A stretch of 64,000 nucleotides of DNA, taken from contig NZ_JADOBQ010000003.1 of the NCBI RefSeq assembly GCF_015644665.1, positions 62,001 to 126,000 on the forward strand. The letters run 5' to 3'. The notes beneath the pieces were generated by a model that saw only the letters and a program-made list of their open reading frames with translations, was not told the origin of the DNA and did not search any database. The position numbers and the translations under genes are program-made. The DNA comes from Roseobacter sp. MH60115 (GTDB taxonomy: Bacteria > Pseudomonadota > Alphaproteobacteria > Rhodobacterales > Rhodobacteraceae). The stretch's first letter is position 1. Each line of letters starts with the position of its first letter. Below are positions 1 to 64,000 of the stretch, one piece after another.

Positions 1-159
1 ATAGGGCGCGTCACTCTGGTTCACCGGCGCGCCGCCGATGACGCGGCTCACCGTTCGCCCGGTGCTGTCCTTGCAGGTAAAGGAAGACTGCGCCAGGGCG
101 CCTCCTGTCATGGCAAGGCTGCAGAACGCCGCTGCCAGATGTCCGAACACCTTATTCAT
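1..159 (-). CDS. Secreted trypsin-like (S1) serine protease, N-terminal part only
   Basis: Only the first 53 codons are in the window; the gene continues beyond base 1. Residues 1-24 form a signal peptide ending Ala-Leu-Ala-Gln, so the product is exported. Residues 39-43 read Arg-Val-Ile-Gly-Gly, which resembles the activation site of trypsin-family proteases (Arg-Ile-Val-Gly-Gly), where cleavage frees the new N terminus that forms the active enzyme. The catalytic His, Asp and Ser lie outside the window, so the family call rests on this motif and its position. The ATG at 159 has an AAGGAG ribosome site 9 bases upstream. The start overlaps the stop of the upstream gene by 8 bases, which implies translational coupling to it and to the serpin operon. 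Confidence 0.65.
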   Translation of the reverse strand, partial: MNKVFGHLAAAFCSLAMTGGALAQSSFTCKDSTGRTVSRVIGGAPVNQSDAPY

Positions 160-784
160 CTGTCAAATCTCCTTCGTTCGCGGCAACGACCCGGTACCGC
201 AAAACAGTGGCGCTGTAGGGTGCCGACGCACTTCTGGAACTGGTTGATCCGTGGTCGGGAATGACCGGGATATCTTCAGGCGCAAACTGGCCCCCGAGGT
301 CCGGGCTCCAGTGCAGATAGACCTCCGCAGGCGCCAGGGGCTCTTCCACCTGGAAACCATAACCCTGTTGGGCGTCACCAAGGCAAAGCTCTTGCCCGGC
401 CTCCATCTTGCCCCCTTTTACCTTGCGCTCTTCAGGTGTGAGATCGTTGGGATAGATCCGCACCGGGCGCTGGCCATCCAGGGTGCGGGACCAGACCGAC
501 AGATAGCCGCTGCGCTTAGCCTTGGCACAGACCGCAACGAGGTCTCCCAAACTCAAATCCGGATTTGGGAAATCGACCTTGGCCCAGCTGTCGCTCTGGC
601 GGTCATAAAGCTTGAGGTATGCCTGCAGGCTATCGCCCGCGGATCGCGACACCGGCACCTCGTTCGTGCGTTCCTGTGCGTGGGCGATCTGGGTGCCGAG
701 CGTCATCGCAGCACCGACAATGGCAATGATGAGCAGAGCGAACGCCTTGGCGCTGCAAGGGAGGGATAGAGGTTTCCGGATCAC
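152..784 (-). CDS. Exported or membrane-anchored DUF4384-like protein
   Basis: This 210-residue protein has an N-terminal hydrophobic segment (residues 14-36) followed by Ala-His-Ala-Gln, so it is either cleaved and secreted or anchored. Residues 78-115 (Leu-Ser-Leu-Gly-Asp, then Gly-Tyr-Leu-Ser-Val-Trp, then Asp-Gly and Ile-Tyr-Pro-Asn) match the core pattern of DUF4384, whose function is not known. I place the start at a GTG at 784 because AAGGAG lies 7 bases before it; the longer frame from the ATG at 811 lacks a ribosome site. Two Cys (86 and 134) could form a disulfide. It lies between the serpin and the protease genes, and its stop overlaps the protease start. The DUF4384 match is weaker than for the gene ending at 1999. 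Confidence 0.6.
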   Translation of the reverse strand: MIRKPLSLPCSAKAFALLIIAIVGAAMTLGTQIAHAQERTNEVPVSRSAGDSLQAYLKLYDRQSDSWAKVDFPNPDLSLGDLVAVCAKAKRSGYLSVWSRTLDGQRPVRIYPNDLTPEERKVKGGKMEAGQELCLGDAQQGYGFQVEEPLAPAEVYLHWSPDLGGQFAPEDIPVIPDHGSTSSRSASAPYSATVLRYRVVAANEGDLTDE

Positions 785-807
785 GGGATATCTCCTTGCA
801 AACTGGG

Positions 808-1920
808 TCATGAGGGGTCGCGGATGACGCCAGCGATCAACGCCGTGTCGATGCCCGGCATCATCAGGAAAAACTCAAAGGGGCGATCAAACTGCACCAG
901 AGGCGCTTCGTTGACCTCCACCGAGCGGACACCAATTGCGGCCGTGGCAGCAGCGGCTTCCACCCCTGCTTCGTCCGCCTTGAACACCACAGATTGGACA
1001 AGTGGCCCTGGAACTGCGCCCCCATCAACGATGGTTTGCATGCCCTCTGCCAACGCCCGCTCCATGCCAAGCTCTTCCATCACCGCATTCAGATCGCGGC
1101 TGCTTTCCAGATCCAGAAGCGGCATCGCGACGCGCACGAAGCTTGCGGCCTCCGGGGCCAGCAGAACGGGTGTCGGCGCCTGGTCCGTTTCGCCCTCTGT
1201 CGATTCATCCTGCGGCGATATCTCTGCGGGGGTTTCTGTGGCTTCCTCATCGCGCGCAGGTAGCCTCATCAGCACATACCCACCGTCCTGAAAGCCCATG
1301 GCGACCACCAGACCGTCATCCGTTTTCCAGGATGGGAATGTCTTGCTACTGGTCATGAAGCGCACATCGACGGTGCTGCGATCCGGACGCGCAAATGGTT
1401 TTTCAGCGGTTTGAGCCGGTGGAAACGGCATCGACCAGTTGTCTTTGAAGTGAAGGGCGCTGGTGACCACCACAGTGGCACTGTCCAGCGGATCACTCAG
1501 CAGTTTCGGAATAAGTCCCTTGGTCGCTTCTTCCGCCCAGGCATTGATACGGTCGATGCCATCCTTGGCAAGGCTGAGCGTCTCCTGATCTGCCTGCCAG
1601 ACATCTGTCAGGTTCGATGCCGCGGCCTCCGATGGGCGTGTCGCCGTATCATACCAGACCGCATAGCTGAGATTGACGGTCGGCGGCATATCGGCCGGCG
1701 GCTGTCCCGGTTCCAGACCCGCGCGCGCAAGACCCATGGTCAACAACACGCTCAGCGGTGAAACCAAGGGATTGCCAACACCATCGTCAACGGCAGCGAG
1801 AATATCCATGGTTTCCGCATCAGGCAGGCCAAGCGCCATTACCGGTTCGTTGGCGAAGGTCGGGACAGCAACGCTCATGCAAGCGCCGAGGCATATGGCA
1901 CGGGTGAGGCAGGTTTTCAT
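808..1920 (-). CDS. Serpin-family protease inhibitor, secreted, compact form
   Basis: Serpins are suicide inhibitors that trap serine or cysteine proteases by inserting a cleaved loop into a beta sheet. The 370-residue product has a signal peptide (residues 1-23, ending Phe-Ala). Serpin landmarks follow in order: Asn-Pro-Leu-Val-Ser-Pro-Leu-Ser at 50-57, Ile-Asn-Ala-Trp at 126-129 with Glu-Ala-Thr-Lys-Gly just after, Ala-Leu-His-Phe-Lys-Asp-Asn-Trp at 155-162, a hinge Glu-Ala-Gly-Val-Glu-Ala-Ala-Ala-Ala-Thr at 317-326, and Phe-Asp-Arg-Pro-Phe at 344-348 near the end. The Ala-rich hinge with Thr at its end is what inhibitory serpins show. Odd points: the stretch between helix B and helix F is about 30 residues shorter than in alpha-1-antitrypsin, and residues 224-250 are an acidic, Pro-rich insert. 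The ATG at 1920 is preceded by AAGGAAAG. Confidence 0.9.
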   Translation of the reverse strand: MKTCLTRAICLGACMSVAVPTFANEPVMALGLPDAETMDILAAVDDGVGNPLVSPLSVLLTMGLARAGLEPGQPPADMPPTVNLSYAVWYDTATRPSEAAASNLTDVWQADQETLSLAKDGIDRINAWAEEATKGLIPKLLSDPLDSATVVVTSALHFKDNWSMPFPPAQTAEKPFARPDRSTVDVRFMTSSKTFPSWKTDDGLVVAMGFQDGGYVLMRLPARDEEATETPAEISPQDESTEGETDQAPTPVLLAPEAASFVRVAMPLLDLESSRDLNAVMEELGMERALAEGMQTIVDGGAVPGPLVQSVVFKADEAGVEAAAATAAIGVRSVEVNEAPLVQFDRPFEFFLMMPGIDTALIAGVIRDPS

Positions 1921-1998
1921 GCTTCTTTCCTTTTTGTGTACGACCGAGGTCGGCACGTGAGCCGCCCTTCGTCGGTTCGCGACGCATCGGTCGCGACA

Positions 1999-2727
1999 TC
2001 AGTCAAGTTCAGGTATCCGCGCGGCCAGTCTGATCTCTCTGCGTGAGATGTCCGGTGACAGATACGATTCCTCAGCGGCAACGGTGCTGAGCAACACGGT
2101 AAACTCTCCCCAAAGGCCCACATCGGAGACGTCCCCGCCCGCGCCATCGGACCCATCGCCGGGCTCTGCGCCTTCGCCGACAGCTTCCGGGCTCTCGTCA
2201 CTCCCGGACGCAGGCCCCGTATTCACCACGCCCAAGGCGCGGGACAGGCGACTTCCGCTGCCCGGAGGCGCAACCTTGAAGGGACCGACAGGGGCCGAGA
2301 CAGAAACGTCATCAATGGTCAGCGGACGTTCGGTTGCGATAATCTTGATCAGCTCAGTGCCCGCAGGGCCTGCCGCCACAATCCGTGCACCAGGTCCCGG
2401 CAGCAAAAGCTCGGTGTCGGCGGGGACGTAGTTGTCCTCGTTGAACTTGTTGGGAAAGAGCTGGGCGACGCGACCCGCTTCATCGACATTTACCACCAGA
2501 AGATAGGCCGCCTTATTGAGGCGTACACTCAGGTCGATCTGTTCGCCAATGCTGTAGACGCCATCGGCATTGCTCAGCGTGGCGGTGATTGTATAGGCTT
2601 GGCTGGGGGGTTTGGTGCTGGCAACGGTCGCCTGCTCTACACTGAGGATCCGACTGCTTTGCGCGTCAACCGCCCCGGTAACACTCGCATAGCTCAAGAC
2701 GGCCCACAGCATGATATCCTTTATCAT
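1999..2727 (-). CDS. Secreted DUF4384 domain protein
   Basis: The 242-residue product begins with a signal peptide (residues 1-23, ending Val-Asp-Ala-Gln). Residues 57-135 are a clear DUF4384 domain: Tyr-Ser-Ile-Gly-Glu-Gln-Ile, then Ala-Ala-Tyr-Leu-Leu-Val-Val-Asn-Val-Asp, then Leu-Phe-Pro-Asn, and a closing Gly-Thr-Glu-Leu-Ile-Lys segment. Residues 155-205 are rich in Gly, Ser, Asp and Glu and look disordered. DUF4384 is a beta-rich domain often seen in or near caspase-like and other surface proteins; its role is unknown. The ATG at 2727 is preceded by AAAGGA, so I chose it over longer frames. It is the first gene of the minus-strand operon, 78 bases ahead of the serpin. Confidence 0.8.
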   Translation of the reverse strand: MIKDIMLWAVLSYASVTGAVDAQSSRILSVEQATVASTKPPSQAYTITATLSNADGVYSIGEQIDLSVRLNKAAYLLVVNVDEAGRVAQLFPNKFNEDNYVPADTELLLPGPGARIVAAGPAGTELIKIIATERPLTIDDVSVSAPVGPFKVAPPGSGSRLSRALGVVNTGPASGSDESPEAVGEGAEPGDGSDGAGGDVSDVGLWGEFTVLLSTVAAEESYLSPDISRREIRLAARIPELD

Positions 2728-3467
2728 CTCAAATCCTTTGGTCGGGAGCCCGAGTGGCCCTTGAAATCTACAGTCGGTATGGAAATCGCCCACAATCAGG
2801 TTGTGTGATCCATTTTTTTTCTAATCAGCAATAAATTTTATTAAAAATTGCGCGGAAAGCCTCGTTGATGCAAGTAAGAATCCGGTTTCCAGCACTCTGT
2901 ACAAAGGGCGGAGTGCTATTTGCCTTAAGAGAGCGGCACTTGTCCCCGACACGCGCCCAAAGGTTCCCGTAAAGCGGGAATTTTCCTCCTCTTTTCCGAT
3001 GCATACCCCATTTGCAGGATCGCGCCATGCAGGTTGATTAATGTCACTTCCGCACCGGCAGTATGTGCCTGCGCGCGGCCAGGTTTGATCTTTTCCAAAG
3101 CGGGATGAGCGCCCGCGTTAGCCGGGACGCACCACGTCGAAAAACCACATCACAGACGGACGCGCGGGGATTAAATCCGTTGGATCGACGGCAATGATCA
3201 TTCCAAATGGCCTCTCTGTTTGGACTGACTGCGGATTTATGCGAAACCGCCCACGCCCAAAGGACGGGCAGATTGGATCAGGCAGGACTATTCCCGGTTG
3301 GGCAGGCCCGAATGGAGACGTGTCAAGAGAAAGGACACCGCGTCAGACACCCTGCTTATGCCGAAGCCGGGTCATAAAAATCACCAGTGCCGGATGGCCG
3401 CGCCGCCATGACGTGAACACGACCCGCCCGGTTGCGGGTGCCAGACAGGTCATTTTGTCGATCCGGA
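2728..3467. other. Long intergenic region without a convincing gene
   Basis: About 740 bases separate the serpin operon (leaving on minus) from the cytochrome gene (on plus). The short open frames here have no ribosome sites and no recognisable protein. An AT-rich block at about 2808-2850, next to the operon start, is the likely minus-strand promoter zone. Two dyads are visible: AGCACTC at 2891-2897 pairs with GAGTGCT at 2911-2917 (13-base loop), and TTCCCG at 2964-2969 pairs with CGGGAA at 2975-2980, followed by TTTTCC. The second resembles a weak plus-strand terminator, so a small untranslated RNA upstream of it is possible but unproven. Confidence 0.5.
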
Positions 3468-3509
3468 TTGACCCATGTCAACGCATCCGCAGCGGGCGCT
3501 TTCTATGGT
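3468..3509 (+). promoter_or_regulatory. FNR/Dnr-type box and putative -10 for the cytochrome gene
   Basis: A perfect inverted repeat TTGAC-CCAT-GTCAA at 3468-3481 fits the CRP/FNR-family consensus; the C/G at the fifth position is common for Dnr/NnrR-type sites. A -10-like TATGGT lies at 3504-3509. A start about 7 bases after it (about 3516) puts the centre of the dyad (3474.5) near -41.5, the classical activating position for FNR-type regulators. It lies 56 bases before the cytochrome ATG. Confidence 0.6.
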
Positions 3510-3537
3510 GCAGTACACATCAACAAGGGAGCCCCTC

Positions 3538-3927
3538 ATGCGGTTTTTGATTGTCGCAGCACTTTGCCTCGGCCAACAAGTCCACGCACAGGACGCACAG
3601 GAAGGTCAGTCACTGTTCCGTCTGCATTGCGCAGCCTGTCACGGCATCGAAGGGCGGGGAAATGGTCCGATGTCGCCGGTCCTGCTGGTGCAGCCTGCCG
3701 ACCTGACCACGCTGTCGAAAAAGGAGGATGGGACCTTCCCGACCTACCGTGTGGTGAAACGGATCGACGGGCGGGACCCGCTGGTCAGCCATGGCAGCGA
3801 CATGCCGGTCTACGGGTGGTTCTTTGAGGGCAACGACGTGGCGATTTCCGCCCAGAGCGGGCAGCCGATCATGACCAGCCAACCGGTTGCCGATCTGGTA
3901 GCGTGGTTGCGCACCATTCAGGAGTAG
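3538..3927 (+). CDS. Periplasmic monoheme c-type cytochrome (class I)
   Basis: The 129-residue product has a signal peptide (residues 1-18, ending Val-His-Ala-Gln) and one heme site Cys31-Ala-Ala-Cys34-His35. Met89 in Ser-Asp-Met-Pro-Val-Tyr-Gly is the likely sixth heme ligand. This is the size and layout of a small electron carrier in the periplasm. The ATG at 3538 is preceded by AAGGGAG and matches the signal peptide start; an in-frame ATG at 3475 would add a non-signal extension. The partner oxidase or reductase is not nearby, so its donor and acceptor cannot be named. The upstream FNR/Dnr-type box suggests induction under low oxygen or nitric oxide. It ends 7 bases before the stop of the convergent choV. 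Confidence 0.9.
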   Translation: MRFLIVAALCLGQQVHAQDAQEGQSLFRLHCAACHGIEGRGNGPMSPVLLVQPADLTTLSKKEDGTFPTYRVVKRIDGRDPLVSHGSDMPVYGWFFEGNDVAISAQSGQPIMTSQPVADLVAWLRTIQE

Positions 3928-3934
3928 CGATGGA

Positions 3935-4966
3935 TCAGGGTGTTTCGCGCGGGTCCAGAATGCGCGCGATCACCCCCCGCTTGGTCACCTGCCCCACCAG
4001 ATCGCCGTCGTCCTCCACACCCAGCGGGCCATCGTTTTCCAGCAGCATGCGCATGACGGTTTCGACCTCCATGTCCGCTGGCACGGCCTGCTCGGGTGCG
4101 GCTTTTGCGGGCTCCATCACGTCGCTGGCACGCAGCACGCCAAGCGGGTTCATATGGGCCACGAAATCGGCGACGTAGTCATTCACCGGTTGCGAGAAAA
4201 TCTCCTGTGGCGTGCCGCATTGCACGATGCGCCCGCCCTCCATGATCGCAATCCGGTCGCCCAGCTTGAAGGCCTCGTCGAGGTCGTGGCTGACAAAGAT
4301 GATCGTGCGCTGCAGATCGCGCTGCAGGTCCAGCAGTTCATCCTGCAGCCGGGTGCGGATCAGCGGATCGAGCGCGGAAAACGGCTCGTCCATCAGCAAA
4401 ATCGGCGCGTCCGTCACAAAGGCGCGCGCAAGCCCCACGCGCTGCTGCATGCCACCGGAGAGCTCGCCGACCTTGCGGTCTGCCCAATCGGACAGTCCCA
4501 CCAGCTCCAGCTGCTTGTCGGCACGGGCCAGACGGTCCTTCTTGGACACATCCGCCAGCTCCAGCCCGAGACCCACGTTTTCACGCACCGTGCGCCAGGG
4601 CAGCAGCCCGAACTGCTGAAAGACCATGGAGACACATTCGCGCCGCACCCGCCGCAAATCCGGCGCGGAGCTATGGGTGACATCGCAGGACCAGTCGCCG
4701 TCGTGCACGCGGACCGCACCGCGCACCACCGGGTTCAGCCCGTTCACCGCCCGCAAAAGGGTGGATTTGCCCGACCCCGAAAGCCCCATGAGGACAAGGA
4801 TTTCCCCGGCCGGCACGCTGAGCGAACAATTGTGCACGCCGAGCACCTGATTGGTCGCCTGCTGGATCTCGGCCCGCGATTTGCCTGCGTCCATGTCCGG
4901 CAGGGCCTTTTCCGGCGCGTCGCCAAAAACGATGGAGACGTTGTCGAATTCAACAGCCGTTGTCAT
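3935..4966 (-). CDS. choV: Choline/quaternary amine ABC transporter ATP-binding subunit
   Basis: This 343-residue ATPase powers import of choline or a related betaine. Walker A is Gly-Leu-Ser-Gly-Ser-Gly-Lys-Ser-Thr at 61-69, the signature Leu-Ser-Gly-Gly-Met-Gln-Gln-Arg at 169-176, and Walker B with Asp-Glu-Pro at 189-195. The long N-terminal part before Walker A and the extra C-terminal segment (about 270-343, a degenerate CBS-like region) are typical of the ProV/OpuAA/ChoV branch. Its ATG overlaps the permease stop by 4 bases (ATGA), as in choXWV operons of rhizobia and roseobacters. Substrate is inferred from the binding protein encoded upstream. Confidence 0.93.
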   Translation of the reverse strand: MTTAVEFDNVSIVFGDAPEKALPDMDAGKSRAEIQQATNQVLGVHNCSLSVPAGEILVLMGLSGSGKSTLLRAVNGLNPVVRGAVRVHDGDWSCDVTHSSAPDLRRVRRECVSMVFQQFGLLPWRTVRENVGLGLELADVSKKDRLARADKQLELVGLSDWADRKVGELSGGMQQRVGLARAFVTDAPILLMDEPFSALDPLIRTRLQDELLDLQRDLQRTIIFVSHDLDEAFKLGDRIAIMEGGRIVQCGTPQEIFSQPVNDYVADFVAHMNPLGVLRASDVMEPAKAAPEQAVPADMEVETVMRMLLENDGPLGVEDDGDLVGQVTKRGVIARILDPRETP

Positions 4967-5808
4967 TTGCGATCCACCCGCAGCATCCGGTCCAGCATGA
5001 TGGCCACAACCACGATGATAAATCCGCTTTCAAATCCAAGCGCCGTATTCACCTGGTTCAGCGCCCGCACAACCGGCACCCCAAGACCGTCGGCCCCCAC
5101 AAGGGCGGCGATCACCACCATCGACAGCGACAGCATGATGGTCTGGTTCAGCCCGGCCATGATCTGCGGCAGGGCATAGGGCAGCTCCACTTTCCACAGT
5201 TTCTGCATCGGGGTGGCGCCGAAAGCATCCGCCGCTTCCAGCAGCGGCTTGGGCGTCGTGCTGATGCCCAGATGGGTCAGACGAATGGGCGCGGGCACCA
5301 CAAAGATCACCGTGGCGATCAGACCCGGCACCATACCAATGCCGAAAAACACAATGGCTGGAATGAGATAGACGAAGGTCGGCAGCGTCTGCATCAGGTC
5401 CAGCACAGGCCGCATCGCCTGAAACAGGCGTGGCCGGTGGGCCGCCGCAATGCCGATGGGCACGCCAATGGCCATGCAGACCACGCAGGCCGACAGAACC
5501 AGCGTGATGCTCTCCGTCATCTCTTCCCAGTAATCCTGGTTGAGAATGAACAGGAAACCCAGCGCCACGAAGAGGCAGACTTTCCAGCTGCGCTGCAAGG
5601 CCCAGGTCAGGGCCACAAAGGCCAGGATGATGATGAAAGGATGGGGCGTCTGCAGCACCCAGAGGATCGCGTCGATCATCCCCTCCATCGCAACGGCGAG
5701 CCCGTCAAAGAACCACTCGCCGTTGGTCTGTAACCAGTCAAAGAACGCCGCTGCACCCTTGCCAACAGGTATTTTCGTCTCGGTCAGCCAGTCCAGCAAA
5801 ACACGCAC
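4963..5808 (-). CDS. choW: Choline/quaternary amine ABC transporter permease
   Basis: The 281-residue protein is a ProW/ChoW-type inner-membrane permease. Hydrophobic segments start at about residue 56 and run through the C terminus (about six helices). The coupling loop Glu-Ala-Ala-Asp-Ala-Phe-Gly-Ala-Thr and downstream Leu-Pro-Tyr-Ala-Leu-Pro are the EAA-type motif that contacts the ATPase. The N-terminal about 50 residues are amphipathic and lie outside the core fold, as in this family. It sits between the binding-protein gene (53 bases upstream, with a hairpin in the gap) and choV (4-base overlap). Confidence 0.92.
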   Translation of the reverse strand: MRVLLDWLTETKIPVGKGAAAFFDWLQTNGEWFFDGLAVAMEGMIDAILWVLQTPHPFIIILAFVALTWALQRSWKVCLFVALGFLFILNQDYWEEMTESITLVLSACVVCMAIGVPIGIAAAHRPRLFQAMRPVLDLMQTLPTFVYLIPAIVFFGIGMVPGLIATVIFVVPAPIRLTHLGISTTPKPLLEAADAFGATPMQKLWKVELPYALPQIMAGLNQTIMLSLSMVVIAALVGADGLGVPVVRALNQVNTALGFESGFIIVVVAIMLDRMLRVDRK

Positions 5809-5827
5809 CCTTCCCCGGAAAAGTCAT

Positions 5828-5855
5828 CGCCCCGCACGATTTGGCGTGCGGGGCG
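5828..5855 (-). other. Intercistronic hairpin between choX and choW
   Basis: CGCCCCGCAC at 5828-5837 pairs perfectly with GTGCGGGGCG at 5846-5855, a 10-bp stem with an 8-base loop. On the transcribed (minus) strand it follows the choX stop and precedes choW, without a T-run on that side. A stem here usually stabilises the upstream binding-protein message or partly terminates, giving more binding protein than permease. That role is inferred from position. Confidence 0.65.
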
Positions 5856-5861
5856 TTTTGA

Positions 5862-6788
5862 TCACAGGCCGAGGGCCGATTTCACTGCGGCGACGCTGTC
5901 GCCGCCATCCACTGTCGTCACGCCGTCCAGCCAGGCGACAAAGGCATCCGGGTTGGCCGTCAGCCAGGCACTGGCGGCGTCGGAAGGTTCTTCGCCGTCG
6001 TTCAGGATCGCGCCCATGATCTCGTTTTCCATGGCCAGCGTGAATTCAAGGTTGTTGAGCAGCGCGCCTACATTGGGGCACTCGCCTACATAGCCCGCGC
6101 GGGTGTTGGTATAGACAGAGGCGCCGCCCAGATTGGGGCCAAAGAAATCATCGCCACCGGTCAGGTAGCCCATGTCGAAGTTCGCGTTCATGGGATGCGG
6201 TTCCCAGCCGAGGAACACAATCGGCTCATCCTTCTTGGACAGACGCTCGACCTGCGCCAGCATGCCCTGTTCGGAACTTTCCTTGACCTCGAAACCGCTC
6301 AGACCAAAGGCGTCCGCGTCGATCATGGATTGGATCAGGCGGTTGCCGTCATTGCCGGGCTCGATCCCATAAATTTGGCCATCCAGCGCATCGGCATGTT
6401 TGGCGATATCGGCGAAATCCTTGATCCCGAGGTCGGTTGCCGCCTTGTTGACGGCCAGCGTGTATTTGGCGCCTGCAAGGTTCTCACGGACGGTGTCGAC
6501 AGTACCTGCCTCGCGGTAGGGCGCGATATCCCCTTCCATCGTGGGCATCCAGTTGCCGAGAAAGACGTCGACATCTCCCTGCGCCATGGAGGTATATGTG
6601 ACCGGAACGGAGAGAACCTTGATGTCTGTCTCATAGCCAAGCGCGTCGAGGATGACGGTTGTGGCGGCCGTCGTGGCGGTGATATCGGTCCAGCCGACGT
6701 CGGAAAAGGTCACTTGCGTGCAGTCGGCGGCGGCCACGCCGGTCATGGCGAAAAGGGCCAGCGCACTTGCGGTTGTCTTGAGCGTCAT
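5862..6788 (-). CDS. choX: Choline-binding periplasmic protein
   Basis: This 308-residue binding protein captures choline in the periplasm. It has a signal peptide (residues 1-21). The ligand cage of Sinorhizobium ChoX (Trp43, Asp45, Trp90, Tyr119, Asn156, Trp205) is fully kept here as Trp33, Asp35, Trp80, Tyr109, Asn146 and Trp195, a constant offset of ten, which makes choline (or acetylcholine) a firm prediction. The ATG at 6788 has GGGAG upstream and starts the signal peptide; an in-frame ATG at 6821 does not. It is the first gene of choXWV. The betaine synthesis genes betA, betB and betC, often adjacent in roseobacters, are not in this window. Confidence 0.95.
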   Translation of the reverse strand: MTLKTTASALALFAMTGVAAADCTQVTFSDVGWTDITATTAATTVILDALGYETDIKVLSVPVTYTSMAQGDVDVFLGNWMPTMEGDIAPYREAGTVDTVRENLAGAKYTLAVNKAATDLGIKDFADIAKHADALDGQIYGIEPGNDGNRLIQSMIDADAFGLSGFEVKESSEQGMLAQVERLSKKDEPIVFLGWEPHPMNANFDMGYLTGGDDFFGPNLGGASVYTNTRAGYVGECPNVGALLNNLEFTLAMENEIMGAILNDGEEPSDAASAWLTANPDAFVAWLDGVTTVDGGDSVAAVKSALGL

Positions 6789-6902
6789 ATCGGATCTCCC
6801 ATCTGATTTTTCTTTATACATGCGCAGGTTGGATCAGGGGGTCAAGGCGAAACCCCTGAACCCTGCTGCGGCTCTTGGTTGTGTGGAAGGTCGGTGTGGT
6901 TC

Positions 6903-9900
6903 TCAGCTGTCCGGAGGCAGGTCGCGGAACACGCCAATGATCTTGGTGATCTCGCCAGAGGCATCGGCGCGGGCAAGCCCGAAGGATTCCACGTGCACGG
7001 TGTCGCCGTCCTTGTTGATCAGCCTGTGCCTGAAGTGGAAATCCCCGCCCTTCTTGGCCACGCGATCCACCTCCTTTATCACCGACTTGCGATCATCAGG
7101 GTGATAGTACTCTAGCGCTTCTTCCAGAGTGGGCGACGTTTTTGACGGGTCCATTCCATGGATGCGATAGACTTCCGATGACCAGTGCAGTTGCTTGGTA
7201 TCGACGTCCAGCGCCCAGAACCCGACCTTGGCAAGATCCTGCAGCAGTTGCAGATGCGCCAGTGCTTCCTCTGCCTTGTCCCGGGCGTCCACCACATCCG
7301 TGATATCCGTCCCGACCGAATAGATCGAAGAGCTTGGCAGCGACGGATCCGCGAAGATGAAGTTCTCGGTGCTCATCCAGTATTTTTCACCGTCGTCCTT
7401 GGAGATGACCTCGCTCACATGGCGTTCGCTTCCCGACGCGCTGTTCATCAGCGCGTTGTCACGCTCCTTGACGGCATCGGCGGTTTTCTTGGTCGCCAGC
7501 TTGAAGAAATTCTGGCCTTCCGCCTCCTGCCGCGTGGTGCCCAGAATCCCCGCCGACTTCTGGCTGATCCGCAGGATCGTCCCGTCGGTTGCCCGGTTCA
7601 ACATGAAAATTTCCGCGTGATCAAGGATCAGGTCGAGTTCCTGCGCCAATCCGGGGAACTCCGAGACCACCATGGTGGAGCCCTTCATCTGTCCGCGCAT
7701 GTCGAAGAATGGCGAGCAGGTGAGTTTGAAACGGGATCCCCTGGAGGTGAATTCGCGCGAAATCGGCTCCCCCAGCTTGAGGGTCTCATTGCAGATCGGC
7801 GCCAGTGACGGGCAGTTTTCCGGCAGCACACATTGGCTGACGTGCGGGTTGGAGACCGGGCGCGACAGGCCGAACATCTCGGCGGCCGCATTGGTCGCCT
7901 GCGAGATTTGCAGGGCCGTATCCAGCACCATGATCGCCAGCGGCGCGGTTTCGAGCACGGACATCAACTCGCCCGTCCGACCGCTGAGTTCCGCGGCGGT
8001 GACCTGCAATTCCTCGTTGACGGTGATCAGTTCCTCGTTGGTCGATTGCAGTTCTTCGTTCGAGGTTTCAAGCTCCTCGTTGGTGGCCTGCAATTCCTCG
8101 TTGGTCGATTGCAACTCCTCGTTCAGCGATTGCAGTTCCTCGTTCGAGGTTTCCAGTTCCTCGATGGTTTGCTGCAGTGCTTCCCGGGTGGTGGCCACTT
8201 CGTCTTCGAGCAACCGGATACGATCGCTTTCAAAGGCGGCACCGCCCGTTTTGACCTCGGTATCCAACCCTTTGGAGCGATCCACCTGGATTTCGCTAAA
8301 GACAACCAGTGCCGCACGTTCATTGATGTCCCGCGCAATGATCGGATAGACATCCAGCCGGATTTCAGCGTCATCGTCATCGGCCAGCAGGTGCCGGACA
8401 CCGGAGCGGTGTTCGCCGTTCTTCAGCGCCAGGGTGACAAGGCTCCGGGCCTCTTCGCGGAAGGGCCGCCGCAGCAGGTCGATGTGCATTTTCAGATTGC
8501 TGGTTTCGTTCATTTCAATGAACGAACTGACATTCCCGTAGATGCGCACAATGGAGTATTCATCCGTGACCAGCACGGAATTCTTACCCAGTGCCAAAGC
8601 CAGCGCTTCGAACATCTGCCGTTCGGTAGAGTGACCAGGGGTTGGTGTCGTCGCGGCGGTTGGTGCAATTTTGCGCGCGCGCGGCACGTTGCGGGTGTTG
8701 GAAAAGGGCGCGTGTTCGGACCGCCGGATCGATCGGCGGCGATATATATGCGCGGATTGGCTGTCCTGGATAAAGAGCTCATCGGAGCCCGCCACCGTCT
8801 CGGCGGTGCCGAGGAACATCAAAGAGGCGTCGGTAAGCGCATAGTGGAACCGCGACATCACCTTGTGCTGCAGGGCATTTCCAAAGTAAATCAGAAGGTT
8901 ACGGCAGCAGAGCAGGTCGACTTTCTGAAATGGCGGATCCTGGCACACATTGTGATCGGAAAACAGGATCGCCGAGCGCAACGAGTCGATGACCCGGATA
9001 CCGTCGTTCTGCTGGATGAAATACTGATCCGACAGCTCCTTGGGAATGTCGTTCAGAGCCGCCATGCCGTAGATGCCCTTGCGCGCGACTTCGAGGGCGT
9101 CCTTGTCGATATCTGTAGCGAAAATCTGGACGTGGTCCTTGAGCTGGACCTTTGCGCCCCCCAGGGCTTCACAGAGCAGAATGGCGATGGAATAGGCTTC
9201 TTCGCCCGTCGCACAGCCCGCAATCCAGACCCGGAATGGCGTATTGGTTTTCTTCTTCAGCAGCGCTGGCAACAGCTCTTTCAGCGCCTCGAACTCGCTT
9301 TTGTCCCGGAAAAACCGGGTGACCGAAATCAGCAGATCCTTGAAAAGCGCGTCCACCGCATTGGGGTTCACCCGGCAGAACTGGGTATATTCCTCGTGGC
9401 TCTCGATCCCCAGCGCGATCATGCGCCGCTCGATGCGGCGGTTGATCGTGGTTTGCTTGTATTCCCGGAAATCCACCCGCGTGCGCGCCAGCAGGATCTG
9501 CAACAGATCCGAGGAGGGGCTCTTTTCCGACGCCTCCTGCCGGAACGCATCGAAATCGCGCGGCGAGGTCAGGATTTTCTGCAGATGGGTGCCAATTTCA
9601 AAGGGCCGCAGCACCAGATCAACGCAACCGGTCTGCATTGCGGCCATGGGCATGCCGTCGTATTTCGCACTTTCAGTGTCCTGCGCGATGGTGATGCCAC
9701 CGGCTTCGCGGATCGCCTGCACACCGTAGGCACCATCGGTACCCGTGCCGGAGAGGATGATCGCCATGGATTTCTCGCCATGCTCATCGGCAAGGCTCAG
9801 CAGGAAGCGATCCACCGACGGTTTGGGCGAGGCCACCTCGTGGCTGGGATCCACCAGATTGAGTTTGCCATTCTCGTAGACCACGTCCGTCTTAGGCGGC

Positions 9901-10145
9901 GTGACATAGATGACGTTCGGCTCGGGCAGCGATCCGTGGACCACATCGCGCACCACAAGGCTCGTCTGCCGCGCGACCAGTTCGGTCATCAGGCTTTTGT
10001 GGTGCGGCGACATGTGCTGCACAACCACATAGGCCACCTGCAGATCGGTCGGCAAAGTGGCGACAAGCTCGCGGATTGCCTCCAAGCCCCCTGCCGATGA
10101 GCCGATACCGATAATTGTTAACTCTTCAGTGTCTGCCCCGTCCAC
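6903..10145 (-). CDS. CheB-CheR-PAS chemotaxis-type hybrid signalling protein
   Basis: The 1080-residue soluble protein joins a CheB methylesterase domain (about 8-190), a CheR methyltransferase domain (about 210-480), a long coiled coil and several PAS segments (about 730-1078). The CheB triad is visible as Ser17 (in Gly-Ser-Ser-Ala-Gly-Gly), His44 and Asp137 (Gly-Thr-Asp-Gly). The coiled coil (about 645-715) is built from repeats of Asn-Glu-Glu-Leu-Gln-Ser type. No receiver domain precedes CheB and no histidine kinase follows, so it may act on a partner kinase or receptor by conformational or methylation signalling. It starts with GTG at 10145, preceded by GGGGAG. It stands alone, divergent from an unknown gene at 10393, with no che or flagellar genes around. 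Such hybrids are known in many bacteria, but their outputs are mostly unclear. Confidence 0.9.
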
Positions 10146-10392
10146 GTGCTCTACTCCCCACCGAGGAAACCATCACAGGTTGTACACGCAGAGTTCGCCC
10201 CCGCGCAGCCTGAGTTTGGCAACTCATAGTTGCAATCCTAGTGACTCTGCTATTATAGATTCAACCCTAAGATAGGGCGTTGCGTAATATTTCTCTACCC
10301 GTTGCGCAACAGGTACCGTACGGTGCATTTACTCTTGCCTACGTATTTTGGGGCACCTTGGACCAATTGATTGCAGTTTATGGATAGAAATA
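10146..10392. promoter_or_regulatory. Shared divergent control region with GTTGC half-sites
   Basis: This 247-base AT-richer region lies between the CheB-CheR hybrid (minus) and the 225-residue protein gene (plus). It contains a dyad GCAACT-CAT-AGTTGC at 10219-10233, a single GTTGC at 10279-10283, and the palindrome GTTGCGCAAC at 10301-10310. Five GTTGC/GCAAC half-sites in about 90 bases suggest an operator for one regulator acting on both genes. No regulator gene is adjacent, so its identity is unknown. Confidence 0.45.
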
Positions 10393-11070
10393 ATGACAGA
10401 TCCCAATAGAGTTGTGCCGTTGCCCTCGGATTTGTCCGACCGTGTGATGACATTGAACCTGACCGTGAAAGAGGACAAGAGCATCAGTGTTCGGTCCTGT
10501 GAAGTCCTGGGGCGCGGGTTTCGCAATCGGGTTTCCTTTCAAGAAACAAGTGAACTGGAGCGGGTTCTCGTGGCAAAACTGGCGCATTCGGTGCGCAAGT
10601 GTATTTCAACGATCCCGGATGGGGCACATGTGCTGTCCCTGCCCGACTTTCTTGTCGAGGTGCCGGGGCTTGTTCTGTCCGGCGCGCATATTCTGGTCAT
10701 GGAAATCAAGGACGGGATGCGCAACGCCATCGTCCGGTTCAAGGAATTCATGGGCGCGCTCAACAACGCTTTCCATCCTGACATTGGCTTTCAGGAGCCC
10801 TACTCCAACCACGCGGAACGGCTGGCCACCAATGTGCTGGCCGACATCTGCCTGCCGCTGCTGAACATGTGCCGGGACATGGAGTACGCCCAGGTGGACG
10901 CGCATGAGCGCCTGCCCCAGGGATTTGCCGAACGGGCGCGGGAATTCGAATTCCAGACCGAATTGCTCAAGCGTTTCATTTTCAACGCTGGCATAGGCCA
11001 TGCGCAACCGACGCAGGTGTATCTGGAGCCGGAGTACCGGGCGAAACCGCTCCCGCTGCCTCGGTCCTGA
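10393..11070 (+). CDS. Unrecognised soluble 225-residue protein
   Basis: I do not recognise a family. The 225 residues show no signal peptide or membrane segment. The N-terminal part (about 15-110) looks like alternating beta strands with conserved-looking hydrophobic runs (Val-Leu-Ser-Leu-Pro at 80-84, Ile-Leu-Val-Met-Glu-Ile at 100-105). The rest (about 110-205) is mostly helical, with Arg-Phe-Lys-Glu-Phe-Met at 115-120. Three Cys (70, 153, 160) form no clear metal motif besides Cys36. The ATG at 10393 has only a weak ribosome site. Divergence from the CheB-CheR-PAS hybrid across a shared control region suggests a linked signalling role, but this is inference. Confidence 0.7.
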   Translation: MTDPNRVVPLPSDLSDRVMTLNLTVKEDKSISVRSCEVLGRGFRNRVSFQETSELERVLVAKLAHSVRKCISTIPDGAHVLSLPDFLVEVPGLVLSGAHILVMEIKDGMRNAIVRFKEFMGALNNAFHPDIGFQEPYSNHAERLATNVLADICLPLLNMCRDMEYAQVDAHERLPQGFAERAREFEFQTELLKRFIFNAGIGHAQPTQVYLEPEYRAKPLPLPRS

Positions 11071-11280
11071 CCAGGCAAAAAAGGGCGCGTTGATCACCGC
11101 GCACCCGCTCAATTCCGCTGGTTGAACCGCGTGGCTTTGTTGCCAAAAGCTGAACATTTTCTCGAAAATCCCGTTTTAAATGCCACGATCTAGACATGTC
11201 GCTGCCCTGTGACCGGCAGAAAAGCCCGGTACTCCCTTTGGCCGAGGCGGCCCTCCGCTTCATGCGAAAGGACCGAACCG

Positions 11281-11382
11281 ATGACCAAAGAAACGCAAAA
11301 ACCTGCCCCTGCACCGACCTCCGACGGTGCCAAGAAACCACCACCTCCACCGCCGCCCATCACGGATTACGCGAGCCTTTAA
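11281..11382 (+). CDS. Small proline-rich peptide (33 residues), hypothetical
   Basis: A 33-codon frame starts with ATG at 11281, preceded by AAAGGA 8 bases upstream. The product is Lys- and Pro-rich, with a run of seven prolines at residues 20-26 and the ending Ile-Thr-Asp-Tyr-Ala-Ser-Leu. It has no membrane segment. The ribosome site and the low-complexity but in-frame composition support translation. The next gene starts about 50 bases downstream on the same strand. I know no family for it. A chance frame cannot be excluded. Confidence 0.4.
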   Translation: MTKETQKPAPAPTSDGAKKPPPPPPPITDYASL

Positions 11383-11432
11383 GGGCATTTTGGCAAGTGA
11401 CAAACACCTCGGTGGCGGCATAATCTCCTGCC

Positions 11433-11759
11433 ATGTCCACCCCTGTGTCATCCATCCGCAATCTCGGCCCGGCCTATGAGGCCTCCTGCAAGGCTGCGGG
11501 CATTCATTCCGCCGAAGACCTGCGCGATCTCGGCGCCGACGAAGCCTACGGGCGCATGCTTAAAACCGGCCTGAGACCGCATTTCATCGGATATTATGTG
11601 CTGGTGATGGCCTTGCAAAACCGTCCGTGGAACGACTGCAAGGGCGAAGAGAAAAAAGCACTGCGCAAGCGGTTCGATGCGATCAAGGCATCGTCCTTCG
11701 ATGCGGGCCTCGATGCCTTCGAACAAATGATGGATCAGATCGGCGTGCGTCCGGGCTGA
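11433..11759 (+). CDS. TfoX/Sxy C-terminal domain protein
   Basis: The 108-residue protein matches the C-terminal domain of TfoX/Sxy along residues 7-80: Ile-Arg-Asn-Leu-Gly-Pro-Ala, then Ala-Gly-Ile-His-Ser-Ala-Glu-Asp-Leu-Arg-Asp-Leu-Gly-Ala, a helix-hairpin-helix-like fold. In gammaproteobacteria full TfoX helps switch on competence genes; here the N-terminal domain is absent, so that role should not be assumed. Residues 66-90 are basic. It faces ndk, and the two share a bidirectional terminator. Confidence 0.85.
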   Translation: MSTPVSSIRNLGPAYEASCKAAGIHSAEDLRDLGADEAYGRMLKTGLRPHFIGYYVLVMALQNRPWNDCKGEEKKALRKRFDAIKASSFDAGLDAFEQMMDQIGVRPG

Positions 11760-11770
11760 GGCGCAAAAAA

Positions 11771-11793
11771 AGGGCCTCCCAGCGGAAGGCCCT
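11771..11793. terminator. Bidirectional terminator between the TfoX-C gene and ndk
   Basis: AGGGCCTCC at 11771-11779 pairs with GGAAGGCCCT at 11784-11793 with one bulged base and a four-base loop. A run of A precedes it (11765-11771), giving a U tract for the minus-strand ndk transcript; on the plus strand the hairpin is followed by a weaker CTCAAAAAT. Its place between converging genes fits termination of both. Confidence 0.8.
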
Positions 11794-11818
11794 CTCAAAA
11801 ATCATCCTGCGGTGACGA

Positions 11819-12241
11819 TTAGCCGACCAGTTCCAGACCGGAGAAGAAATACGCGATTTCAACGGCGGCGGTCTCAGGCGCATCCGACCCGTGTACCGAG
11901 TTTTCGCCAACGCTTTCGGCAAACTCTGCGCGGATCGTGCCGGGCGCTGCGTCCGCGGGGTTGGTCGCCCCCATCACTTCGCGGTTCTTCGCAATGGCGC
12001 CTTCGCCTTCCAGCACCTGCACGACAACCGGCGCCGAAGCCATGAATTCACACAACTCGTCATAGAACGGGCGCTCCGCGTGCACCGCATAGAAAACACC
12101 CGCCTGTGCCTTGGTCATGTGGATACGCTTTTGCGCAACGATCCGCAGGCCGGCGTCTTCGAACTTGGCGTTGATCTTGCCGGTCAGGTTGCGGCGAGTG
12201 GCATCGGGTTTGATGATCGAGAATGTGCGCTCAAGGGCCAT
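11819..12241 (-). CDS. ndk: Nucleoside diphosphate kinase
   Basis: Ndk moves the gamma phosphate of ATP onto nucleoside diphosphates through a phosphohistidine and so balances NTP and dNTP pools in the cytoplasm. The 140-residue product is of the usual length. His117 in Asn-Ser-Val-His-Gly-Ser-Asp is the phosphorylated residue, and the N terminus ([10 protein letters not shown]) matches the family. The ATG at 12241 has GGAGA upstream; the longer frame above it is not conserved sequence. It is a single-gene unit ending in the shared hairpin at 11771. Confidence 0.97.
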
Positions 12242-12373
12242 GAGTAGTCTCCGTGATGTTTCGCGCAAGGCCCATGCCCTGACGCGCTTGAATTTCGCGG
12301 CCCACCTAACACGGGCAATCAGCCATGAAAAGCGGCGATTGACGCGGACCAGAGGATGCGGCACACCGCGCCC

Positions 12374-14236
12374 ATGTTACGCATTTCCGACATCACCTAT
12401 GCCGTCGAAGGCCGCCCGCTTTTCGAAGGCGCGAGCGCCGTTATCCCGGAGGGCCACAAGGTCGGCCTGGTAGGACGCAACGGCGCGGGCAAGACCACCC
12501 TCTTCAAGATCATTCGTGGAGAACTTGGGCTGGATGGCGGCGATATCTCTCTGCCAAGCCGGGCCCGGATCGGTGGGGTGGCGCAGGAGGTTCCGTCCTC
12601 GTCGACCTCGCTCATCGACACGGTACTGGCGGCGGACACCGAACGCGCCGCCCTGCTGGGCGAAGCCGAGACCGCAACAGATCCGGGCCGCATCGCCGAC
12701 ATCCAGACACGGCTTGCCGATATCGACGCCTGGTCCGCCGAGGCGCGCGCCGCCAGCATCCTCAAGGGCCTTGGCTTTGACGCCGCGGACCAACAGATGC
12801 CCTGTTCGGATTTTTCCGGTGGTTGGCGCATGCGCGTGGCCCTTGCCGCCGTGCTCTTTGCCCAACCGGACCTGCTGCTGCTGGATGAACCGACCAACTA
12901 TCTCGACCTCGAAGGCGCGCTCTGGCTCGAAGCCTATCTCGCGAAATACCCGCATACGGTCATCATCATCAGCCACGACCGGGGCCTGCTGAACCGGGCC
13001 GTGGGCGCCATCCTGCACCTCGAGGACCGCAAGCTCACCTTCTATCAGGGCCCCTATGATCAATTCGCCCGCCAACGGGCCGAACAGCGCGCGCTCCAGG
13101 CCGCTATGGCCAAGAAACAGCAGGCCCGGCGCGACCACATGCAGGCCTTCGTCGATCGGTTCAAGGCAAAGGCCTCCAAGGCGAAGCAGGCCCAGTCCCG
13201 CCTGAAAATGATCGAAAAGATGGATATGATCGCCAGCCCCGAACAGGTGGCCAAGCGTGTCTTCACCTTCCCGGAACCCGAAGAGCTGTCGCCCCCCATC
13301 ATCTCCATCGAAGGCGGCTCGGTCGGCTATACCGACACGCCCGTGCTCAGCCGCCTGAACCTGCGCATCGATCAGGACGACCGCATCGCGCTGCTGGGCA
13401 AGAATGGCCAGGGTAAATCCACGCTCTCCAAACTTCTGTCAAACCGTCTGACCCTGATGTCCGGCAAATCAGTGCAATCCAACAAGCTGCGCATCGGATT
13501 TTTTGCGCAACATCAGGTGGATGAGCTGCACATAAACGAAACGCCGTTGCAGCACATGATTTCCGCCCGCCCCGGCGTGTTGCATTCCAAACTGCGCGCA
13601 CAGATGGCCGGGTTCGGGCTGGGCCCGGATCAGGCCGAAACCGAGGTCGGCAGGCTGTCCGGCGGCCAAAAAGCACGGCTCTCCCTGCTGCTGGCCACGC
13701 TGGACGCCCCGCATCTTCTGATCCTCGACGAGCCCACCAACCACCTCGACATTGAATCGCGCGAGGCGCTGGTGGAGGCGCTGACCGCCTATTCCGGCGC
13801 GGTGATCCTTGTCAGCCACGACATGCACCTGCTGTCGATGGTGGCCGACCGGCTCTGGCTGGTCTCGGACGGTACGGTGAAGCCTTACGAGGATGATCTG
13901 GAAGCCTACCGCAAGATGCTGCTGACCCCGGTCAAGCCCACCAGCAAATCGGCGAAAAAACCACTCGAAGCACCCAAGGCAAAACGCGCCAGCCGCGACG
14001 AAATCCTCGCCCTGAAATCGGAGACCCGCAAATCCGAAGCCCGCGTCGAAAAACTCAACGAGATGCGCGACAAGCTGGCCAAGAAACTGGCCGACCCCGC
14101 GCTCTATGAAGATGCCAAGGCGGGCGAACTCGAAGTCTGGAACCGCAAATATGCAGAAGTGATGGAGGCGCTGGAGCGCGCCGAAACCCTCTGGATGACA
14201 GCGCTTGAAAAGCTCGAAAGGGCCCAGGCCGCATGA
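12374..14236 (+). CDS. ABC-F family ATPase (YheS-like)
   Basis: ABC-F proteins carry two ATPase domains and no membrane part; they bind the ribosomal E site and relieve stalled translation. This 620-residue protein has a first Walker A (Gly-Arg-Asn-Gly-Ala-Gly-Lys-Thr) at 34-41 and a second (Gly-Lys-Asn-Gly-Gln-Gly-Lys-Ser) near residue 340. Each half has a signature (Ser-Gly-Gly-Trp, Leu-Ser-Gly-Gly-Gln) and Asp-Glu-Pro-Thr-Asn. The linker (about 235-285) is Lys/Arg-rich, as in the P-site tRNA interaction motif. A basic, Ala-rich C-terminal coiled coil (about 540-618) follows. I use the ATG at 12374, where family homology begins; an ATG six codons upstream (12356) is possible. A second ABC-F gene lies at 48420. 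Confidence 0.92.
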
Positions 14237-14270
14237 CCACCACTTCTTCTGGCCTGAAGTATCCTGGGGT

Positions 14271-14287
14271 TTGGGGCAAAGCCCCAA
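14271..14287 (+). terminator. Hairpin terminator after the ABC-F gene
   Basis: TTGGGGC at 14271-14277 and GCCCCAA at 14281-14287 form a perfect 7-bp stem with an AAA loop, followed by TTCATTTG. It begins 34 bases after the ABC-F stop and ends 13 bases before the marC start, so it may end the first transcript or only reduce read-through. The T tract is broken, hence moderate confidence. Confidence 0.5.
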
Positions 14288-14300
14288 TTCATTTGTAGTG

Positions 14301-14924
14301 ATGGATACCGCTTTCTTCATCACCGCTTTCGTGACCATGTTCGTCGTCATCGACCCGATTGGTCTGGCCCCATTGTTCGTGGCGCTGACCCAAGGCATGA
14401 CCAACGCCGCCCGACGGCGCATCGCGCTGCGCGCAACCCTGATCGGCATCCTGATCCTGCTGGCCTTCGCGGCTTTCGGCGAGGCGTTGCTCTCCTTCAT
14501 CGGCATCTCCATGCCCGCCTTTCGCGTGGCAGGGGGCATCCTGCTCTTTCTGACCGCCCTCGACATGCTCTTTGAACGTCGTACCAAGCGGCGGGAGGAC
14601 AAACAGGGAGAGGATCGCGATGACCCCTCGGTCTTCCCGCTGGCCATCCCGCTGATCGCCGGACCGGGCGCCATCGCCTCGGTGATCCTGCTGATGGGTC
14701 AGCGCCCCGGTGTCGAAGGCGCGGCCCTGGTGCTCGGCGCAACCGGGATCGTCATGCTCATTGTTATGGGCTTTTTTCTGGCCAGCGGCATGATCGAACG
14801 CGCGCTTGGCAAAACCGGCGTGACCGTGGTGACCCGTCTCCTGGGCATGTTGCTCGCTGCGCTCTCCGTGCAATTCGTCCTCGACGGGCTCAGCGCTTTT
14901 GGCTTCGGCCCGACGGCAGGCTGA
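14301..14924 (+). CDS. MarC/UPF0056 family integral membrane protein
   Basis: The 207-residue protein has about six hydrophobic helices and the MarC landmarks Val-Val-Ile-Asp-Pro-Ile-Gly-Leu-Ala-Pro (about 15-24) and Pro-Leu-Ile-Ala-Gly-Pro-Gly-Ala-Ile (about 116-124). The two Pro/Gly re-entrant motifs suggest a transporter or channel-like fold in the inner membrane, but no substrate is established; the old link of E. coli MarC to multidrug resistance was not upheld. The ATG at 14301 matches the family N terminus (Met-Asp-Thr-Ala-Phe-Phe); an upstream in-frame ATG at 14205 would overlap the ABC-F gene. Confidence 0.88.
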   Translation: MDTAFFITAFVTMFVVIDPIGLAPLFVALTQGMTNAARRRIALRATLIGILILLAFAAFGEALLSFIGISMPAFRVAGGILLFLTALDMLFERRTKRREDKQGEDRDDPSVFPLAIPLIAGPGAIASVILLMGQRPGVEGAALVLGATGIVMLIVMGFFLASGMIERALGKTGVTVVTRLLGMLLAALSVQFVLDGLSAFGFGPTAG

Positions 14925-14975
14925 TTTCCCGATCTGAACGCCTATATTGAGGACAACAGGCGACAGGAGCACCTC

Positions 14976-15557
14976 ATGGACAGCTTTGACACCGGCAGAT
15001 TGATCTATCTCGCCCTTCTCGGGCTGATGGTCTGCGCATGGTTTTTTGCGCAAAACCGGCTGTCGACGAACAAGCTCCTGCAGCAGGCGGCGGTCTGGGG
15101 GCTGATCTTCCTCGGCGCCATCGCCGCCTTTGGCCTCTGGGAAGACATCCGCCAAACCGTGCGCCCGCAACAGACCGTCTTTGCCGATCAGGGCAAGATT
15201 GTCGTCCCCCGCAGCCCCGATGGCCACTACTACATCGCGGCAGAGGTTAACGGTGCCCCCGTCGAGTTTGTGCTCGACACCGGTGCCACCACGCTTGTGC
15301 TGACCCGCGAGGATGCCGCCGCAGCGGGCCTCGCCCCCGACAGCCTGAATTTCACCAGCCGGGCGATGACCGCCAATGGCGAGGTGCGCACAGCACCCGT
15401 GCGTCTGGACAGCGTCACCATCGGCCCCGCCACGGACAAGGACATCACCGCTGTGGTCAACGGCGGCGAGATGTCGCAAAGCCTGTTGGGCATGACCTAC
15501 CTGCAGCGCTGGGGCAAGATCGAGATCACCGGCGGTGAGTTGACGCTGACCCGCTGA
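14976..15557 (+). CDS. Membrane-anchored retropepsin-like aspartic protease (TIGR02281 type)
   Basis: The 193-residue protein has two membrane segments (about 9-26 and 38-55) and then a single retroviral-type aspartic protease domain. The active motif Phe-Val-Leu-Asp101-Thr-Gly-Ala-Thr is complete, and the glycine-rich Leu-Leu-Gly-Met-Thr-Tyr-Leu near the C terminus matches the second conserved patch. Proteins of this type are thought to dimerise to form an active site; their substrates in alphaproteobacteria are mostly unknown. The ATG at 14976 is preceded by GACAGGAG. It ends 37 bases before the convergent holC. Confidence 0.9.
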   Translation: MDSFDTGRLIYLALLGLMVCAWFFAQNRLSTNKLLQQAAVWGLIFLGAIAAFGLWEDIRQTVRPQQTVFADQGKIVVPRSPDGHYYIAAEVNGAPVEFVLDTGATTLVLTREDAAAAGLAPDSLNFTSRAMTANGEVRTAPVRLDSVTIGPATDKDITAVVNGGEMSQSLLGMTYLQRWGKIEITGGELTLTR

Positions 15558-15594
15558 CGCCGGCAGGTAAGGTGGGCTTTCAGGCCACCGCTGC

Positions 15595-16053
15595 TCAGGT
15601 CTCGGCCTTCTTCTCCCAGCGCCCGCTTTCTTCTGACCAATATTGCGCAGCGGCACCGGCGTCCTTGAGAGATTTCCACTGACCGCGCGCATGCTCCAGT
15701 GCTGCGGGATCGTTTCCGTCAAAAAGGACGCAGACCCGCTCCATCGCCGCCACCTCTTCCGCCTCCACGGGCGCGCCATCAATGCTCATCAGACAGCGCG
15801 CGCCATTTACGGCCTCCTGGGCCGTGGTCAACAGCACCGGCTGATCCGCATCATGCGCCCCACCGGCCAGCCCATGCGGCAAGAATCCGTCGTCCGCCCC
15901 AAGCCAGAGCTTTTCATCCAGCCACCCCAGACGCCCCAGGTCGGTGCCCCGCACCACCACGCGCATCTCCGCCGCCACGGCCTTGCCAAGCAGCATAGCC
16001 AGGGTCTCCTCCATCGGGCGGCGGGTCAGGTGGTAGAAGAGTGCGGTGCCCAA
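15595..16053 (-). CDS. holC: DNA polymerase III subunit chi
   Basis: Chi links the clamp-loader to single-strand binding protein at the replication fork. The 152-residue protein shows the chi pattern: an N-terminal Ala-Leu-Phe-Tyr-His-Leu-Thr, then Leu-Leu-Gly-Lys-Ala, Trp-Leu-Asp-Glu-Lys-Leu-Trp and Gln-Pro-Val-Leu-Leu, and a C-terminal Arg-Gly-Gln-Trp-Lys. I place the start at a TTG at 16053: family homology starts there, AAAGG lies 8 bases upstream, and the pepA stop is only 4 bases away. holC next to pepA is a common proteobacterial order. Confidence 0.9.
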   Translation of the reverse strand: MGTALFYHLTRRPMEETLAMLLGKAVAAEMRVVVRGTDLGRLGWLDEKLWLGADDGFLPHGLAGGAHDADQPVLLTTAQEAVNGARCLMSIDGAPVEAEEVAAMERVCVLFDGNDPAALEHARGQWKSLKDAGAAAQYWSEESGRWEKKAET

Positions 16054-16057
16054 GCGC

Positions 16058-17530
16058 TCAGCCTTTCTCGAACATATCCGCAACCAGACGATCCAGCGCG
16101 CGTACGCCCCAGCCCGTGGCGCCTTTGGGCGCAAGCTTTGTCGCCGTTTTCAACGAGGCGACACCGGCGATGTCCAGATGAATCCAGGGCGTGCCCTCTT
16201 TGACAAACCGCTGCAGATACTGCGCCGCCGTGATCGATCCCGCCGGACGCCCGCCAATATTTTTCATATCCGCAATGGGCGATTTCAACATATCGTCATA
16301 GGCCTGCCCCAAGGGCATGCGCCACGCCCCTTCCGCTTCGGCTCCGGCGGCTTTCAGGAAAGCGTTGCACAGCGTGTCATCGTTGGAAAACACGCCTGCA
16401 TTCTCATGGCCCAAACCGATGATGATCGCCCCCGTCAGCGTGGCCAGATCAATCATGCCGGCAGGCTCGAACCGCTCCTGCGCGTACCACATGACATCAC
16501 AGAGCACCAAGCGCCCCTCGGCATCGGTGTTGAGGATCTCAACCGTATCCCCCTTCATCGATTTCACCACATCGCCGGGACGGATCGCGGTACCGGAGGG
16601 CATGTTCTCCACGAGCCCCACCAGCCCCACGACATTGGCCGGGGCCTTGCGCAGCGCCAGCGCCCGCATCACGCCCGCAACCGTGCCAGCCCCGCCCATG
16701 TCCATGGTCATGTCTTCCATGCCCGCCGCCGGTTTCAGGCTGATGCCGCCGGTGTCAAAGACAACGCCCTTACCGATCAGCGCGAGAGGTGCGTCATCTT
16801 CGTCTCCGCCATTCCACTGCATGACAACCACCTTGGAGGGGCTGGCAGAGCCCTGACCGACCGCAAGCAGGGTGCGCATGCCCAACTCCTCCAGCTTGTC
16901 TTCCTCCAGCACTTCGACCTTGAGACCCAGCGCCGTCATCTCTGCCAGCCGATTGGCAAACTCCGTCGTGGTCAGCACATTGGCAGGCTCATTGACCAGA
17001 TCGCGGGTCATGAAGGTGCCTTCCACGGTCGCCAGCAACGGCGCTGCCGCCGCCTCGACCGCTTCGGGATCGTTACACATCACCTCGATGGTCCCTTCTG
17101 CCGCATCGTCCGAGGTTTTGTGATCGCGGAACTGGTAGTCCCGCAACACGGCCCCCTGCACCACATGCGCCGCCCGGCGCGCCGACCCAACGGCCAGCAG
17201 CACATCCGCCTTCCCGCGCTTCTGCCCGAAAAGCGCGCCCGCATCGCGCGCTGCCGTCTCGGAGGCGCCGCGCGGCAGGCAGATCACGTCCACCGCCTCC
17301 GCCGCCATCCCCGCCGGGTAGGCCAGCGTCAGGCTGTCGCCTTCCTTGAGACCCTTTTCCACACGTGCCTCAAGCGCGCGTTTCAGCGCCCCCTTGCTCA
17401 GCCGGTTCACCCGCCGTCCGGCCACGTCCAGACGCCCCGTGGCATCGACGATCAATCCAATCCGACCGGCATGATCTGACAGGCGGTCGATGTCGGTTTT
17501 GCTGAAGCTGACGGCGGTGGGCGTGGTCAT
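16058..17530 (-). CDS. pepA: Leucyl aminopeptidase (M17)
   Basis: PepA removes N-terminal residues from peptides with a two-metal centre and works as a hexamer in the cytoplasm. The 490-residue length is typical. The family signature Asn-Thr-Asp-Ala-Glu-Gly-Arg-Leu is at 334-341, and metal or substrate residues appear in Gly-Lys-Gly-Val-Val-Phe-Asp-Thr-Gly-Gly (253-262) and Asp-Met-Gly-Gly-Ala (277-281). The N-terminal third is the usual less conserved macro-like domain. The ATG at 17530 has AGGAAAGG upstream. It forms an operon with holC and diverges from lptF. Confidence 0.96.
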   Translation of the reverse strand: MTTPTAVSFSKTDIDRLSDHAGRIGLIVDATGRLDVAGRRVNRLSKGALKRALEARVEKGLKEGDSLTLAYPAGMAAEAVDVICLPRGASETAARDAGALFGQKRGKADVLLAVGSARRAAHVVQGAVLRDYQFRDHKTSDDAAEGTIEVMCNDPEAVEAAAAPLLATVEGTFMTRDLVNEPANVLTTTEFANRLAEMTALGLKVEVLEEDKLEELGMRTLLAVGQGSASPSKVVVMQWNGGDEDDAPLALIGKGVVFDTGGISLKPAAGMEDMTMDMGGAGTVAGVMRALALRKAPANVVGLVGLVENMPSGTAIRPGDVVKSMKGDTVEILNTDAEGRLVLCDVMWYAQERFEPAGMIDLATLTGAIIIGLGHENAGVFSNDDTLCNAFLKAAGAEAEGAWRMPLGQAYDDMLKSPIADMKNIGGRPAGSITAAQYLQRFVKEGTPWIHLDIAGVASLKTATKLAPKGATGWGVRALDRLVADMFEKG

Positions 17531-17665
17531 GATGGAGCCTTTCCTGAATGAGGTGCCCCCACGACCTAGCGCGCCCGTCCGCCAAAGACCAGATTGCAGT
17601 TTTACACGCCCGCCGATTGGTCTATCGTCGCGCAAGAAACGTCAGTTGGTACGAAGGGGAGAGCG

Positions 17666-18802
17666 GTGAGCAAGATCGACAGATATGTGCTGTCGCAACT
17701 GCTGCTGTTGTTTGGCTTTTTCTCTCTGGTGCTGGTGGCCGTCTTCTGGATCAACCAGGCGGTGATCCTGTTTGACCGGCTTATCAGTGATGGCCAGTCG
17801 GCGCTGGTCTTTCTGGAATTCACTGCCCTTGGCCTGCCCAAACTGATCACCACGGTGCTGCCGATCTCTGCTTTCGCCGCATCGGTCTATGTGACCAACC
17901 GGATGAACAATGAAAGCGAGCTGACGGTCATGCAGGCGACGGGCACCGGCCCCTTTCGCCTGGCGCGACCGGTGTTCGTCTTTGGCGTGATCGTGTTTTT
18001 CATGGCCTCGGTGCTGAATCACTTTCTGCTGCCGCTGGCCCTGCAGCAACTCAGCGAACGGGAAGCCGAGATTTCGCAGAATGCGACCTCGCGCCTGCTG
18101 ACGGAGGGCGCTTTCCTGCATCCGTCGCCCGCCGTGACCTTCTACGCCCGTGAAATCACCGAAGACGGCGTGCTGCGCGATGTGTTTCTGTCGGATCGGC
18201 GCACGCCGGAAGAGGGTGTGATCTATACCGCCGCAGAGTCCTATCTGATCCGCAATCAGGATATCACCACCCTGATCATGGTCGACGGGTTGGCGCAACG
18301 GCTGAGTACGAGAACCAACCGTCTCGCCACCGCCAACTTCCATGATTTCTCCTTCGACATCAGCGCCTTGACGCGCAATGTCAGCGCCCAGAATCTCCAG
18401 GCCCGAAACATGCTGACACCACAGCTTTTTACGGCGTGGGACGTGCTGGCCGCGCAAACCAACCAACGACCGGGTGACTTTGCGGAAGAATTCCACGCCC
18501 GGTTTGCAGAGCCGCTTTTCTGCATCGTCGCCGCCATGATCGGCTTTACGACCCTGCTGGTGGGCGGCTATTCGCGCTTCGGGGTCTGGCGGGAAGTCGC
18601 GATTGCCTTTGGCCTGCTTTTGCTGATCGACGGGGCCAGGTCCACGTTGCAGAAACCGGTACGCGATGACGCAAGCCTGTGGCCGACCCTTTACCTGCCG
18701 GTCCTTGTGGGCGCCCTTCTGAGCATCGCCATGATGTGGTATGTCGCCCGACCAAAACGCCCGCGCCGCAAACGACAGCCCGCACAGGAACAACCGGCAT
18801 GA
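17666..18802 (+). CDS. lptF: LPS export permease LptF
   Basis: LptF and LptG form the inner-membrane part of the LptB2FG transporter that lifts lipopolysaccharide out of the membrane. The 378-residue protein has the family layout: about three N-terminal helices (about 10-120), a periplasmic beta-jellyroll, and three C-terminal helices (about 280-360). The N terminus Ile-Asp-Arg-Tyr-Val-Leu-Ser-Gln is characteristic. I place the start at a GTG at 17666, preceded by GGGGAGA; the longer frame from 17594 lacks homology. Its stop overlaps lptG by 4 bases. The order lptF-lptG-lptD-surA is standard in Rhodobacterales. Confidence 0.93.
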   Translation: MSKIDRYVLSQLLLLFGFFSLVLVAVFWINQAVILFDRLISDGQSALVFLEFTALGLPKLITTVLPISAFAASVYVTNRMNNESELTVMQATGTGPFRLARPVFVFGVIVFFMASVLNHFLLPLALQQLSEREAEISQNATSRLLTEGAFLHPSPAVTFYAREITEDGVLRDVFLSDRRTPEEGVIYTAAESYLIRNQDITTLIMVDGLAQRLSTRTNRLATANFHDFSFDISALTRNVSAQNLQARNMLTPQLFTAWDVLAAQTNQRPGDFAEEFHARFAEPLFCIVAAMIGFTTLLVGGYSRFGVWREVAIAFGLLLLIDGARSTLQKPVRDDASLWPTLYLPVLVGALLSIAMMWYVARPKRPRRKRQPAQEQPA

Positions 18803-19896
18803 TCCTGCATTTCTATTTCGCGCGTCGCTTCGCCATGAGCTTTCTTCTTCTCGCTCTTGTGCTCTTTTCGCTTGTGGCCCTTGTCGATCTTGTCGATCAG
18901 ACCCGTAGTTTTAGCGACCGTGGCGTCAGTTTCGGGCGCATTATCGGGCTCACGCTGCTGAAGACGCCCGAAACCGTGAACGAGATCCTGCCCCTGATCA
19001 TCATTCTGGCAACCATTGCGCTTTTTGTTAGCCTCGCGCGGTCTTCCGAACTGGTGGCGACACGGGCCGCGGGCCGGTCTGCGTTGCGGGCGCTGGTCGC
19101 GCCCTCCGTCGTGGCGCTGATCATCGGGGGGCTGGCCGTCAGCACCCTGAATCCCATCGTCGCGGCCACCAGCAAACGCTACAGCGAGCTATCCGAGAGC
19201 TACCGCACCGGTGGCGCGTCGTCCCTGTCGATCTCGGATGAAGGCCTGTGGCTGCGTCAGGGCGGCGCGCAGGGACAGACCGTCATCAGCGCGTGGCGCT
19301 CAAACGCGGATGCCTCCATCCTCTATGATGTGACATTCCTGTCCTACGCGCCCGACGACGGACCGATCAGACGGGTGGCAGCGGAAAGTGCGGCCCTGGC
19401 GGAAGGCGGATGGGTCTTGCGCAATGTGAAGCTCTGGCCTTTGCAAGTTGGTGTAAACTCCGAGGCCAATGCTGAAGCCCATGACGAATTCTTTATTCCC
19501 TCGACCCTGACGCTGGAGCGTATTCGGGAAAGCTTTGGCCGCCCAAGTTCGATCTCGATCTGGGAATTGCCTGAATTCATTGCGCAGCTGGATCAGGCCG
19601 GGTTCTCCTCGCGGCAGCACCGCGTATGGTTTCAATCGGAACTTGCCCGCCCGCTGTTCTTGATGTCGATGGTTCTTGTTGCGAGCGCTTTCACCATGCG
19701 GCATACCCGATTTGGGGGAACCGGCATTTCGGTGCTGGCGGCAGTGCTTTTGGGGTTTGGTTTGTATTTTATTCGCAGCTTCGCGCAAATTCTGGGCGAG
19801 AACGGGCAGATTCCGATTTATCTCGCGGCCTGGACACCACCTGTTGCCGCCGTTCTGCTTGCCCTTGGACTTTTGTTGCACGCGGAGGATGGCTGA
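18799..19896 (+). CDS. lptG: LPS export permease LptG
   Basis: The 365-residue partner of LptF has the same six-helix plus jellyroll layout, starting with Ile-Leu-His-Phe-Tyr-Phe-Ala-Arg-Arg-Phe. The second group of helices runs from about residue 285 to the C terminus, ending before Leu-His-Ala-Glu-Asp. It starts at the ATGA overlap with lptF and ends 3 bases before lptD, so the three transport genes are translated together. Confidence 0.94.
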   Translation: MILHFYFARRFAMSFLLLALVLFSLVALVDLVDQTRSFSDRGVSFGRIIGLTLLKTPETVNEILPLIIILATIALFVSLARSSELVATRAAGRSALRALVAPSVVALIIGGLAVSTLNPIVAATSKRYSELSESYRTGGASSLSISDEGLWLRQGGAQGQTVISAWRSNADASILYDVTFLSYAPDDGPIRRVAAESAALAEGGWVLRNVKLWPLQVGVNSEANAEAHDEFFIPSTLTLERIRESFGRPSSISIWELPEFIAQLDQAGFSSRQHRVWFQSELARPLFLMSMVLVASAFTMRHTRFGGTGISVLAAVLLGFGLYFIRSFAQILGENGQIPIYLAAWTPPVAAVLLALGLLLHAEDG

Positions 19897-19899
19897 GCC

Positions 19900-22017
19900 G
19901 TGACGCGTGCCTTTCTCACTCTGCTGATGCTGGTCTGGCCCTTGCTGAGCTGGGCGCAGGAGACGCCCAACCCTCCGGCCGTGCTGATCGCCGACGAGCT
20001 CTTTATCGAAAATGACAGCGCGTTGGTTGCGCGCGGCAATGTCGAGGCTTTTCAGGGCACAACCCGCATCACCGCATCCGAAATCCGCTATGACCGGGCG
20101 ACCGGCGCGCTAACGATCTCCGGCCCGATCACCATGCAGGAGGGCGACGACATCCGGGTCCTGGCCTCCGCAGCGGAGTTGGATGCCAACCTTCAGACGG
20201 GGCTGCTGAGCGGTGCGCGCATGGTGCTGGATCAGCAGCTGCAATTGGCTGCGGTGCAGATCCAACGGGTCAACGGGCGCTACAGTCAACTTTACAAAAC
20301 CGCTGTAACATCTTGTAAAGTCTGTGAAGATGGCACGCCGCCCCTATGGCAGATCCGGGCAAAGCGCGTCATCCACGACAAGCAGGCGCGGCAGCTTTAT
20401 TTCGACGGCGCGCAGTTCCTGATCCGCAACACGCCGGTCCTCTATATCCCGCGCCTGCGCTTGCCCGACCCGACACTGGAGCGCGCCACGGGGTTTCTGA
20501 CCCCTTCGCTGCGCACCACGTCGCAACTCGGCACAGGGATCAAAATCCCCTATTTCATCAATATCGCCGAAGACCGGGACATCACCCTGACCCCCTATAT
20601 CTCTTCGGGGACGCGCACGCTGGAACTGCGGTACCGGCAAGCCTTTGTGAACGGGCGGATCGAGTTCAACGGAGCAGTCAGCCGCGATGATGAGCGCCCT
20701 GGCGAGACGCGCGCTTATGTCTTCGGTCAGGGGAGTTTCAGTCTCCGAAACGATTTCACCCTGGCGTTTGACATCGAGCTCACAAGTGACGATTCCTATC
20801 TCAAGGACTATGGCTATTCGGACAAGGACCGCCTGGACAGTGCGATCTCGATCAGTCGCGCACGGCGGGACGAGTTCATCTTTGGCAGCCTGACGGCGTT
20901 CAAATCGCTGCGGGACGCGGATATCAACGCAAATCTTCCAACGGTCGTGGGGGACGCGATTTACGAGGCACGGTACTTCCCGGCGGCCATTGGCGGGGAA
21001 TTGCGGCTCGGGGCCTCGGCGCAAAGCCGCTATCGCTATTCGGATGTTGATATCGTCGGGCGGGACGCCTCGCGGTTCAGCACCGAGGTGGACTGGCTGC
21101 GGGGCTGGACGTTGGCGAGCGGTCTTCGCACCGAAGTCACTCTGGGCGCCGTGGCGGATCTCTTCAACATCACGCAAGACAGCACCACGCCGCAGACACA
21201 AACGCAACTGACCCCGCGCGGCGCCATTGCGTTTCGCTATCCGATGGCCCGTGGTGGCGAAAACGGCGTCACGCAGTTTCTGGAACCGATTGTCCAGCTG
21301 GGCTGGGTCGGCGGTGATCGGCCCAATATTCCCAACGAAGAAAGCACACGGGTGGAATTCGATGGCGGCAACCTGCTGTCTCTGTCCCGCTTTCCCGAAG
21401 CCGACCGCCGCGAACGCGGACGCACGGCAGCCCTTGGCGTGAACTGGGCGCGGTTCGATCCCAACGGGCTGGACACATCCCTGACCCTCGGACAGGTCCT
21501 GCGCGACGATGCGGAGCCGGATTTCACAGAATCCTCCGGGCTCAGAGGCATTTCCTCGAATTATCTGGTCGCCGGGCAGCTAAAGTCGGTAGACGGGTGG
21601 GCCCTGACCGCGCGCTCGCTCTTTGACGCCGATTTCGATTTCACCAAGGCCGAGGTGCGCGGGTACTTTGCCAACAACCGGTCCAGCCTTGGCGGCAGCT
21701 ACATCTGGCTGATCAGCGATCTGGCCGAAGATCGCCCGGAAAGCATCGCGGAGATAGCACTTGATGGATCCTACCGGGTCGACAAATACTGGACCGCGAG
21801 CGCCGACTGGCGTTACGACATCTCGATCAATCGTGCCTCGAATGCCGGAGTTGGAGTGACCTATGAGAACGAATGCGTATCGGTGGCATTTTCCGTCCAA
21901 CGCAGTTACTCAACATCGACAAGCCTTGAACCCTCGACAACTTTGGGCCTAAGCATCGGACTACGGGGATTTTCGGCGAAAAAAGGCACGGAAACCTACA
22001 CCAGAACATGCGGGTAA
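19900..22017 (+). CDS. lptD: LPS assembly outer-membrane protein LptD
   Basis: LptD is the outer-membrane barrel that, with LptE, inserts lipopolysaccharide into the outer leaflet. The 705-residue protein has a signal peptide (residues 1-19, ending Ser-Trp-Ala-Gln), an OstA/LptA-like beta-jellyroll (about 25-135) and a long barrel domain. Four Cys are spaced as in other alphaproteobacterial LptD: 139 and 142 (Ser-Cys-Lys-Val-Cys-Glu-Asp-Gly), 659 and 704, so interdomain disulfides are likely, although arranged differently from E. coli. It starts with GTG, 3 bases after lptG. The penultimate residue is Cys704. Confidence 0.94.
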   Translation: MTRAFLTLLMLVWPLLSWAQETPNPPAVLIADELFIENDSALVARGNVEAFQGTTRITASEIRYDRATGALTISGPITMQEGDDIRVLASAAELDANLQTGLLSGARMVLDQQLQLAAVQIQRVNGRYSQLYKTAVTSCKVCEDGTPPLWQIRAKRVIHDKQARQLYFDGAQFLIRNTPVLYIPRLRLPDPTLERATGFLTPSLRTTSQLGTGIKIPYFINIAEDRDITLTPYISSGTRTLELRYRQAFVNGRIEFNGAVSRDDERPGETRAYVFGQGSFSLRNDFTLAFDIELTSDDSYLKDYGYSDKDRLDSAISISRARRDEFIFGSLTAFKSLRDADINANLPTVVGDAIYEARYFPAAIGGELRLGASAQSRYRYSDVDIVGRDASRFSTEVDWLRGWTLASGLRTEVTLGAVADLFNITQDSTTPQTQTQLTPRGAIAFRYPMARGGENGVTQFLEPIVQLGWVGGDRPNIPNEESTRVEFDGGNLLSLSRFPEADRRERGRTAALGVNWARFDPNGLDTSLTLGQVLRDDAEPDFTESSGLRGISSNYLVAGQLKSVDGWALTARSLFDADFDFTKAEVRGYFANNRSSLGGSYIWLISDLAEDRPESIAEIALDGSYRVDKYWTASADWRYDISINRASNAGVGVTYENECVSVAFSVQRSYSTSTSLEPSTTLGLSIGLRGFSAKKGTETYTRTCG

Positions 22018-22025
22018 CAAAAACA

Positions 22026-23246
22026 ATGAACGCAGTGAGCAGTATGAAATTCGTTATCGCCTTTGTGGCCGCAATGGCCGTGACGCCGCCTGTTGCCGCG
22101 CAGGGGCTGTTTGACCCGGTGGTGCTGGTCAATGACGCGGTTGTGACTGAATACGAGGTCAACCAGCGCATCACGTTCCTGCGCTTGCTGAATGCTCCGG
22201 GGTCCAGCCGTCAGGCGGTCATCGACACCCTGATCAACGAACGCCTGCAGGCGCAGGCCATTGCAGCCGTTGGGCTGGAACTGACCGAAGAAGACATAGA
22301 GGCCGGCATCGAAGAATTCGCGGGCCGCACGAGCCTGACCAAGGATCAGTTCGTCGCAGCCCTTGCCGATGGCGGCGTTGCAGAGGAATCTTTCCGCGAT
22401 TTCGTGGAAGTCGGCATCGCCTGGCGAGAGCTGATCGGTGCGCGCTTTGGTGGCCGTGTGCAGATCTCCGAAGCGGAGATCGACCGTGCGCTTGGAACGG
22501 CGGGGGGGACGTCCGGCGTCCGCGTGCTGGTCTCGGAGATCATCATCCCGGCCCCACCGGAGCAAAAAGCCGAGGTTGATGAGCTTGCGCAGCAGATCGC
22601 CACCAGTACCTCCATCGAAGAGTTCTCGAACTATGCGCGTGAGTTTTCCGCCACCGCCTCGCGGGAAGCTGGCGGCCGCCTGCCGTGGCAGGAGTTGAAC
22701 AATCTGCCACCGGTGCTGCGCCCGATCCTGTTGTCGCTGGCCCCCGGGGACGTCACCGACCCGCTCAGCATTCCCAACGCAGTGGCGCTTTTTCAGTTGC
22801 GCGATATCGAGGAGACGGGAACGCCCACACGGGAATATGCCGCAATCGAATATGCGGCCTACTACATCCCGGGCGGGCGCACGCCAGCGGGTCTGGCCGC
22901 TGCCGAGAAGGTCCGGGCACAGGTAGACGTCTGTGACGATCTCTATGGCGTGGCCCAGGGCCAGCCGGAAGAGGTGTTGGAACGCGGCAGCAAGCCGCCG
23001 TCGGAAATTCCGCAGGATATCGCCATCGAGCTCAGCAAGCTTGACCCCGGCGAGGTGTCCACAACGCTGACACGGGCCAACGGCGAGACCCTTGTCTTTC
23101 TGATGATGTGTGGCCGAACCTCTGCAGTGAACGAAGATGTAGCGCGTGAAGACGTCGCTGGCGCCCTGCGGTCCAGCCGCATCAACGCCTATGCCGAAGG
23201 ATTTCTGGACCAGCTGCGCGCTGACGCCCGTATCGTGACCCCATGA
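22026..23246 (+). CDS. surA: SurA-type periplasmic peptidyl-prolyl isomerase/chaperone
   Basis: SurA escorts outer-membrane proteins such as LptD through the periplasm. The 406-residue protein has a signal peptide (ending Pro-Val-Ala-Ala-Gln, about residue 26), a SurA N-terminal chaperone domain (Ile-Thr-Phe-Leu-Arg-Leu-Leu and Ile-Asp-Thr-Leu-Ile-Asn-Glu-Arg) and a parvulin-like region from about 165 (Glu-Ala-Gly-Gly-Arg-Leu-Pro-Trp). The exact start is uncertain: ATGs at 22008, 22026 and 22044 are all in frame, none with a strong ribosome site; 22026 avoids the overlap with lptD and keeps the signal peptide. It overlaps pdxA by 4 bases. Confidence 0.87.
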   Translation: MNAVSSMKFVIAFVAAMAVTPPVAAQGLFDPVVLVNDAVVTEYEVNQRITFLRLLNAPGSSRQAVIDTLINERLQAQAIAAVGLELTEEDIEAGIEEFAGRTSLTKDQFVAALADGGVAEESFRDFVEVGIAWRELIGARFGGRVQISEAEIDRALGTAGGTSGVRVLVSEIIIPAPPEQKAEVDELAQQIATSTSIEEFSNYAREFSATASREAGGRLPWQELNNLPPVLRPILLSLAPGDVTDPLSIPNAVALFQLRDIEETGTPTREYAAIEYAAYYIPGGRTPAGLAAAEKVRAQVDVCDDLYGVAQGQPEEVLERGSKPPSEIPQDIAIELSKLDPGEVSTTLTRANGETLVFLMMCGRTSAVNEDVAREDVAGALRSSRINAYAEGFLDQLRADARIVTP

Positions 23247-24217
23247 CCGGCCACAGGCCGCCCGTTCTCATCAGTTGCGGGGAACCGGCCGGGGTTGGCC
23301 CTGAAATCGCCGCAGCGGCCTGGGCGGCGCTTGGCGATCAGGTTCCAATGGCATGGATGGGCGATCCGCGCCACCTGCCCTCCGGTACCCGCTATCACGT
23401 CATCGACACCCCGGCAGAGGCCGCCGAGATGTGCGCGACGTCCCTGCCCGTTTTGCACCACGCGTTCCCCAATCCGGCGACACCGGGCACCCCGGATCCT
23501 GCAAATGCGCAAGGGGTGGTCGATGTCATCGCAGCCTGTGTCGCGCTTGTGCAATCGGGTGAGGCCAGTGCCCTCTGCACGGCACCCATCCACAAGAAGG
23601 CGTTGATCGAAGGGGCTGATTTTGCCTATCCCGGTCATACCGAATATCTCGCCGCCCTCTCTGGGGGCACCCTACGCGCGGTCATGATGCTTGCCTCCGA
23701 CGCGCTGCGCGTGGTCCCGGCAACGATCCATATCGCGCTCGAAGAGGTCCCCCGGGCGCTGACCCCTGACCTGCTACGCGAAACGATCGAGATCACGGAC
23801 CACGCCCTACGCCAGCAGTTCGACATTGCGGCACCGCGTATCGCAATTGCGGGATTGAACCCCCATGCAGGCGAAGGGGGGGCAATGGGCCGGCAGGAAA
23901 TGGAGTGGATCGCGGCCCTGCTTGCCGAGATGCAAGAAGCCGGGTTTGATCTGCGCGGCCCCCTTCCCGCAGACACGATGTTCCATGCCGCCGCGCGGCG
24001 CAGCTATGATGCGGCGATTGCGATGTATCATGATCAGGGGCTGATCCCGATCAAGACACTGGATTTCGACCGCGGGGTGAACGTCACGCTTGGCCTGCCG
24101 TTCATCCGGACCTCTCCGGATCACGGCACCGCCTTTGACATCGCGGGCAAGGGCGTGGCGACGGCCACCAGCATGATCGAAGCGGTGAAGCTGGCCGCCC
24201 GGATGGCCCATCTATGA
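23243..24217 (+). CDS. pdxA: 4-hydroxythreonine-4-phosphate dehydrogenase
   Basis: PdxA oxidises 4-phosphohydroxy-L-threonine in the DXP-dependent route to pyridoxal phosphate. The 324-residue product is of family length and begins with Ser-Cys-Gly-Glu-Pro-Ala-Gly-Val-Gly-Pro-Glu. Metal and phosphate ligands lie in Tyr-Pro-Gly-His-Thr-Glu-Tyr (about 130), Gly-Leu-Asn-Pro-His-Ala-Gly-Glu (about 205) and Tyr-His-Asp-Gln-Gly-Leu-Ile-Pro (about 258). The start overlaps the surA stop (ATGA), and rsmA follows after 28 bases; surA-pdxA-rsmA is the same order as in E. coli. Confidence 0.96.
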   Translation: MTGHRPPVLISCGEPAGVGPEIAAAAWAALGDQVPMAWMGDPRHLPSGTRYHVIDTPAEAAEMCATSLPVLHHAFPNPATPGTPDPANAQGVVDVIAACVALVQSGEASALCTAPIHKKALIEGADFAYPGHTEYLAALSGGTLRAVMMLASDALRVVPATIHIALEEVPRALTPDLLRETIEITDHALRQQFDIAAPRIAIAGLNPHAGEGGAMGRQEMEWIAALLAEMQEAGFDLRGPLPADTMFHAAARRSYDAAIAMYHDQGLIPIKTLDFDRGVNVTLGLPFIRTSPDHGTAFDIAGKGVATATSMIEAVKLAARMAHL

Positions 24218-24245
24218 GGCGGTCGATAAGCATATTTGAGGAACA

Positions 24246-25094
24246 ATGAAGATGGGCGCCATCGACGATTTGCCACCGCTGCGCGAGGTGATCCGCACCC
24301 ATGATCTGCAGGCGCGCAAATCGATGGGGCAGAATTTTCTGCTGGACCTGAACCTGACCGCCAAGATTGCCCGACAAGCCGGTGATCTGACAGGCTGCGA
24401 CGTGCTTGAAATCGGGCCCGGCCCCGGCGGGCTGACCCGCGGGTTGCTCTCCGAAGGGGCCCGTCACGTGTTGGCGATTGAGAAAGACGCCCGCTGCCTG
24501 CCCGCGCTGTCGGAGGTCGCCGCCGCCTACCCTGGACGATTGACCGTGCTGGAGGGCGACGCGTTGGACATCGACCCGCTGGCACATCTGACCCCGCCCA
24601 TTCGCGTCGCGGCCAATCTGCCCTATAATGTCGGCACGGAGCTACTGGTGCGCTGGTTGACGCCGCAGGACTGGCCGCCCTTCTGGCAGAGCCTGACGCT
24701 GATGTTTCAGCGCGAAGTGGCGGAGCGGATCGTGGCAGGGCCCGGCAGCAAGACCTACGGACGGCTTGCGATCCTGGCACAATGGCGGGCAGACGCGCGG
24801 ATCGTGCTGCAGCTGCCGCCGGAGGCCTTTACGCCGCCGCCCAAAGTCTCCAGCAGTGTTGTGCATCTGCAAGCATTGCCCAAGCCGCGCTTCGAAGCCG
24901 ATGCCGCAGTTCTGAGCCGCGTTGTCGCTGCGGCCTTCAACCAGCGCCGCAAGATGCTGCGGGCCGCTTTGAAGGGGGTTGCCCCGGACATCGAAGACCG
25001 CCTGATCGCTGCGGGGCTGAGCCCCACGGACCGCGCGGAACAAATCCCGCTCGAAGGATTCTGCGCCCTGGCCCGCGCTGTGGCACAGACATGA
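24246..25094 (+). CDS. rsmA: 16S rRNA dimethyladenosine transferase (KsgA)
   Basis: RsmA dimethylates two adjacent adenines in the 3' hairpin of 16S rRNA late in small-subunit assembly. The 282-residue protein has the family start ([10 protein letters not shown]), the SAM motif [11 protein letters not shown] (about 56-66) and the catalytic Asn-Leu-Pro-Tyr-Asn (about 122). The C-terminal helical domain ends with Leu-Glu-Gly-Phe-Cys-Ala-Leu-Ala-Arg. The ATG at 24246 follows TTGAGGAACA; a second ATG is two codons downstream. Confidence 0.96.
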
Positions 25095-25116
25095 AAAACC
25101 CCGCCGGTGGCGGGGT
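25094..25116 (-). terminator. Terminator for the DUF4167 gene
   Basis: ACCCCGCC at 25098-25105 and GGCGGGGT at 25109-25116 form a perfect 8-bp stem with a 3-base loop. On the minus strand it is followed by TTTTT (bases 25098-25094), the pattern of an intrinsic terminator for the gene ending at 25129. On the plus strand it starts just after the rsmA stop and may also act there, with a poor T tract. Confidence 0.8.
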
Positions 25117-25128
25117 CATTTCAGGGCA

Positions 25129-25683
25129 TCATTCTGCTGCTTTTGGTGCGTCATCCCCGCCGGGCTGATCATCATTCGACGCCTCGGGCTTGGGGCGCGG
25201 TTTGCGACGCGGAGCACGCTTTGGCTTCGGCTTGGGCTGGCTTTCGGGCGTTTCCACCAGATTGCTTTCACCCTCCCGCATATCAGCACTCGGCTGAGGG
25301 TGCGCGGCGTGATCCGCTGCTGCCTGCTGGCTGGAGTCGCGTTCCTGACGCTCGGCGCGTTCGCGATCCCGTTCGGCCTGACGCTCGCGGTTCTGGCGTT
25401 CCTGCTCTTCGCGGCGCGCTTCGATCTCGCGCTGCGCTTCGGCGAGCATCCGCGTGTAGTGCTCGGCGTGTTGCTGGAAGTTTTCAGCCGCCACGCGGTC
25501 ATTGCTCAGCTGCGCGTCCCGCGCCAGCTGATTGTATTTTTCGATGATCTGCTGCGGCGTACCGCGCACCTTGCCCTCCGGGCCCGAACTGTCGAACACG
25601 CGGTTGACGACATTGCCGCCTTGATTGCCTTGGGACCGGTTGCGGTTGCTCTTCGAGCGGGACCGGGATCTCGATGATTTCAT
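25129..25683 (-). CDS. DUF4167 family protein
   Basis: The 184-residue protein opens with a Ser/Arg-rich stretch (residues 1-20), then the conserved DUF4167 core (about 22-80: Asn-Val-Val-Asn-Arg-Val-Phe-Asp-Ser, Arg-Gly-Thr-Pro-Gln-Gln-Ile-Ile-Glu-Lys-Tyr, and Ala-Glu-Asn-Phe-Gln-Gln-His-Ala-Glu-His-Tyr), a charged helix (80-120) and a Lys/Pro-rich tail. The basic start suggests nucleic-acid or ribosome binding, but no function is established. It lies downstream of prfA and prmC, an order kept across many Alphaproteobacteria, which hints at a translation link. Confidence 0.88.
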   Translation of the reverse strand: MKSSRSRSRSKSNRNRSQGNQGGNVVNRVFDSSGPEGKVRGTPQQIIEKYNQLARDAQLSNDRVAAENFQQHAEHYTRMLAEAQREIEARREEQERQNRERQAERDRERAERQERDSSQQAAADHAAHPQPSADMREGESNLVETPESQPKPKPKRAPRRKPRPKPEASNDDQPGGDDAPKAAE

Positions 25684-25906
25684 GAAGCTCGCTCAGCCTT
25701 CGTGCTGTGGATCGTGTGACCGGATGCGCTTTGTGCTGCTTTCATTCCGGGGTGTCGATATGTTGGGCATAACGCCGCGCGGGACCGCCAGTGTTGGGCA
25801 TCCACCGCTGCAACATCTTTGAATAAACACGCACATCGTCCTGCCGCAAGAGGTAATGATCGATTTTAACCAGATTTGCGGAATTTTCCTGCATTTTCAG
25901 GACAAT

Positions 25907-26740
25907 TTATCCAGGTTTCGCGGCAGACACCACACGATCCTGCCCCCCCAGATCAGGGAGAATCGCCACTTCGCCCCAGCCCTGCGCCTCAAAGATCGCA
26001 GCCACCGTCGCCGCCTGCTGCCAGCCCGTCTCAACCAGAACGCGACCACGCGCATTCAGGTACCCTTGTGCTTGTGCGGCAATGACGCGGTACGCCGACA
26101 GCCCGTCCTGTTCATCGGTCAGCGCCAGGCGCGGTTCATGGTCCCGCAACTCGGGCTGAACCTGCAGCATTTCTTCCGCGGTCAGATAGGGCGGGTTGGA
26201 GACGATAAGGTCGTATCGCCCTTCGACCACCTCGAACCAATCCGATTTCAGGACCGTGGCACGATCCGCAACCGCATGCCGCGCGGCATTCGCGCTGGCG
26301 TGCAGACAGGCGGCTTCGCTGAGATCGACACCGACCCCTTCCGCTTCCGGGCGTTCCGCCAGCAACGTCACCAGAATGCAGCCTGATCCGGTTCCCAGAT
26401 CAAGGATGCGCGCGAAGGGCTCTGACAGGGCGACCTCGATCAGCGCTTCGGTCTCCGGGCGCGGGTCCAGCACGTCGCGGCTGATCTCAAAGGCGCGCCC
26501 GTAGAATTCCCGCGCCCCGATCAGCTGCGAGACCGGCACACGCACAGCCCGCAGGGCAATCAGATTGTCGTAGCGTTCGGCGATCTCCGGTGCGATGTCT
26601 TCGGGCGCGATCAGCGTGACCCGCGCCGCATCCACCTTGGCCGCATGGGCCAGCAGCACCCGCGCATCCCGCGCCGGGTCCGGAACGCCTGCCGCCCGCA
26701 GCCGCGCCATCGCGGCCACCATGGCCTCGGCCGCGGTCAC
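25907..26740 (-). CDS. prmC: Release factor glutamine methyltransferase
   Basis: PrmC methylates the Gln of the GGQ motif in release factors, including the product of the upstream gene. The 277-residue protein has a helical N-terminal domain (about 1-75) and a SAM domain with Asp-Leu-Gly-Thr-Gly-Ser-Gly (about 113-119) and the diagnostic Ser-Asn-Pro-Pro-Tyr-Leu (about 180). Its start overlaps the prfA stop by 4 bases, so enzyme and substrate are made together. Confidence 0.96.
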
Positions 26741-27792
26741 TGCCCCATCTCCGCCATCTGCCGCGCCTGGGCATCTGCGGTCAGCGCATCCACGATCTCG
26801 TCGAGATCGCCCTGCATCACCGCATCCAGCCGGTAGAGCGTCATATTGATCCGGTGATCCGTCATGCGCCCCTGGGGGAAATTATAGGTGCGGATGCGCT
26901 CGGAGCGATCCCCGGACCCCACCTGTGCCGCACGGTCCGCTGACCGTTCGCTATCCACCCGCGCCCGCTCCTGATCGTAAAGGCGCGCGCGCAGGACCTG
27001 CATCGCGATTTCACGGTTGCGGTGCTGTGACTTCTCGGAACTGGTCACAACAAGACCGGTGGGGAGATGGGTAATCCGCACGGCAGAATCGGTGGTGTTC
27101 ACGTGTTGGCCCCCGGCGCCGGAGGACCTCATCGTGTCTATGCGCAGATCATTTGCGTCGATCTGGATGTCCACGTCCTCGGCTTCGGGCAGCACGGCCA
27201 CCGTCGCCGCCGAGGTGTGGATGCGCCCGCCGCTTTCGGTGCTGGGCACGCGCTGCACCCGGTGCACGCCGCTCTCGAATTTCAGCCGGGCAAAGACGTT
27301 CTGACCCTTGATATGGGCCACCACTTCCTTGATGCCGCCCAGCTCGGTCTCCTGCAGCTCGATAATCTCGAACTGCCAGCCATTGCTCTCGGCATAGCGC
27401 TGATACATCCGCAGCAGATCACCGGCAAAGAGTGCTGCCTCATCCCCGCCCGTGCCGGGCCTGATCTCCAGCATCGCCGGTTTCGCATCCGCCTTGTCCT
27501 TGGGCAAAAGCGCCAGCTGCAGCGCCGCCTCCGCCTCGGGCAGCGCCGCCTTCAGCCGGGGCAGCTCCTCCTCCGCCAGCGCTGCCATATCCGGGTCCGA
27601 CAGCATCTCCTGCGCCTCGTCCAGATCGTCCAGCAACTGACGATAGGCCGCAATCTGCTCCACCACGGGGCGCAGATCGGAATACTCCTTGGCCAGCGCC
27701 GCAATGTCCGCCGAAGCATCGCCCGCCGACATTGCCGCCTCGAGATACTCGAAACGCGCCGTTATCTGTTCCAATTGCTGCACCGGGATCAT
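26737..27792 (-). CDS. prfA: Peptide chain release factor 1
   Basis: RF1 recognises UAA and UAG stops and triggers peptide release. The 351-residue length is normal. Gly-Gly-Gln lies in [10 protein letters not shown] (about 225-234), the loop that enters the peptidyl-transferase centre. The codon-recognition region and the C-terminal Arg-Met-Thr-Asp-His-Arg-Ile also match. The ATG at 27792 is preceded by GGAGAG. The start of RF1-type homology and this ribosome site exclude the longer frame. Confidence 0.96.
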
Positions 27793-27855
27793 TCTGCGTC
27801 TCTCCGACATTGAAAGCCGTTGGTCAAGAGCAGGCACCATGCTATTGTTTTCGCC

Positions 27856-28143
27856 ATGAAACGACTGACCCTGCTTCTGATCTGGGCGGCCCTGCCGTGT
27901 ATTGCCGATGTCACCAGCCCCAGCGGCAAGACGGTCGAGTGCTATTGCACCGACAAATCGGGCGAGCGGGTGGAGCTTGGGCAGACCATTTGCCTGCAGG
28001 TCGATGGGCGTATGTTCATGGCACAATGCCAGATGTCGCTGAATGTGCCGATGTGGCGCGAGGTGCAACAGGGGTGCCTGTCATCCTCCCTGCAAGGCGG
28101 CGATCACCCGCTCCAATCGTTCCCGGTTGACGCCCAGATCTGA
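27856..28143 (+). CDS. Small Cys-rich exported protein, hypothetical
   Basis: The 95-residue product has a short signal peptide (residues 1-18, ending Cys-Ile-Ala-Asp). The mature part has five Cys (29, 31, 46, 58, 74), a pattern that suggests disulfides in the periplasm. I do not recognise a family. I chose the ATG at 27856 because it starts the signal peptide; ATGs further upstream lack one. It diverges from prfA, and its last 63 bases overlap the end of the convergent DUF1499 gene, so part of the C terminus could be poorly constrained. Confidence 0.7.
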
Positions 28144-28506
28144 CACACCAAACCGCAGCCGGGCGAACATGCGGATCTGCCCGTCCCGCGCCTCCACGGT
28201 CGTCATATCCGGAAAACCAAACACCGCGGACCGCGTCACATAGGTGATCCGCCCCGCCTCCACCGATCCGGCCAGCACCTGGGTGCGCGGCAGCGCGCGC
28301 AGCACCGCATCGACCTGCTGCATCACCTCCGCATCGCCCGGGATCACCCGCACGGCACCGCTGGCAAAATCAGTACTCTGTGCATGGGGTACCGGCTGAT
28401 GCCAACGTGCGGGATTGATCGGCGCCAAACGCACATAGCCCAAACCAAACAAAAGAAGCAGCGCCACCGCCAGCGTTCCCATACGCATCCGCCTTCTCTT
28501 GGCCAC
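28081..28506 (-). CDS. DUF1499 family protein, membrane-anchored
   Basis: The 141-residue product has one N-terminal membrane segment (about 9-26) after a basic start. The C-terminal part matches DUF1499: Tyr-Val-Thr-Arg-Ser-Ala-Val-Phe-Gly-Phe-Pro-Asp and the closing [11 protein letters not shown]. The function of the family is unknown. The start is uncertain: a GTG at 28506 has GGGGGA upstream, while ATGs at 28488 and 28482 are also possible. It lies downstream of the two ureohydrolase genes on the same strand, with a 29-base gap. Confidence 0.75.
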   Translation of the reverse strand: MAKRRRMRMGTLAVALLLLFGLGYVRLAPINPARWHQPVPHAQSTDFASGAVRVIPGDAEVMQQVDAVLRALPRTQVLAGSVEAGRITYVTRSAVFGFPDMTTVEARDGQIRMFARLRFGVSDLGVNRERLERVIAALQGG

Positions 28507-28535
28507 AAATATCCCCCGCGGAGCGTCCCGCCCTC

Positions 28536-29486
28536 TCAGCGATACGCGACGCCCGGCAGAACGCACAACAGCTCAAAAAGGATGTTCGCCCCGGTCAGCG
28601 CGGTGTTGCCGGTTGTATCATAGGGCGGCGACACCTCCACCAGATCGCAGCCCACAATGTTCAACCCCTTCAACGCCCGGATAAGTTCCATCGCCTGCGC
28701 CGTCGTCAGCCCGCCGATCTCCGGTGTGCCGGTGCCGGGGGCAAAAGCCGGGTCAAGGCTGTCGATGTCGAAACTCACATAGGTAGGCTGTTCGGGGCCG
28801 ATGTCGCGGCGCACCTCCCCACCCAGGGTGGAGAGGCTGCGGTGCCACAACTCCTGCGCCGGGAACTGCTGAAAGCCCCAGGCTTGCGCCTTGGTGAAAT
28901 CAGCCGCCGTGTAGCCGGTGCCGCGCAGCCCGATCTGATAGGTCTTCTCCGGCAGGATCAGCCCCTCTTCATGGGCGCGCTTGAAGACCGTGCCATGGGT
29001 TTCCCGTTCGCCGAACATATCGTCATTCACATCCGCGTGGGCGTCCACATGGACCAAGGCCACCGGCCCGTGACGTTTGTGCATGGCCCGCAGGATCGGC
29101 AGGGTCATCGAATGATCGCCGCCAATGGCCATCGGCATCGCGTCATAATTCAGGATCGCCTCATAGCTCTCCTGAATGATCTTCAGACTATCGGCCAGCG
29201 AAAACGTATTGATCGCCAGATCACCGATATCGGCCACCTGCAGGCTGTCAAAGGGCGCTGCCCCCGTGCCCATGTGATAGGGGCGGATCATCGCACTCTG
29301 GGCGCGCACCTCCTTGGGGCCGAAGCGCGTGCCGGACCGCCACGAGGTGCCGATGTCGATCGGCACGCCCAGAAAGGCCACATCCAGCCCCTTGAGATCA
29401 TTGACAAAAGGCAGGCGCATGAAACTGCCCGGCCCGGAAAACCGCGCAAGATCATTGCCGCTGATCGGTTGGTTCTTACTGCTCAT
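28536..29486 (-). CDS. speB: Agmatinase-type ureohydrolase (second copy of tandem pair)
   Basis: Agmatinase splits agmatine into putrescine and urea with a two-manganese site. The 316-residue product carries the full ureohydrolase set: Gly-Gly-Asp-His-Ser, Asp-Ala-His-Ala-Asp-Val-Asn-Asp, and Ser-Phe-Asp-Ile-Asp-Ser-Leu-Asp-Pro-Ala-Phe-Ala-Pro-Gly-Thr-Gly. The substrate is not certain, since related enzymes act on guanidinobutyrate, guanidinopropionate or guanidine. Its start overlaps the stop of a paralogue by 4 bases. An Asn (not Thr) in the metal loop Asp-Val-Asn-Asp separates it from the upstream copy (Asp-Thr-Trp). Confidence 0.85.
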   Translation of the reverse strand: MSSKNQPISGNDLARFSGPGSFMRLPFVNDLKGLDVAFLGVPIDIGTSWRSGTRFGPKEVRAQSAMIRPYHMGTGAAPFDSLQVADIGDLAINTFSLADSLKIIQESYEAILNYDAMPMAIGGDHSMTLPILRAMHKRHGPVALVHVDAHADVNDDMFGERETHGTVFKRAHEEGLILPEKTYQIGLRGTGYTAADFTKAQAWGFQQFPAQELWHRSLSTLGGEVRRDIGPEQPTYVSFDIDSLDPAFAPGTGTPEIGGLTTAQAMELIRALKGLNIVGCDLVEVSPPYDTTGNTALTGANILFELLCVLPGVAYR

Positions 29487-30457
29487 TCTTTGCTCTCTTC
29501 ACGCATCCGCCAGCCCAGCAGGCTCAGGAGTTCTGTTGCCACATGCGCCCCCGCAATGGCTGTCGCTCCGGTTGTATCAAAGGGGGGCGAAACCTCAACA
29601 ACATCGCCGCCACGAATGTTGATGCCCGCCAGATCGCGCAGCATGGATGCCGCCTGCGCGCTGGTCAGCCCGCCCCAGACCGGCGTGCCCGTACCCGGCG
29701 CAAAGGCGGGATCAAGCGCGTCGATGTCAAAACTCAGGTAGCAGGGCCGGTCGCCGAGGATGTCCCTGATCCTTGCCACCGCCGCGTCCGGCCCCTTTTC
29801 GTGAACCTCGCGCGCATCGATGATGTTCACGCCAAGCGTATCCGCATTTGTCGTGCGAATGCCCACCTGCACGGAGGTCGCGGGATCGACGATCCCGGAT
29901 TTCACCGCCTTGTAGAACATCGTGCCGTGATCGACGCGGCCCATGTCGTCATCGGCCCAGGTGTCCGTGTGCGCGTCGAACTGCAGCAGACTGATCGGCC
30001 CGTATTTTTCGGCATAGGCCTTGAGGATCGGAAAACTGATGTAGTGATCGCCACCCAGCACCACGCTGGCGGCCCCGGCGTCCAGTATGCCTCGGATATG
30101 TGCGGTCAGCGCATCGGGGAAGGCGGGGATATTGGCATAGTCAAAGGCAAGATCGCCGTAGTCGACAATCACCCGCTCGCTCAGCACGTCAAAGGGCCAG
30201 CCATAGGGCGCGTCGGGCGCCTGCAGGGTCGAGGCCTCGCGGATGGCGCGGGGGCCCAGCCGTGTGCCGGGACGGTTGGTGACCGCCTGATCGAACGGCA
30301 CACCCGTCACGGCGATATCCACCCCCGTCAGGTCCTTTGTGTACCGCCTGCGCAGAAACGACAAAGCGCCGCCAAAGGTTAGCTCAAAGCTTGGCCCCTT
30401 GGGATCCTCGCGGGTAAAAGCGTGATCCATCTGGGTCTTGGCGTCTTCCAGCGCCAT
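29483..30457 (-). CDS. speB: Agmatinase-type ureohydrolase (first copy of tandem pair)
   Basis: The 324-residue product has all metal ligands: Gly-Gly-Asp-His-Tyr, Phe-Asp-Ala-His-Thr-Asp-Thr-Trp and Ser-Phe-Asp-Ile-Asp-Ala-Leu-Asp-Pro-Ala-Phe-Ala-Pro-Gly-Thr-Gly. It shares fold and motifs with the next gene, but large parts differ, so the duplication is old and the two may have different substrates or form a mixed complex. The M20 amidohydrolase gene ends 3 bases before its start, and the second copy overlaps its stop, giving one three-gene operon. Agmatinase proper is the most likely role. Confidence 0.86.
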   Translation of the reverse strand: MALEDAKTQMDHAFTREDPKGPSFELTFGGALSFLRRRYTKDLTGVDIAVTGVPFDQAVTNRPGTRLGPRAIREASTLQAPDAPYGWPFDVLSERVIVDYGDLAFDYANIPAFPDALTAHIRGILDAGAASVVLGGDHYISFPILKAYAEKYGPISLLQFDAHTDTWADDDMGRVDHGTMFYKAVKSGIVDPATSVQVGIRTTNADTLGVNIIDAREVHEKGPDAAVARIRDILGDRPCYLSFDIDALDPAFAPGTGTPVWGGLTSAQAASMLRDLAGINIRGGDVVEVSPPFDTTGATAIAGAHVATELLSLLGWRMREESKE

Positions 30458-30460
30458 GGA

Positions 30461-31630
30461 TCAGGCTCCGGCCACGGGCTGCGCCCGCTCCACAAGCCGC
30501 GCAAAGAAGGAGGCGCCAATCGGGGCGATCTCGTCGTTGAAATTGTACTTGGGGTGGTGGACGCCCGCGCCTTCCCCCTGCCCCAGCATCAGATAGGCGC
30601 CGGGCCGCGCCTCAAGCATGTAGGAGAAATCCTCGGCCCCCATGACCGGCATGATCGCGTCATCCACCGCCGCCGCGCCTGCTATTTCAGCGGCCACCTC
30701 TACCGCAAAACCGGCCTTGGCGGCGTCATTGACCGTCGGCGGGTAGCCGAATTCGAACTCCAGCCTGGCCTCCAGCCCGAAGGACGCCGCCTGCCCCGCC
30801 ACGACCTCTTCCATCCGGCGCACCACCATTGCCTGCACCTCCTTGTCGAAGGTGCGCACCGTGCCGTTGATATAGGCAGTTTCAGGGATAACGTTATCGG
30901 TGGTGCCGGTGTGGATCTGCGTGGTGGAAATCACCAGCGATTGCATCGGATGGCGGTTACGGCTGACAATGCTCTGCAGCGCCTGTACGATAGAACAGGC
31001 GGCAACAACAGGATCGACACAATCATGCGGACGCGCCGCGTGCCCGCCAACCCCGGTGATGTGGATGTGAAACGTGTCGGCGGCGGCCATGATCGGCCCG
31101 CGCGTGGTGTTGAAACTGCCAAAATCGCGACCCGGTGAATTGTGGATCGCATAGACCTGGCTGACGTTGAACTGCTCCATGATGCCTTCCTGCACCATGA
31201 CCTCGCCCCCACCGCCAAACTCTTCTGCCGGTTGGAAAATCAGCGCGACGCGCCCGGCGAAATTGCGTGTCTCGGCCAGGTATTTCGCGGCCCCCAGCAG
31301 CATCGCCGTGTGCCCGTCATGGCCGCAGGCGTGCATCTTGCCGGGATGGGTGGAGGCATAGTCCACGCCGGTCTCTTCGGTGATCGGCAGCGCATCCATA
31401 TCGGCGCGCAGCCCGATGGTCGGCCCTTCGCCCTGCCCTTCGATGATCGCGACAATGCCCGTCTTTGCGATGCCTTCGTGGATCGCGTCGACACCGAATT
31501 CGCGCAGGCGTTCGGCCACAAACGCGGCGGTCTGGTGACACTCCAGCCCCAGTTCCGGGATGGAATGCAGATGCCGCCGCCAGGCCGTCATCTCATCACT
31601 CAGATCAGCGATCCGGTTTACCACGGGCAT
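30461..31630 (-). CDS. M20 family amidohydrolase (hippurate hydrolase-like)
   Basis: The 389-residue protein belongs to the M20D amidohydrolases that remove acyl groups from amino acids or related amides. Metal-binding motifs are visible in His-Ala-Cys-Gly-His-Asp-Gly-His-Thr-Ala (about 103-112), Glu-Glu-Phe-Gly-Gly-Gly (about 136-141) and near the C-terminal Met-Gly-Ala-Glu-Asp-Phe-Ser-Tyr-Met. A dimerisation insert sits in the middle. The substrate cannot be told from sequence. Its place ahead of two ureohydrolases suggests a shared nitrogen pathway, perhaps deacylation of an N-acyl guanidino compound before urea release; that is inference. Confidence 0.88.
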   Translation of the reverse strand: MPVVNRIADLSDEMTAWRRHLHSIPELGLECHQTAAFVAERLREFGVDAIHEGIAKTGIVAIIEGQGEGPTIGLRADMDALPITEETGVDYASTHPGKMHACGHDGHTAMLLGAAKYLAETRNFAGRVALIFQPAEEFGGGGEVMVQEGIMEQFNVSQVYAIHNSPGRDFGSFNTTRGPIMAAADTFHIHITGVGGHAARPHDCVDPVVAACSIVQALQSIVSRNRHPMQSLVISTTQIHTGTTDNVIPETAYINGTVRTFDKEVQAMVVRRMEEVVAGQAASFGLEARLEFEFGYPPTVNDAAKAGFAVEVAAEIAGAAAVDDAIMPVMGAEDFSYMLEARPGAYLMLGQGEGAGVHHPKYNFNDEIAPIGASFFARLVERAQPVAGA

Positions 31631-31693
31631 GGGCTGGACTCCTTGTGGAATTATTTGTCAGGTGCATGTGACACGACAGATGGGCGCGCTGCA

Positions 31694-32506
31694 ATGGCTG
31701 AAGACTTGATCCACGACCGGAATGCGGGAATTGAGCGCCTGCTGGAGATCATGCGCCGCCTGCGCGATCCGGAAACGGGCTGCCCCTGGGATATCGAGCA
31801 GGATTTCGACACCATTGCGCCTTACACCATTGAAGAGGCTTACGAAGTTGCCGATGCGATCCAGCGGCGCGATTTCGCGGAGCTGGAGGGGGAGCTGGGC
31901 GATCTGCTGTTGCAGACGGTTTATCACACGGCCATAGGCGAAGAGGCCGGGCATTTCTCCTTTCAGTCCGTGGTGACCGCGATTTCCGACAAGATGGTGG
32001 CGCGCCATCCGCATGTTTTCGGCGATGAAAGCCGGGACAAATCCGCCGACCAACAGACCGCGGATTGGGAGGCGATCAAGGCGGCGGAACGGGCGGGAAA
32101 AGCGCAAGGCGGCGCCCTGGACGGTGTGGCCATCGGCCTGCCCGCCCTGCTGCGCGCGCTCAAGCTGCAGAAACGTGCGGCCCGTGTCGGGTTTGACTGG
32201 CCGTCGACCACGCAGGTGCTGGACAAGCTGACCGAAGAATCCGCAGAGTTGGTTGAGGCAAAGGACAGCCTGACCGAGCGGGAGGTCGAGGAAGAATACG
32301 GCGATCTGCTTTTTGTCATGGCCAATCTCGGGCGGCATCTCGGCCTTGATCCAGAGGCAGCCCTGCGCGCGGCCAATGCCAAGTTCACCCGCCGCTTCGA
32401 AGCCGTGGAGGCCCGGCTGGCGCAGGCGGGCAAAACAGCCACGGACAGCAATCTGGCAGAGATGGACGCGCTCTGGGACGACGTGAAACGCGCCGAACGC
32501 CCGTAA
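31694..32506 (+). CDS. mazG: Nucleoside triphosphate pyrophosphohydrolase
   Basis: MazG converts unusual or damaged NTPs to monophosphates and so cleans the nucleotide pool. The 270-residue protein has two MazG domains (about 10-115 and 150-250), each with the helical Glu-rich metal site (Ile-Glu-Glu-Ala-Tyr-Glu-Val-Ala-Asp; Glu-Glu-Ser-Ala-Glu-Leu-Val-Glu-Ala). The start of the first domain shows Arg-Asp-Pro-Glu-Thr-Gly-Cys-Pro-Trp-Asp, typical of the family. The ATG at 31694 begins this conserved part. It diverges from the M20 gene. Confidence 0.95.
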   Translation: MAEDLIHDRNAGIERLLEIMRRLRDPETGCPWDIEQDFDTIAPYTIEEAYEVADAIQRRDFAELEGELGDLLLQTVYHTAIGEEAGHFSFQSVVTAISDKMVARHPHVFGDESRDKSADQQTADWEAIKAAERAGKAQGGALDGVAIGLPALLRALKLQKRAARVGFDWPSTTQVLDKLTEESAELVEAKDSLTEREVEEEYGDLLFVMANLGRHLGLDPEAALRAANAKFTRRFEAVEARLAQAGKTATDSNLAEMDALWDDVKRAERP

Positions 32507-32629
32507 AACTTTCCAGGGTGCCGTCACGACCGACCTCTGTGCGCGCTCCCCTGCTCAGGTGAAATTGACCGTCTGGACAAAATCGGTGCGACTTGCGAGT
32601 GTCGCGCAAATTTTTGGACAGGAGCATGC

Positions 32630-33571
32630 ATGTCCCCCCGCAAAATCATCATCGATACCGATCCCGGGCAGGATGATGCCGTCGCCATCCTGTTGGCGCT
32701 GGCCAGCCCCGGCGAAATCGACGTTCTGGGCATCACCTGCGTGGCCGGCAACGTGCCTCTGGCGCTGACGTCGAAAAATGCGCTGATGATCTGCGAGCTG
32801 GCGGGGCAAACGGATGTGCCGGTCTTCGCCGGATGCGACCGGCCCCTGGGGCGTGATCTGGTCACCGCAGAGCATGTGCATGGCGAAACCGGCCTGAACG
32901 GCCCGACCTTGCCCGACCCCAAAATGCAACTTCAGGACCAGCATGCGGTCGATTTCATAATCGACACGCTGCGGGGGGCCGCGCCGAAGTCGATCACCCT
33001 GTGTCCGTTGGGCCCGCTGACCAACATTGCCACCGCGCTGGAGAAGGCGCCGGAAATCGCCGAGGCGGTGCAGGAGATCGTACTGATGGGAGGCGCCTAT
33101 TTCGAGGTGGGCAACATTACCCCCACTGCGGAATTCAACATCTATGTCGACCCGCAGGCCGCTGATATCGTGTTTAAATCCGGCATTCACATCGTGGTCA
33201 TGTCGCTCGACGTCACCCATAAGGCGCTGGTCACCCCCCCTCGGAACGAGGCATTCCGGGCCCTGGGTACGCCCGTGGGCAAAGCCGTGTCCGAGATGAC
33301 CGATTTCTTTGAACGGTTCGACAAGGAGAAATACGGCTCCGAGGGCGCACCGCTGCATGACCCGTGCGTGACGGCTTATCTGATCGATCCCACCTTGTTC
33401 AAAGGACGCCATATCAACGTGGAAATTGAAACCCAGTCGGAACTGACCTTGGGCATGACCGTTGCCGACTGGTGGGGTGTGACCGACAGACCCGCCAATG
33501 CGCTCTTTATCAAGGACATCGATGCAGACGGGTTTTTCACCCTGCTGACCGAGCGGCTGTCGCGGCTGTGA
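32630..33571 (+). CDS. Inosine/uridine-preferring nucleoside hydrolase
   Basis: The enzyme hydrolyses the N-glycosidic bond of nucleosides for salvage. The 313-residue protein begins with the calcium-binding motif Asp9-Thr-Asp-Pro-Gly-Gln-Asp-Asp-Ala, which defines the family, and has Met-Gly-Gly-Ala and Glu-Phe-Asn-Ile-Tyr-Val-Asp-Pro-Gln-Ala motifs further on. There is no signal peptide, so it acts in the cytoplasm. The ATG at 32630 follows GGACAGGAGC. A GNAT gene overlaps its stop. Purine versus pyrimidine preference cannot be read with confidence. Confidence 0.93.
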   Translation: MSPRKIIIDTDPGQDDAVAILLALASPGEIDVLGITCVAGNVPLALTSKNALMICELAGQTDVPVFAGCDRPLGRDLVTAEHVHGETGLNGPTLPDPKMQLQDQHAVDFIIDTLRGAAPKSITLCPLGPLTNIATALEKAPEIAEAVQEIVLMGGAYFEVGNITPTAEFNIYVDPQAADIVFKSGIHIVVMSLDVTHKALVTPPRNEAFRALGTPVGKAVSEMTDFFERFDKEKYGSEGAPLHDPCVTAYLIDPTLFKGRHINVEIETQSELTLGMTVADWWGVTDRPANALFIKDIDADGFFTLLTERLSRL

Positions 33572-34017
33572 GCGCGGCTTTGACACTGGCCACGGCGGAC
33601 CATGCGGACCGTCTTGATGCGCTTGTCGCCGCCTTTCATGAAGAACACGGCATTGCGCTGGGTGCCGAGGCGCGCAGGGCCGGAATCACACCGCTGCTGG
33701 AGGGCTCGCCCCATGGCGCGGCCTATCTGATCGGCCCGCCGCGCGCGCCCATTGGATATGTGGTCGTGACCTTTGGATGGTCGCTGGAATTCGGTGGCCT
33801 GGACGGGTTTGTCGATGAAATCTACGTGCGCCCGGGTGTGCGTGGGCGGGGCATCGCCTCGGAAACCCTGCAAAGCCTTCCCCGCGCGCTCGCCAGTGCC
33901 GGGTTGAAGGCCCTGCATCTGGAGGTGGATCGCACCGCAGACGGCACCCAGCGTCTCTATGCCCGTGCCGGTTTCACCCCGCGCCCGGACTACATGCTGA
34001 TGACCCGCAGATTCTGA
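33568..34017 (+). CDS. GNAT family N-acetyltransferase
   Basis: The 149-residue product has the GNAT core: Phe-Val-Asp-Glu-Ile-Tyr-Val-Arg-Pro-Gly-Val-Arg-Gly-Arg-Gly-Ile-Ala (about 81-97), the acetyl-CoA pyrophosphate loop, and a C-terminal Leu-Tyr-Ala-Arg-Ala-Gly-Phe. I place the start at a GTG that overlaps the nucleoside hydrolase stop (GTGA, 33568-33571), which gives the family-length protein and translational coupling. Substrate unknown. Confidence 0.85.
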   Translation: MSAALTLATADHADRLDALVAAFHEEHGIALGAEARRAGITPLLEGSPHGAAYLIGPPRAPIGYVVVTFGWSLEFGGLDGFVDEIYVRPGVRGRGIASETLQSLPRALASAGLKALHLEVDRTADGTQRLYARAGFTPRPDYMLMTRRF

Positions 34018-34056
34018 ACCCGTTGCGCAGCGGCCCACGCGACATATGTTAAGACC

Positions 34057-35469
34057 ATGAGTTTTTCCGTTCCCTTCGACAACAGCTACGCCGCCCTGCC
34101 GGACGCCTTTTACGCGCGGCTGGACCCGACGCCGGTCAAAGCGCCCAAACTGATCACCTTCAACGAGACGCTGGCACAGAAGCTGGGCCTGCCGGAGGCA
34201 TCGGACGACGTGCTTGCCGCCATGTTTTCGGGCCAGAAGGTGCCTGAGGGCGCGACACCGATTGCCCAGCTCTACGCAGGCCACCAGTTTGGCACCTTCA
34301 ACCCGCAGCTTGGCGACGGGCGCGCGCTGCTCTTGGGCGAGGTCGTGGGCACCGACGGCATCCGCCGCGATATCCAACTCAAGGGTTCGGGCCCCACACC
34401 CTATTCCCGCATGGGCGACGGGCGCGCATGGCTGGGCCCGGTGCTGCGGGAATATGTGATCTCGGAGGCCATGCATGCGCTGGGTATTCCAACGACCCGC
34501 GCCCTCGCGGCCACCACCACCGGCGAGGACGTGATCCGCGAAACGGTGTTGCCGGGCGCGGTGCTGACGCGGGTGGCGCAGAGCCATCTGCGCGTCGGCA
34601 CCTTTCAGGTCTTTGCGCACCGGGGCCAGAAGGCGGAGCTTGCCCGGCTGACCGACTATGCGATGGCTCGGCACTATCCGGACGCCAAAGGCCCGATGGA
34701 CCTTTTGCGCGCGGTCTGTGCCGCACAGGCGGAGCTTGTGGCGGTCTGGATGTCGGTGGGGTTCATCCATGGCGTGATGAACACCGACAACTGCGCGATT
34801 TCAGGCGAAACCATCGACTACGGGCCTTGCGCTTTTATCGATGACTATCATGCGGATACGGTCTTCAGCTCCATCGACCAGATGGGCCGATACGCCTATT
34901 CCAACCAGCCGCGGATCATCGTCTGGAACATGGCGCAATTCGCCACGGCCCTGCTGCAGCAGTTGGACGACCCCACCACCGCGCTGGACGAAGCGACGGA
35001 GATCGTGCACGCGATGCCCGCCCAGATCGAAGCAGCGTGGCTGTCGCGCTTCGGGGCCAAGATCGGCCTCGCCGCGCCAACGAAGGACGACGCCGCGCTG
35101 ATCCAGGACCTATTGACGCTGATGCAGGCGCAGGGGGCCGATTTCACCAATACCTTCGACGCGCTGGCGCGCGGTGACGCACGGGATCAGTTCCTGGAGC
35201 GTGAGGCCTTCGACGCCTGGGCAGCCGAGTGGCAGACACGGCTGCAGGGCGAGGGAGACCCACAGACCGTAATGCAGGCAGCCTCTCCGCGGATCATCCC
35301 GCGCAACCACCGGATGGAAGAGATGATTGCCGCCGCGGTTGCCGGGGATTTCGCGCCCTTTGAGCGGCTTCTGACCGCGCTCGCCAGCCCCTTTGACACC
35401 GATGATCTTGACCTGATGCGCCCGCCCACCAAGGCGCAGCGCGTGCCCGCGACCTTCTGCGGGACCTGA
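34057..35469 (+). CDS. selO: Protein adenylyltransferase SelO (YdiU/UPF0061)
   Basis: SelO is a pseudokinase that binds ATP upside down and transfers AMP to Ser, Thr or Tyr of proteins, linked to redox stress. The 470-residue product has family motifs Leu-Tyr-Ala-Gly-His-Gln-Phe-Gly, Leu-Gly-Asp-Gly-Arg-Ala, [12 protein letters not shown], Gly-Val-Met-Asn-Thr-Asp-Asn and a closing Thr-Phe-Cys-Gly-Thr, where the Cys stands in the place of the redox Cys/Sec of other members. The ATG at 34057 starts the conserved N terminus (Phe-Asp-Asn-Ser-Tyr). It runs toward the DMT exporter gene, with stops 3 bases apart. Confidence 0.94.
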
Positions 35470-35472
35470 CGC

Positions 35473-36360
35473 TCAGACCACCTTTGGGCGCCGGTTGATC
35501 AGGTAAATCCCCAGCGCCACAAGCCCCAGCGCCACCCAGACCTGCGGCCCCACATCCTCGCTCAGCAGCAGCCAGCCGAGGATCACCGCAAAGACCGGAG
35601 ACAGGAAGCTGAAGGAGGCCACTGACGAGGCAGGATAAATCGACATCAGCCAGAACCACGCCAGAAACCCGAGACTCGCAACCGCGATGATCTGGAAGAG
35701 CAGCCCGGCGATGTGGATCGGCTGCAGGTCGCGGATCAGATCGCCAAAGGCCAGCGAGGCCAGCAGCAACAGTGGCGCGGAGACGATCACCTGGAACATC
35801 AATTGCTGCGCGGGCGGCACCGTGCTCAGCGGCGTGATCTTGACGCAGAGCGCTATGCCCGCCCAGCAGATGGCCGAGGTCAGCGCCAGCAGATCCCCCG
35901 TCAGGCTGGCGGAGGCATCGCTGCGGTCCAGAAGGGCCAGCGCCACCCCGCCCATCGCCAGCACCAACCCGATCCCCCGCAGCCCGGTCAGCTTGTCAGA
36001 CGGGATCAGAAAATGGCTGGCGATGGCGAGCCAGACCGGCATGGAATAGAAAATCACCGAGGCGCGGCTGACGGTGGTGAAATCCAGCGCGGTAAAAAGA
36101 CACGTGAATTCAAGCGCAAAGAGGCAGCCCGACAGAATACCGGCGGGCACCGCCTCACGCGGGACGGTCAGGCTGATCCCCCGCAACCGCATCCACAACA
36201 GCAGGACAAGGACCGCGCCGGCGGACCGCAGCCCTGCGGCAAAAACCGGGTTGAACCCGCCGTTGGTGACCTTGATGACCACTTGGTTGAACGCAAGATG
36301 CAGGGCAAAGGTGATGAGGGCGGCTGCCCCAAAGGCATCCATGTGAGTCTTGCGGTCCAT
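35473..36360 (-). CDS. EamA/DMT superfamily exporter
   Basis: The 295-residue protein has about ten hydrophobic helices in two EamA repeats, the second starting near residue 150. The Pro/Gly-rich helix ends (Phe-Leu-Ser-Pro-Val-Phe-Ala-Val-Ile-Leu-Gly) match drug/metabolite transporters of this size. Substrate unknown. The ATG at 36360 or one six codons in (36342) could be the start. It follows the DEAD-box helicase on the same strand after 96 bases that include a hairpin at 36381. A second, unrelated DMT gene lies at 39858. Confidence 0.87.
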   Translation of the reverse strand: MDRKTHMDAFGAAALITFALHLAFNQVVIKVTNGGFNPVFAAGLRSAGAVLVLLLWMRLRGISLTVPREAVPAGILSGCLFALEFTCLFTALDFTTVSRASVIFYSMPVWLAIASHFLIPSDKLTGLRGIGLVLAMGGVALALLDRSDASASLTGDLLALTSAICWAGIALCVKITPLSTVPPAQQLMFQVIVSAPLLLLASLAFGDLIRDLQPIHIAGLLFQIIAVASLGFLAWFWLMSIYPASSVASFSFLSPVFAVILGWLLLSEDVGPQVWVALGLVALGIYLINRRPKVV

Positions 36361-36380
36361 GGCGCCAGATGGGGGGCTGT

Positions 36381-36404
36381 GCCGGGCAATGTCAATCGCC
36401 CGGC
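36381..36404 (-). terminator. Hairpin between the DEAD-box helicase and DMT genes
   Basis: GCCGGGC at 36381-36387 pairs with GCCCGGC at 36398-36404 around a 10-base loop. On the minus strand it follows the helicase stop by about 50 bases and precedes the DMT start. No T-run follows, so intrinsic termination is doubtful; it could be an attenuating or stabilising stem. Confidence 0.3.
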
Positions 36405-36456
36405 GGGACCCGCGCCCGCAGAGGGACGCAGGTTACTTTAAATCAGACGTCCGAGA

Positions 36457-37788
36457 TCAGGCGACCCTCTGCCCGTCTCCACCGGCACTGGGGCGTCCGC
36501 CCGGCTTGCCACCGCGCCGCCGTCTGCGACGCCCGCCTGCGGGCTTGGCGCCCTGCGGCTGACCGGATGCGGATTTACCCGCGCCCTGTGGCCTGCCACC
36601 CCGCCCACGACCGCGTCCACGGCCTTTGGGCTTGGTGCCTTCGGGGATATCCATGGCTTCCCAGGGCCGCCCGGACCCAATGGGGATCGAAATACCCATC
36701 GTCTTTTGAATGGCCTTCAATTCACCCATCTCGTCAGGTGCGCAGAAGGCAATGGCCGCGCCATCCTTGCCCGCCCGCGCGGTGCGGCCAATCCGGTGCA
36801 CGTAGTTGTCCGGCACATTCGGCAGATCATAGTTGTAGACGTGTTTCACATCCGGGATATCGAGGCCCCGCGCGGCCACATCCGTGGCCACCAGCACCTT
36901 GATCTCACCGGATTTGAAGGCGGCGATCGCGCGGTCGCGCTGGCCCTGACTTTTGTTGCCGTGGATCGATCCCGCAGCATAACCCGCCTTCACCAGCGTT
37001 TTCATCAGCTTTTCGGAGCCATGTTTCGTCCGGCCGAAGACCAGCGCGCGCTCGTCGCGGTGCTTGTCCAGCATCTCGATCAGCAGACCGGCTTTTTCGG
37101 ATTTCGCGATGAAATGTACTTCCTGCGTGACCTTGTCCGCGGCCTTGCCCGGAGGCGAGACTTCTACGCGAATGGGGCTGCGCAGATAGCTTTGCGCCAA
37201 TTCGTTCATCTGCTTGGGCATGGTGGCCGAGAAGAGCATGGTCTGCCGCTCCTTCGGGATCACATTCGCGATCTTGCGCAGATCATGGATGAAGCCCATG
37301 TCGAGCATCTGATCCGCTTCGTCGAGCACCAGAAACGTCGCTTCGTCCAGCCGCACCGCGCGCCGGTCCATCAGGTCCAGCAACCGGCCCGGTGTCGCCA
37401 CCAGCAGATCGACCCCGCGTTCCAGCCGTTTGATCTGGTTGTTGATCGACTGGCCGCCGACGACCATCGCCACCTTGATCGGTGTGTTTTCGGCAAAGGC
37501 TCTTAGGTTCACGCTGATCTGGGTGGCCAATTCGCGCGTCGGGGCCAGCACGAGACCGCGCACGGATTTCGGCGCGGGCCGTCCGTCCAGCTCCAGCATC
37601 TGCGCCACCAGCGGCACACCAAAGGCCGCCGTCTTGCCGGTGCCGGTCTGCGCCAGACCCATCACATCGCGCCCGTTCAGCGCGTGCGGGATGGCCTGTT
37701 TCTGGATCGGGGTCGGGTCGTTCAGACCCATCGCTTTCAGACGTGCCACCAGTTTGGTCGGCAGGTCCATCATATCAAAATCGCTCAT
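36457..37788 (-). CDS. DEAD-box ATP-dependent RNA helicase (RhlE-like)
   Basis: The 443-residue protein unwinds RNA duplexes during ribosome assembly or RNA decay. Motifs: Gln of the Q motif in Thr-Pro-Ile-Gln (27-29), Ala-Gln-Thr-Gly-Thr-Gly-Lys-Thr at 46-53, Asp-Glu-Ala-Asp at 156-159, Ser-Ala-Thr at 187-189 and His-Arg-Ile-Gly-Arg-Thr-Ala-Arg at 331-338. The tail (about 385-435) is rich in Arg, Gly and Lys and probably binds RNA non-specifically. The ATG at 37788 is preceded by GGAAAG. The long 5' region up to 38134 could hold a leader, but I see no clear structure. Confidence 0.94.
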   Translation of the reverse strand: MSDFDMMDLPTKLVARLKAMGLNDPTPIQKQAIPHALNGRDVMGLAQTGTGKTAAFGVPLVAQMLELDGRPAPKSVRGLVLAPTRELATQISVNLRAFAENTPIKVAMVVGGQSINNQIKRLERGVDLLVATPGRLLDLMDRRAVRLDEATFLVLDEADQMLDMGFIHDLRKIANVIPKERQTMLFSATMPKQMNELAQSYLRSPIRVEVSPPGKAADKVTQEVHFIAKSEKAGLLIEMLDKHRDERALVFGRTKHGSEKLMKTLVKAGYAAGSIHGNKSQGQRDRAIAAFKSGEIKVLVATDVAARGLDIPDVKHVYNYDLPNVPDNYVHRIGRTARAGKDGAAIAFCAPDEMGELKAIQKTMGISIPIGSGRPWEAMDIPEGTKPKGRGRGRGRGGRPQGAGKSASGQPQGAKPAGGRRRRRRGGKPGGRPSAGGDGQRVA

Positions 37789-38134
37789 TCATATCTTTCC
37801 GGCGCACCGCAACGGGCCGCCACATTCTTTGGCCGTGCCACCTTGGACACCGCTTGGGACACGCAACACGGATCGCACGTGTCGGCCATATGCCCACACC
37901 TGTCCGCAGCGTTTGGACCCACGCGTGATTTTGGGAACATCGGCGGGCCTTTCTGGATGAGCGCGTGGACCGGCATGATTGCCGGGGCGCTCACAACTGC
38001 TCACGCGGCAGAAGGCTTCGCTTGCACTGCACATGGGGGTTTGCGCGGCGGAAGTCAACACAAGCCTGAAAAGGCGTCTGGATGCAGGACAAAAATGCCG
38101 CTAAATGTGGCCTCCAGCGATCAAGGGCACCGAC
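37789..38134. other. Divergent intergenic region, helicase and Fur-family genes
   Basis: This 346-base stretch separates the DEAD-box helicase (minus) from the Fur-family gene (plus). Short open frames occur on both strands without ribosome sites or recognisable protein. One small inverted repeat, ACACG with CGTGT, lies at about 37867-37885. I see no clear promoter pair or RNA gene. It must hold the promoters of both neighbours. Confidence 0.4.
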
Positions 38135-38548
38135 ATGGGCAATACCATCATCAACCGCTGCGAGGCCAAGGGCCTGCGCATGACCGGACAGCGACGTGTG
38201 ATCGCGAAAGTGCTGGAAGACAGCGATGATCATCCCGACGTCGAAGAGCTTTATGCCCGTGCCTCGGGCATCGATGCAGGCATTTCGATTGCCACGGTCT
38301 ACCGGACGGTCAAGCTTTTTGAAGAAGCGGGCATTCTGGACAAGCTGGAGTTCGGCGATGGCCGCGCCCGCTACGAGGACGCCGAGCGGGATCACCACGA
38401 CCACCTCATCGACATGAATTCAGGCGAGGTGATCGAATTCGTGGACGCCGAGATCGAGGCGCTGCAGGAACGCATCGCCCGCAAACTCGGCTACGAGCTG
38501 CGCGGACACCGGTTGGAGCTTTACGGCGTGCCGCTGAAAAAGCAGTGA
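38135..38548 (+). CDS. Fur-family metal-responsive transcription regulator
   Basis: The 137-residue protein has the Fur layout: an N-terminal winged helix (Arg-Met-Thr-Gly-Gln-Arg-Arg-Val-Ile at 15-23; [10 protein letters not shown] at 50-59) and a metal-binding dimer domain with His87, His88 and His90 in Asp-His-His-Asp-His and His125. The Cys-x-x-Cys pairs of zinc-structured Fur proteins are missing (only Cys9), as in alphaproteobacterial Fur/Mur. Whether it senses iron or manganese cannot be settled by sequence. The ATG at 38135 has AAGGG upstream. It is a single gene facing an unknown gene. Confidence 0.88.
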
Positions 38549-38582
38549 CGCAATCGTGCCGCGTGAGGGCGAGGCGGCGCGT

Positions 38583-38607
38583 CAGGAGGGGCGACATCCA
38601 CCTCCTG
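38583..38607. terminator. Stem-loop between the Fur-family gene and a convergent gene
   Basis: CAGGAGG at 38583-38589 pairs with CCTCCTG at 38601-38607 around an 11-base loop, in the 88 bases between two converging genes. No T-run follows on either strand, so it is only a candidate terminator. Confidence 0.3.
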
Positions 38608-38636
38608 GCCAATATATTGACCTGCAGGCGCCTCAA

Positions 38637-39608
38637 TCAGGACGTCGCATCCTTGATGTATTCCTCGGCATAGATCCCAAGTCGCTCGATGTTGTCCCGA
38701 ACAAAATCGCTGTCCCCCACCAGCAACCGATGGAAGGCCTCTTTCTTCCGCTCGCTAAACTCCCAGGCTTCATCAAAGGCAGCAGTATTCGCCTCATTCA
38801 CCACAGTCTCTCCGGAGGCCATGTCAAACGTCTTATAGGTCTTGTCATAGTTGGCGGCATGGGTGCTGGCGAAAACGGTTACGTTGACGTTCAACTCACC
38901 GCGTTGATATTGTGCCCTCCGCTCTGCCAGCAAATCACTGCGCAACGTGGCTAGTTCTTCATCGGTCAGCGGCCCGGTCACATCCGTCGGGATGCCTGTT
39001 CCAGCCGAAAACCTGATGAATTCTTCACTTTTGGACAGCTCCAAGGTCATTTTTATTGCCTTGATCTGGTTGTCGACCAGCGCGTTAATCTGATGCTCCG
39101 CGAGTTCCGCGTCGTTCATCTCGACGTATTTCTCACCAAATAGAATGGACCCAAAACCTTTTGGAGTAACCCCTCCTTGAGTTGCCAGTGTCGTGTAGAG
39201 GGACAGCTGGAGCTCAAGCCTTGCTGCGTCACGGGTGTCTGCTGACAACCTTCCGACTTGCTCAGACGTCAAATCTCTAATTCGCGTGTCCTCCGGCAGT
39301 TTTTCTTCCGGCTCAAACTCAAGGTCGACCTCCGCCATTTGGCGAAAGGTCGCGCCGATTGTTTTCAACTCATTGCTGACGATGGAATGGATGGTATCCA
39401 ATATCCTTATCGTGGCATCTGACATCCGGGCCGGGGTCCCTTGCCCCACACGCGGATCCGCATAGATGCCTGGCAAGCTCGTATCGTCAGTCGGTGCGAA
39501 ATAGCTCGCAGGTCCGGGCTGCGCAGCGGCCAGATTTGATTTCTCACCGGAGCTTGCGCCCTGAAACAGGGAAAGCGTGTAGGAATTCACAGATTGACTA
39601 ACTTGCAT
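38637..39608 (-). CDS. Unrecognised 323-residue protein, lower G+C
   Basis: I recognise no family. The 323-residue product starts with [15 protein letters not shown] and has no clear signal peptide or membrane segment. Residues 60-290 are highly charged and helical (many Glu, Asp, Lys, Arg), with [12 protein letters not shown] near residue 70. There is no Cys in the part read. The ATG at 39608 has GAGAGG upstream. Base use differs from its neighbours: 39121-39180 holds 26 G or C in 60 bases, whereas nearby genes are clearly G+C-rich. It stands alone between the Fur-family and DMT genes, so it could be an acquired cargo gene. Confidence 0.75.
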
Positions 39609-39857
39609 GACACCTCTCGCTGATACGCAGACACCCACTATGTCCGCCTTCAGAGTGATGGCCGGTGGTTGAGAAATAGTGAACCACAGCTGGCGTAAGT
39701 GACTGCAAATTTAGATATTTTCCGGACATCTGGCCTGGCTCTACCCTCTGCTGCACTGCCCGATGATCGGCTCCCTGCACGAAAACCTTCCTACGCCGCC
39801 AATTGACCTTGCGATTGCTTTCTGAAAGGAGGCGAACGGAACCCCAAAGGACACCCC

Positions 39858-40730
39858 ATGGACAATTTACGCGGCGCGACCTTCATGGTGGTGGCCATGC
39901 TCGGCTTCGCCATTGAAGACATGCTGATCAAGCTTATGGCCGCGGCCCTGCCCGTTGGTCAGATCATCGGCATGTTGGGGCTTGGCAGTGCAGCGTTGGT
40001 CAGCGTGATCCTGATTGTCCAACGCCAGCCGCTTTTCACCCGCGCGATGCTGACGCCTGCCATCGCCCTGCGCGCCTTTGGTGAGTTGATAGGAACCATG
40101 GGCTTCGTCACCGCGATCGCACTCACCCCGCTCTCCTCGGCGTCGGCCATTTTGCAGGCCACACCGCTTTTCGTGACCCTCGGCGCCGCGCTGTTCCTGC
40201 AAGAGGCCGTGGGCTGGCGGCGCTGGTCCGCCATCCTTGTGGGCTTCATCGGCGTGCTGATGATCATTCGACCGGGCATGGAGGGGTTCAGCTGGCTGTC
40301 GCTCTTCGCGGTCCAGGGTGTCATCGGGCTGGGCATCCGTGATCTGGCGACACGCCGCGTCCCACAGGAAACTTCGACCATGCAGTTGAGTTTCCTGGCC
40401 TTTCTGGTGCTGATCCCTGCGGCCGCCCTGCTGATGTGGATCAACGGGACAAGCCTGGTGCCTCTGTCGCCAGCCAATTGGGTCTATTTCACCATCGCAT
40501 TGCTGATCGGTATCGTGGCCTACTATGGCATCGTTGCCGCCATGCGCATCGGCGAGGTCAGTTTTGTGACCCCCTTCAGGTACTCGCGCATTCTTTTTGC
40601 CCTGATCATCGGGATGTCCGTCTTTGAGGAACGGCCCGACGTTCTGACCCTGCTGGGCGCTGCGATCATCGTGGGATCGGGGCTCTACACGCTCTGGCGC
40701 GAGAGGAATGTTCGCGCTAACAGCGCCTAA
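39858..40730 (+). CDS. EamA/DMT superfamily exporter
   Basis: The 290-residue protein has about ten membrane helices in two EamA repeats. Typical features are the helix Ala-Ile-Ala-Leu-Thr-Pro-Leu-Ser-Ser-Ala-Ser-Ala-Ile-Leu-Gln-Ala-Thr-Pro-Leu-Phe in the first half and Pro-Phe-Arg-Tyr-Ser-Arg-Ile-Leu-Phe-Ala in the second. It resembles the RhaT/RarD-like branch that exports small metabolites; substrate unknown. The ATG at 39858 is preceded by AAAGGA. It is followed by eno after 62 bases but probably has its own control. Confidence 0.88.
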   Translation: MDNLRGATFMVVAMLGFAIEDMLIKLMAAALPVGQIIGMLGLGSAALVSVILIVQRQPLFTRAMLTPAIALRAFGELIGTMGFVTAIALTPLSSASAILQATPLFVTLGAALFLQEAVGWRRWSAILVGFIGVLMIIRPGMEGFSWLSLFAVQGVIGLGIRDLATRRVPQETSTMQLSFLAFLVLIPAAALLMWINGTSLVPLSPANWVYFTIALLIGIVAYYGIVAAMRIGEVSFVTPFRYSRILFALIIGMSVFEERPDVLTLLGAAIIVGSGLYTLWRERNVRANSA

Positions 40731-40777
40731 GGGTTCCAAACCGCAGCCCGGCCCGCTATGAGGCAGATAACCTTTGA

Positions 40778-42066
<1,289 letters not shown>

Positions 42067-42067
<1 letters not shown>

Positions 42068-42579
42068 TGGCTGCGGTGACGGTACGCGCGGCAGACCTGC
42101 CGCGCGACCTGCCAGAGGTACAACGCCTGTGCTGGGACTATCGCGACTACCTGGCAGGCTTCAGCGATGAGATGCGCATCCTGACGGAAACCTTCTATCC
42201 GGCAGAGGCCTATGGAGAATTGATGGCAGCGCTGCCCGTCAAACATGCGCGTCCGCGCGGAGCGATCCTTTTGGCCGAACGGGATGGCGCGGCGGTCGGG
42301 TGCGGGATGATCCAGCCGCTCAACGACGCGGATGCAGAAATCAAGCGTGTCTACATGTCCCCTGCCGCGCGGGGTACAGGTGCCGGGTATTTGCTGTCGC
42401 AGGCCCTGATTGATCAGGCCCGGGCGGATGGCTATGCCCGCGTTTTGCTCGACACCAACCGGGAGTTCGCCCCGGCCCGTGCGCTCTATGAAAAGCTGGG
42501 GTTCCGCAACCGGGGCCCTTATTCAGAGGTGCCGCCAGGTACCGAAGAGCATTTGGCGTTCTACGAGCTCACCCTGTAA
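42067..42579 (+). CDS. GNAT family N-acetyltransferase
   Basis: The 170-residue product has the GNAT core: Val-Tyr-Met-Ser-Pro-Ala-Ala-Arg-Gly-Thr-Gly-Ala-Gly (about 96-108), then a helix and Leu-Asp-Thr-Asn-Arg and Ala-Leu-Tyr-Glu-Lys-Leu-Gly-Phe near the C terminus. It starts at the eno stop (TGATG), so it is coupled to enolase. The last 11 bases overlap the convergent oxidoreductase gene. Substrate unknown. Confidence 0.86.
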
Positions 42580-43648
42580 ACCGCTGCGGCCTGTAGGGGG
42601 CCACCAGCGCCGATTGCGTGTTGGTCAGGTCTTGCTCCAGCACCTCTGCGGCCACCAGTTCTGCCGCCAGCGGCGCAAGCGTCGCGCCCGAATGCATGGT
42701 GCTGACATAAAGCCCCTCCGGCCCGCAGGCCCCCATCACCGGCAAGCCGTCCTGCGGCACCGGGCGCGCGGCGAGCGTGACCACCTCCCACCTGAGCGGA
42801 CAGTTCAACAGGGTCGACACCCGCGCCATCGCCTGATCTGCCAGCCTGTCCGGTGTCTCGGGCACGCTGTCCGTTGTGTCCCCCTGATGGCTGGCCATTG
42901 TCGGCGCCAACAGCTCCCCCTGCGGCAGTTGGCGCAGCTCCTGCCCCGGGCTGACAAGCACATGTCGCAGCAGCGCCGGCAGGGGTTCCGATCGCAGGAT
43001 CAACCCCGGACGGTGCAGCATCGGCAGGGCGACACCGACCCTTTCCAGCAGGCCCTGGGTGGCAACCCCCGCGGCAACGACACAGCGATCCGCCTCCAGC
43101 ACACCACCTGCCAGCCGCACGCCGCGCAGCACATCGGCCCGCACGTCAAATCCCGTGACACGCACGCCCGTGATCAAACGCATCCCGAGGTCGGCACCAG
43201 CCTGCAACGCCCGTACCGTGAGCTGACCAAGGTCAACCACCCCTTCGTCCATGAAATGCAACGCGCGGTCCGGGGCGGTCACTGCCGGTTCCAGTTCAGA
43301 AAACGTGGCCCGGTCGATTTCCCGCACCTTATACCCCAACGCCACCAGCGACCGATGCTGCGCATCGAAGGCCGCGCCTTCCTCCTCCCACCACAGGCAC
43401 CCGGGCCACTGCACCGCCTCTGAGGCAAGCTCTGACGACAGCCGCCTATGTGCCTCCATCCCGGCAAGCCTCAGGTTGAAGTGATCCCTGTTCGCGTGAA
43501 AGCTGGCGTTGATCCAGCCAAAGGAGGCGCCCGATGCCGCCGATGCGGGATGTCCGGCGTCGATCACGGTCACCTCTGCCCCGGCTTGCGCCAGACGCAG
43601 GGCTGTCAGTGCGCCGATGATCCCCGCGCCGATAACGATGACTTTCAA
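42569..43648 (-). CDS. FAD-dependent amine/glycine oxidase-type oxidoreductase
   Basis: The 359-residue protein starts with the FAD dinucleotide motif Gly-Ala-Gly-Ile-Ile-Gly (about 7-12), as in the DAO family (D-amino acid or glycine oxidases, sarcosine oxidase-like). A second patch Gly-Ala-Ser-Phe-Gly-Trp-Ile-Asn follows near residue 40, and the C-terminal substrate region shows Gly-Leu-Tyr-Val-Ser-Thr-Met-His-Ser-Gly. I place the start at a TTG at 43648: it gives the motif at the usual distance from the N terminus and has AAGGGGG upstream. It diverges from a cupin gene. The amine substrate is unknown. Confidence 0.85.
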   Translation of the reverse strand: MKVIVIGAGIIGALTALRLAQAGAEVTVIDAGHPASAASGASFGWINASFHANRDHFNLRLAGMEAHRRLSSELASEAVQWPGCLWWEEEGAAFDAQHRSLVALGYKVREIDRATFSELEPAVTAPDRALHFMDEGVVDLGQLTVRALQAGADLGMRLITGVRVTGFDVRADVLRGVRLAGGVLEADRCVVAAGVATQGLLERVGVALPMLHRPGLILRSEPLPALLRHVLVSPGQELRQLPQGELLAPTMASHQGDTTDSVPETPDRLADQAMARVSTLLNCPLRWEVVTLAARPVPQDGLPVMGACGPEGLYVSTMHSGATLAPLAAELVAAEVLEQDLTNTQSALVAPYRPQRFTG

Positions 43649-43695
43649 GCCCCTACCCCCTTGGCCTTGGTTCCCGGTCAGACTAGCCTCGCAGT

Positions 43696-44115
43696 ATGAC
43701 AGCACAAGAGATCATCGCCCATCTGGGGCTTGCCCCGCATCCCGAAGGCGGACATTTTCGCCAGACATGGGTGGCCGAGAACGACGGGCGGCCCAGCGGC
43801 ACCTGCATCTATTTCCTGCTGGCGGCGGGCGAGGCAAGCCACTGGCACCGGGTGGATGCCACGGAAATCTGGCTCTATCACGCGGGCGCACCGCTGGTGT
43901 TGTCCTTGAGTGAAACAGACAGCGGCCCTGCGCAGGATCACCTATTGACCCCGGACCTGACCAAAGGCGCGCCGCAGATCATCGTGCCCGAAAACCACTG
44001 GCAGGCTGCGCACAGCACAGGCGATTTCACGCTCGTCAGCTGCACCGTTTCACCTGGGTTCCAGTTCGAAGGGTTCACGCTTGCAGACCCCGGCTTTGAC
44101 ATTCCGCGCGCTTAA
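43696..44115 (+). CDS. Cupin-fold DUF985 protein
   Basis: The 139-residue protein has the DUF985 cupin pattern: His-Pro-Glu-Gly-Gly-His-Phe at 15-21, [12 protein letters not shown] at about 48-59 and Trp-Gln-Ala-Ala near 103. His residues 49 and 51 could hold a metal as in other cupins. Its substrate is unknown; the fold often binds sugars or small polar compounds. The last 4 bases overlap the stop of the convergent anmK. Confidence 0.88.
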
Positions 44116-45236
44116 ACAGCGATGTCCTTGGCCTGCGGCCAACTGACTGTCCCGCCACCCACGGCAGCCCGAACGCCAGTTGTGCCCGGGCAGGACGTGG
44201 GCAAGCCGCGCGCCACGCGCACCGCCAGATAGGCAAAGGCCTGCGCCTCCAGCATATCACCGTCCAGACCTACGTCTTCGACCGGCCCCACGGGACAGTC
44301 AAGCGAGACGGCCAGCATCTGCATCAGCACCGGATTGTGCCGCCCGCCGCCGGTCACGAGGATGCGCGCGGGGAGCTGCGGGCAATGCTGCATCCCTTCG
44401 GCTACACCGGCCGCGCACATGGCAGTGAGGGTGGCGGCAGCATCGGCATCACTCAACTCACCGACCAGCGCCACCATCTCCGAAAAGTCGTTCCTGTCCA
44501 GCGATTTGGGCGGCACGCGCGCAAAATAGGGTTCGGCCAGAAACAACTCCAGCGCACCCTGCTCCACAGTACCGCGCCGGGCGATCTTGCCGCCCTCGTC
44601 ATAGGCGAGACCCAAACGGCTCTGCAGCAGATCGTTCAGCGGCGCGTTTGCCGGGCCGGTGTCAAAGGCCAGCAAGGCTCCCGGCTCTTCGGGATGATCA
44701 AACGCGGGGTCCACATAGGTGAGGTTTCCCACCCCGCCGAGGTTCAGAAAAGCGAGCGGTTCCGTCGCGCCGATGTGATGCGCACAGGCAAAATGGAAAA
44801 ACGGCGCCAGCGGCGCACCTTCGCCGCCCAGGTCGACATCCGCACTGCGGAAATCCCAGACCACCGGCGTCTCAAGGGCCTGCGCCAGCCACGCGCCATC
44901 GCCCACCTGCAAGGTGCCTTGGGTGCGGGGCGCATGGGCCAGAGTCTGGCCGTGAAAACCTACCAGATCAACCGCCTCAAAACCCTCCAGAAGCGCCAGA
45001 TGCGCCTGTTCCACCACATCCCTCGCGGCCTCCACCGCGGCCCCGGACCACTGTCCCAGACTGGCGCGCAACACGGCCTGTTCCGCCTTGGAATAGGCAC
45101 GATAAGACGTCGCGCCGAAACCGTCGATCCTATGCCCGTCGGTGATGACCACGGCGGCGTCCACGCCGTCCAGTGACGTACCGCTCATCGCGCCCAGAGC
45201 GGTCACCTTTCCGGTTTTCTCAATGGCCCTGTTCAA
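44112..45236 (-). CDS. anmK: Anhydro-N-acetylmuramic acid kinase
   Basis: AnmK opens and phosphorylates 1,6-anhydro-MurNAc, the step after NagZ in cell-wall recycling (nagZ lies at 60236). The 374-residue protein has the family start [10 protein letters not shown] and later Ala-Phe-Asp-Thr-Gly-Pro-Ala-Asn and Val-Thr-Gly-Gly-Gly. I place the start at a TTG at 45236, preceded by AAAGGAAAAGG; a frame-extending ATG at 45299 would touch the tyrS start. Divergent from tyrS, 64 bases apart. Confidence 0.9.
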
Positions 45237-45300
45237 AGCCTTTTCCTTTGCCTGCGCACCGCCTATAGAGTGGGCGCAATTCAAGCCGAGAGCAAGCAAG

Positions 45301-46551
45301 ATGACCTACCATCCCAAATCCGATTTCGTCGCTGTGATGATGGAGCGCGGCTTTCTCGCCGATTGCACCGACTATCAGGGGCTGGACGAGGCGCTGCTGA
45401 CCGGCGGGCAGCCCGCGTACATCGGGTATGATGCCACGGCCAAATCCCTGCACGTGGGTCACCTGCTCAACGTGATGATGTTGCGGTGGCTGCAGAAATG
45501 CGGTCACAAGCCGATCACCCTGATGGGCGGCGGCACCACCAAGGTGGGCGATCCCTCGTTCCGGGCGGATGAACGCCCGCTGCTGTCGCCTGCCCAGATC
45601 GACGACAACATCGCGGGCATGCAGAAAGTCTTTGCGCAATATCTGACTTATGGCGATGGCCCATCCGATGCGCTGATGCTGAACAATGCGGAGTGGCTCG
45701 ACGATCTGAACTACCTCGATTTCCTGCGCGACATTGGGCGGCATTTCAGCGTCAACCGGATGCTCAGCTTTGAAAGCGTAAAATCGCGGCTGGACCGCGA
45801 ACAGTCGCTGTCTTTCCTGGAATTCAACTACATGATTCTGCAGGCCTATGACTTCATGGAGTTGCACCGGCGCTATGGCTGCATCCTGCAGATGGGCGGC
45901 TCGGACCAATGGGGCAATATCGTCAACGGGATCGACCTGACCCGGCGTGTGATCGACGGGGAGGTTTATGGCCTGACTTCGCCTTTGCTGACCACATCGG
46001 ACGGTCGCAAAATGGGCAAATCGCAGGGCGGCGCTGTCTGGCTCAATGGCGATATGCTGTCGCCTTATGAATTCTGGCAGTTCTGGCGCAACACCACGGA
46101 CGCCGATGTGGGCCGGTTCCTCAAGCTTTATACTGAATTGCCAGTGGAGGAGTGTGACCGCCTTGGTGCGCTGCAAGGGGCAGAGATCAATGCAGCCAAA
46201 GTACGTCTTGCCAATGAGGTGACCACGCTTCTGCACGGCGCGGATGCGGCAGCCACAGCGGAAGCGACGGCGCGCGAGGTCTTTGAAAAAGGGGGGGTGG
46301 GGGATGATTTGCCCACCCTGACGCTGAGTGCTGCGGATGTGGGGGACGGTATCTCGATCGTACAGTTGATCGTGAAGTCAGGTCTGGCCGGGTCCGGCAA
46401 GGAGGCCAAGCGCCTGATTGCCGAAAACGGCGCGCGGCTGGATGATCAGCCCCTGACCAACGCGGGCCTGATGATCGATACCGGTGCGCTCTCCAGCCCG
46501 ATCAAGCTCAGCGCGGGCAAGAAACGGCACGCGCTTGTGCAATTGGGTTAG
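45301..46551 (+). CDS. tyrS: Tyrosyl-tRNA synthetase
   Basis: The 416-residue class I synthetase charges tRNA-Tyr. The HIGH-type motif is His-Val-Gly-His at 51-54, and the KMSKS-type motif Lys-Met-Gly-Lys-Ser is at 237-241. The C-terminal part (about 345-410) is an S4-type RNA-binding domain. The ATG at 45301 is the family start; an upstream frame beginning at 45142 would overlap anmK on the other strand and has no homology. Its stop overlaps the stop of a small minus-strand gene. Confidence 0.96.
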
Positions 46552-46679
46552 AGCCAGAGCCAGTCAATCAGCGTCAGGATGGCAAAGACCGGGATAGAGA
46601 GCCCGGTGGCGATCAGGAAGGCCGTGGTTTTTGTCATACGCGGGGCGGGGGCAGCAACGCCTTGGACCGTTTTTTTCAT
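46548..46679 (-). CDS. Small single-helix membrane protein (43 residues), hypothetical
   Basis: A 43-codon frame starts with ATG at 46679 after AATGGAAC and ends with TAA that overlaps the tyrS stop. The product has a basic start, then one hydrophobic helix (about 19-38) ending in Asp-Trp-Leu-Trp-Leu. This looks like a small inner-membrane protein. I know no family. It faces tyrS tail to tail and is divergent from the acyltransferase gene at 46717. Confidence 0.45.
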
Positions 46680-46716
46680 GGTTCCATTAACCCGGATTTA
46701 GGTTTCCGGACGGTTA

Positions 46717-47610
46717 ATGCAGGTCATGTTTGATGCCGCCCCTGCCTCTGCCCCCTCCCCTTTACAGCAAAGTGACGCCTTTGCGCGGGCGCTGAACGCG
46801 CTTGGGACTCCGCCCCTGCGGCTGGAGGATGGCACCTTGGCGCTGCACCGGAAAATAGGCCCTCTGCCGGTGCATATGATCACCCGCCCCGGTGCCGAAA
46901 CGCCCGAGGCGCTAAGGGAATTGGCGCGCGGCATGAAGGTCAGGGGGCCGGTACTGCTGGCCCCGGACCGCCCGATGCCGCTCAGCCGGATCGGCGCCCT
47001 GCCCCTGGCCAGCCCCAGTACGGTCGCGCAGCTGGACCTGACGCCCGATGAAAAGACTTTGTTTGCCGGGCTGCACCAGAAATGGCGCAATCGGCTGCGC
47101 CATGCGCAATCGCAAAAGCTGCGCGTCACCCGCCAGAACATGCCCGACGATCCGGGGCATTGGATGCTGCAGGCCGATCTGGTCCAACAGCACCAGCGCG
47201 GCTATCGCAGTTGGCCACTGGCGCTGACCCTGGCCTACGGGCGGGCCAACCCGGGCCAGGCCAAACTTTTTACCGCGTTCTGGGGGCGCGAACCGGTGGC
47301 GGCGCTGCTGATCCTGCGACATGGCAGCGGCGCAACCTACCACATCGGCCATACGCGACCGTCTGGTCGCCTTGTCTCCGCCCATACGCTGCTGCTGTGG
47401 TCGGCCATTCGATGGGCCAAATCCAAGGGCGTGCAGAAACTGGAACTCGGCACCTTCGATACCGAAGAAAACGCCGGGCTGGCGCGGTTCAAACTGGGCA
47501 CTGGCGCGCGACCGCACCGGCTTGGCGGCACGTGGCTGTGGTGGCGCCCCCTCACCTCCCTGCTCCGCCCGCTTGCGCGGCTGGACCGCGGGCTGATGCA
47601 GGGCGGCTAG
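46717..47610 (+). CDS. FemAB/BioF2-like GNAT-fold acyltransferase
   Basis: The 297-residue protein resembles the FemAB-like GNAT acyltransferases that include peptidoglycan and lipid acyl transferases. Landmarks are Leu-His-Gln-Lys-Trp-Arg-Asn-Arg-Leu-Arg at about 119-128, a hydrophobic acetyl-CoA-like patch, and Ser-Ala-His-Thr-Leu-Leu-Leu-Trp with Leu-Glu-Leu-Gly-Thr-Phe-Asp-Thr near the C terminus. The last 30 residues carry a Trp-rich tail. Either the ATG at 46717 or one at 46726 may be the start. Substrate unknown. Confidence 0.75.
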   Translation: MQVMFDAAPASAPSPLQQSDAFARALNALGTPPLRLEDGTLALHRKIGPLPVHMITRPGAETPEALRELARGMKVRGPVLLAPDRPMPLSRIGALPLASPSTVAQLDLTPDEKTLFAGLHQKWRNRLRHAQSQKLRVTRQNMPDDPGHWMLQADLVQQHQRGYRSWPLALTLAYGRANPGQAKLFTAFWGREPVAALLILRHGSGATYHIGHTRPSGRLVSAHTLLLWSAIRWAKSKGVQKLELGTFDTEENAGLARFKLGTGARPHRLGGTWLWWRPLTSLLRPLARLDRGLMQGG

Positions 47611-47635
47611 ACAGGCTGCGCGCCGCGTGATTAAC

Positions 47636-47649
47636 TGAACAGATGTTCA
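47636..47649. promoter_or_regulatory. Palindromic operator-like site upstream of the SDR gene
   Basis: TGAACA-GA-TGTTCA is a perfect 14-base palindrome 19 bases before the SDR start. Its length and position fit a TetR-family or similar dimeric repressor. The half-sites also match a Gram-positive LexA box, but alphaproteobacterial LexA uses other boxes. No regulator gene is adjacent. Confidence 0.5.
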
Positions 47650-47667
47650 AATCATGAGGGAAGCGCC

Positions 47668-48423
47668 ATGCCGCTGAGCAATACAGCCGCCGTTGTGACC
47701 GGAGGAGCCTCTGGTCTGGGGGAAGCAACCGCCCGGCATTTCGCGGCACAGGGGGCTATGGTCACGCTCTTTGACCGGGACGTGGCGCGCGGCGAGACCG
47801 TGGCAGCGGAAATCGGCGGGCATTTTGTGCAAACGGATGTGACGGATGAGGCATCTGTGCAGGCGGCAATCAACTTCGCCAAGGAAAAAATGGGGCGTAT
47901 CACGGCGGCGGTAAACTGCGCCGGGATCGCGGATGCCGCAAAGACGGTCGGGCGCGATGGCCCGCACCCCCTGCCGCTCTTCCAGCGCACCATCGACATC
48001 AATCTGGTCGGCACCTTCAACGTGGCGCGGCTGGCCGCAGAGGCGATAGAGGAAAACCATCCGGCACCGGATGGGGCGCGGGGCGTGATCATCAACACCG
48101 CCTCTATCGCCGCATACGACGGGCAAAAGGGGCAGACCGCCTATGCCGCCTCCAAGGGCGGGGTTGTCGGGCTTTGCCTGCCCATGGCGCGGGACCTCTC
48201 CAAGTTGGGTATTCGGGTGATGACCATCGCGCCGGGCATTTTCATGACGCCGATGCTGGCCGGGCTGGGGGAAGAGGTGCAGGCCGGATTGGCCGCCGAT
48301 GTGCCCTGCCCGCCCCGCCTGGGGGACCCGGCGGAATTCGCCGCCCTGGCCGGGTTCATCGTGCAGGCGGGGTATCTCAACGGCGAAGTGATCCGCATCG
48401 ACGGTGCCCTGCGGATGCGCTAG
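47668..48423 (+). CDS. Short-chain dehydrogenase, HSD10-like (3-hydroxyacyl-CoA dehydrogenase type)
   Basis: The 251-residue SDR has the NAD motif Thr-Gly-Gly-Ala-Ser-Gly-Leu-Gly at 11-18 and the catalytic Ser146, Tyr159 and Lys163 (Tyr-Ala-Ala-Ser-Lys). The C terminus Leu-Gly-Asp-Pro-Ala-Glu-Phe-Ala, then Leu-Asn-Gly-Glu-Val-Ile-Arg-Ile-Asp-Gly-Ala is typical of the HSD10 branch that oxidises 3-hydroxyacyl-CoA or 2-methyl-3-hydroxybutyryl-CoA, so a role in fatty-acid or isoleucine breakdown is likely. It has a palindromic site upstream and GAGGGAAG before the ATG. Its stop overlaps the stop of the convergent ABC-F gene. Confidence 0.88.
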   Translation: MPLSNTAAVVTGGASGLGEATARHFAAQGAMVTLFDRDVARGETVAAEIGGHFVQTDVTDEASVQAAINFAKEKMGRITAAVNCAGIADAAKTVGRDGPHPLPLFQRTIDINLVGTFNVARLAAEAIEENHPAPDGARGVIINTASIAAYDGQKGQTAYAASKGGVVGLCLPMARDLSKLGIRVMTIAPGIFMTPMLAGLGEEVQAGLAADVPCPPRLGDPAEFAALAGFIVQAGYLNGEVIRIDGALRMR

Positions 48424-50228
48424 GCGCTCGCCTTTTCCTCAAGCATCAGCCATTCCTCTTCTGCGGCACTGAGCTTTTCATGCCGTTCGACCAGCGCGTC
48501 GGTGGCCTTCTGGAATTTCACCGGCTGGTCGGTGAAAAGCGCCGGATCCCCCAACAGCTCTTCGAGCTTGGCGATCTCGGCTTCCAGGCGTTCAATCTCT
48601 GCAGGCAAAGCCTCCAACCGGTGCTTTTCGGTAAAGCTGAGCCCGGATTTTGCAGCGGGTTTGGGCTTCTCCGACGGCGTGCTCGACTTGGCTTTCACAA
48701 CGCTGCCGGCGAAATCATCCTGACCCCGCTGGCGCAGATAATCACTCCACCCGCCGGCGTAGATTGTCGCCTTGCCATCCCCCTCCATCGCGATTGTCGT
48801 CGCCGCGACCCGGTCCAGAAAGTCGCGGTCGTGGCTGACCAGCAGGACGGTGCCATCGTAGGTGCCCAGCAATTCCTGCATTAAATCAAGCGTTTCCACG
48901 TCCAGATCATTGGTCGGTTCGTCGAGCACCAGCAAGTTGCTGGGCCGCGCCATGATCCGCGCCAGCAGCAGCCGGGCCTTTTCGCCCCCGGACAGGGCCC
49001 GCACCGGCGCGCGGGCCTGTGCCTCGTCGAAGAGAAACTCCTTGAGGTAGCCCACCACATGTTTCGGCTGCCCCCGCACCATCACCTGATCGGCCTTGCC
49101 CGAAACACGCATCTCCGGATCGCCGGTCAGACTGTCCCAGAGGCTCATGTCCGGGTCCAGCTGCGCGCGCGCCTGATCGAAGAGCGCCAGTTCCAGATTG
49201 GTGCCCAGCTTGATCGTGCCTGCATCCGGCGCTTCCTTGCCAATCAGCATGTTCAGCAGGGTGGTTTTGCCCACCCCATTCGGCCCCACCAGCGCGATGC
49301 GGTCACCCCGCTGGACGGTGATCGAGAAGGGCTTGAGAATAGCCTTGTCGCCAAAGGACTTGCTGATATCCGTGGCCTCAATGACCTTGCGACCGGATTT
49401 GGGGCCCGCGTCCAGCGCCATGGCGGCCGTGCCCTGCCGTTTGATCTGGGCCGCCCGTTCGGCGCGCAGGTCCTGCAGCGCCCGCACGCGCCCTTGATTG
49501 CGTTTGCGCCGGGCGGAAATCCCTTCGACGGCCCACCGCGCCTCGGCCTTGATCTTGCGGTTGAGCTTGTGGCGCTGGGTGTCTTCCTCGTCCCAGACCG
49601 CATCGCGCCATTCCTCGAAATCGGCAAAGCCCTTTTCCTGCCGCCGCACAGCCCCCCGGTCAACCCAGAGCGTCGCACGGGTCAGCGCGCGCAGAAACGC
49701 GCGGTCGTGGCTGATGATCACATAGCCCTTGCGGCTTTGCTTGAGTTCAATTTCAAGCCAGGCGATGGCCTCGATATCCAGATGGTTGGTGGGCTCATCC
49801 AGCAGCATCAGATCCGGTTCGCGCGCCATAAGACGGGCCAGCGCCGCCCGGCGGCGTTCCCCGCCGCTGGCGGTCTCGACCGGGCGGGCGGGATCGAACT
49901 TCAACCCCTCGCCCGCGCGTTCGACCAGATACATCTCCGACGGCTCCAGCCCATGGGCGGCAAAGGCCCCCAGGGTGTCGAACCCCGACAGATCAGGCTC
50001 CTGCTCCATGTATCCCACGGACACACCCGGCCCCGGCGTGACCTCTCCCCTGTCGGGTTCCACCAGCCCGGACATCACCTTCATCAGCGTCGATTTACCG
50101 GACCCGTTGCGCCCGACGAGGGCCACCCGGTCGCCCGGCTGCACCACGAGGTCCAGACCCTCAAAGACGGGATCGCCGCCGAAGGTCAGGGAGATATCAT
50201 TCAACTGCAAAAGAGGGACACGTGCCAT
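48420..50228 (-). CDS. ABC-F family ATPase (Uup-like)
   Basis: This 602-residue soluble protein has two ATPase domains. The first Walker A is Gly-Arg-Asn-Gly-Ser-Gly-Lys-Ser at 39-46, the second Gly-Pro-Asn-Gly-Val-Gly-Lys-Thr near 325. Signature and Asp-Glu-Pro-Thr-Asn motifs occur in both halves. The C-terminal coiled coil (about 540-600) with Glu/Leu/Lys repeats is a Uup feature, linked to ribosome function and DNA branch-structure binding in E. coli. The linker is basic, as in all ABC-F proteins. It differs clearly from the other ABC-F gene at 12374 (YheS-like). Confidence 0.9.
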   Translation of the reverse strand: MARVPLLQLNDISLTFGGDPVFEGLDLVVQPGDRVALVGRNGSGKSTLMKVMSGLVEPDRGEVTPGPGVSVGYMEQEPDLSGFDTLGAFAAHGLEPSEMYLVERAGEGLKFDPARPVETASGGERRRAALARLMAREPDLMLLDEPTNHLDIEAIAWLEIELKQSRKGYVIISHDRAFLRALTRATLWVDRGAVRRQEKGFADFEEWRDAVWDEEDTQRHKLNRKIKAEARWAVEGISARRKRNQGRVRALQDLRAERAAQIKRQGTAAMALDAGPKSGRKVIEATDISKSFGDKAILKPFSITVQRGDRIALVGPNGVGKTTLLNMLIGKEAPDAGTIKLGTNLELALFDQARAQLDPDMSLWDSLTGDPEMRVSGKADQVMVRGQPKHVVGYLKEFLFDEAQARAPVRALSGGEKARLLLARIMARPSNLLVLDEPTNDLDVETLDLMQELLGTYDGTVLLVSHDRDFLDRVAATTIAMEGDGKATIYAGGWSDYLRQRGQDDFAGSVVKAKSSTPSEKPKPAAKSGLSFTEKHRLEALPAEIERLEAEIAKLEELLGDPALFTDQPVKFQKATDALVERHEKLSAAEEEWLMLEEKASA

Positions 50229-50313
50229 GCCCCGCAGCTATGCCGCATCCGGGGTGAGGTCAACGTATCCGGTTTCCCGATGCGGAAAATTTCGTCACGT
50301 GGCGCGCAAAACC

Positions 50314-51039
50314 TCAGGCGAGCGCGCGAAGCAGCCGCTTGCGGGCCGCCGGGATCGCGCCAATCTCCACCCCGGTGAAGACATGCAGCGTGTTCATCTG
50401 ACGGTCCACCACCGCATGATCGCTGACCCAGCCCCCCATCAGCAGGTAGGTCCGCAACAAGGGCGGCATATGCGCCATCGCCTTTTTCAGATCGGGTTTA
50501 CGCCGTAGTCGTGCGGCGAAACGGAATACATCTGGTGCCTTCACCCGCGGCAGCCAGCGTTTCGGCGCGAGGTGGCGCGCCTTGAGCATGGCAAAGGCAT
50601 CCAGATAGGCCGCCGTTTCCGTGCCCGCAAAAGACGAACAACCAAAGAGCAGCTGCACATCGTGATCGTCTACATAGGCCGTCATCGCCGCCCAGGCGAC
50701 GCGCAGGATGTCCGGGTCGCGCACATCCGGGTCAATGCAGAACCGACCCATTTCAACCATGCGTCCTTCGAAAGCTTCCAGCGCGGAGAGCTCATAATAC
50801 TGTGCGGCGTAGCTGGCGGAGACATCCGCGCCGGTCAGTTCCTGCATGCGGAAGGTACACACCAGCACCCGGTCGTCCCGGTCTTCGATCAGGATATGTG
50901 CGCAGCGGGCGTCAAAAACATCCGAATCGCGGTCCACAGACAGGCCGAAACATCGGGCTCGGAGGGTCTGGGCGGCTTCAATGTCGCCGGGCGATGATGC
51001 CACCCGTGCGGTGTAGCGGCCTTTTGTCAGCGATATCAT
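50314..51039 (-). CDS. olsB: Ornithine-lipid N-acyltransferase (OlsB-type)
   Basis: OlsB adds a 3-hydroxyacyl chain from acyl-ACP to ornithine, the first step of phosphorus-free ornithine lipids, used by roseobacters when phosphate is low. The 241-residue protein has Thr-Leu-Arg-Ala-Arg-Cys-Phe-Gly near 29-36, Phe-Asp-Ala-Arg-Cys-Ala-His-Ile-Leu-Ile-Glu-Asp near 46-57, and Glu-Met-Gly-Arg-Phe-Cys-Ile-Asp-Pro (about 100), the pattern of OlsB in this group. The ATG at 51039 is preceded by GGAGG. The second-step gene olsA is not adjacent. It diverges from no gene; bamE lies upstream on the same strand. Confidence 0.78.
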   Translation of the reverse strand: MISLTKGRYTARVASSPGDIEAAQTLRARCFGLSVDRDSDVFDARCAHILIEDRDDRVLVCTFRMQELTGADVSASYAAQYYELSALEAFEGRMVEMGRFCIDPDVRDPDILRVAWAAMTAYVDDHDVQLLFGCSSFAGTETAAYLDAFAMLKARHLAPKRWLPRVKAPDVFRFAARLRRKPDLKKAMAHMPPLLRTYLLMGGWVSDHAVVDRQMNTLHVFTGVEIGAIPAARKRLLRALA

Positions 51040-51110
51040 TGCGGGCCTCCGGCACGGCATTCTGATATCAGGCTTCTAGCACAGCATTTTTAAAGCGCGC
51101 ATGACAAATT

Positions 51111-51593
51111 CTAGTTGTCGATGCCGAGGTTACCCGGTGTGAAGCGGCCCAGGTTGCCCAGAAGCTGACGCAGGAAGGTCACGTCCCGCACGCCGGAGCT
51201 TGTCACCCGGCGGGTCAGCGGCACCACCTGTCCCCGCTCCAACCCGAAGGTTTCGACGTTGGAGACGACATCATTACCATCAAAGCTGATGGCCAGCACT
51301 TCGCGCTCCACCACTTCGGGGGCCAGCATGGCGAAGGTCCGGATACGGCTGCGCACGAAAAAGATGGCGCCATCGTCCGTGACGGCTCTGGACGAGGCGG
51401 ATCCAAGTGTCTCTTCGACGCTGGACCGTGTGTCGATCCCCACCACGATTTGTTCAAGGTCTTCGGGCGGCGGAATATAGCCGTGATCGCGAAACCGCGC
51501 GGCACAGGCCGACAGGCTCAGGCACAAAAGGGCCACCGCCCCCCAGCGCGTGGCTTTGGGCATGGCCCCGATAACCGTCTTCGTGATACCCAT
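51111..51593 (-). CDS. bamE: Outer-membrane assembly lipoprotein BamE (SmpA/OmlA)
   Basis: BamE is a small lipoprotein of the barrel assembly complex. The 160-residue protein has a lipobox Leu-Ser-Ala-Cys ending at Cys30, where cleavage and lipidation occur. The SmpA core follows (Val-Val-Gly-Ile-Asp-Thr-Arg-Ser-Ser-Val-Glu-Glu-Thr-Leu-Gly-Ser-Ala-Ser). The tail is longer than the E. coli form. Two ATGs (51593, 51563) fit; I use the first because GAGGGCAGG lies upstream. It diverges from the DUF177 gene. Confidence 0.88.
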   Translation of the reverse strand: MGITKTVIGAMPKATRWGAVALLCLSLSACAARFRDHGYIPPPEDLEQIVVGIDTRSSVEETLGSASSRAVTDDGAIFFVRSRIRTFAMLAPEVVEREVLAISFDGNDVVSNVETFGLERGQVVPLTRRVTSSGVRDVTFLRQLLGNLGRFTPGNLGIDN

Positions 51594-51680
51594 TTAACCT
51601 GCCCTCTTGCCCTTGTGCGTCGCGGCTTTTATCTCGCTTACACCATGCACCGCCCATGGTTCAAGAAACGAAAGTATCTC

Positions 51681-52238
51681 ATGGCCAAGCAATCCTCTCC
51701 GAGCGCTGGCGCCCTGCGCGTCGCGGACCTCAATCAGAACAGCAGCACCGCCTTTTCTCTGCGCCCCGATGCCGCCGCGTTAAAGGCCATCGCCACAGAA
51801 CTGGATCTGCTGGGCCTGCGCAAGCTGTCCTTCTCCGGTGAGGTCGCGGCCCATGGCGGGGCCGACTGGCGGCTGACCGGTACGCTTGGCGCAACCGTCG
51901 TGCAGCCCTGCAGCGTCACGCTGGAGCCGGTCACGACACGGATCGATGTGCCGGTGGAGCGGATGTATCTCGCGCAATACGAAGAAATCGACGCCCCGGA
52001 GGTCGAGATGCCCGAGGATGACACCACGGAGCCGCTGGGCCCGTGGATCGACCCCGAGCAGGTGATGATCGAGGCGCTGGTTCTGGCGCTGCCGCTCTAT
52101 CCGCGCAGCGACGGCGCCGAATTGGGCGAAACCGTCTACGCTGAGCCAGGTGTCACGCCGATGCGCGATGAAGACGCCCGCCCCTTCGCCGGGCTGGCGG
52201 ATCTCAAGGCGCAATTGGACAAGACGTCAAAGGACTGA
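51681..52238 (+). CDS. DUF177 (YceD-like) protein
   Basis: YceD/DUF177 proteins are encoded next to rpmF across many bacteria and are thought to help 23S rRNA or ribosome assembly. The 185-residue product has the conserved part (Val-Gln-Pro-Cys-Ser-Val-Thr-Leu-Glu-Pro-Val at about 74-84; Glu-Ala-Leu-Val-Leu-Ala-Leu-Pro-Leu-Tyr-Pro near 131-141). I place the start at the ATG at 51681; an upstream ATG at 51645 would add a basic stretch. It opens the DUF177-hydrolase-rpmF-plsX-fabH-ihfA run, interrupted by one hydrolase gene. Confidence 0.88.
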   Translation: MAKQSSPSAGALRVADLNQNSSTAFSLRPDAAALKAIATELDLLGLRKLSFSGEVAAHGGADWRLTGTLGATVVQPCSVTLEPVTTRIDVPVERMYLAQYEEIDAPEVEMPEDDTTEPLGPWIDPEQVMIEALVLALPLYPRSDGAELGETVYAEPGVTPMRDEDARPFAGLADLKAQLDKTSKD

Positions 52239-52303
52239 CCCCCCCCTGCACCGGCGCAGGCCCACGCGCCGGATTCGTCTTGATCCCCAAAAGGAACGCG
52301 CCC

Positions 52304-53077
52304 GTGCTGCATACATCCCTTCAAGGTCCGCAGGATGCGCCGGTCATTGCCTTTCTGCATGCCGTTGGCATCAGTTCATGGATGTGGCGGGACGTGGCCG
52401 CCGCATTGCCGGACTACCGCATTCTGCTGATCGATTTGCCCGGTCACGGGCAAAGCCGCGATGTCCCGTGGGTGTCGCTACAGGACAGCGCTGATCAGGC
52501 CGCCGGGGCGATCAGGCAACAGGCAACCGGTGGTAAGGTGCATCTCGTGGCCCTGTCGCTGGGGTCCTATGTGGGCTTGCAGATGGTGATGCAGCATCCG
52601 CAGCTTTGCGCCTCGGCCCTGCTCAGCGGTATCCACCCCGGTGACATGCCGCACAAAGGGATGATGAAACTCATGTCAGCCGTCATGGCCCCGCTGGCGC
52701 CACGCCCCTTCATGGCCCGGCGCACCGCCCGCATGATGGGGGCGAACGCAGATGTCGACGGGTTTGTGTCTGCAGCCGCCCAGACCCGCCCTGCCGCCTT
52801 TCGACGCGCCACCAATGACGTTGTCGATTTCAACCTCTCCAAAACGCCCCCGCAACCGGAAACCCGTCTGGCTTTCGTGGCCGGATCGCGGGAACACACG
52901 CTTATTGTAGACGGTCTGGACGTCTTCAATGCGCGCTTTCCCGGCAGCGTCTCCGCCACGGCAGAGGGTCTTGGGCACGGCTGGGCGGGCGAAGACCCGA
53001 CGCTCTTCGCCGGGTTCGTCAAAGCGCATATCAACGGCAATCTGCCAGCCACGGCGCAGGCCTTGCAAAACAGGTAA
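52304..53077 (+). CDS. Alpha/beta hydrolase
   Basis: The 257-residue protein has the alpha/beta hydrolase fold. The nucleophile elbow is Ala83-Leu-Ser85-Leu-Gly87, where the first Gly of the usual Gly-x-Ser-x-Gly is replaced by Ala. His225 in Gly-Leu-Gly-His-Gly is the likely catalytic base. The N-terminal Phe-Leu-His-Ala-Val-Gly is the oxyanion patch (usually His-Gly). Substrate unknown; the fold fits an enol-lactonase-like or esterase role. I place the start at a GTG at 52304, preceded by AAAAGGA. It sits between DUF177 and rpmF, an insertion into an otherwise standard cluster. Confidence 0.85.
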   Translation: MLHTSLQGPQDAPVIAFLHAVGISSWMWRDVAAALPDYRILLIDLPGHGQSRDVPWVSLQDSADQAAGAIRQQATGGKVHLVALSLGSYVGLQMVMQHPQLCASALLSGIHPGDMPHKGMMKLMSAVMAPLAPRPFMARRTARMMGANADVDGFVSAAAQTRPAAFRRATNDVVDFNLSKTPPQPETRLAFVAGSREHTLIVDGLDVFNARFPGSVSATAEGLGHGWAGEDPTLFAGFVKAHINGNLPATAQALQNR

Positions 53078-53086
53078 AAAAACCGC

Positions 53087-53114
53087 TTGCACCACGGCGC
53101 AATCGCAGTATTTT
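53087..53114 (+). promoter_or_regulatory. Probable promoter of rpmF
   Basis: TTGCAC at 53087-53092 and TATTTT at 53109-53114 are spaced 16 bases, a plausible sigma-70-type promoter just after the hydrolase stop. It would give rpmF an untranslated leader of about 135 bases that includes a repeated CCCGGCCCCG (53201-53210 and 53225-53234). Confidence 0.45.
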
Positions 53115-53255
53115 GCGCCGCTCACCCAAATAGGGTTGGACAAGTGCCGGGCTTGGGCCTAAACGCACGTCACACCCGAAGACTGGGAACTGAATTGAAA
53201 CCCGGCCCCGCGCCCGTTTGCGCGCCCGGCCCCGAATGACAAAAGGCCCAAGACA

Positions 53256-53462
53256 ATGGCTGTTCAACAGAACAAAGTCTCCAAATCGCGCCGCAACAAC
53301 CGTCGCGCGCATGATTCCCTGGTTGCGGCAAACCCGAACGAATGCACCAACTGCGGCGAGTTGAAGCGCCCGCACCACGTCTGCGCCGCCTGCGGTCACT
53401 ATGACGACAAAGAAGTGGTTGCGCTCACAGAAGAGATTGATCTGGAAGACGACGCGGCCTAA
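53256..53462 (+). CDS. rpmF: 50S ribosomal protein L32
   Basis: The 68-residue protein is a structural part of the large subunit. It starts [12 protein letters not shown] and keeps the zinc-binding Cys30, Cys33, Cys43 and Cys46 (two Cys-x-x-Cys pairs). Length and sequence match alphaproteobacterial L32. The rpmF-plsX-fabH order ties ribosome and membrane synthesis and is common across proteobacteria. Confidence 0.97.
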
Positions 53463-53495
53463 ACCTTTCCCTTAAACAATAAGGGCAGAAGGTTT
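53461..53495 (+). terminator. Two-tier hairpin between rpmF and plsX (attenuator-like)
   Basis: The outer stem pairs AAACCTT (53461-53467) with AAGGTTT (53489-53495) and the inner stem CCCTT (53469-53473) with AAGGG (53481-53485). It is followed by TGGGG, not a full T tract. It may reduce read-through from the strongly expressed rpmF into plsX. Confidence 0.5.
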
Positions 53496-53511
53496 TGGGG
53501 GCAGTCGCACT

Positions 53512-54585
53512 ATGACGGCGCAGACCGATCAGGCATCCGCGAAGGCCAGACGCATCATCATATCCGTAGATGCGATGGGGGGGGACGAAGGTCCCGCCGC
53601 CGTTGTTGCGGGCTGTGATGCCTCCGCCCGCAAGAATCCCGACATCCAGTTTATCCTGCACGGGCCGGAAGCAGAGCTTTCCGGCCTTGTCGCACGGAAA
53701 CGCGCGCTCGATGGTCGTGTTGAAGTGCGCGACGCCAGCGGCGTGGTCAGCATGGATGACAAGCCCAGCCACATCGTGCGCAACGGCAAGGAAACCTCCA
53801 TGTGGTCCGCCATCGAGGCGGTGCGCGAAGGCACAGCGACGGTTGCCGTGTCCTGTGGCAACACCGGCGCGCTGATGGCGCTCTCGATGATCCGCTTGCG
53901 CAAACTGCCGGGCGTGAACCGACCCGCGATTGCCGTGCTCTACCCCTCGTCCAATCCGCAGGGCTTCAACGTGATGCTGGACGTGGGCGCCGACGTGAAG
54001 GCAGATGCCGACGATCTGCTGCGCTATGCGCTAATGGGCATGTCCTACGCGCGCAACGGGCTCGACCTGCCGCGCCCGCGCGTCGGTCTTTTGAACGTCG
54101 GGACCGAGGAACACAAAGGCCGCACCGAGCTGAAAGAAGCCTATGATTTGATTCGCGATCAACGCGACACCGCAGGCTTCGAATTCGTGGGGTTTGTGGA
54201 AGGCGGCGACATCTCGGGCGATATCTGCGATGTGATAGTCACGGACGGGTTCACCGGTAACGTCGCCATCAAGACCGGTGAAGGCACCGCCAACCTGATC
54301 GGCGACCGGCTGCGCGAGGCGTTCAAATTCTCGCCGCTGTCGCGCCTGGCCTCCGTGCTGGCCTATACGTCGTTGCGCCGCCTGAAAAAGAAGATCGACC
54401 CCAGACGCGTCAACGGTGGCGTGTTCCTGGGCCTCAATGGTACGGTGGTGAAATCCCATGGATCGGCGGATGCCACCGGCGTCTCCGCTGCCATCAAGCT
54501 GGCCGCTCAGCTGGCCGATATCAAGTTCACGGATAAACTGGCAGCACGGGTCGCCGCCCTGCCCGCGGAGGAAAGCGAAACATGA
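53512..54585 (+). CDS. plsX: Phosphate acyltransferase PlsX
   Basis: PlsX makes acyl-phosphate from acyl-ACP, the acyl donor for glycerol-phosphate acylation in phospholipid synthesis. The 357-residue product starts with Val-Asp-Ala-Met-Gly-Gly-Asp-Glu-Gly-Pro and has Gly-Asn-Thr-Gly-Ala-Leu-Met-Ala, Asn-Val-Gly and Thr-Asp-Gly-Phe-Thr-Gly-Asn-Val patches typical of the family. The stop overlaps the fabH start by 4 bases, so the two are made together. Confidence 0.96.
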   Translation: MTAQTDQASAKARRIIISVDAMGGDEGPAAVVAGCDASARKNPDIQFILHGPEAELSGLVARKRALDGRVEVRDASGVVSMDDKPSHIVRNGKETSMWSAIEAVREGTATVAVSCGNTGALMALSMIRLRKLPGVNRPAIAVLYPSSNPQGFNVMLDVGADVKADADDLLRYALMGMSYARNGLDLPRPRVGLLNVGTEEHKGRTELKEAYDLIRDQRDTAGFEFVGFVEGGDISGDICDVIVTDGFTGNVAIKTGEGTANLIGDRLREAFKFSPLSRLASVLAYTSLRRLKKKIDPRRVNGGVFLGLNGTVVKSHGSADATGVSAAIKLAAQLADIKFTDKLAARVAALPAEESET

Positions 54586-55553
54586 GCCTGCGAGCTGTTG
54601 TCAGAGGTGTCGGCCATTACCTGCCGGAACGTGTTGTGCCAAACAAGGAGTTCGAGGCGACGCTCGACACCAACGACGAATGGATCAAGTCGCGCTCGGG
54701 CATTGAACGGCGGCATTTTGCGGGCGACGGCGAAACGACCTCGACCATGGCGACGGCAGCGGCCCGCGCGGCCCTAAGCGACGCGGGGCTGGAGCCCAAG
54801 GACGTCGATGCCATTATCGTGGCCACCTCAACCGCAGATCTGACCTTTCCCTCTGCGGCCACCATGGTGCAGGCCGAACTGGGCATGGAAAACGGCTTTG
54901 CCTTTGACGTGCAGGCCGTCTGCGCCGGGTTCATCTATGCCCTCAGCAATGCCAATGCGCTGATCCTCTCCGGCCAGGCCAGCCGGGTGCTGGTGATCGG
55001 GGCGGAGACCTTCAGCCGCATCATGGACTGGACAGACCGCTCTACTTGCGTGCTCTTTGGCGATGGCGCCGGCGCCCTGCTGCTGGAAGCGCAGGACGGT
55101 AAGGGCACGTCGGACGATCGCGGCATTCTCTCGACCGATCTCAACTCGGACGGACGCCACAAGGATCTGCTCTACGTCGACGGCGGCGTCTCGACGGGCA
55201 CCACCGGCTATCTGCGCATGCAGGGCAACCAGGTCTTCCGCCACGCGGTCGAAAAGCTGGCCGCCACCGCGAATAAGGCGATGGCGCGTGCGGGCGTGAC
55301 CGCCGAAGACGTGGATTGGATCGTGCCGCATCAGGCCAACATCCGCATCATCCAGGGCACCGCCAAAAAGCTGGGCCTGCCCATGGAAAACGTGGTGGTG
55401 ACGGTGCAGGATCACGGCAATACCTCTGCCGCATCGATTCCCCTGGCCCTCTCTGTCGGGCGGGCGCGCGGGCAAATCAAAGAGGGCGATCTGATCGTGA
55501 CCGAAGCTATCGGCGGCGGATTGGCCTGGGGCGCGGTGGTGCTGCGCTGGTAG
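54582..55553 (+). CDS. fabH: Beta-ketoacyl-ACP synthase III
   Basis: FabH starts fatty-acid chains by condensing acetyl-CoA with malonyl-ACP. The 323-residue protein keeps the Cys-His-Asn triad: Cys114 in Gln-Ala-Val-Cys-Ala-Gly-Phe, His in Pro-His-Gln-Ala-Asn-Ile-Arg-Ile (about 249), and Asn in His-Gly-Asn-Thr-Ser-Ala-Ala (about 280). The ATGA overlap couples it to plsX. ihfA follows after a likely promoter. Confidence 0.96.
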   Translation: MSLRAVVRGVGHYLPERVVPNKEFEATLDTNDEWIKSRSGIERRHFAGDGETTSTMATAAARAALSDAGLEPKDVDAIIVATSTADLTFPSAATMVQAELGMENGFAFDVQAVCAGFIYALSNANALILSGQASRVLVIGAETFSRIMDWTDRSTCVLFGDGAGALLLEAQDGKGTSDDRGILSTDLNSDGRHKDLLYVDGGVSTGTTGYLRMQGNQVFRHAVEKLAATANKAMARAGVTAEDVDWIVPHQANIRIIQGTAKKLGLPMENVVVTVQDHGNTSAASIPLALSVGRARGQIKEGDLIVTEAIGGGLAWGAVVLRW

Positions 55554-55596
55554 CGCGGTATTTGCCGCTCAAACCGCATCGCGCAAGCCATTGATA

Positions 55597-55626
55597 TTGA
55601 CTCTGAAAATCCCCGTCCCCTATGGT
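55597..55626 (+). promoter_or_regulatory. Probable promoter of ihfA
   Basis: TTGACT at 55597-55602 and TATGGT at 55621-55626 are spaced 18 bases, located 26-55 bases before the ihfA ATG. This gives ihfA and the downstream MerR gene their own start apart from fabH. The -10 match is partial. Confidence 0.4.
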
Positions 55627-55651
55627 TGCTGAAAACGCAACGGGGGATAAC

Positions 55652-55954
55652 ATGGCCGAAAAGACTTTGACACGTATGGATCTGAGCGAAGCTGTGTTCC
55701 GCGAGGTGGGATTGTCGCGCAATGAAAGCGCGCAACTTGTGGAATCCGTGCTGGAGCATCTGTCCGACGCGCTGGTGCGTGGCGAGCAGGTCAAGATTTC
55801 CTCCTTTGGGACTTTCTCGGTGCGGGATAAATCCGCGCGTGTCGGGCGCAATCCCAAGACCGGCGAAGAGGTGCCGATCAATCCGCGCCGGGTGCTGACA
55901 TTCCGCCCCTCACATCTGATGAAGGATCGCGTGGCCGACGGGAACAAGTCCTGA
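55652..55954 (+). CDS. ihfA: Integration host factor alpha subunit
   Basis: IHF alpha pairs with beta to bend DNA sharply in promoters, recombination and replication. The 100-residue protein has the HU/IHF fold with Val-Lys-Ile-Ser-Ser-Phe-Gly-Thr-Phe and [14 protein letters not shown] (about 55-80), including the intercalating Pro of the beta arm. The ATG at 55652 has GGGGGATAAC upstream. The gap to the MerR gene is 4 bases. Confidence 0.95.
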
Positions 55955-55958
55955 TCTG

Positions 55959-57212
55959 ATGTCCAAATCACCTGATGCTTTTCGCACGATCTCGGAGGTT
56001 GCCGACTGGCTGGGCGTGCAGGCGCATGTGTTGCGGTTCTGGGAAAGCAAGTTCACGCAAGTGAAGCCCATCAAGCGCGCGGGTGGGCGGCGGTATTACC
56101 GACCTGCGGATATGCTGCTGCTGGGGGGCATCAAGAAACTGCTGCACGAGGATGGGTTGACCATCAAGGGCGTGCAGAAAATCCTGCGCGAACAGGGCCT
56201 GAGCCATGTCGCGGACCAGTCGCAGGCCCTGGACGATCTGACCATGGCGGTGATCGAAGGCAGTTCCGACCAGCCCGCGCAGACAGCACCGGCAGACCCT
56301 CCTGCCGAGGAAAGTGTCCCACCTGAGCCCGAGCAGACCGAAGATGCTGTGGATGTGGCTGAGGAAGCTGCGCCCGACCCGATTGATGTGCCGGAGCCAG
56401 CGCCCGAGACGCCCGAGGCAGCCGAAGCTGATCCGGTTGATGCCTCTGAGCCCGAAGGCGAGGTATTGGACGCAGAGCCCGAACCCGACGCGGAACCGGA
56501 ACCCCTGGAGGACGCGCCGGACGAGGCCGAGCCCGCCCCGGACATGGTCGAAGAAATTGCCGAGCCGATGCTGGACTTTTCCGATGCGGAAGAAGTTTCG
56601 GAACCGGAACAGGCCGCGGATGAAGCCGCTGCAGATGAACCGGAAGAGAAACTGTCTGAGGAGGCTGACCCGGTAGAGGCAACGCCCGCGCCGGACACCG
56701 AGACCGTTGAGGCATCTATCGAGGCAAGTGCCGGTGACGATGCGGCGCCCGAGGACACACCTGTCGCTGCAGAAGACGACGCCGCGCCGGAACCGGTCGA
56801 AGAGACCGCAGCAGAGGAGGTCGCAGACGAAGCACCTGCCTCTGACAGCCTGCCCAGCTTCATCCGCCGCCCCTTGGCGCCACCGCCAGAGGAAACCCCG
56901 GAAGACCCAGTTCAGGAGGCCGATGAACCACCTGAAGCTCCCGACGAAGGGGAAAGCGCACCCGAAGAAGTCCACGCCGAGGCTGCGGCGGAGCCCGACG
57001 CACCGGCGGCGGCCCCCAAAATACGGGTGATTGAACTTGGCCCCCTGCCCCAGGAGGCCGATATGCCAGCGCAGCCTGCCGCGCTCTCGGTGCTCGCACG
57101 GACAAAGACCTTGGCCCCGGATCAACAGGAGGCCGCCAAGCCGCTTCTGGCGCAATTGATCCGTCTGCGCGCCAGCATGGCCAGCGCGCGTAAAGACGTC
57201 CGCAAAGACTGA
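55959..57212 (+). CDS. MerR-family regulator with a very long acidic tail
   Basis: The 417-residue protein has a standard MerR winged-helix DNA-binding domain at about 8-80 (Thr-Ile-Ser-Glu-Val-Ala-Asp-Trp-Leu, then Arg-Phe-Trp-Glu-Ser-Lys-Phe and Arg-Arg-Tyr-Tyr-Arg-Pro). Then comes about 270 residues of Glu/Asp/Ala/Pro-rich low complexity, and a conserved-looking, less acidic end (about 350-417) with Arg-Val-Ile-Glu-Leu-Gly-Pro-Leu-Pro and a Leu/Ala helix. The family is known next to ihfA in Rhodobacterales, but the role is not established. The acidic stretch is probably disordered and could bind RNA polymerase, basic proteins or keep the DNA-binding half free. The gene is coupled to ihfA. 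Confidence 0.85.
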
Positions 57213-57229
57213 CAGATGCCAATTCGCTC

Positions 57230-57257
57230 TTGCCTCGGCCCCCAGATCGGGTATGTA
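57230..57257 (+). promoter_or_regulatory. Promoter of the tRNA-Pro gene
   Basis: TTGCCT at 57230-57235 and TATGTA at 57252-57257 are spaced 16 bases, with the tRNA 5' end 12 bases after the -10. The spacing and position fit a strong stable-RNA promoter. Confidence 0.6.
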
Positions 57258-57268
57258 GCGCCTCATGT

Positions 57269-57345
57269 CGGGCTATGGCGCAGCCTGGTAGCGCGTCCGT
57301 CTGGGGGACGGAAGGTCGCAGGTTCGAGTCCTGCTAGCCCGACCA
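57269..57345 (+). tRNA. tRNA-Pro (anticodon GGG)
   Basis: The 77-base cloverleaf has acceptor CGGGCTA pairing with TAGCCCG, an A discriminator and encoded CCA. The D arm GCGC-GCGC, the anticodon stem TCCGT-ACGGA with loop CTGGGGG (anticodon GGG) and the T stem GCAGG-CCTGC with loop TTCGAGT all fold. GGG reads CCC and CCU proline codons. It has its own promoter at 57230 and a terminator at 57366. Confidence 0.97.
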
Positions 57346-57365
57346 CTATCCGACATTTGCCAAGT

Positions 57366-57388
57366 GCCCGCGCCTGCAGTGCGCGGGC
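57366..57388 (+). terminator. Terminator of tRNA-Pro
   Basis: GCCCGCGC at 57366-57373 pairs with GCGCGGGC at 57381-57388 across a 7-base loop, 20 bases after the tRNA, followed by CTTTG. The stem is strong, the T tract short. It ends 24 bases before the dcd start. Confidence 0.6.
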
Positions 57389-57412
57389 CTTTGCACATTC
57401 AGGAGACAGAGC

Positions 57413-58489
57413 ATGAGCGGCGTGCTGCCCAACCAGATGATCACGCAGATGATCGCCGACACCCAGATCGCCGCAACGCGCGAGATCAACGTCGCACAGA
57501 TTCAACCCGCCAGCCTCGATTTGCGTTTGGGTACAACGGCTTACCGGGTGCGCGCCTCCTTTCTGGCGGGTCATGGCGAACGGGTCTCTGACCGCTTGAA
57601 GGAATTTGAGATGCACCGCGTGGATCTCAGCGATGGCGCGGTATTGGAAAAGGGCTGTGTCTACGTCGTGCCGCTGATGGAATCGCTGGCCCTGCCCGAA
57701 GACATTCAGGCCGTGGCCAACGCCAAAAGCTCGACCGGCAGGCTGGACCTGCTGACCCGCACCATCACCGATGGCGGTACAGAATTTGATCGGATTGCGC
57801 CGGGGTACCACGGCCCGCTCTATGCCGAGATCTGCCCACGGTCGTTTTCTGTTCTGGTGCGTCCGGGCATGCGGCTGAACCAGATCCGTTTCGGCGATGG
57901 GCAGGCGGTGCTCGATGACGATGCGCTGCGGGCGCTGCATGCCGACACACCGCTGGTTGACGGCCCTGCGGTGATTGACGAGGGTTTGGGATTTTCCGTG
58001 GATCTGCGCCTGCCGGAGACGACCCTTGTGGGCTACCGGGCAAAGCCGCATACCGGCGTGATCGACCTCGACCTGATCGACCACTACCCGCCGTGCGAGT
58101 ATTGGGAAGAAGTGCACAGCGAAAACGGGCAGATCATTCTCGACCCCGGTGCCTTTTACATTCTGGTCAGCCGCGAGGCGGTTACCATTCCGCCCGAATA
58201 CGCCGCTGAAATGGCGCCCTTCCTGGCCATGGTGGGCGAATTCCGCGTGCATTACGCAGGCTTTTTCGACCCCGGTTTCGGCCATGACGCGGCAGGCGGT
58301 TCCGGGTCGCGCGGCGTGCTTGAGGTCCGCTGTCACGAGGCACCGTTTGTGTTGGAGCATGGGCAGGTCGTGGGTCGCCTGGTCTATGAACGCATGGCGG
58401 AGGTGCCGACACAGCTGTACGGCGCGGGCATCGCGTCAAATTATCAGGGCCAGGGCCTGAAACTCAGCAAGCATTTTCGCGCAACCTGA
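57413..58489 (+). CDS. dcd: Two-domain 2'-deoxycytidine 5'-triphosphate deaminase
   Basis: Dcd converts dCTP to dUTP for thymidylate supply. The 358-residue protein is about twice the size of E. coli Dcd. It carries two dCTP-deaminase-like folds: the first has Ala-Lys-Ser-Ser-Thr-Gly-Arg (about 102-108) and Ala-Glu-Ile-Cys-Pro-Arg near 141; the second (about 200-345) has Val-Gly-Glu-Phe-Arg-Val-His-Tyr-Ala and Gly-Gln-Val-Val-Gly-Arg-Leu. This tandem form is the usual one in Alphaproteobacteria. The second half has an extra loop with Asp-Ala-Ala-Gly-Gly-Ser-Gly. One half may be structural only. Confidence 0.88.
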   Translation: MSGVLPNQMITQMIADTQIAATREINVAQIQPASLDLRLGTTAYRVRASFLAGHGERVSDRLKEFEMHRVDLSDGAVLEKGCVYVVPLMESLALPEDIQAVANAKSSTGRLDLLTRTITDGGTEFDRIAPGYHGPLYAEICPRSFSVLVRPGMRLNQIRFGDGQAVLDDDALRALHADTPLVDGPAVIDEGLGFSVDLRLPETTLVGYRAKPHTGVIDLDLIDHYPPCEYWEEVHSENGQIILDPGAFYILVSREAVTIPPEYAAEMAPFLAMVGEFRVHYAGFFDPGFGHDAAGGSGSRGVLEVRCHEAPFVLEHGQVVGRLVYERMAEVPTQLYGAGIASNYQGQGLKLSKHFRAT

Positions 58490-58497
58490 GGCGCGCG

Positions 58498-58701
58498 TTA
58501 CATCCGCGTGGTGCGGCGCAGCATCTTCATCGCCTGCTTTGTTCGTTGGGCGCTCTCTTTGCTTTGCGGGGGCGCAGGGGTGTTGCCCCCATCATCCTTG
58601 CGCGGACGCATGGAAGCGGCCTTGTTGATCCCGGCATTGACGCCCTTGTTGACCAACCGCCGGGTGATCTGGCGCAGGATCATGCTGATAAGTCTGTCCA
58701 T
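58498..58701 (-). CDS. Small basic protein, hypothetical (67 residues)
   Basis: The 67-residue product is basic, with an amphipathic N-terminal helix (residues 3-28: Ile-Leu-Arg-Gln-Ile-Thr-Arg-Arg-Leu-Val-Asn-Lys) and a Pro/Lys-rich middle, and ends in Lys-Met-Leu-Arg-Arg. No signal peptide or membrane helix is certain. I recognise no family. It follows scpB on the same strand after 72 bases and ends beside dcd. Confidence 0.6.
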   Translation of the reverse strand: MDRLISMILRQITRRLVNKGVNAGINKAASMRPRKDDGGNTPAPPQSKESAQRTKQAMKMLRRTTRM

Positions 58702-58773
58702 TGTGCTGCCCTGTGATGCATTGCCTCACCGTCACTATAGCACCAATTGCGGCAATTTTCAGGACAAGAGGCG

Positions 58774-59433
58774 TTAGTCCTCGAAAAGCTCGCTCTGCCC
58801 TTCGGCGCTTTCCTCTTCTGCATCGTCTTCGGGACCGGGCAATCCAAGGCCCGGCGGCGGCCGGTTTTCCAGCAGGCCCGCCGCGCGCAACTCCTTGAGG
58901 CCCGGCAGATCGCGGGCATTCTCCAGCCCGAAGTGATCCAGAAACCCTTCGGTGACCACGAAGGTCACGGGCCGTCCGGGCGTCATCTTGCGACGTCCAA
59001 AGCGTATCCACTCCATCTCCAGCAGTTGATCGACGGTGCCGCGGCTGACGGAGACCCCGCGAATTTCCTCGATCTCCGCGCGCGTGACCGGCTGGTGATA
59101 GGCGATGATCGCCAGCGTTTCGATGGCGGCGCGGCTGAGCTTGCGCGTCTCCACCGTTTCGCGCTGCATCAGAAAGCCCAGATCCGGTGCCGTGCGCATC
59201 GCCCAGGCATCCCCGATCTTGCACAGGTTCACGCCCCTGCCCTCGTACCGCTTGCGCAGATGCACCAGCGCCTCTGCCGGGTCGGACCCATGCGGCATGC
59301 GCGCACCCAGCTCTTTAAGGGACACCGGTTCGGCGGAGGCAAAGAGAATGGCCTCCACCATCCGTTCCTGTTCGCCCATGGGCGGGGCCTCGAACAGGCT
59401 CTCTTCCGGTGCTGCCGATGTCTCGTCACTCAC
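58774..59433 (-). CDS. scpB: Chromosome segregation protein ScpB
   Basis: ScpB is the winged-helix subunit of the SMC-ScpA-ScpB condensin that organises the chromosome. The 219-residue protein has the two winged-helix domains (Val-Glu-Ala-Ile-Leu-Phe-Ala-Ser-Ala-Glu-Pro-Val at about 26-37; Thr-Leu-Ala-Ile-Ile-Ala-Tyr-His-Gln-Pro-Val-Thr-Arg-Ala-Glu-Ile near 105-120), and an acidic C-terminal tail. It overlaps scpA by 4 bases. The smc gene is not in this window. Confidence 0.95.
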   Translation of the reverse strand: MSDETSAAPEESLFEAPPMGEQERMVEAILFASAEPVSLKELGARMPHGSDPAEALVHLRKRYEGRGVNLCKIGDAWAMRTAPDLGFLMQRETVETRKLSRAAIETLAIIAYHQPVTRAEIEEIRGVSVSRGTVDQLLEMEWIRFGRRKMTPGRPVTFVVTEGFLDHFGLENARDLPGLKELRAAGLLENRPPPGLGLPGPEDDAEEESAEGQSELFED

Positions 59434-60221
59434 GATGGGCGGTCCTTCTTGCGCAGCTGGATAGGCGCGAATGTCCCTGACTGGCGGATTTCCAGATGGC
59501 CCTCTTTAACAAGCTCCAGCGAGGCCGCAAAGGTCGATGCCGTGGCCGACCGGCGCCGCACCGGGTCAAGCTCCCAGCCCTCGGGCAGGTAGCTGGCGAT
59601 ATCCGTCCAGTCGCCTGCAAAGCCCATCAGACCGCGCATCCGCTCCAGCGCCTGTTCCATGGTGAACACCGCCTCCCGGTCCATGACGAAGGGGCGGAAT
59701 TCATCCCGCGTGCGGATACGCGCATAGCCCTGCATCAGGTCCAGCAGCGTCGCGGTATATTCGATTTTGCGGGTGCGGGTGACCTCATGCGGCTGCCCCC
59801 GGCAGAAGAAATCGCGTCCCAGTCGGTCGCGCCCCATCAGCCGCGCGGCGGCATCGCGCATCGCTTGCAAACGTTCCAGTTGAAAGGCCAGATGCGCGGC
59901 CAGTTCCTCACCTGACGGCCCCTCTTCGGTGGGGTCCGGTGGCAACAACAGACGCGATTTGAGAAAGGCGAGCCAGGCCGCCATCACCAGGTAATCCGCC
60001 GCCAGTTCCAGCCGCAGCGCCTTGGCGCGTTCCACGAAAGCGAGGTATTGCCGCGCCAGCGCCAGAACGGAGATCTTGCGCAGATCGACCTTCTGCGTGC
60101 GGCTGAGTGTCAGCAACAGATCGAGCGGCCCCTCAAAGCCGTCCACATCGACGATCAGCGCCTCGGCGGCGAGCCGATCCGCAACCGATGTCTTGTCTTC
60201 CTCAAAGGGTATTTCAGCCAT
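59430..60221 (-). CDS. scpA: Chromosome segregation protein ScpA (kleisin)
   Basis: ScpA is the kleisin that bridges the SMC heads. The 263-residue protein has the conserved N-terminal stretch Phe-Glu-Gly-Pro-Leu-Asp-Leu-Leu-Leu (about 29-37) and Leu-Val-Met-Ala-Ala-Trp-Leu-Ala-Phe-Leu-Lys-Ser-Arg-Leu-Leu-Leu-Pro (about 77-93), and a C-terminal winged-helix part. nagZ lies 14 bases upstream, and scpB overlaps its stop. Confidence 0.95.
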   Translation of the reverse strand: MAEIPFEEDKTSVADRLAAEALIVDVDGFEGPLDLLLTLSRTQKVDLRKISVLALARQYLAFVERAKALRLELAADYLVMAAWLAFLKSRLLLPPDPTEEGPSGEELAAHLAFQLERLQAMRDAAARLMGRDRLGRDFFCRGQPHEVTRTRKIEYTATLLDLMQGYARIRTRDEFRPFVMDREAVFTMEQALERMRGLMGFAGDWTDIASYLPEGWELDPVRRRSATASTFAASLELVKEGHLEIRQSGTFAPIQLRKKDRPS

Positions 60222-60235
60222 GCACCATAACGATT

Positions 60236-61234
60236 TTACGCCCCGCTCAACAGCGTCTCAAGCTGCGCGCGTGTGGCGTCAATGTCAATATCGTCAGGGG
60301 CTTTCCGGTAGCCAAGGGCCCGTTCCGCCCTGGTTTGCCCGGCCTCACTCATCTCGCCCGCCGCCCCGGCCACCCGCTCGCGATTGGCAAGCGGCGCATT
60401 GCAGTGCAGGACCACGTCGCACCCGGCAGAGAGGGCACCGGTTGTGATCTCTTCCAGACTGCCGCTCAGCGCCTTCATGCTGATGTCATCGGTCATGATG
60501 AGGTTATCAAATCCGATCTTTTCCCGGATCAGCCGCATGACCTTGGGGGACAGGGTCGCGGGGCGGTCATCCAAGGCCTCATAGACAAGATGCGCCGTCA
60601 TCCCCATCGGCAAATCTCTGAGCACTGCGAAGGGGGCAAAATCATGCTGCGCCAGTTTTTCAGGCGCGGCGCTGACGTGTGGCAGGTCATGATGACTGTC
60701 CAGCGTAGTGCGGCCATGGCCGGGCATATGTTTGATCACCGGCAAAACACCGCCCGCCAACAGGCCATCGGCCACGGCACGGCCCAAACGCGCCACGGTG
60801 GCCGGGTCCGACCCGTAGCAGCGATTGCGCAGGAAATCATGCGTCTCATTGCCCGCCAGATCGACCATGGGCGCGCAGTTGCTGTCGATCCCCAGCGCCT
60901 TCAGCTCCGCCGCGATCAGGCGATAGCGCAGGTACATGGCCTTTTCGGCGTCTGCGCCGGCTGCGGTCACGAAATCCAGCGGTGGCAGCCATTCAGCCCA
61001 GTGCGGCGCGCGTAGGCGCTGCACCCGCCCGCCTTCCTGATCGATGGTGATGGGCGCATCCCGCCCGACCGCATCGCGCATCTGGTCGCACAGACGGCGC
61101 ACCTGATCCGGGGTATCGATGTTGCGGGCAAAGAGGATGAAGCCAAAGGGATTGGCTTGCCGGAAAAAGCTGGTCTCGGCAGGCGTCAGCGCCAGCCCAT
61201 CGGCGTCCAGAATGGTGGCGCCGAACCTGCTCAC
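60236..61234 (-). CDS. nagZ: Beta-N-acetylhexosaminidase NagZ (GH3)
   Basis: NagZ removes GlcNAc from recycled anhydro-muropeptides in the cytoplasm, making the substrate for AnmK (encoded at 44112). The 332-residue product has the GH3 signatures Thr-Ile-Asp-Gln-Glu-Gly-Gly-Arg-Val-Gln-Arg-Leu and Lys-His-Met-Pro-Gly-His-Gly-Arg, followed by the catalytic Asp-Ser-His-His. It starts with GTG, overlapping the stop of the SPOR gene (GTGA), which gives the family-length protein. No strong ribosome site is seen, so it relies on coupling. Confidence 0.94.
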   Translation of the reverse strand: MSRFGATILDADGLALTPAETSFFRQANPFGFILFARNIDTPDQVRRLCDQMRDAVGRDAPITIDQEGGRVQRLRAPHWAEWLPPLDFVTAAGADAEKAMYLRYRLIAAELKALGIDSNCAPMVDLAGNETHDFLRNRCYGSDPATVARLGRAVADGLLAGGVLPVIKHMPGHGRTTLDSHHDLPHVSAAPEKLAQHDFAPFAVLRDLPMGMTAHLVYEALDDRPATLSPKVMRLIREKIGFDNLIMTDDISMKALSGSLEEITTGALSAGCDVVLHCNAPLANRERVAGAAGEMSEAGQTRAERALGYRKAPDDIDIDATRAQLETLLSGA

Positions 61235-62232
61235 TTGGACGCGACAGGGATGCAATCGACCCCTTCGGCCTTGAAGGCGGAACAGAACCGACGCGCATCT
61301 GCCAGATCGACAAACCCCATGGCCCGCAGACGATAGAAGGTGCGCCCGCCCGATTGCGCCTGCTGCACCACGCGGGATTTGTCCTGCAGATAGCTGCCAA
61401 AGCGGCTTTCCAAACGCGCCCATTCGCTGCGCGCCACATCGGCGCTGTCAAAGGCACCCAACTGCGCCAGACGCGTGCCTGCCGGGATGGCGGCGGCGTC
61501 AATCTCGGCCGTCGGGGTCTCTGCGACAAAGGCGGCAGTCTGCAATGTCGCGGGCGCGCCCGGTCGCAGGCGCGGGCGTTTCACAATCTGTGCCGGGCTG
61601 GTTTCAGGGGGGGCTTCCTGAGCGTCCGCTGCGGTCGCTTCATCTGCTGCAAGGGTGTCCGCTGCCGTATCGGCAGCCTCTGCCAGCGGGGTCACGCCAG
61701 AGGTCAGCTCCGCCACAACTGCATCAATCGCACCGCTTTGCAGGTTTTCCGCCAGCGTGCTCTCCACCCGTGCAGGGATACGTTTGGCACCGCCCACAAC
61801 CTCCGCCGCCGGGGCGAGCGGTTCGGGTTGCGCCACCGGCGCCACGTCCGTGGCAGAAATCGGCTGATCTTCCTGCGCCAGATCGGTGTCCCGCGGGGCC
61901 AGTACCACCTGATCCACCGGACCTGCGGCAACGCCCTCTGCGGCGACGGCGTTGACGGCCAAGCCCTGATGCCGGGCCACCTGCCCACCGGGATCGTCGG
62001 GGCGCACCCGCATCTCCCCTTCGGCGGCGCGCACCACCGGGATGCCGGAGACATCGCGCACCATCAGCTTGTAGCCCCAGACGCCAATCCCCGCGATCAA
62101 CGCCAGAGAGACCACGGCGCCAGCCACATTTGTCATCATTGTCAGGGCGTTGGGCGACAGTTCTTCATCACCCGGCGCCTCGCGCTCGCGCCCATACGCG
62201 CCCATACCATGGGAAAATTCAACGTCCGCCAT
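61231..62232 (-). CDS. SPOR-domain membrane protein
   Basis: The 333-residue protein has a cytoplasmic start, one membrane helix (about 33-56), a long low-complexity periplasmic region, and a C-terminal SPOR domain (about 258-333: Ala-Gln-Leu-Gly-Ala-Phe-Asp-Ser-Ala, Gly-Gly-Arg-Thr-Phe-Tyr-Arg-Leu-Arg). SPOR domains bind peptidoglycan stripped of stem peptides at division sites, so a cell-division or wall-remodelling role is likely. It lies between argS and nagZ, the conserved Rhodobacterales order. Confidence 0.9.
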   Translation of the reverse strand: MADVEFSHGMGAYGREREAPGDEELSPNALTMMTNVAGAVVSLALIAGIGVWGYKLMVRDVSGIPVVRAAEGEMRVRPDDPGGQVARHQGLAVNAVAAEGVAAGPVDQVVLAPRDTDLAQEDQPISATDVAPVAQPEPLAPAAEVVGGAKRIPARVESTLAENLQSGAIDAVVAELTSGVTPLAEAADTAADTLAADEATAADAQEAPPETSPAQIVKRPRLRPGAPATLQTAAFVAETPTAEIDAAAIPAGTRLAQLGAFDSADVARSEWARLESRFGSYLQDKSRVVQQAQSGGRTFYRLRAMGFVDLADARRFCSAFKAEGVDCIPVASK

Positions 62233-62310
62233 CGTCGCCTCGCTGCCGATGGGATACGATGCCCCGTCGGTCTGTCTATGACTGCCTGCTCGGGCGAAGG
62301 TCGCGATTTG

Positions 62311-64000
62311 CTACCGCATTTCCTGCGCCGGTGTAACGCCAAGAATACCAAGACCGGCTGCAATTACAACGCTCACGGCCTTTGCGAGGGCGATTTTCGC
62401 CGCTGTGACTTTTGGGTCATCCTGCACGAAGCGCAAGGACGGAACCTCGTTGCCCTTGTTCCACAGCGCGTGGAAAGTTCCGGCCAGCTCATAGAGATAA
62501 AAAGCCACCCGGTGCGGCTCGTTGCTGCGCGCGGCGGTTTCCACCAGACGCGGCCATTCGGCCAGCTTGGCCGCCAACCCCAGCTCCGCCTCGTGATCGA
62601 GCAGGCTCAGGTCCGCCGCCTGCAGCGTTGCGTCGTCCACAGGAATATCCGCTTCGGTGGCCTTGCGCAGCACCGAGGCGACCCGCGCGTGGGCATATTG
62701 CACGTAGAACACGGGGTTCTCGCGGCTCTGCTCCATGACCTTGTCGAAGTCGAAATCCAGCATCGCGTCATTCTTGCGTGTGAGCATGACAAACCGTGTC
62801 ACGTCCGGGCCCACCTGATCGACCACATCGCGCAGGGTCACAAAGGTCCCTGCCCGTTTCGACATTTTGAAGGGCTCGCCGTTCTTGAAGAGCTTCACTA
62901 ACTGGCAGAGCTTGATGTCGAGCGGCACGGTGCCGTCCGAGAGCGCGGAAACCGCCGCCTTCATCCGCTTCACATAGCCGCCGTGGTCGGCCCCAAAGAC
63001 ATCGATCAGGGTGTCGAAGCCCCGGTCGATCTTGTCGTAGTGATAGGCGATATCAGGCGCAAAATAGGTCCAGCTGCCATCGGATTTCTTGACCGGGCGG
63101 TCGACATCATCCCCGTGTTCGGTGGACTTGAACAGCGTCTGTTCACGCGGTTCCCAGTCCTCGGGCTTCTTGCCCTTTGGCGGCTCCAGCACGCCTTCGT
63201 AAATCAGGCCTTTGTCCCGAAGATCATCGATTGCCGCTTCGATCCGGCCCGTCCCGTAGAGCGATTTTTCGGAGTAGAAGACATCCATCTCAACGCCGAG
63301 CGCCTTGAGATCGGCGCGGATCATCTCCATCATCGCATCCATTGCGAAAACGCGAAGATCCTCAAGCCAGTACTGCTCGCCCTTGTCGAGATAGGCGTCG
63401 CCCACCTTGTCTTTCAGCGCCTCGCCCACGGCGATCAGATAGTCGCCCGGATAGGTGCCATCGGGGAAGGCCACCCCCTGCCCATGCGCCTCTAGATACC
63501 GCAGATACACCGACCGGGCGAGCACATCGACCTGTGCGCCGCCGTCATTGATGTAATACTCCCGCGTCACGTCAAAGCCCGCGAAATCCAGCAGGGAGGC
63601 CAGCGCGTCGCCAAAAACGGCACCGCGCGTGTGACCCACGTGCAAGGGGCCGGTGGGGTTGGCGGACACATATTCCACATTCACGCGTTTGCCCTGCCCC
63701 AGCTGCGCGCGGCCAAAATCCGGACCTGCCGTGAGAGCGGCGGCAACGACGGACTGCCACACCGCTGGCGCCAGCCGCAGGTTCAGGAACCCCGGTCCCG
63801 CCACATCTGCGGAAACGATCCGATCATCCTCGGCCAAGCGGGCGGCCAGCGCCTCGGCAATGTCGCGCGGTTTCTGACCGGCAGGTTTTGCCAGCACCAT
63901 TGCCGCATTGGTCGCCATGTCGCCATGGGCCGCATCGCGCGGCGGCTCGACCGTCACGTTGTCCATGGCCAGCCCGGCGCGCAGTTGCCCGGCGGTCTCC
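62311..64000 (-). CDS. argS: Arginyl-tRNA synthetase, N-terminal end outside the window
   Basis: ArgRS charges tRNA-Arg and needs the tRNA for amino-acid activation. About 563 codons are in the window and the frame stays open to base 64000; the ATG at 63966 is internal, because family homology ([10 protein letters not shown]) begins close to it and the N-terminal domain lies upstream. The HIGH motif is His-Val-Gly-His in [11 protein letters not shown]. A Phe-Lys-Met-Ser-Lys-Arg motif further on fits the KMSKS loop. It heads the argS-SPOR-nagZ-scpA-scpB run. Confidence 0.95.

Follow-up and report, generated by a model that had tools for sequence, protein, structure and literature searches.

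Recurrent linkage of a serpin gene with trypsin, caspase and DUF4384 genes in Alphaproteobacteria: a candidate serpin-restrained extracytoplasmic protease system

In animals, inhibitors of the serpin type keep the proteases of blood clotting in check. Staphopain and staphostatin, a protease and its inhibitor, share an operon, as the genes described here probably do, but staphostatin has another inhibitor fold, its target is a cysteine protease and no serpin is involved. The characterized bacterial serpins miropin, the siropins, the Bifidobacterium serpin, thermopin and chloropin belong to the same family as the serpin of this study and share an inhibitory-type hinge (PMC8233489, PMC10090351). 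The targets described for them are either foreign or unknown; at the present locus, the gene of a candidate target lies beside the serpin gene. The role of serpins is enigmatic in many prokaryotes, and prokaryotes lack the regulatory networks that serpins serve in higher eukaryotes (PMC8233489). The targets of many prokaryotic serpins are still elusive (PMC10090351).

Alphaproteobacterial pseudo-orthocaspases with the order trypsin, p20 (QC dyad) and DUF4384 have already been published (PMC6426788). The same S1-caspase-DUF4384 order occurs in the loci described below, and three Rhizobium fusions share the QC dyad. The differences are a serpin gene that follows, a His-Cys dyad in the fused caspase of two further families (f80 and f82), and separate genes in the family of the genome studied here. 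The word 'serpin' occurs 0 times in the available text of PMC6426788, and no report of a serpin accompanying this protein was found in the literature, as far as it was available. Bacterial caspase and trypsin domains also act as effectors or activators in the conflict systems EACC1, CATRA and EAD, which are tied to NTPase switches and EAD adaptors (PMC8195603). An assignment to such an intracellular system was rejected. Scores with the NCBIfam EACC1 caspase model were 33.3 and 50.1 bits, where 140 is required, and PADLOC yielded only generic caspase matches besides weak LmuA, ZorB and AbiEi matches. Pfam and NCBIfam scans of 10 block proteins showed neither an EAD nor a STAND/AP-ATPase partner, with H to K lacking an assignment, and the block proteins look exported, their N termini being signal-peptide-like by eye.

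The window, the whole stretch of 64,000 nucleotides analyzed (G000:C13:62001-126000), contains at 1-2727 the opening genes of a minus-strand run that extends leftwards beyond it. The whole run comprises 11 genes, lettered A-K in order, for a DUF4384 protein, a serpin, a DUF4384-like protein, a trypsin, an OmpA protein, two caspases and four uncharacterized proteins. It is larger than the four consecutive genes of the earlier note, whose positions and strand were confirmed and whose serpin and DUF4384 assignments, read from motifs, were supported by Pfam (Table 1). The guess that a caspase-like gene would lie further left was borne out by the two caspase proteins. Genes C and D overlap by 8 bases, as the earlier note had claimed, the intergenic gaps of the run range from -13 to +78 bases, and a purine-rich stretch resembling a ribosome-binding site precedes each of genes A-D (judged by eye). 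The block that genes A-D open is probably co-transcribed. The idea that genes H, I and J belong invariably to the serpin module was not supported: loci that lack a serpin, in G008 and G017, also have H-I-J, and in G367 some 32 kb separate H-I and the serpin. In the window genome, these genes resemble a second unit that has been attached to the module. A search for an empty site by synteny with the sister species G266 obtained none; the best of 106 hits for the flank gene was 45% identical.

Table 1. Positions of the features at the start of the window (window coordinates unless a contig is named)
Feature	Position	Strand	Details
Gene A, DUF4384 protein, 242 aa, signal-peptide-like N terminus	1999..2727	-	Pfam PF14326 E 1.8e-22
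Gene B, serpin, 370 aa, signal-peptide-like N terminus	808..1920	-	Pfam PF00079 E 1.5e-38
Serpin reactive-centre loop, hinge Gly to P1', GVEAAAATAAIGVRS	922..966	-	predicted P1 Arg codon 925-927, P1' Ser 922-924
Gene C, DUF4384-like protein, 210 aa	152..784	-	Pfam PF14326 E 8.8e-7
Gene D, N-terminal part of S1 trypsin zymogen	1..159	-	signal-peptide-like stretch and activation site, Arg codon 43-45
Whole gene D, 290 aa	G000:C13:61287-62159	-	catalytic part left of the window; Pfam trypsin E 2.4e-47 (whole gene)

Gene C scores 29.4 bits with PF14326 (cut-off 27). It has a GTG start with AAGGAG upstream, the alternative start being the ATG at 811. Homologues with 33% and 41% identity adjoin serpin and trypsin genes in G233 and G367, respectively, and a homologue of gene A adjoins the serpin in G367 (L008). 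In R. johnstonii, a single protein carries DUF4384 and OmpA.

The window serpin is assigned to the serpin family (MEROPS I4) by profile, the Pfam match covering profile positions 82-370 only, and matches conserpin of the PDB with an E-value of 1.8e-16. It is short, the stretch beyond the NPLVSPLS motif being shortened. The hinge GVEAAAAT has small residues at P12-P9 and Thr at P8, as expected of inhibitory serpins, and a small-residue hinge ending in Thr was present in all 11 module serpins examined. With the P1 position inferred from the spacing to the hinge, Arg is predicted at P1 in 11/11 module serpins against 0/18 non-alphaproteobacterial serpins. Arg is not module-specific, since three of five stand-alone alphaproteobacterial serpins carry it in the loop too. 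In the best tree built from 36 serpin rows, the 10 module serpins that were part of it form one group, weakly supported (57/87) and on long branches, and these serpins may share one origin.

The protease gene, cut off at the window edge, had been announced as carrying a trypsin-type activation site. Its full length encodes a complete trypsin with the activation site TVSR-VIGG (Arg-Val-Ile-Gly-Gly) and, as to the catalytic residues that were to be checked, the full triad of His57 (LTAAHC), Asp102 (SDIAVL) and Ser195 (GDSGG). In an alignment, the triad and an activation site after Arg or Lys were found in all eight module S1 proteases. Asp189, which confers Arg/Lys specificity, is present in seven of these eight and in 3/3 Rhizobium fusions. 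The window trypsin is the one with Thr189. Pairs of S1 and DUF4384-like genes without a serpin occur in G017 and G388, both with Asn189. The predicted fit between serpin and protease is poorest in the window genome because Thr189 replaces the Asp189 of the other module trypsins examined.

Serpins had been called rare in Alphaproteobacteria, and they were detected in 3/394 genomes of the window's family and 9/385 genomes of the class. In all three serpin genomes of the family sample, trypsin, DUF4384, OmpA and caspase share the serpin locus. Two other alphaproteobacterial families and Rhizobium plasmids have trypsin, caspase and DUF4384 fused, with the serpin gene directly after; the single S1-p20-DUF4384 chain is present in R. 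johnstonii, G588, G678 and G778. S1, p20 and DUF4384 are separate genes in the window, so its proteins are not a single-chain pseudo-orthocaspase of this type. Four of the nine genomes of family f82 contain both the serpin and the S1-caspase fusion, and the other five contain neither (Fisher p 0.008, relatedness ignored). The f82 serpin reading frame can begin 4 bases inside the fusion gene. Full fusions were found in four of the 385 genomes of the class sample, scoring at most two candidates per genome, and a serpin is adjacent in 4/4. The lineages with the module number about four, the Rhizobium records being close relatives and not independent events.

Local profiles detected no module genes near 18/18 non-alphaproteobacterial serpins (loci of 3,955 to 20,906 bases) or at 5/5 other alphaproteobacterial serpin places. 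At least 19 loci were listed in one search. These profiles comprise one to seven sequences each, and members used in building them match by construction; the G367 caspase, itself such a member, was confirmed by Pfam at 2e-24. In G008, an OmpA-caspase-caspase locus lacks both serpin and S1. The neighbourhood association put forward for checking was found in several lineages, with another composition than proposed. Serpin, S1 and DUF4384 recur, and the core shared among lineages consists of serpin, S1, caspase and OmpA/DUF4384, not of a serpin with two DUF4384 proteins.

On plasmids, the fusion and the serpin are located on p42e of R. etli CFN 42 and pRL11 of R. johnstonii 3841, 13 bases apart in the latter. 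At least 80% of the fusion-serpin stretch lies in one place in 87 of 90 matching records. The serpin dN/dS is low, with 0.141 for the pair R. johnstonii/R. etli (four neighbours, 0.125-0.168) and 0.167 for the pair R. johnstonii/R. indicum, above the 0.044-0.086 of the neighbours. Among 15 plasmid serpin records under 60% identity and the non-Rhizobium matches, three from other bacteria were inspected and had no annotated trypsin or caspase nearby.

The block probably encodes a serpin-restrained extracytoplasmic trypsin/caspase system. It is unlikely that the true target of the serpin is a co-encoded orthocaspase (C14), an expected Arg/Lys cutter, rather than S1. A caspase or caspase-like gene lies within or beside every module locus examined. 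The p20 His-Cys dyad is present in genes F (SGHG/DSCFSG) and G (SGHG/DACHSG) of the window, in which DUF4384 is below and above the Pfam cut-off, respectively. His-Cys motifs are also kept in the fused caspases of G678 and f82 and in the separate upstream caspases of three Rhizobium loci; these last are intact and shift the odds slightly towards the caspase explanation and away from the preferred reading. The missing Asp189 of the window S1 and a cited title on AtSERPIN1 as metacaspase inhibitor (in PMC8233489) point the same way. Against a caspase target, Gln replaces His in the fused caspase of 3/3 Rhizobium loci, which is a pseudo-enzyme, the f82 upstream caspase-like proteins lack the His motif and only one of four reaches the Pfam C14 cut-off, while S1 retains triad and Asp189 in both lineages.

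It is similarly improbable that the serpin shields the cell from foreign proteases of a host, predator or competitor, its expression together with a secreted protease block being incidental. Serpins of gut and oral bacteria are described as inhibitors of host proteases (PMC8233489), and module serpins start with signal-peptide-like stretches (by eye), but the co-occurrence with the S1-caspase fusion and the lack of such neighbours around the 18 non-alphaproteobacterial serpins argue otherwise. P14 Val, as in the window, and P12 Val, as in f82, differ from the most common hinge residues. Together with the short and divergent window serpin and the faster serpin evolution in one Rhizobium pair, they would fit a non-inhibitory serpin or a chance neighbour within an envelope gene block. 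This is very improbable given the conserved hinge and the serpin dN/dS of 0.14-0.17, and the linkage is retained through changes of gene order and fusion state, a recurrence on which the reading as chance neighbours was rejected.

In the preferred serpin-restrained system, the S1 protease would be exported as a zymogen and cleaved on the C-terminal side of a basic residue, either autocatalytically or by a co-encoded orthocaspase with Arg specificity. At the envelope, it may be held or sensed by DUF4384 and OmpA/TPR proteins. The serpin, with Arg at P1, would trap the activated Arg-specific protease in an irreversible complex and thereby set a threshold or terminate the reaction. The regulated protease with its own inhibitor, as proposed earlier, gains from the triad and the recurring linkage, whereas inhibition is a prediction and the window trypsin has Thr189.

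Apparently exported proteases and a serpin in one block suggest that the bacteria carrying it control their own protease system with a serpin. A tentative extension, somewhat short of an even chance, is an alphaproteobacterial extracytoplasmic zymogen cascade of S1 and orthocaspase under a dedicated serpin, a counterpart of the serpin-controlled clotting and prophenoloxidase cascades, in which the native serpin target could be named from its own operon. Gene linkage, fusion of the neighbours and an Arg bait fitting an Arg-type pocket link the serpin to named proteases in named rhizobia, and the question of what a bacterial serpin inhibits natively is therefore directly testable. If true, the reading would suggest a function for the published trypsin-caspase-DUF4384 protein family.

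The left edge of the window (G000:C13:62001-126000) falls within a minus-strand run of eleven genes, A to K, which was followed leftwards into the adjoining stretch L002. The four genes named in the earlier note, a serpin, two DUF4384 proteins and a trypsin-like protease, were borne out with correct coordinates and families in agreement with Pfam. With the left flank read, the trypsin is entire at 290 amino acids; it possesses all three catalytic residues and an activation site, Arg-Val-Ile-Gly-Gly. Behind it lie an OmpA protein, two caspase proteins (F and G) and genes H to K. Both caspases contain His-Cys motifs, and DUF4384 is found above the Pfam cut-off in G and below it in F. Intergenic gaps across the run range from -13 to +78 bases. 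Gene J, judged by eye from a motif, resembles Lon. G008 and G017 also carry H-I-J as a unit at serpin-free loci, and so, weakly, does G305.

Features of the minus-strand gene run
Feature	Position	Strand	Pfam
DUF4384 gene (A)	1999-2727	minus	family match
Serpin gene (B)	808-1920	minus	family match
DUF4384-like gene (C)	152-784	minus	family match
S1 trypsin gene (D)	from 159 leftwards, past the window edge	minus	family match
Genes H, I, J, K	L002:5457-9317, left of the window	minus	no family over its cut-off (0 of 4)

Serpins are scarce, occurring in three of the 394 genomes of the window's family and in nine of the 385 genomes of the class sample. The three family members (G000, G233, G367) have a common neighbourhood in rearranged gene order. 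G233 encodes on a single strand OmpA, DUF4384-like, trypsin, serpin, a weak caspase-like protein, OmpA and two caspases. G367 encodes, likewise on one strand, DUF4384, serpin, OmpA, DUF4384-like and trypsin; a caspase-Sel1 gene adjoins the trypsin on the opposite strand. Thirteen alphaproteobacterial serpin places from 12 genomes were compared for the module of serpin, trypsin, caspase, DUF4384 and OmpA. It is present at eight (G000, G233, G367, G474, G588, G678, G680, G778) and absent at five (G574, G483, G413 and two in G641). A scan of genome contigs gave 19 serpin loci among the matches listed, one of them (L018) being G367. The other 18 listed loci, placed outside Alphaproteobacteria by title, contained no trypsin, caspase, DUF4384 or OmpA relatives according to local profiles.

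Trypsin and caspase form a single protein in two further families, f82 and f80. The f82 order (G588, G474, G680, G778) is OmpA, a caspase-like protein, trypsin-caspase-DUF4384 and serpin. This caspase-like protein is devoid of the His motif, and one of the four meets the Pfam C14 cut-off. A possible serpin start lies 4 bases inside the fusion gene, an alternative one a few codons further on. Four of nine f82 genomes carry the serpin, and exactly the same four the fusion. In f80 (serpin in 1/14 genomes), G678 has the order DUF4384, OmpA, trypsin-caspase-DUF4384, serpin, and a caspase gene about 3.5 kb upstream on the opposite strand. With at most two candidates scored per genome, the full fusion was detected in 4/385 genomes of the class sample, each time adjacent to a serpin (4/4), and four further genomes matched the trypsin only or the caspase only.

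Rhizobium johnstonii 3841 pRL11, R. etli CFN 42 p42e and R. indicum pPR12A202 have one common gene order: DUF4384 protein, caspase, trypsin-like protease, serpin, Ser/Thr kinase. In R. johnstonii, Pfam identifies DUF4384-TPR-OmpA and trypsin-caspase-DUF4384. In all three Rhizobium loci read, the dyad of the fused caspase is Gln-Cys, like that of the clade described in PMC6426788, where the trypsin-p20(QC)-DUF4384 architecture was already reported; the separate upstream caspase keeps His-Cys. When fusion and serpin were searched together as a 3.7-kb query, 90 plasmid records matched, and in 87 of them the match covered 80% or more of the query; the fusion alone matched 90 (88 over 80%) and the serpin alone 103 (89 over 80%). 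These records are near relatives and were counted as one lineage. For the pair R. johnstonii and R. etli, the serpin has a dN/dS of 0.141 and its four neighbours have 0.125-0.168; for R. johnstonii and R. indicum, the closer pair, the values are 0.167 and 0.044-0.086. The serpin is thus under constraint, though in the closer pair the neighbours are constrained more strongly.

On Neorhizobium galegae pNgVX, an unannotated two-piece serpin match (L114:7001-8024) adjoins the fusion gene; the match may reflect decay of a serpin gene or an error in sequencing. On the R. indicum plasmid, the kinase behind the serpin is directly followed by a gene for a reverse transcriptase of the retron Ec67 family (L110:11547-13286). 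G574 encodes two tandem trypsins without caspase domain (L092:8012-11037), both matching DUF4384, the first over the cut-off and the second under it; the genome's stand-alone serpin, with a loop Arg, is on a different contig. DUF4384-like and trypsin pairs with Asn189 occur at L066:9814-11498 and L068:9737-11330, with no serpin nearby. Two sphingomonad plasmids typed as conjugative (L111, L112) bear a serpin gene near relaxase traA and DUF6118/DUF1971 genes, a case of a serpin carried as plasmid cargo.

Serpin loop residues were numbered from the hinge glycine. Arg occupies position 14 (15 in G678) in 7/7 module serpins of the first comparison, and position 14 in G778 and the three Rhizobium serpins, 11 of 11 read in total. 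Stand-alone serpins have a loop Arg in 3/5 alphaproteobacterial cases; outside the class, among the matches listed, 0/18 have Arg and 2/18 Lys. Its spacing, compared with that in human C1 inhibitor, suggests that this Arg would be P1, the predicted bait residue. Asp189, the Arg-type pocket residue, is present in seven of eight module trypsins and in all three from Rhizobium. The window's own trypsin, with Thr189, is the single exception among those read. The pairing of serpin and trypsin is therefore less convincing in this genome, whose serpin might have the caspases as its target.

PMC8233489 and PMC10090351 treat what bacterial serpins do natively, and what they target, as unsolved. In PMC3501461, OmpA was counted in 14 metacaspase operons, and the word 'serpin' is absent from its text. 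Among the matches listed in the open literature, a scope with few subscription papers, no report of a serpin together with these proteases was found. The association of serpin and protease genes is real, and the original observation holds. It most likely represents an exported S1/caspase system that the serpin is predicted to restrain.
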